In this document: piece by piece, positions 1 to 44,460 of the stretch
Layout: every line of letters begins with the position of its first letter
How positions within the stretch are numbered: position 1 is the first letter of the stretch
NCBI GenBank assembly: GCA_024398075.1
Contig: JAKSJM010000019.1
Span: 1 to 44,460 of the forward strand
Reading direction: 5' to 3'
DNA: 44,460 nucleotides
From: Bacteroidales bacterium
GTDB lineage: Bacteria; Bacteroidota; Bacteroidia; Bacteroidales; UBA932
The notes under the pieces: generated by a model
What the model was told of the DNA's origin: nothing
Seen by the model: only the letters and a program-made list of their open reading frames with translations
Databases searched by the model: none
Made by a program: the position numbers and the translations under genes

Positions 1-62
1 AGGGTCTGGAGGTGTGAATGGCTATTCTCTGCACCCGGCGCATGGCTCAGACGTAGTGCTCA
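1..62. repeat. Edge of a TGCACC-type phased dyad array
   Basis: Bases 11-16 read GGTGTG and bases 30-35 TGCACC, separated by exactly 13 bp. This is the geometry of the array at the other end of the window (GGTGCA-N13-TGCACC, where GGTGTA variants also occur). After 27 further bases the first GACGCA of the left array begins at 63. This short stretch therefore looks like the last unit of a TGCACC-type array joined nearly in phase to the TGCGTC-type array. The window starts here, so its extent to the left is unknown. Confidence 0.6.
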
Positions 63-712
63 GACGCATTTGAATGGGTATTTGCGTCTGCGAACCCACT
101 TATCAGCGTCGCGAGACGCAGGGAGGGGCGCTTTTGCGTCCCGTCGGGCCTTCCGGGCGCTGCTCAGATGCATTTGAATGGGTGTTTGCGTCTGCGAACC
201 CACTTATCAGCGTCGTCAGACGCAAGGAGGGGCGCTTTTGCGTCCCGTCGGGCCTTCCTGGCGGTGCTCAGACGCATTTGAATGGGTATTTGCGTCTGTG
301 AACCCACTGATCAACGTCGCGAGACGCAAGGAGGGGCGCTTTTGCGTCCCGCGGGTCCGTGCGGGCCGTGCTCAGACGCATTTGAGTGGGTGTTTGCATC
401 TGCGAACCCACTTATCAGCGTCGCGAGACGCAGGGAGGGGCGCTTTTGCGTCCCGTCGGGCCTTCCGGGCGCTGCTCAGATGCATTTGAATGGGTGTTTG
501 CGTCTGCGAACCCACTTATCAGCGTCGTCAGACGCAAGGAGGGGCGCTTTTGCGTCCCGTCGGGCCTTCCGGGCGGTGCTCAGACGCATTTGATAGGGTG
601 TTTGCATCTGCGAACCCACTTATCAGCGTCGCGAGACGCAGGGAGGGGCGCGTTTGCGTCCCGAGGGCTCTTTTGGGCCGTGCTCAGACGCATTTGAATG
701 GGTATTTGCGTC
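63..712. repeat. Phased inverted-hexamer array, 52-bp unit in 104-bp dimers
   Basis: Thirteen dyads GACGCA-N14-TGCGTC start at 63, 115, 167 and then every 52 bp to 687. Successive dyads are separated by 26 bp. Two alternating versions of the 26-bp and 14-bp intervals make a 104-bp higher-order repeat (six copies plus a final dyad) with few substitutions between copies. Some hexamers vary by one transition (GATGCA at 167, TGCATC in a few units). Because 104 is not a multiple of 3, every frame stays open for about 312 bp and produces a ladder of overlapping 103-codon ORFs. These have no leader and no family resemblance and are not called as genes. The function is unknown. Confidence 0.9.
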
Positions 713-843
713 AGCGGACCCAAGTGGAGGAGGTGGGGGCGCGAGAGGTGGGTGCCGGCTGGGGTAAGATAGAAGCTGCTTCGTGCAATTCGTTTGGGGG
801 ACGGAAGTGCCACAGAAGACCGTGGAGGGTATGCGAGGGGCTG

Positions 844-868
844 AAACGGTACGAAGTTCGTACCGTTT
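844..868. repeat. Perfect 25-bp palindrome
   Basis: Arms AAACGGTACGAA (844-855) and TTCGTACCGTTT (857-868) are exact reverse complements around a single central G. The very short centre and lack of a T-run argue against a simple intrinsic terminator. A protein-binding dyad or a recombination or attachment-like site is possible, but nothing nearby identifies the partner. Confidence 0.75.
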
Positions 869-961
869 GGAGGGGTCACCTGCGCTGGAGGGCCTTAGAA
901 TGGGGTTCGCTGTCTGAAACGAATTGCAGGACGGATCTCGTGGGTAACTGGTGCCGAAAGC

Positions 962-989
962 GGCCATCAAAACTGGCGTTTCGATGGCC
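962..989. other. Stem-loop downstream of the esterase gene
   Basis: GGCCATC (962-968) pairs with GATGGCC (983-989). The inner arms AAAAC and GTTTC extend the stem to 12 positions with one mismatch around a TGGC tetraloop. It lies 35 bp beyond the esterase stop codon. It may protect or end the esterase mRNA, but there is no U-tract on the minus strand. Confidence 0.45.
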
Positions 990-1024
990 ATCTGCAATAA
1001 GAAGCAGGGGGGCGGGGCGTCTGC

Positions 1025-2344
1025 CTAGCCCTGGCCCTGAGAGTTCGGGCGAGGGGAAGTGGCGGTCGCGGCGCTGTGCGCGATGCGGCGCGCGTACACG
1101 CGGCCATCGACAGTGACGAACAGGTGGTCGCCGGAGAAGGCGAAGCTTTCGAGGCGGCCGTTCGGAACGGAGAGGATGGCGCGGACTCGGCCGTTGTGGT
1201 CGCAGACCTGGATGCCGAGGGCGGAGGACGCGTACAGCCAGCCTTCGGTGTCGAAGGCGAGGTAGCGCACGGCCTCGTCTACGCCGCCTTCCTCGTGGAG
1301 CCAGTAGAAGTCTGCCTCGTAGCTTTCCGTGCCATCTTTCCCGAGCAATGCTGTCCTGATGCAGTTCGTGTGAGCCTTCGCGCGCGCCACATACGCGCCA
1401 CCTGGATAGGTGGCTTCCGTGGCGGGCTCGGCGCCCATCTCGCTGCACTCGACCCAGCCTTCGCCTGGGATGACCAGGGAGTTCACAAGGTCATTGGAAC
1501 CGAATCGGACGTCTACCTCTGCTGGCCATCCGGCCCAGAGATAGCGAAGCACATCCTTCATGATGCGGCCACCGTTTGTGCCGCTGTGGCCGCCCTCGTC
1601 CCACTGGAATCGCGCGTCGTAGCCGGCGTACTGAAGGGCAGATGCTGTGATGAGGTTGTACTCGTACCAGCTGCCGAAGACCTGGTTCCAGCTGTCTTTA
1701 TCATTGTCCTGAAGGAAGATGCGCAATGGCTTAGGCTCGCTCTTTCTGATGAGGGTAGGGAAGGTGTCGCCGCCACGCATAGGCACGAAGGTGCCGACTA
1801 TGCTGTACACCCTGCTGTAGAGGTCGGGGCGCTGCCAGGCTGCGTTGAGCGCGGCGATGCCGCCGCTGCTGTCACCGTTTATCATGCGGTCGGTGGCCTT
1901 GCGGGAGATCCTGATGGGGCGACCGTCGCTGGTCTTTAATCTCTCCACCTCTGGAAGTATCTCATTTTCAATGAACTCGGCCCATTTGGACGTCATCCTG
2001 TCGAACTCGTTCGAGCGGTTATAGCGAAGCACCTCACCCTTCTCATCACGTATCTGTCCCGAGGTGATGAAGATGGCGATGGTCACAGGCATCGAGCCTT
2101 CGTCGATGAGTTCATCGATGATGGCAGGGAGGTTGTGACCGTTTCCGTCCATGCGCACGATAGAGCACGCGGGCGCGTCCCCGCGGTACTGCGAAGGCAC
2201 ATAGACGCTCACGCTTCTGGTCGTGCCGGGATAGATCATGGACTGGTCAAATGTGAACTGGAGCATCTCCCCCTTAGGGGTGGCACCTAGGGCAGTCATG
2301 GCAATGGCCAAGAGTGCGACAAAAAATGAGATTGTTCTACGCAT
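1025..2344 (-). CDS. Secreted esterase (CE1/Fes-like) with SMP-30-like C-terminal segment
   Basis: 439 residues starting with a signal peptide (about 1-20, ending in ALGA). The first two thirds look like the putative esterase family (enterochelin esterase/feruloyl esterase type, alpha/beta hydrolase). The nucleophile elbow is GDSSG at 157-161 (Ser159), a likely acid is near Asp213/Asp215, and a likely catalytic His lies in GGHSG (His253). These enzymes cut ester links such as acetyl or feruloyl groups on glycans or siderophores; the substrate here is not known. From about 360 the sequence (FDTEGWLYASS, GRVYARRI) resembles blades of SMP-30/gluconolactonase propellers, a fusion seen in some Bacteroidetes esterases. 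A -7 element lies 4 nt before the ATG. The last dozen residues are low complexity (TATSPRPNSQGQG). The family is fairly sure, the specificity is not. Confidence 0.8.
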   Translation of the reverse strand: MRRTISFFVALLAIAMTALGATPKGEMLQFTFDQSMIYPGTTRSVSVYVPSQYRGDAPACSIVRMDGNGHNLPAIIDELIDEGSMPVTIAIFITSGQIRDEKGEVLRYNRSNEFDRMTSKWAEFIENEILPEVERLKTSDGRPIRISRKATDRMINGDSSGGIAALNAAWQRPDLYSRVYSIVGTFVPMRGGDTFPTLIRKSEPKPLRIFLQDNDKDSWNQVFGSWYEYNLITASALQYAGYDARFQWDEGGHSGTNGGRIMKDVLRYLWAGWPAEVDVRFGSNDLVNSLVIPGEGWVECSEMGAEPATEATYPGGAYVARAKAHTNCIRTALLGKDGTESYEADFYWLHEEGGVDEAVRYLAFDTEGWLYASSALGIQVCDHNGRVRAILSVPNGRLESFAFSGDHLFVTVDGRVYARRIAHSAATATSPRPNSQGQG

Positions 2345-2348
2345 ACCC

Positions 2349-2356
2349 CAAATATA
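2349..2356 (-). promoter_or_regulatory. -7 element for the esterase gene
   Basis: On the minus strand this reads TATATTTG, a full match to the Bacteroidetes -7 consensus TAnnTTTG. It ends 4 nt before the ATG at 2344. By the usual spacing, transcription would start at about the first base of the start codon, predicting a leaderless mRNA. No clear TTTG -33 box is seen. Confidence 0.55.
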
Positions 2357-2383
2357 GGCTTTCTTTGTGAATAAAAAATCATG

Positions 2384-2391
2384 TATTTTTG
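2384..2391 (+). promoter_or_regulatory. -7 element for the acyltransferase/EamA operon
   Basis: TATTTTTG matches TAnnTTTG. A TTTC at 2360-2363 lies 20 bp upstream as a weak -33 box. The ATG is 17 nt downstream, so a short leader is expected. It is arranged back to back with the esterase promoter. Confidence 0.5.
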
Positions 2392-2408
2392 TGAAAAATT
2401 AGATTTAT

Positions 2409-3560
2409 ATGAGTGAAAAAACTATTTCTCAGGAGCGGGTGGTCTGGATAGACTGGATGAGAGTACTCGCTTGTTTCATGGTGATGGTGGTGCACAGCAC
2501 CGAACCATTCTATCTTGGAGGAGAGGGCGCTCTTATCGCATCGAAGGCAGACGCCTTCTGGGCGTCTTTCTTTGACTCAGTAGTGCGCTGCTGCGTGCCT
2601 CTTTTCATCATCGCATCCAGCTTCCTGCAGTTCCCGCTTCACTATTCCACTGGTGAGTTCATTAAGAAAAGGGCCGTCAGAATCCTGATTCCTTTCGCAG
2701 TATGGTCTATATTCTACGCCTTCTACTGGGGCGAGCCTGTGGACAACCTTAAGTCTTTGATCTTCAACTTCAACTATGCTGCAGGCCACCTCTGGTTCGT
2801 TTACATGCTTATCGGTGTGTACCTCCTGATGCCGCTTCTCTCCCCATGGGCTGAGAAGGTGTCGAAGAAGGAGCTTGAGATCTATATCGGCATCTGGCTC
2901 TTCTCGACCCTCATCCCTATCTTCAGGGACTGGCTCAGCAGCGACCCTCTCGCAGTGACTTATGGCCCTACAGGCATCCCTAGGCAGGCTCTTTACCCAC
3001 TCTGGGGCGAGGCCAGCTGGAATGGCTATGGCGTATTCTACTACATAAGCGGATTCATTGGCTACCTGCTCCTGGGCCTGTGGTTCAGGCGCTACGGCAG
3101 CGGCATCTCGAAGGCGAAATCATTGCTCATCGGCATCCCTACCGCGCTCGTGGGCTTCGCCATCACTTTCGGGGGTTTCCTGCGTCGCGTGTTCATCTCA
3201 GCCGGCGGCAGCTTCCCTGTCGAGGGCAAGGTGGATCTCGGCGTGTGGTGGGAGACGACTTGGGTCAATGATACCGTGGGCGTCGCGCTCATGACCATTG
3301 GCTTCATCCTGATGCTGAAGAACATCAATGCCTCCGGCAAGTTCTATGAGAAGGTGCTGCTTCCTGTGTCCAAGGCCAGCTACGGCATGTACCTCTGCCA
3401 CATGGTGGCACTTGCATTCTTCGCGGGCCTCTATCGTGGCCTGATAGACTGCACTCCGGTGGTGATTCTGCTCACTGCGGTCAGCTCGTTTGTGACTGTA
3501 GCGGTCTTCTCGGTGCTCGTGCAGCGCATCCCGAAGGTGGGCAAATACATTATGGGCTAA
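2409..3560 (+). CDS. Integral membrane acyltransferase 3 family (WecH-like O-acetyltransferase)
   Basis: 383 residues with about ten hydrophobic segments. The N-terminus (WIDWMRVLACFMVMVVHS) carries the arrangement typical of acyltransferase-3 proteins of the WecH/YiaH branch, with the conserved Arg in the first segment and His at its end. Such proteins transfer acetyl or other acyl groups to sugars of surface polysaccharides across the inner membrane. The EamA transporter follows after 3 bp, so the two are cotranscribed. The acceptor cannot be inferred from the neighbourhood, because no polysaccharide synthesis genes are present. Confidence 0.85.
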   Translation: MSEKTISQERVVWIDWMRVLACFMVMVVHSTEPFYLGGEGALIASKADAFWASFFDSVVRCCVPLFIIASSFLQFPLHYSTGEFIKKRAVRILIPFAVWSIFYAFYWGEPVDNLKSLIFNFNYAAGHLWFVYMLIGVYLLMPLLSPWAEKVSKKELEIYIGIWLFSTLIPIFRDWLSSDPLAVTYGPTGIPRQALYPLWGEASWNGYGVFYYISGFIGYLLLGLWFRRYGSGISKAKSLLIGIPTALVGFAITFGGFLRRVFISAGGSFPVEGKVDLGVWWETTWVNDTVGVALMTIGFILMLKNINASGKFYEKVLLPVSKASYGMYLCHMVALAFFAGLYRGLIDCTPVVILLTAVSSFVTVAVFSVLVQRIPKVGKYIMG

Positions 3561-3563
3561 GTC

Positions 3564-4469
3564 ATGACAGAGAGGAGCAAGACGCTGATCATCCTGCATA
3601 TTGCGGTGTTCCTGGCTGGCTGGACAGGCCTGTTCGGTCGCTGGATCTCGCTGGATGGGCTTCCGCTGGTGTGGTATAGGATCATGGTGAGCGTGGTCAC
3701 GCTGGTGGCTTTCATGGCCCTCAGCGGCAAGCTGCATCGCAGCGGATGGCGCGCAGTATGGCGCATCGCCGCGCTCGGCATCCTGCTCTCGCTGCACTGG
3801 GTGGCGTTTTATGCGAGCATCAAGGCTTCCAATGTCTCCGTCGGAGTGGCCTGCATCGCGACTTCCTGCTTCTTCTCGGTCGTGTTTGACCCCATCATCA
3901 ACAGAAGACGCATGTCGATTCGCGACATGCTGATCAGTTTCATTGCGATAGCGGGAATACTGCTGATATTCAGCCTCGATGTGCGTTACCGACTCGGCAT
4001 CGCGCTGGGATTGCTGTCAGCCGCCATCTATTCGGTTTTCGCGCTGCTGAATATCAATGTTGCAGAGCAGACAGGAGAGGATAGTGCCACCATGCTGCTC
4101 TACGAGCTGATAGGTGGCGTGCTTTTCCTGACCCTCTGCATGCCGCTCTATGCGCACATGAACCCCGGGACGCAGGTCGCACCTGCCGGTGGTGACCTGC
4201 TGGCGCTGCTCATCCTGGGTTCTCTGTTTACCGTGGTGCCATTTCTTTTCCAGATCCACGCTCTGCGTAAACTGAATGTCTTCACGGTGAATGTGGCGTA
4301 TAACCTGGAGCCTGTCTACAGCATCTTTTTCGCGGCCATACTGTTTGGAGAAACAAAAGAAGTAGGCCCGTCTTTCTGGCTGGGCCTACTTCTCATCGTC
4401 ATATCTGTCGTCCTGCAGACGACCACTGTCCTTAGATCATCCCGAAGGCGATCTGGATCATGTTCTTAA
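3564..4469 (+). CDS. EamA/DMT-superfamily transporter
   Basis: 301 residues with about ten transmembrane segments in two EamA repeats (about 1-140 and 150-290). The second repeat ends in the family-like stretch NLEPVYSIFFAAILFGE. Members export or import small metabolites, amino acids or nucleotide-sugar-like compounds; the substrate is not predictable. It begins 3 bp after the acyltransferase stop. The polar tail (RSSRRRSGSC) is encoded in sequence that is also the 3' end of the convergent deoD gene: the two coding regions overlap by 38 bp (4432-4469). Confidence 0.85.
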   Translation: MTERSKTLIILHIAVFLAGWTGLFGRWISLDGLPLVWYRIMVSVVTLVAFMALSGKLHRSGWRAVWRIAALGILLSLHWVAFYASIKASNVSVGVACIATSCFFSVVFDPIINRRRMSIRDMLISFIAIAGILLIFSLDVRYRLGIALGLLSAAIYSVFALLNINVAEQTGEDSATMLLYELIGGVLFLTLCMPLYAHMNPGTQVAPAGGDLLALLILGSLFTVVPFLFQIHALRKLNVFTVNVAYNLEPVYSIFFAAILFGETKEVGPSFWLGLLLIVISVVLQTTTVLRSSRRRSGSCS

Positions 4470-5139
4470 GGCTGAGCTGGCGGTCGATGGCCGACAGCGC
4501 CTCTCCCGTAGCGATGTTATCGCTGACAGTGAGGATGGTGAGGGCCTTCTTTCCGGCCTCGAAAGCATTGATATAAAGGCCCGCAGCCTCCATCTCGACT
4601 CCGATCACGCCGTCACTGCACCACTGTGCCTGCTTCTCGGCATCATTGTAAAAAACATCAGACGAGAATACCTTGCCGCGCATCACTGGGATGCCGAGCT
4701 TCTGAGCCGAAGCTGCCGCCGCCTCCAGAAGCTCTGGCGTGGCAGATGGTACGTATCCTTCAGGGAGGTTATACTGGTATCCGTAGTTTGAGTCGGTGCA
4801 TGCTGTCTCGGCGAGGATCACTGTGCCGATCTTCACATTTGGGTCAAGGCCGCCACAGGTGCCGAGGCGGATGATGGTGTCGCAGTCATAGAAATGGAAG
4901 AGCTCGTAGCTGTAGATGCCGATGGAAGGGATGCCCATTCCATGGCCTTGCACTGAGAACTGGCGGCCATCGAAGGTGCCGGTGTATCCAAGCATGCCAC
5001 GCACGCTGTTATACTGCTTCGCATCGGTGAGGTAGGTTTCAGCTATCATCTTCGCGCGCAGAGGATCACCGCTCATGATGACTGTCTTCGCGATGTCGCC
5101 GTAATTGGCTCCATTATGTGGGGTCGGTGTCTTAGCCAT
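4432..5139 (-). CDS. deoD: Purine nucleoside phosphorylase, DeoD type
   Basis: 235 residues, the usual length of the hexameric bacterial enzyme. Recognisable motifs are MSGDPLRAK (phosphate site), SVRGMLGYTG, GHGMGIPS, RLGTCGG, GVEMEAAGLY (ribose site) and TVSDNIATGE, where the Asp is the expected catalytic acid and the Arg of DRQ its partner. It phosphorolyses purine (deoxy)nucleosides, including adenosine, to base plus (deoxy)ribose-1-phosphate in the cytoplasm. It starts 2 bp after the second phosphorylase gene, so both form one minus-strand operon driven from about 5990. Its 3' end overlaps the EamA gene on the other strand. Confidence 0.95.
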   Translation of the reverse strand: MAKTPTPHNGANYGDIAKTVIMSGDPLRAKMIAETYLTDAKQYNSVRGMLGYTGTFDGRQFSVQGHGMGIPSIGIYSYELFHFYDCDTIIRLGTCGGLDPNVKIGTVILAETACTDSNYGYQYNLPEGYVPSATPELLEAAAASAQKLGIPVMRGKVFSSDVFYNDAEKQAQWCSDGVIGVEMEAAGLYINAFEAGKKALTILTVSDNIATGEALSAIDRQLSLKNMIQIAFGMI

Positions 5140-5141
5140 AT

Positions 5142-5963
5142 CTATATCTTCTTTAGCATGTCCATGAATATCGCAATCATCTTCTCGGATGCCTTCTTCG
5201 CAGCCACGATGACCTCCTGCTCGTCGGTTCCATTTTCATCGGAACCATCTCTGAATACGTCAGTTATGACTGACATGCCGAATACTCGCATGCCACAGTG
5301 ACGTGCTACGATGACTTCGGGAACGGTGCTCATGCCCACAGCGTCGCCACCCACGATACGGAAGAAGCGGTACTCTGCTGGGGTCTCATAGGTAGGACCG
5401 GTGAGGGCCACATACACTCCCTTGTGGACCTTGATGCCGAGCTCAGCGGCAATGCCTTCAGCCATGCTGATGAACTCAGGATCGTAGGCTGTGGTCATGT
5501 CAGGGAAGCGTGGACCGAACTCTTCGAGGTTCGGGCCGATGAGAGGGTTCGGTGTCATGCCGATGTGGTCGCTGATGACCATGAGGTCGCCTACATTGAA
5601 GTCTGGCTTCATGCCGCCTGCTGCATTGGACACGAAAAGATTCTTCACGCCAAGCTTGCACATGACGCGCACAGGGAGCGTCACCTGGTTCATGGTGTAG
5701 CCTTCGTAGTAGTGGAATCTGCCCTGCATAGCGATGACTTCGCGGCCGCCGAGGCGTCCAATGATGAAGTTCCCCTTATGGCCAATGGCTGTGGACACTG
5801 GGAAGCCCGGCACTGTCCCATAGGGGATGACAAGCGCATCCTCGACCATGTCTGCGAGGTCGCCCAGACCACTGCCAAGGATTATGCCTGTGTCTGGCCT
5901 TCTCTGTCCAATCTGCTCGCGAAGAAAGGCTGCGGCAGAATCTATAATCTCCATATAATCCAT
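5142..5963 (-). CDS. Purine nucleoside phosphorylase, trimeric PNP class, with Asn-to-Asp at the base site
   Basis: 273 residues from the ATG at 5963. The reading frame is open to 6035, but the -7 element at 5990-5997 lies inside that extension, so the longer form would not be transcribed. Motifs are GSGLGDLAD (30-38), GRFHYYEG (81-88), SNAAGG (112-117), [11 protein letters not shown] (189-199) and GMSTVPE (210-216). Glu197 matches the base-binding Glu201 of human PNP. The residue aligning with human Asn243 is Asp235 (SVITD). In the human enzyme this exchange is known to let adenosine be used, so the usual restriction to inosine/guanosine may be relaxed here. It is cotranscribed with deoD for nucleoside salvage. 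Confidence 0.9.
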
Positions 5964-5989
5964 AAGTGAAAAGCTTCTGTGGTGAATAA

Positions 5990-5997
5990 CAAAGATA
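5990..5997 (-). promoter_or_regulatory. -7 element of the phosphorylase operon
   Basis: On the minus strand this reads TATCTTTG, a full TAnnTTTG match, 26 nt upstream of the ATG at 5963. A TTG about 23 bp upstream is a weak -33 candidate. It decides the start codon of the downstream phosphorylase. Confidence 0.55.
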
Positions 5998-6011
5998 AAA
6001 AGATTATTCGG

Positions 6012-6019
6012 TATATTTG
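6012..6019 (+). promoter_or_regulatory. -7 element of the EEP/rhamnosidase operon
   Basis: TATATTTG is a full consensus match. A TTG codon inside it (6017) is an open start in frame with the downstream gene, but it would not be on the transcript. Start candidates are therefore the ATGs at 6035 and 6044. It lies only 14 bp from the divergent phosphorylase -7 element. Confidence 0.6.
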
Positions 6020-6043
6020 CAATCAAACAAACCAATGAATCTG

Positions 6044-6844
6044 ATGAAAAGAATAGTTCGCTTCGCTAGGCTAGCAGCTGTCATCTCCCTAGCCGCTCTC
6101 ACTTTTTCATGCTCTCACAAGCCTCAGAAGGCACTGAGGGTGGTACAGTATAATGTAGGAGCCTTTGCCAAGGAGATAGAGAATTCCATTCCGATGATCT
6201 CCGACATGATGAAGGAGCTCGGCGCGGATGTGGTGTCGCTCAATGAGCTCGACAGCTGCAACCGTCGTCATGAGAACTATCAGCTCGCGGATTTTGCGAA
6301 AGCCATGGGAGACTGGAACTATAGCTACAGCAGTTCGTTCTCCTACCAGGGAGGCGGCTATGGAGTGGGTGTGGCGACCAAGGCTGAGATCCTGGACAGC
6401 TTCCGCATCGGACTTGACAAGGAGGATGGATCAGAATATAGGTCCTGCAGCGTCGTGGAAACCCCGGACTATGTGCTTGCATCCACTCACCTTGACCATG
6501 TGTCGATGACTGCCCAGCTGCATCAGGCGCAGACATTGACCTCTGTGCTTGTGGAAAAATATGGCGCTTCCCGCAAGCCTGTCATCCTCTGTGGAGACAT
6601 GAATGCGGAGCCTGAGAGCGAGACCATCAAGAGCCTTCTTCAGGAGTGGGATCTCGTCTCATGTACTGATCTGACTTATCCTGCAGATGCCCCTCGCAAG
6701 TGCATAGATTACGTGTTTGTGCTTAAGAACAAGGCTAAGTATGAGCTCAGCAAGACCTTCGTCCCTATGTCATTTGAGAAGGGAGACGTCGCTGTAGCAT
6801 CTGATCATTGTCCTATATTTGTCGAACTTTTAATTTCAGAATAA
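6044..6844 (+). CDS. Endonuclease/exonuclease/phosphatase-family lipoprotein
   Basis: 266 residues from ATG 6044 (6035 is also possible). There is a lipoprotein signal with acylated Cys23 (LTFSC). The metal-dependent EEP fold is shown by QYNVG (Asn37), NELD (Glu68), THLDH (149-152), GDMN (Asp185, Asn187), CIDYVF (Asp222) and ASDHCP (Asp254, His255), so all usual catalytic positions are present. Family members cleave phosphodiesters in nucleic acids, sugar phosphates or lipids. As an exported lipoprotein it probably acts in the periplasm or on the surface. The stop codon overlaps the rhamnosidase ATG by one base (TAATG), indicating translational coupling. The exact substrate is unknown. Confidence 0.85.
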
Positions 6845-9432
6845 TGAAGCATTTGGTTTTGAGCGCGGTAGCGTTTCTTCTGGCTGTATCTTGTGGCGTA
6901 GCCAATGTATCCGAAGTCGGTAAGAGGGCTGTAGCTCTCGATGATAGCGCATGGGATTCTTCTGTGTGGATCTCTGCGAAGGATGCCCCGGTAGTGACTG
7001 GCACCGTGGTGGATGGTACCCGCTCTGCAGATGGTTCCAGCTGGTTTACAAGTGTGGTGACTAATGAGAAGAAGGTCGTAAGTGCCAAGTGGATGACCAC
7101 AGGACTGGGTGTATATGAACTCTATCTGAATGGTAAGATAGTGGGAGAGGAAGTGCTCAAGCCAGGTTTCACCCACTATGCCAAGACCAAGCGCTCGTTC
7201 ACTTACGATGTCACCGATATGTTCATGAAGAAGAAGGGTGCGAAGAACCTTCTTGCGGCTCAGATGACTCCAGGATGGTGGGCGGACAAGATCATCACCC
7301 CTCGCCAGCATCAGGGCATGATAGGGGAGAAGTGCGCCTTCAGGGCCGTGCTCGAGCTTACATATGCAGATGGCACAAAGGCTCTTTATGGCACTGACTG
7401 TGAGCACTGGCTCGCCGGTGTGGCGGGCCCTGTGAAGCACGCATCCATCTTTGATGGCGAAGAGTATGATGCCAGGGAGGCACTTGGATTCGACACCCCG
7501 GAAAAGCTGGATTTCCCTGAGCAGAATGACGCATTCAAGGGAGAGATTCTGCCTTCTGCGGGCGCTGAGATATACTTTAGGCACGACAAGGCCCTTCGTC
7601 CTGTACGCGCATATGTATGGGAGGGCGTGGAGAATGCCAATGACCAGGAGTACGGAAAGGTGGTCATCAAGCGTGAGTATGCTGCAGGCGAGCCTATGAA
7701 GCTCTCTCCAGGCGAGACCCTGGTGGTTGACTTCGGACAGAACAGCGCGGCAGTCCCTTCATTCACCTTCAGCGCAGAGGAGGGGACAGTGCTCACCTGC
7801 CTTCCTTCTGAGCTCATGAATGATGGCAATGGTTCCAAGGCTCGTGGTATGGATGGACCAGAGGGAAGCACGCACCGCCTCAACCTTCGTGTCCCAGACA
7901 CAGGCATGCGCATCACCTATACCTTTGCTTCGTCGAAGACCCCTGTGTCATATATCCCTAGATATTCATTCTTTGGCTATCGTCTGGTATCGATCACAGC
8001 CACAGCAGACGTGACCATCGACAAGATAGAGTCCATACCTGTGTCATCTATCACCGGAGAGCTTGAGACCGGTCGTATCTCGACTGGAAATGAACTCATA
8101 AACAAGCTCATCTCAAATACTTACTGGGGCCAGATCTCCAACTACTTGTCAGTACCTACAGACTGTCCTCAGCGTAATGAGCGCCTGGGTTGGACTGCTG
8201 ATACTCAGGTGTATGCAGAGGCTGGTTCTTTCTTCGCAAACACAGATCCATTCTTCCACAAGTGGATGCGCGACATGCGTGACTCACAGAGTCCTCGCGG
8301 TGGCTTCCCTGGCGTCGCGCCTAAGGCTCAGTATGGAGCGGAGGAGAGCAACATGATGCGTGTAGGCTGGGCGGATGCAGGAGTGATCGTGCCTTGGACC
8401 ATCTGGAAGCAGTTTGCTGACACACAGATCGTGGACGAGAGCTGGGATTCCATGGAGAAGTTCATGGACCACATGGCAGAGGTCAAGTATGACCACAATG
8501 CCCTGGCGAAGGAGAATGGAAACTATCAGTGGGGCGACTGGCTCAGCTATGAGCCACTTGAGAGCAGCGGAGGCCTCGCATTCATGAAGGACGCCAAGGG
8601 CAAGAAAGTCCCTCGCCCAGAGGCTGTGGAATACTGGAACTACCTGCTTGCATCGTACTGGGTCATTGACTCTGAGATGATGTGTCAGATGGCGGCTGCC
8701 ACTGGCCGTGACACTGCCAAGTACAGCGCGATGGCTGAGGAAGCAAGACAGTACATACGCGAAAATTTCATAGACGAGAAGGGTGAGTTCAAGCTGCAGA
8801 TCCTGAATACCATGCAGACTCCGGCGCTCTTCGCGCTGAAGAATCATATCCTGGACGGAGAGGCCAAGGAAGCGCTCAAGACGCGCCTTCGCGAGAACTT
8901 CGCCCAGCATGACAATTGCCTCCAGACAGGCTTCCTCGGTACATCTATCCTCATGGAGACCCTTACCGAGAGTGGCATGGAGGACATCGCGTACGAGCTT
9001 CTCTTCCAGAGAAAGAACCCAAGCTGGCTGTATTCTGTGGACAATGGCGCCACTACTATCTGGGAGCGATGGAACAGTTACACCATCGAGGAAGGCATGG
9101 GTCTTAGGAGCATGAACAGCTTCAACCATTATGCTTATGGAGCTGTCTGCGCTTGGATTTGGAAGACGGCGGCGGGCATCGCTTCGGATCCTGCTGAGCC
9201 TGGTTTCAAGCACATCATCATGGCACCTGTCCCTGACCGCCGCCTCGGCCATCTGGATGCTGAGTTCAGCTCTGCCGCTGGCCTCATCAAGAGCTCGTGG
9301 AAGTATGATGGAGACGCATGGAACTGGTCTTTCACCATTCCTGAGGGCGCCCACGCCACGGTCATCCTGCCAGGCGAAAAAGAGCCTAAGGAGTACACCT
9401 CAGGCTCTTACAATATCACTAAAAAGCTTTAA
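6844..9432 (+). CDS. GH78 alpha-L-rhamnosidase lipoprotein
   Basis: 862 residues. The lipoprotein leader ends at AVSC (Cys17). The N-terminal region has the jelly-roll motif YELYLNGKIVGEE typical of the bacterial rhamnosidase N domain. A beta-sandwich follows, then an (alpha/alpha)6 barrel with the GH78 signature DCPQRNERLGW, carrying the expected acid, and TIWERWNSY, carrying the expected base Glu. A C-terminal beta domain closes the protein. It releases terminal alpha-linked rhamnose from plant or bacterial glycans, probably in the periplasm or at the outer membrane. It is coupled to the EEP lipoprotein. There is no rhamnose catabolic gene or SusCD pair next to it. Confidence 0.93.
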   Translation: MKHLVLSAVAFLLAVSCGVANVSEVGKRAVALDDSAWDSSVWISAKDAPVVTGTVVDGTRSADGSSWFTSVVTNEKKVVSAKWMTTGLGVYELYLNGKIVGEEVLKPGFTHYAKTKRSFTYDVTDMFMKKKGAKNLLAAQMTPGWWADKIITPRQHQGMIGEKCAFRAVLELTYADGTKALYGTDCEHWLAGVAGPVKHASIFDGEEYDAREALGFDTPEKLDFPEQNDAFKGEILPSAGAEIYFRHDKALRPVRAYVWEGVENANDQEYGKVVIKREYAAGEPMKLSPGETLVVDFGQNSAAVPSFTFSAEEGTVLTCLPSELMNDGNGSKARGMDGPEGSTHRLNLRVPDTGMRITYTFASSKTPVSYIPRYSFFGYRLVSITATADVTIDKIESIPVSSITGELETGRISTGNELINKLISNTYWGQISNYLSVPTDCPQRNERLGWTADTQVYAEAGSFFANTDPFFHKWMRDMRDSQSPRGGFPGVAPKAQYGAEESNMMRVGWADAGVIVPWTIWKQFADTQIVDESWDSMEKFMDHMAEVKYDHNALAKENGNYQWGDWLSYEPLESSGGLAFMKDAKGKKVPRPEAVEYWNYLLASYWVIDSEMMCQMAAATGRDTAKYSAMAEEARQYIRENFIDEKGEFKLQILNTMQTPALFALKNHILDGEAKEALKTRLRENFAQHDNCLQTGFLGTSILMETLTESGMEDIAYELLFQRKNPSWLYSVDNGATTIWERWNSYTIEEGMGLRSMNSFNHYAYGAVCAWIWKTAAGIASDPAEPGFKHIIMAPVPDRRLGHLDAEFSSAAGLIKSSWKYDGDAWNWSFTIPEGAHATVILPGEKEPKEYTSGSYNITKKL

Positions 9433-9675
9433 AGTCTAGCTGCGAGAAGATCACAAGGCCAGCCTGGCCAAGGCTTCTCGATGCCGTTGGCTGCGCTGCG
9501 CCTGTCATGCGGATGCATTGGCGGATTCACGCCTCGTCGGTGCCTCGGAAGTGGCGCACCTCCATAGGTAGAAGGCGTCCATCGCGGTGTGGAATTCTGC
9601 TTGTCTTGTGTCTGGTTTCGGCGCGCAGCCTACGAGAATCGCTGTGGCTGTGTTACAAATCATTACTTCTTGGTA

Positions 9676-9706
9676 TTGGATTTTAACTGCGCATTTCCTA
9701 ATTTTG
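9676..9706 (+). promoter_or_regulatory. Promoter of the FISUMP lipoprotein gene
   Basis: TTGG at 9676-9679, a 19-bp spacer and TAATTTTG at 9699-9706 closely fit the Bacteroidetes -33/-7 promoter (TTTG, TAnnTTTG). Transcription should start near 9711, leaving an AT-rich leader of about 55 nt. Confidence 0.7.
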
Positions 9707-9747
9707 GGGTTAGTTTTTGAGTAATCAATATATTATATAAACGAACT

Positions 9748-9764
9748 TTTAATTTAAAATTAAA
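9748..9764 (+). promoter_or_regulatory. AT-only palindrome in the leader, next to the start codon
   Basis: TTTAATTT and AAATTAAA are exact reverse complements around one A and end 3 nt before the ATG at 9768. No Shine-Dalgarno sequence is seen. Unstructured or weakly paired AU-rich leaders favour translation in Bacteroidetes, so this may simply mark a highly expressed gene. Confidence 0.4.
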
Positions 9765-9767
9765 GAA

Positions 9768-11279
9768 ATGAAGAAGATTATCGTTGCTCTCGCGGCAGCT
9801 GGAATGCTGCTCGCAGTCGCTCCTTCTTGCCAGAAGATCTCTGATCTCGAGGCTAGAATGGATGGCGTAGAATCATCTGTCGCTGAGATCCAGAAGGCCG
9901 TTAAGGACCTCCAGGCTAAGGTTGATAGCAAGGTCTATGTTACAGAAGTAAAGCCTACTGACAATGGCTATACCATTAAGTTCACCGACGGTACTACCGC
10001 AAACATCGTGAATGGTGCTAAGGGAGACAAGGGTGACACCGGCGCAAAGGGAGATAAAGGTGACAAGGGTGACAAGGGTGATACCGGTGACTCTTACTTC
10101 GCAGATGTAAAGGTAACAAATACAGCTGTTGAGGTGACTTTCGCTGATGGAACCAAGGTTGTCCTTCCTGTCTATACTGTAGAGGTGTCTTCAGTGGTTT
10201 TCGTCCCTGACTATGCAGATGGTTGCGCTCACGTAGAGACTGCTCCAAACTATTGCTCAGCTCTTGCTATAAACTATCTCATCTATCCAGAGGGCGCTGC
10301 AAAGAATCTTGCAGAGGGTATCAAGAATGGCGCATACAAGGCTTACCTGGTTCCAAACAAACTTACCAAGGCTTCAGATGGTACCGCTCAGGAAGTTCCA
10401 GGTGCTGCTATCTCTGCTTCTGAGAATGGCACTGTATTCACTTTGAATCTTGATGCGGCTTCAGCAGAAAAACTGGCAGCAGAGTATGGCTCATTCGCTC
10501 TTCGTCTTGACAACACAGTGTCTGGCCACCAGATTCTTTCTGCATTCACTACTCTCAAGGCTGATGCTATCAAGTGCGAGATCGGTGGCGTAAGCTACGG
10601 CTTCGCTCTCATGAAGGACGGTAAGTTCTGGATGACTGAGAACCTCCGCTATGTTCCAGAAGGTTTCACCCCTTCAGACGATGTAACCAATGTAACAGCA
10701 GGCGTTTACTATCCTGTAGTATTTGATACCGCTGCAAATGCGACTGCTTTCTCAAAGGCAGATGCTGACATTGAGGCCAGAGGTTATCTCTATCAGACTG
10801 AGGCTGCTCTTGGCGTCAAGGTAGGTGACATCACAGCTGACAATGCAGCAAGCTTCGAGGGCGCACAGGGTATCTGCCCAGACGGATGGCATATCCCTAC
10901 TATCGCTGATATCACAGGCCTTGTCGGCAAGGCTGTAAGTCCTATCGTTACAAATGCTCAGGCTCCATATTACAATGGTTCAAATGGCTCTATCGCCATG
11001 CTTAACGCTGATGGTATGAACATGGATGCATACGGTGCAGTTACCCTTGCGAACACCACTGCTACCAAGGCTACCCTCATGGGTAAGCTCAGTACTTACA
11101 CCAAGACATCTTCTGGTTACTTCGTGGGCTCTACATTTGCCAAGGCTGCGACAAATAACCTTCAGTTCTATGGTCTTATGCCTATGACAAACAAGGCTAC
11201 CGAGGCTGAGTATACCTGCAACGGTTCTATGCTTGGATACAGAACAGGTGCTTCTGTACGTTGTGTAAAGAACAACTGA
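9768..11279 (+). CDS. Lipoprotein with DUF4988-like region, collagen-like stalk and FISUMP domain
   Basis: 503 residues. The signal peptide ends at APSC (Cys21). A short coiled coil follows (about 24-52). Residues 55-82 and 109-134 look like the two halves of a DUF4988-type beta module (dGYTIKFTDGT, VEVTFADGT). Between them lie nine uninterrupted Gly-X-Y triplets (83-109), mainly GDK and GDT, without proline. The C-terminal half (about 270-502) resembles the Fibrobacter succinogenes major paralogous (FISUMP, TIGR02145) domain through WMTENLRY and GICPDGWHIPT. It is probably a surface-exposed adhesin or structural protein; no enzymatic motif is seen. It is a single-gene unit between its own promoter and the terminator at 11302. 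A strong promoter and an AT-rich leader suggest high expression. Confidence 0.8.
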   Translation: MKKIIVALAAAGMLLAVAPSCQKISDLEARMDGVESSVAEIQKAVKDLQAKVDSKVYVTEVKPTDNGYTIKFTDGTTANIVNGAKGDKGDTGAKGDKGDKGDKGDTGDSYFADVKVTNTAVEVTFADGTKVVLPVYTVEVSSVVFVPDYADGCAHVETAPNYCSALAINYLIYPEGAAKNLAEGIKNGAYKAYLVPNKLTKASDGTAQEVPGAAISASENGTVFTLNLDAASAEKLAAEYGSFALRLDNTVSGHQILSAFTTLKADAIKCEIGGVSYGFALMKDGKFWMTENLRYVPEGFTPSDDVTNVTAGVYYPVVFDTAANATAFSKADADIEARGYLYQTEAALGVKVGDITADNAASFEGAQGICPDGWHIPTIADITGLVGKAVSPIVTNAQAPYYNGSNGSIAMLNADGMNMDAYGAVTLANTTATKATLMGKLSTYTKTSSGYFVGSTFAKAATNNLQFYGLMPMTNKATEAEYTCNGSMLGYRTGASVRCVKNN

Positions 11280-11301
11280 TTAGCTGATATATGAGAGATT
11301 A

Positions 11302-11333
11302 ATACCGTCACTTGGTAGTGGCGGTATTTTTTT
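11302..11333 (+). terminator. Intrinsic terminator of the FISUMP gene
   Basis: ATACCGTCACT (11302-11312) pairs with AGTGGCGGTAT (11317-11327), with one G-U pair, around a TGGT loop. The right arm runs into a T-run that continues to 11333. This is a classical strong terminator, 23 bp after the stop codon. Confidence 0.9.
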
Positions 11334-11342
11334 GTATCTTGC
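11312..11342 (+). promoter_or_regulatory. Promoter of the 5'-nucleotidase gene, embedded in the terminator
   Basis: TTGG at 11312-11315 (in the terminator loop), a 19-bp spacer and TATCTTGC at 11335-11342, one step from TAnnTTTG. The ATG at 11362 is 19 nt downstream. The frame is open from a TTG at 11332, but that codon lies upstream of the predicted transcription start. Confidence 0.6.
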
Positions 11343-11361
11343 GGTATTAAATGATGGTTTT

Positions 11362-12990
11362 ATGAAAAGATTATCTCTTGTTTTCTCCGCTACTGTCGTG
11401 GGTTTGTTCACGATTGTATCCTGCGGAACCTCACGTCAGGCTGTATCTACGGTCTCTGACGATATCGTTATCCTTTATGAGAACGACGTGCATTGTGGCG
11501 TAGACGGCTATGCAAATATGGCAGCCCTCAAGGGCGATTACCAGAAGACACACAAGCACGTGGCAGTGGTGTCAAATGGTGACTATGTCCAGGGCGGAAG
11601 CCTTGGTGCTGCTTCGCATGGTCGTAACATCATAAACATTATGAACGCCGTGGGCTACGACTTCGTGACTCTCGGAAACCATGAGTTCGACTATGGCATC
11701 CCTCGTCAGCAGGAGCTCATGAATGACCTTGAGGCGACCTGTCTCTGCTGCAACCTTATGGACCTCAGGACAAATACACGACCATACAAGGCATATCAGA
11801 TCGTGGATTACGATGGCGTGAAGATCGCTTTCGTGGGTATGTGTACACCTTACGCCATCACCTCATCAAACCCAAGCTATTTCAAGGACGAAAAAGGAAA
11901 CTACATCTATAGCTTCAGCATTGAGGATTTCTACGATGTAGTGCAGAACGCAGTGAACTCAGCCCGCGCAGAGGGCGCAGAGAAGGTGATCGTGCTGTCT
12001 CACCTCGGCGACGAGGATGAGGGAGAGGGCGGTGTGAATTCGCCTAGCATGATTGAGAACACATACGGCATCGACGTGGTGCTTGATGGTCACTCTCACA
12101 GCCTCATCCCTTGCACATTGATGCTCAACAAGAAGGGCGAGAACGTGATGCTCACCTCTACTGGTACCAAGTTTGAGAATATCGGCGTGCTCACATATCA
12201 CCGCTCTGGCTACTTCTCTTCAGAGGTGATCCCTACCAGATGCCTGCCTAAGCAGGATCCATCTGTCCTCAAGGTCATCGACGAGATCAAGGAAGGCTAC
12301 AAGAAGGTGGCTGAGAAGGTGGTCTGCAGCTCTGTATCAGAGCTTCCTGCCTTCGATGAGAATGGCGCCCGCCTCGTCCGTCTCCAGGAGACCGGTATCG
12401 GCAACTTCTGCACTGACGCATACAGGACCGTGTTTGATGCTGATGTGGCTTTCCTCAACGGCGGTGGTATCCGTGCTGGCCTGCCTAAGGGAAACATCAC
12501 TTTCAATGATATCTTCACCATGTTCCCATTCGAGAAGCTTGCTGCGACAGCAGATATCACCGGCGCCACCATCCTCGACCTGCTCGAGATGTCGGTATCC
12601 ATCTCTCCAGGCGAGTTCGGAGGCTTCCATCAGGTGTCTGGCCTCAAGTTCGAGTATGACGCGAGCATCCCTTCTCCTATCGTATACGACGCTGACCATA
12701 ACTTCGCAGGCGTTAACGGCGAGCGCAGGGTGAAGAATGTGTGGGTAATGGACAGAGCCACAGGCGAGTACCTTCCACTCGACCCTCAGAAGACCTACAA
12801 GATGGCTGCTTCTCAGTACCTTATCGTGGATCACGGCGACGGCTTCACCATGACCAAGGCATGCACAAATGTGAAGGATACAGGTACCCTCGACACAGAC
12901 CTCATCGAGACTTTCCTCGCTGAGTATCTGGACAATGTGATCGGTGAAAAATATGCTGCACCAGAAGGCAGAATCACTGTGATAAAGTAA
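11362..12990 (+). CDS. UshA-like 5'-nucleotidase/metallophosphatase lipoprotein
   Basis: 542 residues from ATG 11362. Lipoprotein leader with Cys21 (TIVSC). The N-terminal metallophosphatase domain has the two-metal motifs YENDVH (Asp42, His44), SNGD (Asp74), GNHEFDYG (Asn106, His107) and DGHSH. The C-terminal nucleotidase domain has GNFCTDAYR, LNGGGIRAG and FPFEKL, the substrate-binding part of the family. It dephosphorylates nucleotides, and possibly UDP-sugars, outside the cytoplasm, which supplies nucleosides to salvage enzymes such as the phosphorylases at 4432-5963. It ends at a bidirectional terminator shared with the convergent lipid operon. Confidence 0.92.
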   Translation: MKRLSLVFSATVVGLFTIVSCGTSRQAVSTVSDDIVILYENDVHCGVDGYANMAALKGDYQKTHKHVAVVSNGDYVQGGSLGAASHGRNIINIMNAVGYDFVTLGNHEFDYGIPRQQELMNDLEATCLCCNLMDLRTNTRPYKAYQIVDYDGVKIAFVGMCTPYAITSSNPSYFKDEKGNYIYSFSIEDFYDVVQNAVNSARAEGAEKVIVLSHLGDEDEGEGGVNSPSMIENTYGIDVVLDGHSHSLIPCTLMLNKKGENVMLTSTGTKFENIGVLTYHRSGYFSSEVIPTRCLPKQDPSVLKVIDEIKEGYKKVAEKVVCSSVSELPAFDENGARLVRLQETGIGNFCTDAYRTVFDADVAFLNGGGIRAGLPKGNITFNDIFTMFPFEKLAATADITGATILDLLEMSVSISPGEFGGFHQVSGLKFEYDASIPSPIVYDADHNFAGVNGERRVKNVWVMDRATGEYLPLDPQKTYKMAASQYLIVDHGDGFTMTKACTNVKDTGTLDTDLIETFLAEYLDNVIGEKYAAPEGRITVIK

Positions 12991-13038
12991 TCAAGAAAAA
13001 GGCCAGTCGCTTTGTTTAACGGCTGGCCTTTTCCTTGA
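12991..13038. terminator. Bidirectional intrinsic terminator
   Basis: AAGGCCAGTCG and CGGCTGGCCTT pair, with one wobble, around a 10-nt loop. An A-run lies on the left flank and TTTTCC on the right. It is placed exactly between the convergent 5'-nucleotidase and GlsB-like genes and can serve both strands. Confidence 0.9.
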
Positions 13039-14091
13039 TTACTTCATGGCTTTCTCGAAGAATTCCTTGAGACGCTTCATGCGGTGCTTTTCTCGGTTTT
13101 CCCTGAGCCTCTCGATGACTTCTGGCCCGATCTTAGGGAAGCGAGCCTTTATGCGCTCGAAATAGCTGTTCTCGAAAGAGGAGATGTGACGCTCTACCTT
13201 GTCGTCATAGATCTCATTGTAGTTCACCATGATAGCCGTCTCTATGGCTTCTCCAAACTCATGGTTCACAGCGGTGCCACACATCTTCATGGTGGCGGAA
13301 GTATTTATGTAGCTGTTCACTAGCGGCGGGATGTGTGTGCCCAGACGGTTTATGGCGTCCTTCAGACATCTGTAATCCTGCTTCAAATCGTCCTTTGACA
13401 AAATGATATCCATGAGCCTAGGGTTTGAACTGGTAAGTACAGGGTCGTATGGACGTACAAGCTGATCCTTGTCCTCGAAGTGCTTCCAGAGGAAGTGCAT
13501 GATGAGGTCGAAGGCAGTGGTGTCGTACGAAGGATAGAAGGTCATCTTTCCGAAGAAATAGATGATGCTTGGGTGGCTGAGCACTACGGCCACAATGCCG
13601 TCCCAGAGGTTGTCAAGGGCAAAGATAGCCTTGGCTCCAGCCTTTGAACTCTGGTAATCTGGTGTCACAAAGGACCTTCCAAGCTCCATGGTGTGTGGAA
13701 GATAACTCCTTATGAACTCGTCAGAGAACTTGAACATGTGTGCAGAAGCCAGCTTGGGCTGCCCATTCTCTGTAAAGACCATGTCTGGTCCGAGAATGTA
13801 TCTGTAGCCACCCACGATGGCCTGCGCGTCGGGATCCCATACTACTATCTGCTGATAAGGTTTATCCATGGTGTCGAACTCATCGAGGTCCATGGAAAGG
13901 CCTGAACTTGCTCCAGCCGCTCTGAATGTCACTTCCCTGAGTCGACCGATCTCTCTCACGACGTTTGGGGAATTCTTCCAGTCCACGACATAGATTTCAT
14001 TGCCACCTTTGTTTGTGTCAATGAGTTTTTTCTCGGGTGTAAGCTCGGCCTTTAGCAGCTCAAGGCTTACGGGCTCGATAATCTTTTCCAT
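13039..14091 (-). CDS. glsB: GlsB-like N-acyltransferase of glycine-lipid synthesis (hemolysin/GNAT family)
   Basis: 350 residues, no signal peptide. The region VTFRAAG, VWDPDAQAIVGGYRYILG and MELGRSFVTPDYQ has the GNAT-like pattern of the COG3176 'putative hemolysin' group, to which OlsB and the Bacteroides GlsB belong. GlsB transfers an acyl chain to the amino group of glycine, making the first intermediate of glycine lipids. The identification rests on this similarity plus the adjacent PlsC-like gene 3 bp upstream, the same pairing as glsA/glsB in Bacteroides. An ornithine-lipid or other amino-acid lipid role is the alternative. It is the last gene of the operon that starts at 18563. Confidence 0.75.
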   Translation of the reverse strand: MEKIIEPVSLELLKAELTPEKKLIDTNKGGNEIYVVDWKNSPNVVREIGRLREVTFRAAGASSGLSMDLDEFDTMDKPYQQIVVWDPDAQAIVGGYRYILGPDMVFTENGQPKLASAHMFKFSDEFIRSYLPHTMELGRSFVTPDYQSSKAGAKAIFALDNLWDGIVAVVLSHPSIIYFFGKMTFYPSYDTTAFDLIMHFLWKHFEDKDQLVRPYDPVLTSSNPRLMDIILSKDDLKQDYRCLKDAINRLGTHIPPLVNSYINTSATMKMCGTAVNHEFGEAIETAIMVNYNEIYDDKVERHISSFENSYFERIKARFPKIGPEVIERLRENREKHRMKRLKEFFEKAMK

Positions 14092-14094
14092 AGT

Positions 14095-14907
14095 TTACAT
14101 GCTATAAACGAGTTCTTTCATATACTGAGCCCACTCTTTCGGAGTCTTTGATGAGTCAAAGAAGGTAGGTGGGATAGGCTTTCCGATGATCACCTTGAAC
14201 TTGCCATGACGGGCTCTGTACATCTCATCTGGGAGAAGGAGCATGGCAAGGTTAAACTTTAAGCCAAGCTTTTTAGAGATGTTCGCCACACGGTAGAACC
14301 TCTTCGAATTCTCACCGATGAAGTGGACAGGGACTATCCATCTGCCATTCTCTACGCTCTTCTTGATGAAGGTCTTCTTCCACTCTGGGTCTCGTATGAT
14401 GCCGTTTGTCTTCCTGGAGTTCAGTCCCGCAGGGAAGATCATGAGCTGAGAGGACGAGCCATAGATCTCATCTACCTGGGCAGAGAGATTTCTTGACTGG
14501 CCGCCAACTTTGTTGACAGGGATGGAGATGGAAGCGATAGGCTTTATGAACATGAGGAAATCATTGACCATGAGTCTCACGTTGCCATCACAACGCTCTC
14601 CGACGAGGGTGGTGAGGGTGACGCCATCCACTCCTCCGAGAGGATGGTTTGAGACCACGGTGCAGAGATGATCCTTCAGGATGTCAAGGTTTTCCAGGCC
14701 CTCGGTCTCGATGGTGATGTCGAGATAGTCGAGGACTCCTTTACAGAATTCGACACCTTCATATCCTTTCTCCAGGTACGCATTTATGAAGTCCTGGTGG
14801 ATGAAGCGCTTGCCCCAGTTAATGATGAACTTGGGGACTTTATGCTTCTTTACTTTCGACTTGACAACTTGTTCAAGGTCGATGGTTAGGTTTTGGTTAG
14901 CACTCAT
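14095..14907 (-). CDS. glsA: GlsA-like O-acyltransferase (PlsC family)
   Basis: 270 residues. The lysophospholipid-acyltransferase fold is indicated by VVSNHPLGGVDG (His88, Asp94; one residue longer between them than the classical HX4D) and by FPAGLNSRK, matching the second family motif. A basic N-terminal stretch (KSKVKKHKVPK) suggests peripheral membrane contact. By analogy with Bacteroides it would add the second, ester-linked acyl chain to N-acyl glycine. It lies 6 bp downstream of the transglutaminase-like gene and 3 bp upstream of the GlsB-like gene. Confidence 0.75.
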   Translation of the reverse strand: MSANQNLTIDLEQVVKSKVKKHKVPKFIINWGKRFIHQDFINAYLEKGYEGVEFCKGVLDYLDITIETEGLENLDILKDHLCTVVSNHPLGGVDGVTLTTLVGERCDGNVRLMVNDFLMFIKPIASISIPVNKVGGQSRNLSAQVDEIYGSSSQLMIFPAGLNSRKTNGIIRDPEWKKTFIKKSVENGRWIVPVHFIGENSKRFYRVANISKKLGLKFNLAMLLLPDEMYRARHGKFKVIIGKPIPPTFFDSSKTPKEWAQYMKELVYSM

Positions 14908-14913
14908 AATTGT

Positions 14914-17253
14914 CTATGATCGTGCCAAATGTAAGAATAATATTTGTAAATCGGAAGCAAGGGATGTATTATAACCTTGCGAGAAATAAACTATGCGCCC
15001 GAAACTGTCGCAGACTGCGATGACAGGAAGTGTCATGGAGTCGCTCTCGCAGCCAGAGGTAAGCATGGTGAGTACCTTTCTGTCTAGGTCGGTGCCGAAG
15101 ATGGCGTTCTGGATGCCTTCAGGGCGTGAGACGCCGAGGATGACGACTGGCCTGCCCCAGGCGTTTATGTCGTCAGCCGCAGCCTGCAGCTCTATCTTCG
15201 CGTGCGAAGTAGGCTCATCCTTGTCGCCCATCACTGCCACGAGGAAATATCCGCGCCCGGTGGCGCTGAGGATGCTCTGCTGCTGGTCCGCCCCGTCAGG
15301 CAGGAACAGCTGCTCGGCATCCATCGAGCCGATGACAGCGACCTGCTCGTCAGCCTTCCTAAGCACTAGAGGGATGTGAGTCTTCGCGTCTTTCTGTACG
15401 GGGAAGAACTCGATGTGAGCGAGGACGCTACCGTCTGCCATACGGCTGCCGCTGGTGAGCATGTAGTATCCTTCGTCGAGCTTGAAGTCTGCGAAGAGCT
15501 CGATCGGTGTGTCGTCTGCATCGCTGCCGTACTCGAGTAGGTAAGGACTTCCGCTTGTGATCTCAGAGATGGTGAAATGCTTGTAGTATTTCGGTGTCTT
15601 TACGGTCTTTCCATCATAATCCAATGCTACCGAACCCCTGTCAGGCGTAGCTGTAGCCACGATTTCGCCGAAGTTCACGTCGACCCATCCGGTCTCCGAC
15701 CTGTACTGGGTCTTGCCTGTCACCTCGTCGATGCGTGCAGGGAAGCCGAGCGTGCGGGCGAGAGCGACGAAGAAGATGCCGCGTGAGCGGGCATCTGTGA
15801 GTCGCGAGCGCCAGACAGAGCGAGGCGGGATGCTAAGCCCCTGAGGGTTGCGTCCTTCTACGACGCAGATGCTGTCGCGGGTCCACGCTATCACCTCCTC
15901 GATGCTCGTGAGCCTCTCGGAGATGCCTGACGCGAGTACCTCGCTACGCAGCGGCAGCAGCGCTTCGTTCGATACGCGAGGGCACAGGATGAACGGATCG
16001 TCGCTCACTGCGTGAGCTGCTACATCCTCGAGCACGTCGGCGGTCACGTCGCAGCGGTCCTTGTCGCTAAGCTGCGAGATGATCCTCTCAGCCAGAGGCT
16101 TTCCAGATGCCAGGAAAGCATCCACTGCTGGGTTTGAATGGTCGTGAGAAGCGCGTATCTCATCCTCCTCTGAAAGTCTTATGGCATTCTGTGCGATCTC
16201 TTCCTCGCTTGCACCAGCCTGGATAGGGTTTTCGACTGGTGGAACCACTTCTATATCAGCACAGAACCTCTCGCCTAACTGGTGGTCAAGCACTACTTCA
16301 GCGCTCTCTTCAGAGATCTTTCCGAAGCCGAATCTTTCGCCCTTTGATGCCCAGATGAACACATCTCCACAGCCTGTGTCAAGTGCTGCTCTTCCAGAGG
16401 CATCGCTCAGGTACTTGGCCACCGTATAGAACTCAGCGTAGTTATATATCTTGAACTCTACGGTAGCACCTTCTACTGGTGCTCCATTCTCGTCCACGAT
16501 GGTGACTGTGCTGCGCCTTGCAGGCACATATCCTCTGATGACATTGATCTCAGTATAGCAAGGAGTTCTCTGTATGATGTCCTCGTCTCCATGGTAGTCG
16601 CCGTAGACCTTTGTGTGCAGGAGCATTGCCCTGGAAACAGGAGCATTGAACCAAGCCATGTTCAGCTTTGGCTCCGGCTCGCAGGCGCCCATGAAGTACC
16701 ATTTGCCGCCTACCCATACCTCGACCCAAGCGTGATTGTCGTCCGTATGCGCCCATCTCGGTGTATACACCTGGCGGGCTGGGATGCCGGCTGCTCGCAG
16801 TGCCGCTACCGCCAGCACTGACTCCTCGCCGCAGCGCCCCAGGCCGTTTCGCATGGTCGCCATCGGAGACGAAGTTCTCGCATCGGAAGGCTTGTAGGTG
16901 GCCTGCTCGTGGCACCAATGGTTGATCTCTATGGCTGCTTCCTCCAGGCTCATGCCAGCCACGCGTGCACAGAGGGTGTCGGCGTAGGTGGTGCGGAAGT
17001 CGTCGAGGGTCTCGTTGTTTGCGCGAAGAGGCAGCACGAAGTGCCTGAATTCGCGTTCAGGGATGCCCCAGTTCATCTTCTCGCGCACTTCAAGTGTCTT
17101 CGCCACATTCTCCTCCCAGTATGCTCTGGAGTAGGTGAGGCTGTCAGGGAGTGGCATGGTCTCGTAGAGCCAGTCCACATAGTCGGCGGTGCTCATCTGC
17201 CTGCCACACGAAATGGCTACGGCAGCGAGTGCCAGGAGGAGGAATTTTCTCAT
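14914..17253 (-). CDS. Transglutaminase-like superfamily lipoprotein, multidomain
   Basis: 779 residues with lipoprotein leader (AAVAISC, Cys16). A transglutaminase/protease-like core has the Cys in GRCGEES (Cys141) and His in DNHAWVEVW (His174). The third, acidic residue is not obvious; the local sequence is GACEPEP. Around 245-310 is a carboxypeptidase-regulatory-like beta domain (VTIVDENGAPVEGATV). A second region resembling a transglutaminase core (RSRLTDARSRGIFFVALARTLGFPARI, about 480-530, split here as RSRLTDARSRG and FFVALARTLGFPARI) has Gly/Phe where the Cys would be. The end looks thioredoxin-like (PVIAVCDSFGRIVYFSQGY). Family members include proteases and deglycosylating amidases; the reaction here is not known. 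Its start overlaps the fucosidase stop by ATGA. Confidence 0.75.
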   Translation of the reverse strand: MRKFLLLALAAVAISCGRQMSTADYVDWLYETMPLPDSLTYSRAYWEENVAKTLEVREKMNWGIPEREFRHFVLPLRANNETLDDFRTTYADTLCARVAGMSLEEAAIEINHWCHEQATYKPSDARTSSPMATMRNGLGRCGEESVLAVAALRAAGIPARQVYTPRWAHTDDNHAWVEVWVGGKWYFMGACEPEPKLNMAWFNAPVSRAMLLHTKVYGDYHGDEDIIQRTPCYTEINVIRGYVPARRSTVTIVDENGAPVEGATVEFKIYNYAEFYTVAKYLSDASGRAALDTGCGDVFIWASKGERFGFGKISEESAEVVLDHQLGERFCADIEVVPPVENPIQAGASEEEIAQNAIRLSEEDEIRASHDHSNPAVDAFLASGKPLAERIISQLSDKDRCDVTADVLEDVAAHAVSDDPFILCPRVSNEALLPLRSEVLASGISERLTSIEEVIAWTRDSICVVEGRNPQGLSIPPRSVWRSRLTDARSRGIFFVALARTLGFPARIDEVTGKTQYRSETGWVDVNFGEIVATATPDRGSVALDYDGKTVKTPKYYKHFTISEITSGSPYLLEYGSDADDTPIELFADFKLDEGYYMLTSGSRMADGSVLAHIEFFPVQKDAKTHIPLVLRKADEQVAVIGSMDAEQLFLPDGADQQQSILSATGRGYFLVAVMGDKDEPTSHAKIELQAAADDINAWGRPVVILGVSRPEGIQNAIFGTDLDRKVLTMLTSGCESDSMTLPVIAVCDSFGRIVYFSQGYNTSLASDLQILFLHLARS

Positions 17254-18563
17254 AGGTTATTCTTGAAAGTGAGTTTTATTATCTGGTCAATGGTGCCCTC
17301 GGAAGCTTCTGGTACAGTGATGGTTATAACTCCCTTCTTCTGCTTGGCCAGAATCTTGTCTCCACCCAGGATTTCGGCTGAGATGAGTTTGTTCTGCATG
17401 TCGAGAACGATGCTCTCCTGGTGCTTCATGACGTGCAGGTAGAGTACATTTTCCTTCTGGGTGCTGACGCCCCATTCCTGATCCTTGACGCAGCCCGCGG
17501 TGGTACCATAGATAGCTTCACCATTGGCCTCCAGCCACTTGCCCATGTCCTCAAGTCGCTTGATGGCCTGCTCTGGCAGGGTGCCGTCTGGCCTTGGGCC
17601 AATGTTAAGGAGCAGGTTCGCTCCCTTCGCCGCGGTGTTTACGAGGTAGCGGATGAGGTCCTCCGAAGACTTGTAATCCTTGTCTGTGATTCTGTAACCC
17701 CAAGACCAGTTCATGGTCTGGCAGGTCTCGAGTGGCAGGTGGGAAATCTCCTGGCCCGAGAGGCCGAACTCGTTCTGTCCTGGGATGTCGCGCTCGAAAA
17801 TCTGGATGTCCTCGCCCTCGAACGGGAGGAGATGATGGTTGTTTCCCACCAGGCATCCAGGCTGGAGCCTGTGGATGAGTTCATACTGCTCATAGAGATT
17901 CCAGATGGCAGGCTGCTCCTCGCGTGGGTGAGCGTCCTGGTCCCAGAGGCCATCGAACCAGATGGCACCGACAGGACCGTACTGAGTGAGGAGCTCCGTG
18001 AGCTGGGCGTTCACGAAATCCATGTAGTGCCTCCAGTCAGCCCCATCCGGACGGCCAGACTTCAGTCCAGTACGTCCACGAGGATAGTCAGTCCTGCCCC
18101 AGTCAAGGTGCGAGTAGTAGAAATGGAGCCTTATGCCTTCCTTCTCGCATGCCTTCGCCAGCTCGCCTATAACATCCCTTCCGAAAGGAGTGGCGTCCAC
18201 GACATTATAGTAAGACGCAGAGGAACGGAACATCGAGAAGCCATCGTGGTGGCGCGAGGTGATGGTGATATACTTGGCGCCTGAAGCCTTGATGGCTCTC
18301 ACCCACGCATCTGCATCGAAGCGTGATGGGCAGAATCCTGCGGCGAGTTGTGAATACTCGTTCCGGTCAAGGCCTTCATTCTCCATGACCCATTCGCCAT
18401 GTCCGAGCATGGCGTAGATGCCCCAGTGGATGAAGATTCCGAAGCGGTCTGCCTCAAACTGCTGCCTTGTGGCAATGTTTTCGCTGGATGGCTTGTAGCC
18501 AGGCTGCGCCGTCGCCGACAGAGCGCAAATGCCTAATAGAAGGGAAGCAATGTATTTTTTCAT
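17250..18563 (-). CDS. GH29 alpha-L-fucosidase
   Basis: 437 residues from ATG 18563. The frame is open from a GTG at 18569, but that codon overlaps the -7 element. The signal peptide ends at ATAQ (about 19-20). GH29 motifs are FGIFIHWG (41-48), SRHHDGF (103-109) and AIWFDG with nucleophile Asp204. The C-terminal part (from about 345) looks like the usual beta-sandwich. It removes alpha-linked fucose from glycans such as mucin or milk-type oligosaccharides, most likely in the periplasm. The overlap with the transglutaminase-like gene and close spacing to glsA/glsB make a four-gene transcript. No fucose catabolic genes are present. Confidence 0.93.
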   Translation of the reverse strand: MKKYIASLLLGICALSATAQPGYKPSSENIATRQQFEADRFGIFIHWGIYAMLGHGEWVMENEGLDRNEYSQLAAGFCPSRFDADAWVRAIKASGAKYITITSRHHDGFSMFRSSASYYNVVDATPFGRDVIGELAKACEKEGIRLHFYYSHLDWGRTDYPRGRTGLKSGRPDGADWRHYMDFVNAQLTELLTQYGPVGAIWFDGLWDQDAHPREEQPAIWNLYEQYELIHRLQPGCLVGNNHHLLPFEGEDIQIFERDIPGQNEFGLSGQEISHLPLETCQTMNWSWGYRITDKDYKSSEDLIRYLVNTAAKGANLLLNIGPRPDGTLPEQAIKRLEDMGKWLEANGEAIYGTTAGCVKDQEWGVSTQKENVLYLHVMKHQESIVLDMQNKLISAEILGGDKILAKQKKGVITITVPEASEGTIDQIIKLTFKNNL

Positions 18564-18568
18564 ATCCA

Positions 18569-18576
18569 CAAATATA
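18569..18576 (-). promoter_or_regulatory. -7 element of the fucosidase operon
   Basis: On the minus strand this reads TATATTTG, with TTTC 19 bp upstream as a -33 box. It ends 5 nt before the ATG at 18563, so the mRNA is predicted to be leaderless or nearly so. Confidence 0.6.
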
Positions 18577-18581
18577 ATCTT

Positions 18582-18589
18582 TATCTTCG
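18582..18589 (+). promoter_or_regulatory. -7 element of cutC
   Basis: TATCTTCG, one mismatch to TAnnTTTG, ends 4 nt before the cutC ATG at 18594. No good -33 box is seen. The two divergent -7 elements lie 5 bp apart, so polymerase binding at one should exclude the other. Confidence 0.45.
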
Positions 18590-18593
18590 TGGT

Positions 18594-19223
18594 ATGAAAT
18601 GGTTTTTGGAATCTTGCTGCACTTCTTTGGAGGAGGCAGTCTATGCGCAGTCGCAGGGCGCTCGTCGCATCGAGCTCTGCGAGTGCCTGGAGGTGGGCGG
18701 AGTGACACCGTCAAAGGAGCTTCTTCAGGAGGTGATTTCCGCTGTGAAGATACCTGTAAACGTGCTTGTACGTCCTCGAGGAGGAGATTTTTACTTCAGC
18801 GAGGAGGAGATTCTGGAAACGCTCGAAGGTATCAGGATGTCTGCGGCAGCGGGCGCTCAGGGCGTAGTGATCGGCGCCTTGGACGAGGCCGGAAATGTGG
18901 CAGTGGACACCATGAGGCGCCTGATCACCGAAGCCCGTGAGCTGGGTCTCAGCGTTACATTTCACCGCGCCTTCGACGTGTGTGCGGACCCCCTCGCCGC
19001 CTTCGATGCCATTCTGGATCTCGGCTGCGACAGGCTCCTCACTTCCGGCCATGAGGCCGATGCTTATGCTGGACGCTTCCTCATCGCCGAGCTTGTGCGA
19101 AGGGCATCCGGCCGTATAGCAGTGATGGCCGGATGCGGAGTCCGACCATCAAACATAGACGCCATCGCCTCAGCCTCTTCGGCTCCTGAGTATCATGCGT
19201 CTTTCTCTTTCTTCAGGGCTTAG
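18594..19223 (+). CDS. cutC: CutC family copper homeostasis protein
   Basis: 209 residues, a TIM-barrel protein with the CutC motifs GARRIELCE, GGVTPS, VLVRPRGGDFYFS, VIGALDE, TFHRAFDV and LLTSGHEADA. No signal peptide, cytoplasmic. Family members are linked to copper tolerance but their reaction is unresolved. It is about 35-40 residues shorter than typical members: the usual C-terminal segment after EYHAS is reduced to a few residues before the stop. The stop lies at the stop of the convergent gene (overlap 19220-19223), so the truncation may be tied to that arrangement. Confidence 0.92.
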   Translation: MKWFLESCCTSLEEAVYAQSQGARRIELCECLEVGGVTPSKELLQEVISAVKIPVNVLVRPRGGDFYFSEEEILETLEGIRMSAAAGAQGVVIGALDEAGNVAVDTMRRLITEARELGLSVTFHRAFDVCADPLAAFDAILDLGCDRLLTSGHEADAYAGRFLIAELVRRASGRIAVMAGCGVRPSNIDAIASASSAPEYHASFSFFRA

Positions 19224-19753
19224 TCCTGGAAGTGCTTGTCGAAGGCTTCTCTCACCTTCTTCCATACATCGTCGCTGGTCAGGATGCCCGACTCGCGGAG
19301 AGCGTTGTTCCTGAACGCGTCGATGGAGAGGTTGTCGCTGACCACCTTTATCGCGAGCACGAGCTCCAGACGTGGCGAGAATGCCGCGATGTAGTTCAGC
19401 TCCATGTCGAAGAGTGTGGAGTCTACTTTGTCTGACTCGGTCACGAAATCATTGTTCGTGTAGCAAGGGAATCCGCTGTCGCTGATGTGCAGAGGGTTCG
19501 CGTGGTCGGTGAAGTCGTAATGGCCGTTCACGAGGCGGAATGAGTCGCTCACTGTCGTCACCGTGCCAATGGCAATGTCATTACTTCCAGCATAGCCAAT
19601 GTTTACGACGCGGGTGCCCTCAGGCAGCGCGCTGCAGGTTTTGATGACGTTTCCGGCACCCACACCCATGAGTATGACTTCATGCTCGGGGAAGTGCTCC
19701 AGGCACTTTTTATATTCAGCCTCCTCGGCTGCGAGAATCACTGTCTTTTCCAT
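19220..19753 (-). CDS. Short nucleoside-phosphorylase/MTA-SAH-nucleosidase-like protein
   Basis: 177 residues, shorter than the roughly 230 usual for the PNP/UDP phosphorylase superfamily. It keeps an N-terminal beta strand (VILAAEEAEY), a glycine turn (GVGAGNV), FDMELNY, corresponding to the ribose-binding DME of nucleosidases, and VVSDNLS, corresponding to the catalytic SD. It is probably a nucleosidase or futalosine-hydrolase-like enzyme of the cytoplasm, but the substrate is not clear and a reduced activity is possible. A -7 element lies 4 nt before its ATG. It converges with cutC with a 4-bp overlap. Confidence 0.7.
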   Translation of the reverse strand: MEKTVILAAEEAEYKKCLEHFPEHEVILMGVGAGNVIKTCSALPEGTRVVNIGYAGSNDIAIGTVTTVSDSFRLVNGHYDFTDHANPLHISDSGFPCYTNNDFVTESDKVDSTLFDMELNYIAAFSPRLELVLAIKVVSDNLSIDAFRNNALRESGILTSDDVWKKVREAFDKHFQD

Positions 19754-19757
19754 GCCG

Positions 19758-19765
19758 CAAAGGTA
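19758..19765 (-). promoter_or_regulatory. -7 element of the nucleosidase-like gene
   Basis: On the minus strand this reads TACCTTTG, a full TAnnTTTG match, ending 4 nt before the ATG at 19753. Another predicted leaderless start. No -33 box is evident. Confidence 0.5.
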
Positions 19766-19793
19766 GTGATTTTTTAATTTACTTTATTATTAT

Positions 19794-19801
19794 TATATTT
19801 G
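19794..19801 (+). promoter_or_regulatory. -7 element of the SusCD locus
   Basis: TATATTTG, full consensus, 34 nt upstream of the ATG at 19836. The region upstream is T-rich and the -33 position reads TTTT. This is the only convincing promoter seen for the sixteen-gene plus-strand run. Confidence 0.6.
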
Positions 19802-19835
19802 CAAGATTCCGTTAAAATGCACTAATAGCGCGTCT

Positions 19836-22649
19836 ATGAGAAGAAATTTCGTTAAAATACTATCATTCATCGCTTTTTCTGGCTTATCGATAACTGCATG
19901 CCAGGAAAATTTTGACCCTACATACCTTGAAGACCAGATCAAAGGACTTGATTCAAGACTCTCGAAGCTTGAGAGCGTGGTGGGAGGTGTCAATACCCAG
20001 ATTTCCCAGCTTCAGGCCATCGTAAGCAGCCTTCAGTCGCATGCTTACGTGATGTCTGTAGACCAGCAGGGAGATGTGTCAGTGATCACATTTTCCGATG
20101 GAAAGACTGTAACTGTAAACTCCAGCACAGCCAGCCAGGTGCCTACTATAGGCGCTACCGAGATTGAAGGCGTTTATTACTGGACTGTAGATGGCAAGCT
20201 TCTTTGCGACGCTGATGGAAACCCTCTTCGCGTCACAGGACGTGACGGAAAGGATGGTGAGAACGGCAAGGACGGAGTCAATGGCCAGGATGGAAAAGAT
20301 GGCGTTGACGGAAAGGACGGTGAGAACGGAAAGGATGGAGTCAATGGCCAGGACGGTAAGGACGGAAAAGATGGTGAGAACGGTAAGGATGGCCAGAATG
20401 GAGGCACTCCTAAGCTGAAGATAGAGAATGGCCACTGGTATGTGTCTTACGATGGCGGTGCTACTTGGGAACTTCTGGGCATCGCATACGAGGGCGGAAG
20501 CTCTCAGGATGGCATCACTCCTAGGCTGAAGATCGTGGACGGCTATTGGTACGTATCCTACGATGAGGGTTCTTCCTGGACTAAGCTCGGAAAGGCTCAG
20601 GGCGAGGATGGAAAGGACGGAGAAAACGGTCGTGATGGTGTCGACGGAAAGGATGGAATCAATGGTACAAACGGTACCGACGGCCGCGATGGCGTTGACG
20701 GAAAGGACGGTGAGAACGGCCGTGACGGTGTCGATGGTGTGAATGGCAAGGACGGATCTACCCCACGCATCGGCGTAAAGCAGGAGAACGGCGTTTACTA
20801 CTGGACAGTGAATGGAGCATTCCTTCTCGACGAGTATGGCCAGAAGATTCCTGCATCCGGTTCTTCAGAACAGGGTTCTGGCGAGTCTATCTTCGCAGGA
20901 GTTAAGGTGGAGAATGGCGTCGTAACCATCACACTGAAGGATGGTACAAGCTTCATCATCCCTATGAAGCCAGCTGCCGGACTGCGCCTGGAGGCTATCA
21001 AACTGCATTTCACTGCATCGGAGAAGAAGACCATTCACCTGGAGCTCAATAACATTGTCAATCTTACAGTCACCGAGAAGCCAGAGGGATGGCGTGCAAA
21101 GATCAATGGCTGTGGCATTGATATTCAGGCTCCATCGTCTGCCGATGCTGACAGGGATGGTTTCGTGGCAGTCCTCGCGACTTCAGGCGACCAGACCTTC
21201 ATCGGAAAGATTTGGGTGACTCTGGATAGGCCGCTCTTCGACATGGTAGTCACTCCAAACGGAGTGATGACACTCACTGAGCTCGACTATGATTTCAACA
21301 ACCCTGGCTTCCTCGCTGGATTCATGAAGGCGGAAGCATTTGATCCAGTGGCTCTTTGTGAGGTGGCTAAGCAGTATGTACCTGGCGAGGAGGGTGTCTA
21401 CACATCGTGGTCGTCCATTTCTACAGGTAGGAAGGACTATGTGATGAATATCACAGATGCCTCATTCGAGCCAGTCCCTGGCGAGAGATATGTGGCTTAC
21501 TGTCTGCCTGGCGCGTACTCGAGGACTGTCGGTTCTACTCCGAACCCTTATGACATCGAGGTGAGATATTTCACCTACGTGAAGGATACATTTGTCCTTG
21601 ATGGTGTCACTTCCGACAAGGCTGTGGTCAGCATTTCGATGACCGGTGCAGATTCGTTCTATGGCGGACTTATCCGTGTCAAGGATTCAGATGACAAGAA
21701 AAAGATCGCGTCTATGTTCCTTGAGGACGCATTGGTACCACTCCGTGGAGCAGGTGATGGCATGTACGGCTACATGATGGAGTCGTATGAAGGAAACCTG
21801 AACAACTTCGCTGCCCTTGATGATGGTGACGGCGGTAGAAATACCCATACCATTGTCCCTGGTGGCAGATATGTGATCGGAATCGTTCCGAAGGACAGCC
21901 ACAAGGCGTCTTCTGAGTATACATTGTCCGATGTCATCCTGAAGGAAGTGAACCTTCTCACACCGACACAGGTGGCGACGGAGCTCGTCACCGCACATGT
22001 GGGACATTCTACCACCACGTCTGCTGCGGTGTCGTTTGATATCACATCTGCCGTGAGCAAGCTCTACTACATCCTCGTGACCAAGTCTGAGTTTGAGCAG
22101 TCAGGCCTCTCGGCCTACGACTATGCCTTGAAGCATGGAATCGCATGGGATAGAGCTATCCTCAAGGCCAATGGCGCCATCTCCGGCATCAGCGCAGGCC
22201 TTACCGGCCTAAAACCAGGTGAGGAGTGTGTGGGCTTGGCTGTGGCATTCACAAACAGGGACACATACAACATGGCCCAGATCGAGACCGCTGCCGCTGA
22301 GGTAGTGATGTCCAGCGAGACCATCGCGCTTACTGGATTCTCACTCACTCCAGTGCACGCAAACAGCACCGTCGTCAGCTTCACATACACCTACAGTGCA
22401 AATGTGGATCTGATCCGATACATGATTCTCAAGGATGATGATTTCAGCTATACTTATGGTGGATCTGAGGACAATGTATTCGCAGCATTGACTTCAGGGC
22501 ACAGGTGGGACTACGAAGAGCTCACACCTGGACATGACCTGGAGACCTATGTCTATCCGGAGGATGTGAATTATACAATCTATGCTGTGGGCGTAGACAA
22601 AGACGAGCACTTCACCAAGCTCGTGAGCCTTAAGTACAAACCTATCTAA
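19836..22649 (+). CDS. Collagen-like, DUF4988-containing lipoprotein heading the SusCD locus
   Basis: 937 residues. Lipoprotein leader (ITAC, Cys22), coiled coil (about 30-70), then DUF4988-type modules (VITFSDGKTV; GVYYWTVDG; KLKIENGHWYVSYDGG and its near copy RLKIVDGYWYVSYDEG; a final GVVTITLKDGT). Two uninterrupted collagen-like tracts separate them: 18 Gly-X-Y triplets at 135-188 and 17 at 256-306, rich in GKD, GEN and GVD and without proline. The rest (about 350-937) looks like a series of beta-sandwich domains (BACON- or fibronectin-like), with no enzyme motif. It is probably a surface stalk or ligand-binding protein. SusC follows after 26 bp, so it belongs to the uptake system. Confidence 0.8.
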   Translation: MRRNFVKILSFIAFSGLSITACQENFDPTYLEDQIKGLDSRLSKLESVVGGVNTQISQLQAIVSSLQSHAYVMSVDQQGDVSVITFSDGKTVTVNSSTASQVPTIGATEIEGVYYWTVDGKLLCDADGNPLRVTGRDGKDGENGKDGVNGQDGKDGVDGKDGENGKDGVNGQDGKDGKDGENGKDGQNGGTPKLKIENGHWYVSYDGGATWELLGIAYEGGSSQDGITPRLKIVDGYWYVSYDEGSSWTKLGKAQGEDGKDGENGRDGVDGKDGINGTNGTDGRDGVDGKDGENGRDGVDGVNGKDGSTPRIGVKQENGVYYWTVNGAFLLDEYGQKIPASGSSEQGSGESIFAGVKVENGVVTITLKDGTSFIIPMKPAAGLRLEAIKLHFTASEKKTIHLELNNIVNLTVTEKPEGWRAKINGCGIDIQAPSSADADRDGFVAVLATSGDQTFIGKIWVTLDRPLFDMVVTPNGVMTLTELDYDFNNPGFLAGFMKAEAFDPVALCEVAKQYVPGEEGVYTSWSSISTGRKDYVMNITDASFEPVPGERYVAYCLPGAYSRTVGSTPNPYDIEVRYFTYVKDTFVLDGVTSDKAVVSISMTGADSFYGGLIRVKDSDDKKKIASMFLEDALVPLRGAGDGMYGYMMESYEGNLNNFAALDDGDGGRNTHTIVPGGRYVIGIVPKDSHKASSEYTLSDVILKEVNLLTPTQVATELVTAHVGHSTTTSAAVSFDITSAVSKLYYILVTKSEFEQSGLSAYDYALKHGIAWDRAILKANGAISGISAGLTGLKPGEECVGLAVAFTNRDTYNMAQIETAAAEVVMSSETIALTGFSLTPVHANSTVVSFTYTYSANVDLIRYMILKDDDFSYTYGGSEDNVFAALTSGHRWDYEELTPGHDLETYVYPEDVNYTIYAVGVDKDEHFTKLVSLKYKPI
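20238..20399 (+). repeat. Collagen-coding repeat tract 1
   Basis: Eighteen consecutive 9-bp Gly-X-Y units. Longer blocks (GENGKDGVNGQDGKDG) recur inside, so the DNA is a direct-repeat tract where length changes in whole triplets would keep the frame. Confidence 0.8.
20601..20753 (+). repeat. Collagen-coding repeat tract 2
   Basis: Seventeen consecutive Gly-X-Y units with more Arg (GRD) than tract 1. It is separated from tract 1 by the two KIxxGxWYVSYDxG modules. Confidence 0.8.
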
Positions 22650-22675
22650 TTTCGAAAAGAGAGAAAATAGAGATA

Positions 22676-25609
22676 ATGAAGAAGATTTTATCAATAGCCT
22701 TGGCGCTGGTCGTTTCGAGCGTGGCATGGGCGCAGAACCTGGTTTCTGTCCATGGTACGGTGACGGATGCGCAGGATGGTTCGCCACTTGTGGGCGTAGC
22801 CATTGTCGCAGGGCAGGGAAATGGAGCCGTCACAGACTTGGATGGCCATTATAGCCTCAAGGCGGCTGCGGGAACGCAGTTGACGGTAAGCGCCATGGGA
22901 TATGCTGAGCAGCAGGCCGTGGTGCCTCAGGGCAAGGCAGAGTGGCAGTATGATGTAGTATTGGAGCTCGATAGGCTGGTTATGGAAGAATCCGTGGTGA
23001 TAGCCTATGGCGTCAGAAAGAAAGGCTCCATCGCAGGAAGCGTCGCTTCCGTGAAGTCAGAGAAGCTTGAGAACACTCCTACAGCAGCATTTGACCAGGC
23101 ACTTCAGGGACAGGTAGCAGGACTCAGCGTCCTTTCTTCCACCGGTGAGCCAAGTGCATCTGCGACCATGACTGTCCGCGGTACAAACTCGATCAACTCA
23201 GGAACTGCACCTCTGTACATCCTCGATGGCGTGGCCATCTCGGCAGCAGACTTCAACACCATAAACCCAGCGGACATCGAGAACCTTTCTGTCCTCAAGG
23301 ATGCATCCAGCTCCTCCATCTATGGCGCGCGTGCTGCAAATGGAGTCATCGTAATCACGACCAAGAGAGGCCGTCAGGGCGATCGCCCTCAGATAGACTT
23401 CCACACCCAGGTCGGTGTGTCTCGCCTTGCTTATGGCAAGTGGGATCAGATGAACACAGCAGAGCGCATACAGTACGAGAAGGAGATAGGTCTTACCGAA
23501 GGAAAGAACTACGACTATCTATCGAAGACCGACGTGAACTGGCTTGATGAGGTCTATTCAAACAATGCTCGTCTTCAGAGCTATGAACTCAGCGTTTCAG
23601 GCGCTGATGATAAGACAAATTACTATGTTTCAGGAGGTTACTATGATCAGGATGGCGTAGCGCTTGGTTCAAGCTTCCGTCGCTACTCGTTCAAGACAAA
23701 CCTTGAGAGAAAGGCGGCTTCGTGGCTTACCATTGGAGTGAACTCAAACCTCAACTATCAGGATATCGAGCAGGCCGATGAGGGCGCATATACACTTGTG
23801 ACCCCTATCTCGGCCTCCAGATTCATGCTTCCTTACTACAGCCCTAAGAAAGCTGACGGCTCGCTCGCAAGCATCAACGACGGCACCTGGAAGGGCATTG
23901 GCCAGAACCCACTCGAGTGGCTTGAGAACAACCCTCTAACCTACAAGAAGTACAAGCTCTTCACATCTGCATTCGCAGACTTTACCATTGCCAAGGGCCT
24001 TAATTTCCGCACAACCGCAGGTGTCGACTACTCGCACGTGACCGCGCTGAGCAAGTCCATGCCAAGCTATGCGCCAAATCAGGAAGAAGGCAAGGCGTCG
24101 CGTCAGAGCTCTGATGGCATGAGCCTCTCGATTACGAATACATTGAACTACGCATTCGAAATAGATGGCATCCACGATTTCCATTTCCTGCTCGGTCAGG
24201 AGGGCGTGAACTACCATTTCGAGTCGTTCAACGTCTCTACGGCAGGTCAGAGCAACGACAAGCTTACAGACATCTCCACTGCATCCAGGGCCACCTCTTG
24301 GGGCAGCACTGCGGATTCTGACTACTCGTTCCTCTCATTCTTCACCCGCGGCGAGTATAACTATGCGAACAAGTACTACCTCGAGGCGTCAGCCAGAACT
24401 GATGGCTCGTCTAGGTTCGGTAAGTCAAACCGCTGGGCGATGTTCTGGGCAGTCGGCGGTATGTGGGACCTCAGAAATGAGGATTTCCTTTCTTCGCAGA
24501 GGTCTTGGCTCACTACGGCCCAGATCGCGCTGAACACAGGTACATCCGGAAACTCATCCATCCCTAACTATGAGCATCTCGCTCTCGTGGTGGGTGGTTC
24601 TGACTATGTAGGCCAGTCCGGCATGGTGCCTTCGCAGCTAGGTAATGACAAGCTCACTTGGGAGACCACATGGTCGACGAACCTCGCATTCCGCATGGGC
24701 TTCTTCTCACGTGTAAATGTGGACCTTGAGTTCTATAACAAGAAGACTTACAACATGCTCATGGAAGTACCTCTCTCGTACACCACCTCAAACGGTTTCG
24801 GATATAGGTGGGACAATGTAGGCGGTATGCTGAACCAGGGCGTGGAACTCAATGTGGACGGCGTGGCCGTGCAGAGTGGCGATTTTATCTGGCGCATAAA
24901 TGCCAATGTATCATACAATCATAACGAGATCACCGAGCTTTATAACGGAGTGACAGAGTACGAGACCGCAAACACAAACACAAAACTCGTGGTTGGTCAT
25001 CCAGTAGGTGAGTTCTACATCAACCGCTTCGCAGGTGTGAATCCTGCCAATGGTGATGCTCTGTGGTACACCGCAGATGGCGAACTCACAAACGTGCTTC
25101 GTGATTCAGACAAGGTGCTCGTGGGCAAGTCCTACTTCGCTCCATGGCAGGGTGGCTTCGGTACGAACATGTCCTGGAAGGGCTTCTCTGCATCTGCCCA
25201 GTTCAGCTGGGTGGCAGATCGCTGGATGCTTAACAACGACCGTTACTTCGATGAGTCAAATGGTCGCTTCCAGTCATACAACCAGAGCAAGAGGCTTCTC
25301 AATAGATGGAAGAAGCCAGGCGATGTCACCGATATCCCTCGTCATGGTGTGTATGGCGAGTTTGACAGCCACCTTCTCGAGGATGCATCTTTCCTTCGCC
25401 TGAAGAACCTCATGGTGTCTTACTCACTTCCATCTTCAGTGCTCTCTCGCGTGAAGGCTTTCCGCGGTGTGCGCTTCTATCTCCAGGGACAGAACCTACT
25501 GACTTTCACTGGCTTCTCAGGACTTGATCCAGAGGGTACCACGAATGTCTATGCTGCCCAGTATCCAATGGCCCGTCAGTACACCTTCGGTGTCGACATA
25601 ACTTTCTAG
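22676..25609 (+). CDS. SusC/RagA-family TonB-dependent outer-membrane transporter
   Basis: 977 residues. Signal peptide (about 1-20, SSVAWAQ), then a CarboxypepD-regulatory-like domain (VHGTVTDAQDGSPLVGVAI, about 24-100), a plug domain (about 110-230; ATMTVRGTNSIN, PLYILDGV, LKDASSSSIYGARAANGVI) and a long beta barrel ending in aromatic-rich YTFGVDITF. SusC proteins import oligomers captured by SusD, using TonB energy. There is no N-terminal STN domain, so direct anti-sigma signalling is unlikely. It is followed after 4 bp by susD. The ligand is not predictable from sequence; the neighbours hold a protease and no glycoside hydrolase. Confidence 0.96.
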   Translation: MKKILSIALALVVSSVAWAQNLVSVHGTVTDAQDGSPLVGVAIVAGQGNGAVTDLDGHYSLKAAAGTQLTVSAMGYAEQQAVVPQGKAEWQYDVVLELDRLVMEESVVIAYGVRKKGSIAGSVASVKSEKLENTPTAAFDQALQGQVAGLSVLSSTGEPSASATMTVRGTNSINSGTAPLYILDGVAISAADFNTINPADIENLSVLKDASSSSIYGARAANGVIVITTKRGRQGDRPQIDFHTQVGVSRLAYGKWDQMNTAERIQYEKEIGLTEGKNYDYLSKTDVNWLDEVYSNNARLQSYELSVSGADDKTNYYVSGGYYDQDGVALGSSFRRYSFKTNLERKAASWLTIGVNSNLNYQDIEQADEGAYTLVTPISASRFMLPYYSPKKADGSLASINDGTWKGIGQNPLEWLENNPLTYKKYKLFTSAFADFTIAKGLNFRTTAGVDYSHVTALSKSMPSYAPNQEEGKASRQSSDGMSLSITNTLNYAFEIDGIHDFHFLLGQEGVNYHFESFNVSTAGQSNDKLTDISTASRATSWGSTADSDYSFLSFFTRGEYNYANKYYLEASARTDGSSRFGKSNRWAMFWAVGGMWDLRNEDFLSSQRSWLTTAQIALNTGTSGNSSIPNYEHLALVVGGSDYVGQSGMVPSQLGNDKLTWETTWSTNLAFRMGFFSRVNVDLEFYNKKTYNMLMEVPLSYTTSNGFGYRWDNVGGMLNQGVELNVDGVAVQSGDFIWRINANVSYNHNEITELYNGVTEYETANTNTKLVVGHPVGEFYINRFAGVNPANGDALWYTADGELTNVLRDSDKVLVGKSYFAPWQGGFGTNMSWKGFSASAQFSWVADRWMLNNDRYFDESNGRFQSYNQSKRLLNRWKKPGDVTDIPRHGVYGEFDSHLLEDASFLRLKNLMVSYSLPSSVLSRVKAFRGVRFYLQGQNLLTFTGFSGLDPEGTTNVYAAQYPMARQYTFGVDITF

Positions 25610-25613
25610 GTGT

Positions 25614-27134
25614 ATGAAGAATTACATGAATCACATATTGCGTGTACTTACGGCTTTCGCACTTCTCTCAGGAGTGTGCTCATGCCTTGACAAGGAGCCT
25701 GCCGACGCCATCAGGACAGAGACCTCGATGGCTACCTTCTCTGAAGCAGAGCAGGTGCTGGTGGGAATCTATGCTGACTGGAAGAGCTCGGCTCTGTACA
25801 GCGGCCTTCTTACCCTTCTTCCAGATATCCAGTCTGACATGGTGTATGCCGTCAATGGAAATACAAATACCTATGTGGACATATGGCAGTGGAACATCCT
25901 TCCGACAAACCGTTATGTCGAGGCTGTCTACGCTGCTCTGTATGGTGTCATCGGTGACTGCAACTTCTTCCTCAGCAAGCTTCCAGCGCTTCGCGAGAGC
26001 ATTTCTGACGACCAGCAGCTCGCCATTCTCGTGGACTTCGAAGGCGAGGTGCGCGTGTCGAGGGCCCTTGCTTATTCCGAGCTGATAAAGCTTTTCTGTA
26101 AGGCCTACGACCCTGCCACGGCACAGAACGAACTCGGCGTGGTCCTCGTGGACAAGTACGACGGCTCAGAACCTACCACCAGAGCCTCTCTCAAGGACTC
26201 ATACCAGTTCGTACTGGATGACCTTGCCAAGGCAGAGGAACTCCTTCTCGAGGAAGATGACCTTGGATATAACAGCGTCTACTTCACGCTTTCGGTGGCT
26301 CAGGCTCTTCATGCCAGAGTGGCCCTCTACATGCAGAACTGGGACGATGCCATCAAGTACTCAAGCATTGTCCTTGACAAGAAAGCCAAGTATGAGCTGT
26401 CAAGCGCGAAGACCATGTATGATGCCGCTGGAGTGTCTTATTTCGACTATCTCTGGCAGTATGATTCTGGCTTCGAAGTGATTTGGAAGGTGGGCTTCAC
26501 AGTCACTTCATATGGTGGTACACTTGGCTCTCCATTCCTGCACCTCACGACTGACTACGCACACTACTATCCTGATTTTGTGCCTGCGGCATCGGTGCTT
26601 GGACTTTATGAGTCTGCTGACCTCAGATATGATTCATACTTCCTGGATGTGACTACAGGTCATTCGCACGGCCTCACTTGGCCAGTGCTGGTGAAGTATT
26701 TCGGAAACAGGAATTTCATCAACAGCGCGAACCTCTTCGAGCTGCAGATGCCTAAACCATTCCGTCTCGCAGAGCAGTACCTCATACGTGCAGAGGCGTA
26801 CTGCCGCGAGGGTAGTTACTCGAAGGCTTCGGCCGACCTGAGTACGCTCAGAAAGAGCCGCTTCGCAGCGGGTGGTTCTATAAATGTGAATGAGGCCAAT
26901 TGGCTTGAGACCATCAGTGATGAGAGAGTTCGTGAACTCTACATGGAGGGATTCCGCCTTCAGGACCTCAAGCGCTGGCATAAGGGATTCTCTAGAACTC
27001 CTCAGTCAGAGTCGCTCTCTGAAGGTAGCTCGCTCAAGGTCAAGGCAGATGATGCCCTCTTCGTATGGCCTATCCCTAAGCATGAACTCGAGTCTCCGGG
27101 CTCGCAGATCCAGCCAAATGAAAGCAATAGATAA
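25614..27134 (+). CDS. SusD/RagB-family surface lipoprotein
   Basis: 506 residues. Lipoprotein leader with Cys near 24 (GVCSC) followed by LDKEP, fitting a surface-export signal. The helical TPR-like SusD fold is supported by EGEVRVSRALAYSELIKLFC, FTLSVAQALHARVALYMQNWDDAI and the C-terminal FRLAEQYLIRAEAYCREG and RVRELYMEGFRLQDLKRW, which are family hallmarks. It caps the SusC barrel and captures ligand. The last base of its stop is the first base of the next ATG, so translation is coupled. Confidence 0.95.
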   Translation: MKNYMNHILRVLTAFALLSGVCSCLDKEPADAIRTETSMATFSEAEQVLVGIYADWKSSALYSGLLTLLPDIQSDMVYAVNGNTNTYVDIWQWNILPTNRYVEAVYAALYGVIGDCNFFLSKLPALRESISDDQQLAILVDFEGEVRVSRALAYSELIKLFCKAYDPATAQNELGVVLVDKYDGSEPTTRASLKDSYQFVLDDLAKAEELLLEEDDLGYNSVYFTLSVAQALHARVALYMQNWDDAIKYSSIVLDKKAKYELSSAKTMYDAAGVSYFDYLWQYDSGFEVIWKVGFTVTSYGGTLGSPFLHLTTDYAHYYPDFVPAASVLGLYESADLRYDSYFLDVTTGHSHGLTWPVLVKYFGNRNFINSANLFELQMPKPFRLAEQYLIRAEAYCREGSYSKASADLSTLRKSRFAAGGSINVNEANWLETISDERVRELYMEGFRLQDLKRWHKGFSRTPQSESLSEGSSLKVKADDALFVWPIPKHELESPGSQIQPNESNR

Positions 27135-28048
27135 TGATGAATACAAATACAATATATAAGATAGTGGCTGCTGCCTCGCTCGCGCTCGCTTGCGTGGCTT
27201 GCAAGGAGAACTACATCACGTATCACGATGGTGAGTATGTGATGTTTGCCGACACAGCCAAGGTATATGTGGTCCGTGAGGACATAGTCTCATTTGACGT
27301 GCCTATCGTTTCGACCGTGGCCTGCGATTATGACAGGAGCTTTGCGGTGGAGATCATTGATTCGTCTTCTGATGCCGTTGAGGGTAGAGATTTCGTGCTG
27401 GAGTCTCCAAACTTCGTCATTCCAGCCGGCGAGCGTGTGGGCTATGTGACCGTGAAGGGAAATCATGAGACACTTCCATCTCGTTCAGAGCTTTCGTTTG
27501 ATCTCAAACTGGTGATGCCGGACTGGCTGGTAATGCCACTCTATGGCGACAAGACTACAGTCCACATGAAGAAGACCTGTAAGTTCAATAGAGAAAACTA
27601 TACAGGCTGGGCCATGATCACCTCGCTCTTCCTCTACCAGTACTCTATCACGGGAGACTACCAGAGGCTTGTGCGCACAAGTGCCGATCCTGATGATGAT
27701 CATGGTGTGATCATACATGACATGTTCGCAGACGGTTTCGACATCAAGATACGCTTTGACGACGTGTCAGACCCTGAAAATCCTGCTGTTATAACTCTTC
27801 CAAGACAGGTAGCCAACGAAGAAGGCCCGGTATTTGGTATGGTTCACGGCGATAATCATATCCTTATCGATACAAGCAACCAGGGTCCAAGTTACTTCTT
27901 CAGCTGTAGCAAGGTGGCTGTTCTCGTGAACCGCTTCTACGTGGAGAATATAGGAGATGAGGTCGGAACAGTAGGCCATTTCATGACAGAAATCGACTGG
28001 GTTTCTGACGAGGAGGCTGAGCGCCTGAAGAGAGAGGATGGAATGTAA
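27134..28048 (+). CDS. DUF4843-like lipoprotein of the SusCD locus
   Basis: 304 residues. Leader with Cys23 (CVACKEN), a surface-type sequence after the Cys. Residues about 30-150 form a Calx-beta-like sandwich (YVVREDIVSFDVPIVST, AVEGRDFVLESPNFVIPAGE), matching the DUF4843 proteins that often follow SusD. The second half (about 150-300) has no motif I recognise. A role as an extra ligand-binding lipoprotein is inferred from context. The start overlaps the SusD stop by one base. Confidence 0.7.
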   Translation: MMNTNTIYKIVAAASLALACVACKENYITYHDGEYVMFADTAKVYVVREDIVSFDVPIVSTVACDYDRSFAVEIIDSSSDAVEGRDFVLESPNFVIPAGERVGYVTVKGNHETLPSRSELSFDLKLVMPDWLVMPLYGDKTTVHMKKTCKFNRENYTGWAMITSLFLYQYSITGDYQRLVRTSADPDDDHGVIIHDMFADGFDIKIRFDDVSDPENPAVITLPRQVANEEGPVFGMVHGDNHILIDTSNQGPSYFFSCSKVAVLVNRFYVENIGDEVGTVGHFMTEIDWVSDEEAERLKREDGM

Positions 28049-28052
28049 ACAA

Positions 28053-30059
28053 ATGAATATGAGAAGATTATTATATATGATAGCGCTTGCGCTTACTGCT
28101 GTCTCGTGTGGTGAGAAGAAGCCTGTAACTCCAGAGGAGGAGAAGCCTGTATTCCCGCAGCTTGTGGAAAAATCCATCAAGCCTGGCGAGTCTACCACTA
28201 TCTCTTTCAGTGCAAATCTTGACTGGGAGGCCAGCATGCCTCTCAGCGAGTCCGCCTTCTTTCATATCAATGATGGTGGCGTCAAGGAGTACAAGGTAAG
28301 TGGCCATAAGGGACAGGTTTCCATTACTGTCTGCGCAGAGAATGTATCTGGAGTTTACGATATCCACACCTGTAGCATTGACCTGAAGATGGGCGGGGAG
28401 ACCAAGACCATTGCCAAGGTGAATCTCATCCCAGAGCAGCGCACGATGGCTTTTTACGCAGCCATTGTCAATGCTGACGAAACCTTCGACATGAATACAT
28501 CGGGTGACTTCAATTTCGAAAGCAGCGCGACAAATCATCTCGAGATGGTGTGGCCTCGCGGTGCAAATGTGTTCATGGCCCCACTCAGCGTAGTGGCCAA
28601 TTTCGACTGGGCAATTGTGGAGGACTATCCTAAGTGGATGGAAGTCACGAAGACCTCGTCTAGCGATGAGAGGACTTCGCTGGTCGTTCGCGGTGTGGCT
28701 ACTGAGTACCCTGCAGATGATGCTGTGGGCACTCTCCATTTCATTGACCTTAAGACTGGAGACCCTGTGGCGGAGATTTCCGTGAAGATTCCTGGATGCA
28801 AGGACGTGATGAAGGTGGTTCTTGATACCAGGGAACTCGAGTTCAACATGCTCGGTGAATATAACCGCCAGGGTAATTGGACCTCGGATGGATTCTCTTT
28901 CTATGTCACTGCCACTCCAGATTCTGACGTCCTATATCTCCAGGAGGAGGACGGCAAATATACTTGGAATAACGAGCCATGGCTTGATATTACACGCTCA
29001 GTCCCTGATCAAAGTGACAAGGCTCCTAAGGTTCAGGATATGCTGTTCCGTGTTAAGGCGGCTCCAAATAGTGGACTTGACCGCAATGCTGTGCTGCTTG
29101 CCATTCCAGGATACTTGCTCAAGGGCATGGATCCATCCAAGGATCTGATCGCGGCCGATGGTTCCATCAAGGCAGACTACCAGAAGTATCAGGTCGTCAC
29201 ACTTGTGCAGGCAGGAAAGGATCCGTCTCAGGGCTGGGGTGTCATCACTCCTGTGAACTCTGCATACAAGATGGCCGTCAAGGGTGCCGGCATCTGTAGA
29301 ACTGATTCAGAAGATGCATATTTCAAGGCCCTCAATGCTAAGTATGGCACAGATGAGATCTATACTCTCAGTTACAACAACTGGTATTCAGGTGAGGATG
29401 CAAACCTTGCCATTACTGAGGAGTTTGACGCTGTGGAGTACATGCTTCCAGATGGTTCTCGCAAGGATTATTACGTGAACGTATCGCTCGACTATCCAGA
29501 CGCTTTGAACAAGCAGCTTTTCAGGCTGAATGTCGACTACTTCGAGGAAGGCTATGAGACTGCAGCAGTCCTCAAGAATGGCGAGAAGGTAGTGGCTATC
29601 GTCATCGTAAGAATGACGGAGGAATTCTGGCCAGACGTAAAGTACACAAACATCTATTTCCTTGCTTATGACCTCGTGGGCGAAGATGGCGATCCGGAAG
29701 GAAACATCCTTCCGCAGAACGTGCTTCTCGAGCAGATCAAGTCAGGAGCAGTATATGATGAGTACAAGGCATACGACATCCCGGTGTGGAGACTTGTATA
29801 CTACACCAGCACATCGGAGCGAAATGCCATGATTTGTGTTCCTCCATTCCCAGTGGGAGTGCCTGCTGCAGTTCAGGTGACTCCGCAGCCTTCGTGGATC
29901 AACGTGGAGAGTGCTCTGAGCGAGTCCGGCAAGCCATATATTCATGTAAGCATGTCTGACAAGCTTCCAGAGTCCGGAAATGTAGGGCGTGTGGTCCTTG
30001 TCGGTGGAGGTAGACCTCTCTTCGTACTCGTGTGCGAGAGACAGTTCATGAACCAATAG
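28053..30059 (+). CDS. Large lipoprotein of unknown function (DUF5003-like)
   Basis: About 668 residues. In-frame ATGs occur at 28038, 28053 and 28059. The first lies inside the upstream gene; 28053 or 28059 gives a compact lipoprotein leader (TAVSC). The segment after the Cys (GEKKPVTPEEEKP) is acidic. The rest is beta-rich, consistent with several Ig-like or BACON-like domains (SIKPGESTTISFSANLDWEA, VVANFDWAIV). It is reminiscent of DUF5003 proteins found beside SusCD genes, but this is a weak match by eye. No catalytic motif is seen. Cotranscribed within the locus. Confidence 0.6.
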   Translation: MNMRRLLYMIALALTAVSCGEKKPVTPEEEKPVFPQLVEKSIKPGESTTISFSANLDWEASMPLSESAFFHINDGGVKEYKVSGHKGQVSITVCAENVSGVYDIHTCSIDLKMGGETKTIAKVNLIPEQRTMAFYAAIVNADETFDMNTSGDFNFESSATNHLEMVWPRGANVFMAPLSVVANFDWAIVEDYPKWMEVTKTSSSDERTSLVVRGVATEYPADDAVGTLHFIDLKTGDPVAEISVKIPGCKDVMKVVLDTRELEFNMLGEYNRQGNWTSDGFSFYVTATPDSDVLYLQEEDGKYTWNNEPWLDITRSVPDQSDKAPKVQDMLFRVKAAPNSGLDRNAVLLAIPGYLLKGMDPSKDLIAADGSIKADYQKYQVVTLVQAGKDPSQGWGVITPVNSAYKMAVKGAGICRTDSEDAYFKALNAKYGTDEIYTLSYNNWYSGEDANLAITEEFDAVEYMLPDGSRKDYYVNVSLDYPDALNKQLFRLNVDYFEEGYETAAVLKNGEKVVAIVIVRMTEEFWPDVKYTNIYFLAYDLVGEDGDPEGNILPQNVLLEQIKSGAVYDEYKAYDIPVWRLVYYTSTSERNAMICVPPFPVGVPAAVQVTPQPSWINVESALSESGKPYIHVSMSDKLPESGNVGRVVLVGGGRPLFVLVCERQFMNQ

Positions 30060-30063
30060 AGAG

Positions 30064-32688
30064 ATGATGAGAATGAAAAAGATATTGACAGCCATCCTGG
30101 CCTTCGTAGCACTTGTAGCTATCTCCTGTACGAAGCAGGAGAAGGTGCCTGACTATGACCAGGGTTACGGCTACGTTCAGTTCAAGCTGTATAAGGAGTC
30201 TTCGTATGGCACCAAGGCCATCCAGAGCCAGCTTGACTATTTGAGTGAGGCACATAAGCTGAAGGTTACAATGATCTTCAATGATGAGACGCTTACCCAG
30301 ACTCTCGTACTTCAGGAGACATCCAAGGATGCTGCTGAGTTTGGGCTCAGGAGTGAGAAACTCAAGCTCTATCAGGGAGATTACCAGATCGTGAACTTCA
30401 CGCTCTATGATGCTGTGGACCAGGAACTCTATATGGGTGTGCCACAGAAGTCGGAGTTTACGGTGACTCGTGGCAACATGGTTGTACATGACCTTACTGC
30501 CAGTGTAGTGGCTCGTGGAAAGGTACGCTTTACATTTACCAAGGACCTGTCAGGCTTCTCGAATACGCCTAAGACCAAGGCCACTTCCCGTCAGTACACC
30601 TTCGATGAGGTAAGGTACGTGGATGTGACTCTTGCGAACAAAGCTACCAATGAGCGTGTGAGTTTCAGTGGCCTCAAAGCCTCATTCCTTATAGATTTCG
30701 ATGAGAACGTGGGTGGAGGCTACCAGACCTCTCGTCTTACCACCACCGATGAGCTGGAAATCAAGGCTGGTGACTGGAAGGTAGTGTCGTATAACACTTA
30801 TGATTCCGGAAAGGTTCTGCTCGAGAGAAACTCAAGTCCTTCGCCATGCGAATTCAAGGTGGAGGATAATAAACTTGCAGAACCTAAGGTGCCCGTGACC
30901 CTCTATGAGGCGGACGAATATATCAAGGACTACTACGCTCTCTATGAGATCTGGAAGTCTCTCGACGGCCCGAACTGGTACTACAATGGCGTGGACTTCT
31001 CCAGAGGCGCGAATTGGGATTTCAACAAGGATCCAGATCTATGGGGCGACCAGCCAGGCGTACAGGTATACTCAAATGGACGTGTCGCGATGATCAATCT
31101 TGAGGGATACAACTTCAGCGGCGTGCTCCCTGCTGCCATTGGTCAGCTTACTGAGCTTAATCAGCTTTATCTTGGAAATCACAATGATCCAAGTTTCCTA
31201 CCTTCAAATCCTGATGACCCTACCATGTCGACAGCGACTCTCTTCCAGCGCCATAAGGCGCGCATGGAGAGCCTTCACATGCCTACTCCTATGTCCGAGC
31301 CTATCGCGAGGGCGCTTAAGGAGAATGGTATCAGCATTCCTGAGATCGCGATGTACGATACCATGAGAGAGGACGAGCTCATCGAGAAGTCCACAGGAAA
31401 TACCATTCGCCAGATCAGGCTGATGGACAACATCCACGGTGTATACTCAAACACCCTCAAGGCCATTGACCCAGCCATCGGAAAACTGAAGAACCTGCAG
31501 TACCTGTTCATTGCGAACAGCACCATCGAGAAGCTGCCGGACACCTTCTCGCAGCTTACTGCACTTACCGATTTCGAAATTTACAATTGCCCTAAGATGA
31601 CAGAGTTCCCTATGGTTATCTGCGACCTTCCTGAGCTCGTGTCACTGAATATTTCCAACAACTCCCAGTGGAGCGCAGCGGAGATCCTCAAGGGCATCAA
31701 GGGCCTCGCAAATGGCGCCTCTGCAGGCAAGATCCAGATTCTCTATATGAGTCAGAACAACCTCGAGGAACTTCCTGTGGATATCAAGAACTTCAAGGCT
31801 ATGGGCCTTCTGGATGCGATGTCAAACAAGATATCGAAGGTGGCTCCGTTCGGCCACGAAATCAACCTTGTAGACTGCTACCTTGACAATAACCGCATTA
31901 CTGAGATCGGTGTCGACGAGGCAGGCTTCTTCTGTGGAGTCGAGGACATCGAGACCTTCTCCGCTTCTTATAACCGTATGACCAAGTTCCCTGACATCTT
32001 CAGCGCGAAGTCTGTCTACATCATGGGTACCGTGGACTTTTCATACAACCAGATCAAGGAGGTGGAGAATCAGGGCAATGGCTACAAGGGCATCAAGGTA
32101 TCCACTTTGACCCTTGCAAACAATCCTCTGGAGACTTTCCCTACAGCATTTGCAGAGTCGGAGTCATCCGTGGCGTACTACAACATGCGTGGCTGTCTGA
32201 TCAGCAGCATACCTGAAGAGGCATTCAAGAGTGTCAATGCTGTCGTGACCACATCGATGGATCTCAGCTATAACCACATCTCCGAACTCCCTGCAAATAC
32301 CTTCAACAGTGTCTACATGCCATATCTTTATGGCCTTGACTTCGGAAACAACCGCTTCTCTGCGTTCCCTTACGAGACCCTTGACTCGGCTTATCTTACC
32401 GTGCTGGGACTTCGTGGTCAGAGGGATGAGAACGGAAACAGATGTCTGCGCGAGTGGCCAAACGGAATCTACCAGCACAAGGGTCTGCGCGGCCTGTACC
32501 TTGGTTCCAATGATCTCAGAAAGGTCTCAGACACCATCTCTACGCTCATCTATTTCCTGGATATCAGCGACAATCCAAACATCACTTTCGATGCATCAGA
32601 CATCTGCTATGCTTGGCGTACAGGACAGTATTTCCTGCTGTATGACAAGACCCAGAACATCCTTAACTGTGACTATATGATCGACTAG
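30064..32688 (+). CDS. Leucine-rich-repeat lipoprotein (DUF4458-like N-terminus)
   Basis: 874 residues. Close in-frame ATGs at 30064, 30067 and 30073 all leave an intact leader ending in AISC. Residues about 30-270 are a beta-rich region resembling the DUF4458 type. From about 285 (YALYEIWKSLDGPNWYYNG) a cap leads into leucine-rich repeats running almost to the end (LTELNQLYLGN, LKNLQYLFIANSTIEKLP, LVSLNISNN, IQILYMSQNNLEELP, LYGLDFGNNRFSAFP, LRGLYLGSNDL). Such repeats bind proteins. As a probable surface lipoprotein it may capture a protein ligand or host factor for the adjacent protease and SusCD. Confidence 0.85.
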   Translation: MMRMKKILTAILAFVALVAISCTKQEKVPDYDQGYGYVQFKLYKESSYGTKAIQSQLDYLSEAHKLKVTMIFNDETLTQTLVLQETSKDAAEFGLRSEKLKLYQGDYQIVNFTLYDAVDQELYMGVPQKSEFTVTRGNMVVHDLTASVVARGKVRFTFTKDLSGFSNTPKTKATSRQYTFDEVRYVDVTLANKATNERVSFSGLKASFLIDFDENVGGGYQTSRLTTTDELEIKAGDWKVVSYNTYDSGKVLLERNSSPSPCEFKVEDNKLAEPKVPVTLYEADEYIKDYYALYEIWKSLDGPNWYYNGVDFSRGANWDFNKDPDLWGDQPGVQVYSNGRVAMINLEGYNFSGVLPAAIGQLTELNQLYLGNHNDPSFLPSNPDDPTMSTATLFQRHKARMESLHMPTPMSEPIARALKENGISIPEIAMYDTMREDELIEKSTGNTIRQIRLMDNIHGVYSNTLKAIDPAIGKLKNLQYLFIANSTIEKLPDTFSQLTALTDFEIYNCPKMTEFPMVICDLPELVSLNISNNSQWSAAEILKGIKGLANGASAGKIQILYMSQNNLEELPVDIKNFKAMGLLDAMSNKISKVAPFGHEINLVDCYLDNNRITEIGVDEAGFFCGVEDIETFSASYNRMTKFPDIFSAKSVYIMGTVDFSYNQIKEVENQGNGYKGIKVSTLTLANNPLETFPTAFAESESSVAYYNMRGCLISSIPEEAFKSVNAVVTTSMDLSYNHISELPANTFNSVYMPYLYGLDFGNNRFSAFPYETLDSAYLTVLGLRGQRDENGNRCLREWPNGIYQHKGLRGLYLGSNDLRKVSDTISTLIYFLDISDNPNITFDASDICYAWRTGQYFLLYDKTQNILNCDYMID

Positions 32689-32689
32689 T

Positions 32690-34318
32690 ATGAAGAAGAA
32701 TACATTGATATATATGATGCTAATGCTCGTCCTGGCCGCTTCATGCGTCAAGGAGAGAGTAAGCGTGCCATTCTCTGTCAGCACCGAGGCTATCGAGGTG
32801 CTCTCTGAAGGAGGCTCGTTCAGCCTTGACCTTCAGAGTCAGGATTATTGGACAGCATCTTCTGACAATCCATGGATCACCGTGTCACCTGCCAATGGCC
32901 CTGCTTCCGCTACATGCAGCATCAGCGTGGACTCGACTGTGGTGAGCACACCAAGAACAGGAATCGTACGCTTCAAGAACAGCGTAACGGGAGAAAACAG
33001 GGATATCCATGTGTCTCAGGATGGATATGGCTATAATATTTCACTTGCTGAGAATGAAGTGACACTCAAGAACTTCGCCTTCCTTGATGACCGTACCTTC
33101 GAAGTCAAGGTCAGGACAAATGTTCCTTTCACAGTGGTTATTCCTTCTACAGCGAAGAATTGGCTTAGCTGCGAGGATCCTGAGTTCCATCTGGATAGAG
33201 GCGCTCGCCCTCGCGAGGTTACTCTCAAGTTCAAGTGGGGAGTGAACTCCATTCCTCTTTCCAGAGAGGCCAAGGTGACTTTCATCCCATTTGATGGATG
33301 GAAGGTGGACTCCACGGAGGATCTTTCTATTCTTCAGGTCGCTGCGCCTGAGATCAAGATAGGACACGAAGGTGATTCCATCGCAATCCTTTCACTAGCT
33401 CGTAGCCTTAACCTCTGGCAGGAACTGGAAACCGCGGGAGCTATGAAGGACTGGGATAACGTCACTCTTTGGGAGGAAACAGATGAGGGCTACACCCCTG
33501 AGAAGGCTGGTCGTGTGAAGACGGCCTATTTCCAGCTCATGCAGACAGAGGAGTCCATTCCTTACGAAGTTCAGTATCTGACTGAGGCAGAGGAACTGGT
33601 GTTTTTCTCGAATGTGAATTCGTTTATTAAGAACCTTGATCTGGGCGAGCATATCTGCAAACTTACAAAGCTGAAGAGGCTTGCTGTATCTGCGTATGGC
33701 CTGATCACGCTTCCAGATGAGATGAAGAACCTGAAGAATCTCGAATATCTTGACATCTCTGCAAACAACTTCGGCCAGCTTCCGGCAGTCCTTACCCCGG
33801 AGAATTTCCCGAATCTGCGTCATCTTTACTTGAATACAAACCAGAGAAGCTATATCCTTGACCTGTCAAATACTCTTATGAAGGACAAGGATCTCGGAGG
33901 CCTCAAGGGACCGTTCCCAAGAAGACTTCTAGAGTGGGAGAATCTCGAGACCCTGAGACTCTCTGTGAACTATTTTGAGGGCGAGATGCCAGATATGCTT
34001 GACTACCCTGTGAAATATACGGAGCAGGACTGCAAGGACCTTAACCTTCCGCTTGCTCTCGTAGGTACACCGAAGGTGCTTCCGAATGCGACTTTCTTCG
34101 CATTCAACCTTAATCGCATGTATGGAGACCTTCCAGACTGGGTGCTCTATCATCCGCATCTTGTCGACTGGGAGCCGTACACGCTCTGCTATCCTCAGGA
34201 GGGTAGAGCAAGCAATGGAAGGGCTGCTTTCTTCAGCAATGTACCTGTAAACATGGATTATTACTGGAAGTTCTACGAAGGCTATAAGGAGCACGTAGAT
34301 ATCTATATCGGAGGCTAA
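32690..34318 (+). CDS. BACON plus leucine-rich-repeat lipoprotein
   Basis: 542 residues. Leader ends at LAASC. One BACON domain (about 25-115; SLDLQSQDYWTASSDNPWITVSP is its typical Trp-containing start, split SLDLQSQDYW and SDNPWITVSP) is followed by a second beta domain (about 118-220). Leucine-rich repeats follow at about 230-480 (LTKLKRLAVSAYGLITLP, LKNLEYLDISANNFGQLP, NLETLRLSVNYFEGEMP). BACON domains are thought to bind glycans or mucin, LRRs to bind proteins. It sits 1 bp after the preceding LRR gene and its stop overlaps the protease ATG, making an LRR-LRR-protease block. Confidence 0.85.
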   Translation: MKKNTLIYMMLMLVLAASCVKERVSVPFSVSTEAIEVLSEGGSFSLDLQSQDYWTASSDNPWITVSPANGPASATCSISVDSTVVSTPRTGIVRFKNSVTGENRDIHVSQDGYGYNISLAENEVTLKNFAFLDDRTFEVKVRTNVPFTVVIPSTAKNWLSCEDPEFHLDRGARPREVTLKFKWGVNSIPLSREAKVTFIPFDGWKVDSTEDLSILQVAAPEIKIGHEGDSIAILSLARSLNLWQELETAGAMKDWDNVTLWEETDEGYTPEKAGRVKTAYFQLMQTEESIPYEVQYLTEAEELVFFSNVNSFIKNLDLGEHICKLTKLKRLAVSAYGLITLPDEMKNLKNLEYLDISANNFGQLPAVLTPENFPNLRHLYLNTNQRSYILDLSNTLMKDKDLGGLKGPFPRRLLEWENLETLRLSVNYFEGEMPDMLDYPVKYTEQDCKDLNLPLALVGTPKVLPNATFFAFNLNRMYGDLPDWVLYHPHLVDWEPYTLCYPQEGRASNGRAAFFSNVPVNMDYYWKFYEGYKEHVDIYIGG

Positions 34319-36288
34319 TGAAAAGAAAGATAATATACTTAGGAGCATTGCTCATGATGGTCCTTGCTCCATCTTGCTCGAAGCAGGTGGAGATCGAGGA
34401 GGAAATCTCCATCAAGGATGCGGCCGTTAAGGGCGAACTTCTCGTGAAGTTCTCGCCTGAGGTGGCCCAGATCCTGGAGGCCAACGCAGTGCTGACCAAG
34501 GCCGGCATACCGGCCGTCGACGAGATACTTCAGATCGCGGGAGCGTACGAGTTCGAGAGAGTGTTCCCTGTGGACACTCGACACGAGGCTCGCACGCGCG
34601 AGGCCGGTCTTCATCTGTGGTACATCGTGCGTTTCGATGCGGACAATGACATCGAGGAGGTGGGAAGAAAGCTCTCCGCTCTCGGTGAGGTGAGTGGCGT
34701 GGAGCCAAATCACACCATCAAGCGTGCGTATAACCCAGAGAAGAGAGCGATTCCATTTGATGTCGCTGCTACCAGAGCGTCTTCCGGTGCTGCTTTCAAT
34801 GACCCTATGCTTCCTTTTCAGTGGAACATGGTAAATGATGGAAAGCTCTGGAACAGAGGTTTCCTTGCCGGAGCCGATTCGAATGTTGAGGATGCGTGGA
34901 AGACCTGCACAGGTGATCCTTCAGTCATCGTGGCTGTCGTGGATGAGGGCGTATTCTATGACCATCCGGATCTGGCTGCGAATATGTGGCACAATGAGGG
35001 CGAGACCTTCGCCTCTTCTGAGGACAATGATGGCAACGGCTATGCTGGCGACTACTATGGCTACAACTTCGTGAAGGAGACCGGACAGATTTCATACTCT
35101 CTGGCTGCCGATACTGGCCATGGTACGCATGTGTCAGGAGTCATCGCTGCACATAATAACAATGGTGTAGGCATCTCATCCATCGCTGGTGGAAACGCCT
35201 CAGTGCCAGGTGTTAAGATCATGTCTTGCCAGATTTTCAGCGGAAACTACGTGGCGTCTATCCTCGCTGAGGTTAGGGCTGTGAAGTATGCTGCGGACAA
35301 TGGTGCCGTGATTCTCCAGTGCAGCTGGGGATACACATCAAGTGCGGCAAACCAGTACGACTGGGCTCCACAGTATGGCACAGATGACGAGTGGATGACC
35401 GACTGTCCTATCGAGAAGGATGCACTTCTGTACTTCATCCATACTGCAGGTTCTCCAAATGGGCCTATCGAGGGCGGAATCGGAGTCTTCGCTGCCGGAA
35501 ACGAAAGTGCAGCGGCAGCGGGCTATCCAGGCGCTTATGGCGACTTCGTCTCTGTGATCGGAACCGCTCCAGACTTCACTCCTGCTGTGTATACAAACTA
35601 CGGCAAGGGAGCCGATATCTGCGCTCCTGGTGGTGACCAGGACTATTTCTATGACCATGACAAGGACGGCGAGCTCGGAACCATTGGTTGTATCCTTTCG
35701 ACTGTTCCTTATCACATCTCCGAGTCTGGATATGCATATATGGAGGGTAGTTCTATGGCTACTCCACATGTGTCTGCAGCCCTTGCGCTCGCTGTTTCAT
35801 ATGCTGCCCAGCATCATCGCCACCTCACGGCTGACGAGTATAAGCAGGCTTTGCGTGAAAGCGCTACGCCTATCGATGACTACATGATTGGCCCTAAATA
35901 TTATTACAAATATGTGGCAGATCTCGGTCAGAACCAGAGGAAGAAGATGGAGCTTGACTCTTTCAAGGGCAAGATGGGCGCTGGTCAGCTTAATGTCTCG
36001 GCGCTACTTCGAAAAATCGACTCTGCAGGCGTGCCTATGCAGTTCCCGAACGTGATGGTGTCTCCTGGAAAGACCATTACTTACGATGCATCCAGATATT
36101 TTGATGCCAATGGTTCGGCTACAGCGTCAGTCAGTGACACATCCATCGCCACCGTCTCTGTCGATGGCAGCAAGGTCACTTTCAGTGGCGTCAAGGAAGG
36201 TGTGACCGATGCCACAGTGAGCATGGGTGGCGCGAGTCGCAAGGTCAAGGTGACCGTGAAGAAATCAAACAGCCAGAACTGGCTCTAA
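34318..36288 (+). CDS. Subtilisin-family (S8) serine protease lipoprotein
   Basis: 656 residues. Leader ends at APSC (Cys20). An I9-like propeptide region spans about 38-135. The catalytic domain has Asp209 in VAVVDEG, where families usually have D[ST]G, His268 in GHGTHVSG, oxyanion Asn395 in FAAGNE and Ser479 in GSSMATPHVS, so the triad is complete. Residues about 580-650 form a Big_2-like bacterial Ig domain (KTITYDASRYF, TVSVDGSKVTFSGVKEGV). A lipid anchor should hold it at the outer membrane, plausibly outside. It is the only degradative enzyme in the locus. It could generate peptides for SusCD or process host proteins or the neighbouring lipoproteins. Confidence 0.93.
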   Translation: MKRKIIYLGALLMMVLAPSCSKQVEIEEEISIKDAAVKGELLVKFSPEVAQILEANAVLTKAGIPAVDEILQIAGAYEFERVFPVDTRHEARTREAGLHLWYIVRFDADNDIEEVGRKLSALGEVSGVEPNHTIKRAYNPEKRAIPFDVAATRASSGAAFNDPMLPFQWNMVNDGKLWNRGFLAGADSNVEDAWKTCTGDPSVIVAVVDEGVFYDHPDLAANMWHNEGETFASSEDNDGNGYAGDYYGYNFVKETGQISYSLAADTGHGTHVSGVIAAHNNNGVGISSIAGGNASVPGVKIMSCQIFSGNYVASILAEVRAVKYAADNGAVILQCSWGYTSSAANQYDWAPQYGTDDEWMTDCPIEKDALLYFIHTAGSPNGPIEGGIGVFAAGNESAAAAGYPGAYGDFVSVIGTAPDFTPAVYTNYGKGADICAPGGDQDYFYDHDKDGELGTIGCILSTVPYHISESGYAYMEGSSMATPHVSAALALAVSYAAQHHRHLTADEYKQALRESATPIDDYMIGPKYYYKYVADLGQNQRKKMELDSFKGKMGAGQLNVSALLRKIDSAGVPMQFPNVMVSPGKTITYDASRYFDANGSATASVSDTSIATVSVDGSKVTFSGVKEGVTDATVSMGGASRKVKVTVKKSNSQNWL

Positions 36289-36300
36289 ACTCCCTGGAAG

Positions 36301-36726
36301 ATGAAAAAGATACTTTTCGCAATATTTGGAGCAGCATTGCTGCTATGCTCTTGTCATAAGGAGGTGGAGCCACCAGTGGAGCCACAGCTTCCTGTGACAT
36401 TCACAAATACCGCAGGTGAGTGGAGGCTTGTAGAGTGGAGGGGACAAACTGATGTCCCTACTGCGTATATACGACTTAAGGACAAGGAATTCGTCCTTTG
36501 GCAGACTGCCGGTAGCATGTATCCTACCAAGGTTACAGGTAGCTATAACCTCGTGGAGGAGGAGGGCGTAGGCATGATAATCCGCGGTATGTACGACTTC
36601 ACATACGAGTACTGGGAGCACATGTACCTCATTACCTCTCTCACTGCAAGCAAGATGGAGTGGACATCGATGGATGATCCTACAGACATCTCTGTTTACG
36701 AAAGAACCCCTGATTTTCCTGAATAA
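36301..36726 (+). CDS. Small lipocalin-like lipoprotein
   Basis: 141 residues with leader ending LCSC (Cys18). The short single domain GEWRLVEWRG ... AYIRLKDKEFVLWQ ... KVTGSYNLVEEEGVGMII has the strand pattern of Bacteroidetes lipocalin-like proteins; this is a structural guess. It lies 12 bp after the protease and overlaps the next ATG by one base. The function is unknown. Confidence 0.65.
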   Translation: MKKILFAIFGAALLLCSCHKEVEPPVEPQLPVTFTNTAGEWRLVEWRGQTDVPTAYIRLKDKEFVLWQTAGSMYPTKVTGSYNLVEEEGVGMIIRGMYDFTYEYWEHMYLITSLTASKMEWTSMDDPTDISVYERTPDFPE

Positions 36727-37196
36727 TGGATAGAAGATTTGTCTGGTCATTGGCCGTAGTCATTGCCTTTCTAGTGGGAGGCTCTCAGCTCTGCCATGCC
36801 CAGATCAAGATGCTTCCTAGACATACGGTGGACAGCCTTGTGCGCGCCTCCATGGCGCCTAAGGAGTGGTGCGTCGAGGAACTTCAGTTCGATTCCTTGC
36901 TTGTGCATTGTCCTGACACATACGAAAGTGCAGCTCCCATACAGGCTGACTTTCACTTCAAGAACGTCTCCGGCGAGCCTTTGGTCGTGGAGCGCGTGGA
37001 GACTTCCTGTTCCTGCGCAGATGCAGTCCTTGACCGCTATGTCATAGGCCCTGGAGAATCGGCGACCATCAAGGTCACCTACAGGCAGAAAGGCCATCCG
37101 GGGCGCCATGATAGGCATGTCTTCATCTATCGTCGCGACGGGGCGGAGAACTCTTTGTGCGCACTCCTCACGCTTTCTTGTCTGGTGCTTGATTAG
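36726..37196 (+). CDS. DUF1573 exported protein
   Basis: 156 residues. A signal peptide ends near LCHAQ without a lipobox. The DUF1573 signature appears as VETSCSCADA, a gap, then GPGESATIKVTYRQKGHPGRHDRHVFIY, an Ig-like (ASH/MSP-like) domain. These proteins are widespread in Bacteroidetes and probably periplasmic; their role is not established. It closes the uptake part of the gene run, 41 bp before the ABC exporter genes. Confidence 0.8.
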   Translation: MDRRFVWSLAVVIAFLVGGSQLCHAQIKMLPRHTVDSLVRASMAPKEWCVEELQFDSLLVHCPDTYESAAPIQADFHFKNVSGEPLVVERVETSCSCADAVLDRYVIGPGESATIKVTYRQKGHPGRHDRHVFIYRRDGAENSLCALLTLSCLVLD

Positions 37197-37237
37197 GCAT
37201 TGTTTTTGAGGAACTTAGACTATAAAAATCAAAAAAT

Positions 37238-37960
37238 ATGCTTCTGGAACTGAAAGACGTAAACAAGACCTACGACAATGGTCAGCCACTGCACGTGCTC
37301 AAGGGTATAGACCTGAGCATTGACAAGGGCGAATTCGTCTCCATCATGGGAGCCTCCGGCTCTGGCAAGTCCACACTCCTGAACATTCTCGGTATCCTGG
37401 ATGACTATGACACAGGAGAGTACTGGCTGGATGGAAAGCTCATCAAGGGCCTTTCCGAGCGCCAGGCTGCCGATTACAGAAACAGAATGATAGGATTCAT
37501 CTTCCAGTCGTTCAACCTCATCAGTTTCAAGACGGCTGTGGAGAATGTCGAGCTACCGCTCTTCTATCAGGGAGTGAGTCGCAGCAAGCGCCACGCCATG
37601 GCGATGGAGTACCTCGACAGGCTCGGGCTTGCAGACTGGGCGTCGCACTATCCAAACGAGATGTCGGGAGGCCAGAAGCAGAGAGTCGCCATCGCGCGCG
37701 CCCTCATCACGCATCCCCAGATCATCCTCGCCGACGAGCCTACGGGCGCGCTCGACTCGAAGACCTCGGTGGAGGTGATGGAGCTCCTCGGACGACTGAA
37801 CCGCGAGGAAGGAGTAACCATCATCGTCGTGACCCACGAAAGTGGTGTGGCGAACTGCACTGACAAGATTGTGCACATCAAGGACGGCATCATCGGTGAA
37901 ATAGAGATGAATGACTTGCACAATGCATCCGCATTTGGCACCACTACCATCATGAAATAG
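37238..37960 (+). CDS. ABC transporter ATP-binding protein, MacB/LolD type
   Basis: 240 residues. Walker A GASGSGKST (38-46), Q-loop FIFQSFNLI, signature MSGGQKQR, Walker B IILADEPTGALDS and the H-loop His of VVTHE are all present. The sequence is of the MacB/LolD/FtsE group that powers FtsX-type permeases by mechanotransmission rather than direct transport. Two such permeases follow, 7 bp and then 1 bp apart. The 41-bp gap upstream is AT-rich but lacks a convincing TAnnTTTG element, so it may be read from the SusCD promoter. Confidence 0.95.
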   Translation: MLLELKDVNKTYDNGQPLHVLKGIDLSIDKGEFVSIMGASGSGKSTLLNILGILDDYDTGEYWLDGKLIKGLSERQAADYRNRMIGFIFQSFNLISFKTAVENVELPLFYQGVSRSKRHAMAMEYLDRLGLADWASHYPNEMSGGQKQRVAIARALITHPQIILADEPTGALDSKTSVEVMELLGRLNREEGVTIIVVTHESGVANCTDKIVHIKDGIIGEIEMNDLHNASAFGTTTIMK

Positions 37961-37967
37961 ACTTGCG

Positions 37968-39230
37968 ATGAGAGACCTGTTTGTCGAAATATGGGAATCC
38001 ATCCGTAGGAACAAGCTACGTACGTGCCTTACTGGTTTCGCTGTGGCTTGGGGCATCTTCATGCTGATCATCCTGCTCGGTGCTGGCAATGGCCTGAAGA
38101 ACAATGTTCGCTCAAGCATATCAGATGCGCAGCTGAACTACATGACGGTCTATCCTGGATTCACATCGAAGCCTTATGAGGGCCTGAAGCAGGGCCGCTA
38201 CATCGAGCTCGACGCCAAGGATTTGGAACTCACGAAGGGCAAGCAGTTCGCCTCCACCATTGACGAAGTGGCGCCGGTGGTGCATACATCCGGCGTGAGC
38301 CTCGTCCACGACAGGCGCCACGTCTCCACCGACCTCATGGGTGTGACGTCTCTGTATAACCAGATCAGGCCGCAGAAGCTGGTCGCTGGCCGTTTCATCA
38401 ATGCCAATGATGAGGCTCAGAAGAGAAAGAGCATAGTGCTGTCCCTCTCTCATGTGGAGCGCCTCTTCGATGGCAAGGTGGACGCCAAAGGTGCGATAGG
38501 CCGAAAGGTTATATTGGATGGCCTTGCATACACCATCGTGGGCGTGTACAAGACCGATATGAGCATGATGACGGGCGACTCGTACATAGCGTATAGCACC
38601 CTGGAAAGCATCTATGCAAAGGGCAAGCCAGACCTGCTTTCGTTCACCTTCCATGGCCTTGAGTCCGAACAGGCGAACGAGCAGTTCGAAGATAGGTATA
38701 GGGCTGTGATAAACAGACACCACAGGGCCGCTCCTGACGACAGGAGGGCGCTCTGGATAAGCAACAGCTTCACAAGGAGCCTCCAGATGGACAAGGGTAT
38801 GAATATCATCACTGTGGCTCTGTGGATTGTGGGCCTCTTCACGCTTTTGAGCGGTATCGTGGGCGTGTCAAACATCATGCTCATAACCGTCAAGGAGCGT
38901 ACACATGAGTTCGGCATCAGAAAAGCCATAGGCGCTTCGCCGTGGAGCGTGGTGAAGCTTATCATCGCGGAGAGTGTCTCCATCACGGCATTCTTCGGAT
39001 ATATAGGCATGCTGATGGGCATGCTGGGCTGCGAGTACCTCAAGGTCAAGCTCGGCGGCCCTATGGAGGTGATGGGTGAGAGTTTCACGGCATTCAAGGA
39101 TCCTACTGTGGGCCTGGATGTGGCCATTGAGGCTACTCTGGTGCTCATTATAGCGGGGACATTGGCAGGCCTTGTGCCTGCTATCAAGGCTGGACGTGTA
39201 AGACCAATCGAGGCATTGAGGGCTGATTAG
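37968..39230 (+). CDS. MacB-like permease 1 (FtsX family)
   Basis: 420 residues. One N-terminal membrane segment (FAVAWGIFMLIILLGAG), a MacB-type periplasmic core domain (about 50-270) and three C-terminal segments of the FtsX domain (VALWIVGLFTLLSGIVGVSNIML and on). The conserved cytoplasmic turn VKERTHEFGIRKAIGAS is present. It is the first of two half-permeases, where E. coli MacB has a single chain fused to the ATPase. The partner is the gene 1 bp downstream. Confidence 0.93.
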   Translation: MRDLFVEIWESIRRNKLRTCLTGFAVAWGIFMLIILLGAGNGLKNNVRSSISDAQLNYMTVYPGFTSKPYEGLKQGRYIELDAKDLELTKGKQFASTIDEVAPVVHTSGVSLVHDRRHVSTDLMGVTSLYNQIRPQKLVAGRFINANDEAQKRKSIVLSLSHVERLFDGKVDAKGAIGRKVILDGLAYTIVGVYKTDMSMMTGDSYIAYSTLESIYAKGKPDLLSFTFHGLESEQANEQFEDRYRAVINRHHRAAPDDRRALWISNSFTRSLQMDKGMNIITVALWIVGLFTLLSGIVGVSNIMLITVKERTHEFGIRKAIGASPWSVVKLIIAESVSITAFFGYIGMLMGMLGCEYLKVKLGGPMEVMGESFTAFKDPTVGLDVAIEATLVLIIAGTLAGLVPAIKAGRVRPIEALRAD

Positions 39231-39231
39231 G

Positions 39232-40464
39232 ATGAGATTTGACATCGACTCATACAAGGAAGTGTTCGACACGCTGACAAGGAACCGTAGCAGGAGCCTG
39301 CTTACGGGCTTCGGCGTGTTCTGGGGCCTCTTTATGCTCCTTTTCATGCTTGGCGGAGGCCAGGGTGTCAAGGCTAAGCTGGCGTCGAATTTCGATGGGT
39401 TTGCGACAAACACTGCCATGGTGATTGCCAATGAAACCACTCAGCCGTATAAGGGCATGCAGGAGGGAAGAAGGTGGAGCCTTACCACCAGGGATGTCGA
39501 CAGACTCCGCCTGATGGTGCCTGAACTGGATGTGGTGACTCCTTCCATCGCTGTATGGGGCGGTTCTGCGACCTATGGAGAGCTGACCGCAAACTGCTCG
39601 GTGAAGGGCGTTCGCGCAGAATATGCCAGAGTCGAGGAACCACGCATGAAATATGGCCGTTTCATAAACTCCGTGGACGAGCAGATGGGACGCAAGGTGT
39701 GCGTGATCGGAAAGCGTGTCTACAAGGACCTTTTCCCAGGTGGCGGTGACCCATGTGGCCGCTTCATCCAGGTAGGGCCTAGCTACTATCAGATCGTAGG
39801 CGTGGATGTGAGCTCTGGTAGCATCAGTATCAATGGTTCCGCAGAAGAGACCGTGAGCATCCCGCTTCCACTCGCGCAGCAGCTCTACCAGCGTGGCGAG
39901 AATGTGGACATCATCTGCATGACGGGAAAGAAGGGCGTTACGATGTCGGAACTTGAATCCAGAATCAGGCAGATAGTGGCGAGGGAGCATAGCATAGCTC
40001 CCGATGACAAGTCTGCCGTCTTCGTGCTGAATACCGAGGAGCTTTTCAACCTCGTTAACAATATTTTCCATGGTGTGGACATACTCATCTGGCTGATTGG
40101 CCTAGGCACGCTGCTGGCCGGAGCCATTGGTGTGTCAAACATCATGATGGTTACTGTGAAGGAGCGCACCATAGAGATAGGCATACGCCGCGCGATAGGT
40201 GCGACGCCTCGCGACGTGCTGACACAGATCATGGCTGAGAGTGTGCTGCTGACAATGGTTTCGGGCCTTGCGAGCATAGTCTTCGCCGTGGGCGTGCTGT
40301 CGGTGGTGGAGATGGCTTCCGGCGATGGTACGCCATTCCAGATCAGCTTCGGCCTCGCCGTCGGCGCAGCGCTGCTGCTTACAGTGCTCGGCCTTGCCGC
40401 CGGAATGGCTCCAGCGATGCGAGCCATGAAGATCAAGCCAGTGGATGCCATGAGAGACGAATAG
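39232..40464 (+). CDS. MacB-like permease 2 (FtsX family)
   Basis: 410 residues with the same layout as permease 1: N-terminal segment (FGVFWGLFMLLFMLGGG), periplasmic core and three C-terminal segments, with VKERTIEIGIRRAIGATP. The two are clearly homologous but diverged, so a heterodimer is likely. This two-permease form with a separate ATPase is common in Bacteroidetes. Confidence 0.93.
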   Translation: MRFDIDSYKEVFDTLTRNRSRSLLTGFGVFWGLFMLLFMLGGGQGVKAKLASNFDGFATNTAMVIANETTQPYKGMQEGRRWSLTTRDVDRLRLMVPELDVVTPSIAVWGGSATYGELTANCSVKGVRAEYARVEEPRMKYGRFINSVDEQMGRKVCVIGKRVYKDLFPGGGDPCGRFIQVGPSYYQIVGVDVSSGSISINGSAEETVSIPLPLAQQLYQRGENVDIICMTGKKGVTMSELESRIRQIVAREHSIAPDDKSAVFVLNTEELFNLVNNIFHGVDILIWLIGLGTLLAGAIGVSNIMMVTVKERTIEIGIRRAIGATPRDVLTQIMAESVLLTMVSGLASIVFAVGVLSVVEMASGDGTPFQISFGLAVGAALLLTVLGLAAGMAPAMRAMKIKPVDAMRDE

Positions 40465-40478
40465 AATAAACATTAGAT

Positions 40479-41570
40479 ATGAAAAAGATTATCAAGTATT
40501 TGGGCTGGGCGCTCATAGCGCTGGTGTTCATCGGGACCTTCGTGTTCCTCTACAAGAAATCCAAGCCTGAGGAGGTGAGATATCAGGAGCTTGAGGCTAC
40601 CGTGATGGACATTTCTCGCACCACCGTGGTTACGGGAAAGATCATACCTAGAAATGAGGTCAATGTGAAGCCTCAGATCAATGGTATCATCGCCGAACTT
40701 TACAAGGATGCCGGTGAATATGTCCAGGAAAATGAGGTCATAGCTAAGCTGAAGGTCATTCCTGACATGAACTCGCTCAGCTCTGCCCAGAGCCGTGTAC
40801 GCCTCTCTGAACTGAACCTCAAGCAGGCTCAGATAGATTATGAGCGTGAGAAGGCACTCTTCGACAAGGAGCTTATAAGTGCGGAGCAGTTTGACAAGGT
40901 AAAGCAGGCACTCAACCAGGCCAAGGAGGAGAAATCTGCGGCGCAGGAGGCTCTGGAGGTGATCCGTGATGGCGTCTCTAAGTCAAATGCCAAGTCCAGT
41001 TCGACCCTCGTGCGTTCAACTATCTCGGGACTTATACTTGATGTCCCTGTGAAGGTCGGCAACTCAGTCATTCAGGCGAATACCATGAATGACGGTACTA
41101 CCGTGGCTACAGTAGCGGACATGAAGGACCTCATATTCGATGGCAATGTGGATGAGACCGAGGTGGGATCATTGGTGGAGGGTACTCCTGTGGTCATAAC
41201 CATTGGCGCACTTCAGAACTATTCATTTGACGCTACCTTGGAGTATATCTCCCCTAAGGCAGTGGAGAAGAATGGCGCAAATCAGTTTGAGATCAAGGCC
41301 GCCGTGAAGGTGGATGGCGAGAATACCATCCGCTCTGGTTACAGCGCAAACGCTGAAATCGTGCTTGAGAGTGCCTCACAGGTGCTTTCTGTTCCAGAAA
41401 GTGCACTTGAGTTTGATGGTGATGATGTGTATGTCCAGCTGAAATCTGGCGATGGTAGCTATGCGCGTACGAAGATCGTCACTGGCCTAAGCGATGGCAT
41501 CAACATAGAGGTCAAGGAAGGTCTTAAGACCGGCGACATAGTACGTGGACCTAAAATCGTAGGCGAATAG
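40479..41570 (+). CDS. Periplasmic adaptor (MacA/HlyD-like membrane fusion protein)
   Basis: 363 residues. An N-terminal membrane anchor (about 7-26) is followed by a split biotinyl-lipoyl domain (VVTGKIIPRNEVNVKPQ ... GLILDVPVKVGNSV). An alpha-helical hairpin lies between (about 90-165, LSSAQSRVRLSELNLKQAQ ... LNQAKEEKSAAQEAL), then beta-barrel and membrane-proximal domains. It bridges the MacB-like permeases to the TolC-like channel. It lies 14 bp after permease 2 and 2 bp before the channel gene. Confidence 0.93.
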   Translation: MKKIIKYLGWALIALVFIGTFVFLYKKSKPEEVRYQELEATVMDISRTTVVTGKIIPRNEVNVKPQINGIIAELYKDAGEYVQENEVIAKLKVIPDMNSLSSAQSRVRLSELNLKQAQIDYEREKALFDKELISAEQFDKVKQALNQAKEEKSAAQEALEVIRDGVSKSNAKSSSTLVRSTISGLILDVPVKVGNSVIQANTMNDGTTVATVADMKDLIFDGNVDETEVGSLVEGTPVVITIGALQNYSFDATLEYISPKAVEKNGANQFEIKAAVKVDGENTIRSGYSANAEIVLESASQVLSVPESALEFDGDDVYVQLKSGDGSYARTKIVTGLSDGINIEVKEGLKTGDIVRGPKIVGE

Positions 41571-41572
41571 TC

Positions 41573-42889
41573 ATGAAGCATCTTGTAGTCACTGTGATGC
41601 TGTTTTGTAGCATCGTCGCCGGTGCGCAGGAGCGCACCTGGTCACTAACGCAGTGCATTGAGCATGCACTTGAGCACAATATCTCCATCAAGCAGAGCAG
41701 TATCGCCGTAGCGAGTAAGGAGATAGCCGTCAACACTGCCGAGAACAGGCGACTTCCAAGTCTCAGCGGTAGCGCTGGGCAGAACTTCTCGTTCGGTCGT
41801 GGACTTACTGCGGACAATACTTATGCGAATACAAATACCACGAGCACATCTTTCAGCCTTGGCTCCGATGTCCCTGTTTTCACTGGCTTGCAGATAGTCC
41901 ATAACATTGCACTGAGCAAGCTGGATCTGGAGGCTTCTACCATGGATCTGGCGAAGGCCAAGGACGACATCCGTGTCGCCGTCGCTCAGGCGTATGTGCA
42001 GATACTCTATGATCTGGAGATAGTGGATGTGGCGGAGAATCAGGTAGAGATAGACGAGATGCAGGTGGCCCGTTTGAATGAGATGGTGCAGAATGGCAAG
42101 GCATCGCGCGCTGAGGTCTCTGCGCAGGAGGCTACGCTCGCGCAGAGCCGTCTGGCGCTCACGCAGGCCCGCAATAACCTTTCTCTTGCGCTTCTGGATC
42201 TTAGCCAGCTTCTTGAACTTCCTTCTCCTGAGGGGTTCAGTGTGGTTCGTCCTTCTGTGGAAGTACTTGAGTCAAAACTTCTTATGAACCCAGAGGCGAT
42301 ATATGCAGAGGCTGTGGAGGTAAAGCCTTCTGTTCAGGCCGAAAAAGCGCGTCTCGCGTATGCTGAGCGCAACATAGATCTCGCAAAGAGTGGATATCTT
42401 CCTTCGATTTCCCTTAGCGGTGGTCTGGGGACAAATTACTATACCTCATCTGGTTTTCCATCAGATAACTTCGGACATCAGGCGAAGAATAACTTCAGCC
42501 AGTATCTTGGTCTTAACTTGAGCGTACCTATCTTCAACCGTTTCTCTACGAGAAATCAGGTGCGTTCCGCTCAGCTGCAGAAAAACAACCAGGAACTGCA
42601 GCTTGAGAATGTGAAGAAGTCTCTCTTCAAGGAGATTCAGCAGGCTTATTACAATGCTCTTGGCGCTCAGAACAAGTACGAAAGCTGCCAGGTGGCAGAG
42701 AAGAGCGCTGCGGATGCCTTTGAGCTTGCAAGGGCCAAGTATGAGAATGGCAAGTCAGGAATAACGGAGTTCAATGAGTCAAAGAATCGTTACCTGTCGG
42801 CTCAGTCCGATCTCGTCAAGGCTCGCTACGAGTATCTCTTCCAGTCGTCTCTACTGGACTTTTATAGAGGCAAGGATATGCAGTTTTAG
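41573..42889 (+). CDS. TolC-family outer-membrane efflux channel
   Basis: 438 residues with a signal peptide (SIVAGAQ). Two OEP repeats are seen (about 25-215 and 235-430) with long coiled-coil helices (EIDEMQVARLNEMVQNGKASRAEVSAQEA, shown here only as EIDEMQVARLNEM and KASRAEVSAQEA) and the strand motif LSVPIFNRFSTRNQV. It forms the outer-membrane exit of the tripartite exporter encoded by the four genes upstream. The cargo is unknown. MacB-type systems export peptides, lipopeptides, haem-like compounds or macrolides. Confidence 0.93.
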   Translation: MKHLVVTVMLFCSIVAGAQERTWSLTQCIEHALEHNISIKQSSIAVASKEIAVNTAENRRLPSLSGSAGQNFSFGRGLTADNTYANTNTTSTSFSLGSDVPVFTGLQIVHNIALSKLDLEASTMDLAKAKDDIRVAVAQAYVQILYDLEIVDVAENQVEIDEMQVARLNEMVQNGKASRAEVSAQEATLAQSRLALTQARNNLSLALLDLSQLLELPSPEGFSVVRPSVEVLESKLLMNPEAIYAEAVEVKPSVQAEKARLAYAERNIDLAKSGYLPSISLSGGLGTNYYTSSGFPSDNFGHQAKNNFSQYLGLNLSVPIFNRFSTRNQVRSAQLQKNNQELQLENVKKSLFKEIQQAYYNALGAQNKYESCQVAEKSAADAFELARAKYENGKSGITEFNESKNRYLSAQSDLVKARYEYLFQSSLLDFYRGKDMQF

Positions 42890-42913
42890 TAATCATTCAA
42901 AAAATAATATACA

Positions 42914-43330
42914 ATGGAAAGAAGATCTTTCATCAAGAATGCAGCAATGGCAACGGCCGCTGCTATCGTCGCACCTTCAGTTCTGTCTGCGTCTGAAAAT
43001 CCGAGACCATACTCCACAGATGGCGAACAGCCTGGAAGTGATTTCAAGGTGATATCCGACGAGGTAAGGGACAATGTACGTTATGTTACAGCTACCCCAA
43101 GCTCTGTTGTTTGCTCTTCTCAGATCGATATCGAGATCGATCTTGAGACAGGCACCATCAAGAACTGCAAGTTCACTCGTGGATGTCCAGGCAACGCAGT
43201 CGGTCTTTGCCGTCTTATCAAGGGTATGAAGCCTGCAGAGGTGAGCGAGACGCTCCTCGGCACACCATGCGCAAAGAAAGGAACCTCGTGTCCAGATCAG
43301 CTTGCAAGGATACTTGCTTCGCTGAAGTAG
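42914..43330 (+). CDS. TSCPD-domain protein with Tat-like signal peptide
   Basis: 138 residues. The N-terminus is ERRSFIKNAA followed by an alanine-rich hydrophobic stretch ending LSASE, which fits a twin-arginine (Tat) signal. Residues about 55-138 form a TSCPD domain of the TIGR03905 type with Cys67, Cys85, Cys91, Cys99, Cys119 and Cys126 and the motif TSCPDQLA. Such domains probably bind metal and are also found at the C-terminus of vitamin-B12-type ribonucleotide reductases. Stand-alone members are usually about 80-90 residues and cytoplasmic, so the export leader is unusual. It lies 24 bp after the TolC-like gene and is probably part of the same transcript. Confidence 0.85.
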   Translation: MERRSFIKNAAMATAAAIVAPSVLSASENPRPYSTDGEQPGSDFKVISDEVRDNVRYVTATPSSVVCSSQIDIEIDLETGTIKNCKFTRGCPGNAVGLCRLIKGMKPAEVSETLLGTPCAKKGTSCPDQLARILASLK

Positions 43331-43390
43331 CGTGAATCTTTTCCGAAACCCTTTAGGACAGTTTTTTCTCTGTTTTTTCGTCTTATCAGC
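43331..43390 (+). other. T-rich tail after the last gene
   Basis: Sixty bases between the TSCPD stop and the array. A small ACAG/CTGT hairpin (near 43353-43366) is bordered by T-runs and may act as a weak terminator for the long plus-strand operon. Confidence 0.3.
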
Positions 43391-44232
43391 GGTGCAAATG
43401 CGTAGGTGTTTGCACCGCTCACTTATACAGATAGGTGATGGAGGTGCAGCCCGACGCGGTTTGCACCTTATTTCATCTCGTATGAACCCTAGCGGTGCAA
43501 ACGAGCCTTAGCTGCACCTGCGCTGATGCAGGAGTGCAGTCCCGGGTGCAAACGTGCCTGTTCTGCACCTGCGCTGATGCGAGAGTGCGGTCTCAGGTGT
43601 AATCGTGGCTTTTCTGCACCTGCGAAAGTGTGAGAGTGCGGTCTCAGGTGCAATCGCGGCTTTTCTGCACCTGAGCTGATGCGGGAGTGCGGTCTCAGGT
43701 GCAATCGCGGCTCTTCTGCACCTGCGCTGATGCGAGAGTGCGGTCTCAGGTGCAATCGCGGCTCTTCTGCACCTGCGTTGATGCGAGAGTGCGGTCTCAG
43801 GTGCAATCGTGCCTTTTCCGCACCTGCGCTGATGCGAGAGTGTGGTCTCAGGTGCAATCGCGGCTTTTCTGCACCTGCGTTAGCGCGGGTGGGTGGTCTC
43901 AGGTGTAATCGCGGCTTTTCTGCACCTGCGATAGTGTGAGAGTGCGGTCTCAGGTGCAATCGCGGCTTTTCTGCACCTGCGTTAGCGCGGGTGGGTGGTC
44001 TCAGGTGTAATCGCGGCTTTTCTGCACCTGCGTTAGCGCGGGTGGGTGCTCCCAGGTGTAATCGTGGCTTTTCTACACCTGCGCTGATGCGAGAGTGTGC
44101 TCCCAGGTGCAAGTGTGCCTTATCTGCACCTGCTCTGATGCGAGAGTGTGGTCTCAGGTGCAAATGAGCCTTTTCTGCACCTGCGCTGATGTGAGAGTTC
44201 GGTCCCAGGTGCAGATGGCGACAAAGCGCACC
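43391..44232. repeat. Phased inverted-hexamer array, 51-bp unit, TGCACC/GGTGCA type
   Basis: Seventeen dyads GGTGCA-N13-TGCACC, the first with N14. The right hexamer falls at 43411 and every 51 bp to 44227 (the last is CGCACC), with 26 bp between dyads. In the first three dyads the intervening sequences are unrelated to the rest, yet hexamers and spacing are kept. From about 43513 the whole 51-bp unit is well conserved. GGTGTA variants occur in several units. Because 51 is a multiple of 3, a long repetitive minus-strand ORF (43489-44247) stays open. I do not call it a gene, since it is explained by the periodicity. Confidence 0.92.
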
Positions 44233-44370
44233 GCGTGCATGAAGCAAATCGGATAGACGAAGTGCTCCTGGGCAGTCAGATGGAGCGATCTTTAGCCCTG
44301 CATCATCAAGGTGTGGTCTTGAGTAAGCATCCGACGAAGTGCGTGTAGCATATAACTAAGGCTTAAAGAC
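44233..44370. other. Gene-free flank of the right array
   Basis: About 140 bp with no ORF of note, no tRNA and no clear promoter. It separates the array from the minus-strand terminator at 44371. Confidence 0.5.
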
Positions 44371-44403
44371 AAAAAAAATCCCGCACAGACAGCTGCGCGG
44401 GAT
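44371..44403 (-). terminator. Minus-strand intrinsic terminator
   Basis: ATCCCGC (44378-44384) and GCGGGAT (44397-44403) form a stem with a 12-nt loop. On the minus strand it is followed by eight U residues. It would end a transcript coming from beyond the right edge of the window. Confidence 0.8.
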
Positions 44404-44410
44404 TATTGTA

Positions 44411-44460
44411 GTTCGTCCAGCACGAACGTACTCTAACGGGTGAAAGTCCCTAAACCGCCC
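44411..44460 (+). other. Possible edge of a group II intron or other mobile element
   Basis: GTTCGT (44411-44416) pairs with ACGAAC (44422-44427). It is followed by GGGTGAAAGTCCC (44438-44450), a stem-loop sequence often seen near the 5' end of bacterial group II introns. The first bases GTTCG differ from the usual GTGYG, and the window ends before any reverse transcriptase could be seen. The end of an insertion element is an alternative. Confidence 0.3.

Follow-up and report, generated by a model that had tools for sequence, protein, structure and literature searches.

Evenly pitched palindrome arrays in an uncultured gut Bacteroidales, some adjoining divergent RAYT-like genes

For subclass 2.6 of the TnpA_REP/RAYT proteins, which comes mostly from Bacteroidetes, the palindromes have been described as atypical, weakly folding and devoid of GT[AG]G (PMC6006769). 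The system reported here resembles this subclass in that a HUH-Y1 gene of the Bacteroidota is flanked by untagged, weakly folding palindromes with copies elsewhere in the genome, a likeness drawn from the description of the subclass. It differs in that the proteins are about 280-313 aa long versus the 179 aa listed for subclass 2.6, in that the Y motif is mostly YxxRN versus YIH[QN]NP, and in that the palindromes here form long arrays of near-constant pitch, of which we found no mention in the account of subclass 2.6 (PMC6006769). BIMEs, as described from E. coli and Stenotrophomonas, consist of REP modules in tandem, in which a REP that has been modified is reported to retain its palindrome through complementary changes (PMC2817692). 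The arrays here are likewise tandem extragenic palindrome modules linked to a rayt gene; however, the REPs of BIMEs are said to alternate in orientation and to be separated by variable lengths (PMC2817692), whereas our units with pitches of 72 and 74 bp run one way and their pitch hardly varies. Finally, the GTAG- and CGTC-tagged REPs are also short palindromic extragenic repeats that often lie downstream of genes, and CGTC families have been reported from Bacteroidetes among other phyla (PMC3733652). Nevertheless, the arrays here lack the GTAG tag, and the CGTC REPs differ from them as described, with loops of 4-5 bp, no dedicated transposase and head-to-tail dimers called negligible (PMC3733652).

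Our searches of the open-licence PMC literature turned up no account of arrays of this kind in Cryptobacteroides. The MIRU-VNTRs of Mycobacterium, intergenic tandem repeats that occur at many loci, are also similar to the arrays here, and we know of no link between them and palindromes or RAYTs. The odd pair of repeats described below leads to a testable system: uncultured Bacteroidales of the gut carry multiple families of palindrome arrays with an even pitch, some of which directly adjoin divergent RAYT-like genes, and the combination of constant pitch with changing sequence offers a way into the long-standing question of how REP arrays are built.

Two arrays at the ends of one contig

The DNA analysed (the window, 44,460 bp) is the entire contig C11 of a Cryptobacteroides-like MAG (2.49 Mb, 71 contigs, 82% complete) and starts at base 1 of that contig. 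In a protein search the closest record was a horse-faeces MAG at 97% identity, followed by records of Candidatus Cryptobacteroides at 72-74%. The array features of the window are as follows.

11-35, + strand: pitch-51-type dyad GGTGTG-N13-TGCACC, the terminal unit of an array truncated by the contig end (sequence; BLAST of window 1-51)
36-62, + strand: 27-bp linker leading in phase from the pitch-51 unit to the pitch-52 array (sequence)
63-712, no strand: pitch-52 array of 13 dyads GACGCA-N14-TGCGTC with two alternating loop types, period 104 (TRF and pattern scan)
43391-44181, no strand: pitch-51 array GGTGCA-N13-TGCACC (TRF and pattern scan)
44208-44232, no strand: degenerate final unit of the right array, GGTGCA ... 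CGCACC (by eye)

TRF placed the left array at 56-722 with a period of 104 (2 x 52) and the right array at 43494-44213 with a period of 51. The right array consists of one dyad with a 14-bp loop (43391-43416) and 15 dyads from 43443 onwards, every step of which is exactly 51. The pattern GGTGYA-N12..15-TGCACC gave 30 forward and 29 reverse matches and GACGCA-N12..15-TGCGTC gave 14 of each, while the backwards controls of both patterns gave 0 and 0. Within the pitch-51 arrays, GGTGCA/TGCACC units alternate with GGTGCG/CGCACC units, and GGTGTA/TACACC occurs in one unit. Comparison with L081, from a 97%-identical relative, showed that array length and unit order are not the same in the two genomes. 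Further to the right, positions 44380-44460 hold a terminator-like hairpin and then, at the contig end, a string that we presume resembles the 5' end of a group II intron and that had no Rfam match at the gathering threshold.

According to the first-pass annotation, a dyad of the right-array type at 11-35 is followed after 27 bp by the first GACGCA. This arrangement is present as described and is in phase: the first GACGCA stands at 63, 52 bp start-to-start from the dyad, which is the pitch of the array downstream, and the arms of the dyad form four Watson-Crick and two G.T pairs. Since positions 1-51 match pitch-51 arrays elsewhere in the genome (BLAST; four places on C2, two on C12 and one each on C4, C33 and C40, with 80-90% identity over 47-51 bp and a best E of 7.8e-13; C2 also has a 26-bp piece with 96% identity), we read the left edge as the tail of one array to which a second is joined in phase. 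The junction of the two pitches occurs once, near the contig end, and a BLAST search with window positions 1-600 returned no second copy in the genome. We think, short of proof, that the junction is real rather than an assembly error, because its two sides have only a 9-bp string in common (by eye). Next to the left array, positions 713-1020 are about 300 bp that are extra relative to L081, where the array end directly joins the gene end; by eye, GCGTC stands at both borders of this stretch, as if it were an insertion with target duplication. One copy of the palindrome GGCCATC-N14-GATGGCC lies at 962-991, and the same palindrome makes up a period-102 array on contig C12 (L046:10941-11175), possibly as a further repeat family.

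When anchored on the arms and oriented by the loop, the loops of the pitch-51 units (AATAGCCATCTTC, AAACGGCCCTCTC) and those of the pitch-52 units (AATACCCATCTCTT, AAAGCGCCCCTCTT) are alike in register, the mean best identity of 21 distinct pitch-52 loops being 9.67/13 versus 6.98 (sd 0.24) after shuffling. Reversed loops also exceeded their shuffles, by less (8.62 versus 7.28, sd 0.23), and the likeness of the loops is therefore partly symmetric. The arms of the two types differ at two positions per side, GT->AC on the left and AC->GT on the right, which is a complementary double change; the covariation that had been proposed between the two hexamer types is thus real. Together, the alike loops and the symmetric change of the arms uphold the assignment of both array types to one family with covarying arms. 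There may be two binding specificities, since this genome carries three RAYT-like genes.

Array families and the constancy of their pitch

Collection of the arrays across the genome, which the same annotation had proposed, revealed the same spacing elsewhere. There are nine pitch-51 GGTG..CACC arrays (C2, C4, C9, the right array of C11, C12, two on C29, C33 and C40) and two pitch-52 GACGCA arrays (the left array of C11, and C17), and the pattern GGTGYR-N13-YRCACC has 79 forward matches in this genome, compared with 0-10 per genome in 60 relatives. A BLAST search with a third array, from C12, uncovered another family with a pitch of 72, CACGACCC-N22-GGGTCGTG, which comprises 96 units at 18 non-redundant loci (18 of 28 loci were kept; seven are places already counted, and three, on C31, C44 and C66, hold partial units and no full unit above threshold). 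Among 61 genomes, the pitch-72 query matched this genome alone. The short palindromes are extragenic repeats in many copies, dispersed between genes. Arrays border gene 3' ends, and of the 20 array-flanking proteins, 14 had a Pfam match, mostly to metabolic or housekeeping families with no common theme; one of the other six (L048:6751-7986) was later recognised as a RAYT-like gene. Since arrays were found at the ends of at least 10 contigs of the MAG (C2, C4, C9, C11, C19, C21, C24, C29, C33 and C43), they probably break assemblies.

A family with a pitch of 74 is present in the relative G016, an 8-contig genome with 76 units at 17 non-redundant loci (17 of 30 loci were kept, the remainder overlapping these); its query matched G016 alone among the 61 genomes. 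In an ungapped unit scan, which favours intact units and in which a shifted neighbour would still appear as a different step, 76 of 78 pitch-72 steps were exactly 72 (the others 73 and 78) and 55 of 59 pitch-74 steps were exactly 74 (the others 173 twice, 526 over masked bases and 1019 over a gene). Mean pairwise identity between units is 0.78 for pitch 72 and 0.67 for pitch 74. Every array of both families (18 and 17 loci, respectively) has all its units in one orientation, and in the pitch-74 family one arm is better conserved than the other. GC skew of G016 was uninformative on the replication polarity of the arrays. Pitches of 51-52 and 72-74 bp would correspond to approximately five and seven helical turns.

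A dyad scan (perfect 6-bp dyads, loops of 4-40, periods to 150, chains of at least three) of the window, eight other stretches of its genome and 80 related loci gave loops of 13/14 bp at a pitch of 51/52 or register variants of these, with one pitch-72 array as the sole exception; the scan included arrays of other species at L089 (TCCTTG/CAAGGA) and L115 (AGGTCC/GGACCT). The same scan found no chain in 40 further stretches, which come from 36 genomes of the same genus and total 629,338 bases. TRF found pitch-51/52 arrays in two of those 40 stretches, L171 and L176 (two arrays in the latter), which retain the pitch and not the 13/14-bp loop, and dyad geometry is therefore not uniform. Over its full scope (2,624,484 bases of 160 loci, plus 368,820 bases), TRF detected three pitch-74 arrays in G016 and one pitch-73 array in L247, and in other species unlike sequences stand at pitches of 51, 52, 73 and 74. 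Tandem repeats with other periods also occur (e.g., 43, 44, 54, 66, 84 and 131, plus coding repeats), so the pitch rule covers dyad arrays and not every repeat; L098, at a contig end, has two identical copies with a period of 72. Neither a pitch-51/52 array nor one with a pitch of 72-74 was present in the 280 kb of G013 that were scanned, and 241,498 bases from 20 genomes of other families of the order, an amount too small for exclusion, contained no tandem repeat with a period of at least 30.

Divergent HUH/Y1 transposase genes

A Pfam search for RAYT in the genome of the window found none, including Y1_Tnp, and this null result is misleading because the RAYT-like genes are too divergent for Pfam. 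Of 61 same-genus genomes, 45 had a Pfam Y1_Tnp match, which exceeded the cut-off in 42, and many of the matches lay in open frames of about 300 aa. The search path led from L340 to L067 and L306, and a profile of these three proteins led to L188, L048 and L092; the three-protein profile also matched L268, which belongs to a different family of the order, though weakly (E 2.2e-4). When the six proteins were aligned, H-x-H, a Tyr and Y-x3-N were invariant in 6/6, a combination that is the catalytic hallmark of Y1 HUH transposases. Five of the six have NCBIfam REP_Tyr_transpos as their best family, with scores of 14-45 bits, so that none passes its cut-off of 80 bits; two (L340 and L067) pass the Pfam Y1_Tnp cut-off of 23 bits, and the L048 protein has no match to REP_Tyr_transpos or Pfam. 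Searched against the PDB, the six-protein profile matched ISDra2 TnpA (2xm3) with E 3.4e-5 and TnpA_REP 4er8 only with E 0.44. The predicted structure of L092 had a pLDDT of 41 and was unusable.

The flanks of all six genes were examined. On contig C29 of the same genome as the window, the gene at L048:7057-7986 sits between two pitch-51 arrays; the gene at L306:2161-3000 in G016 has pitch-74 units on either side, L188 is flanked on both sides by palindromes spaced 51 bp apart, and L092 by one copy of a common palindrome per side. A transposase-like gene with a common palindrome family on both flanks is accordingly found in four genomes, including that of the window, while only one side of L067 (G005) carries an array and L340 has no such palindromes. 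L048 and L306 were sampled for their arrays, and L188, L092 and L340 independently of arrays; two of the latter three are flanked on both sides. The gene of L067 is also where a period-134 array with a GC-rich palindrome begins, at the gene end (L067:1590-1964). No RAYT was seen adjoining pitch-52 or pitch-72 arrays. With the six-protein profile, one member of which comes from the genome of the window, we found three genes in that genome, four in G016, 11 in G011, 15 in G028, two in G018 and none in G013; the numbers in G028 and G011 are far above the expected one gene per repeat family. The other two genes of the genome of the window lie at C5:41961-42818 and C65:6413-7249, on contigs where BLAST placed no pitch-51 or pitch-72 array.

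With regard to the GT[AG]G foot tag, GTAG or GTGG was present within 8 nt of the foot, on either strand, in only 3 of 60 units. The missing tag argues against a canonical REP and not against a REP of an atypical subclass, since subclass 2.6 has been described without it (PMC6006769).

Explanations for the arrays

We consider the arrays to be extragenic repeats of the REP/BIME type that probably serve, or once served, as substrates for a single-stranded DNA transposase of the HUH-Y1 kind resembling RAYT/TnpA_REP, a reading to which, from sequence comparison, we give a probability of roughly 0.7. The REP/BIME context is invoked because a transposase gene stands between two arrays on another contig; where REPs border their tnpA_REP/rayt gene and further copies lie at other places in the genome, as here, the arrangement is called a REPtron. 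The transposase would recognise the folded palindrome on single-stranded DNA, would excise or copy a unit and join it to its siblings, and such joining could seed and lengthen arrays between genes; the units are thus presumably mobilised by the transposase. Changes in the arms would remain complementary because the folded palindrome would be what the transposase reads. As for the near-invariance of the pitch, at about 51-52 or 72-74 bp, we suggest that it is dictated either by the geometry of the transposase-DNA complex or by a host protein bound to helically phased DNA. The arrays are best read as atypical REP/BIME arrays, with a near-constant pitch, a head-to-tail order (pitch 72 and 74) and no GTAG tag. 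The array-flanked transposase genes, the dispersal of copies between genes and the symmetric arm change count for this reading; the scores below the family cut-offs, the weak match to 4er8, the missing tag and the lack of a RAYT next to the pitch-52 and pitch-72 arrays count against it.

The near-invariance of the steps despite unit identities of 0.78 and 0.67, the return of both pitch classes (51-52 and 72-74) in other species whose array sequences are unrelated and the unequal conservation of the pitch-74 arms are also in line with arrays that bind a host protein (gyrase, a nucleoid protein or a regulatory dimer) as double-stranded DNA in helical phase, for which the pitch of about five or seven helical turns would be the functional feature and the transposase neighbours incidental. 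We judge this to be unlikely, since it leaves the array-flanked transposase genes unexplained, requires a new protein specificity for each species and has no identified binding protein; moreover, REP arrays could take on the binding of a host protein as a second function, as with gyrase on BIME-2 of E. coli (PMC2817692). Neutral, satellite-like tandem repeats that arise by slippage or unequal exchange, their arms kept complementary by hairpin-templated correction, would account for the higher-order alternation of unit types and for the different array length and unit order in the window and L081. However, units hardly ever change in length from one to the next, the same pitch recurs in unrelated sequences and transposase genes stand between arrays, all of which makes a neutral origin very unlikely.

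The covarying arms had also been taken as the mark of a functional hairpin or dyad, which, read as an RNA hairpin, was not borne out. Arrays that are transcribed as hairpins and act in RNA (3' UTR stability, termination or small RNAs) would be consistent with the arm covariation and with the position of arrays at gene 3' ends, as well as with the excess of G.T over A.C among non-Watson-Crick arm pairs in one orientation, which was 29:1 for pitch 51 (summed over loop-oriented arrays), 61:11 for pitch 72 and 43:33 for pitch 74, counts of events that are not independent because the units are related. This excess fits a fold on one strand and counts for the REP/BIME reading as well. Against that reading, position 4/35 of the pitch-74 unit is unpaired in 52 of 73 units. 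Several of 12 array pieces folded better than shuffles, yet their z-scores (+0.49 to -5.46) show no consistent strand, RNAalifold predicted hardly any common structure for 73 units of the pitch-74 family (-0.67 kcal/mol for one strand and 0.0 for the other), and the window had no Rfam match at the gathering thresholds. In addition, the array comes after a terminator-like hairpin at L044, L046 and L049 (by eye; the L049 chain was fixed on this hairpin and was left out of all counts), and in tandem gene pairs of G016 the orientation of the array agrees with that of the genes in 3/5 and not in 2/5 (by eye, mechanical ORFs). A role in RNA therefore has, in our estimate, scarcely any likelihood. 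MAFFT misaligned arrays of unlike sequence.

As a tentative and rather doubtful extension of the REP/BIME reading, the arrays might belong to a distinct REP branch that measures pitch. Head-to-tail arrays at five or seven helical turns, whatever the sequence, would then be the work of a RAYT whose C-terminal part is long, or of a host partner, and each transposase would read its own arm hexamer, so that GGTGCA and GACGCA arrays would represent two specificities from one array family.

By eye, a short T-tract motif (e.g., GCCNNTTTTC, CGTTTTCGG) is present in loops or linkers of otherwise unlike families, namely in L089, L171, L176, L188, L281-L307 and L046 and in both arrays of the window.
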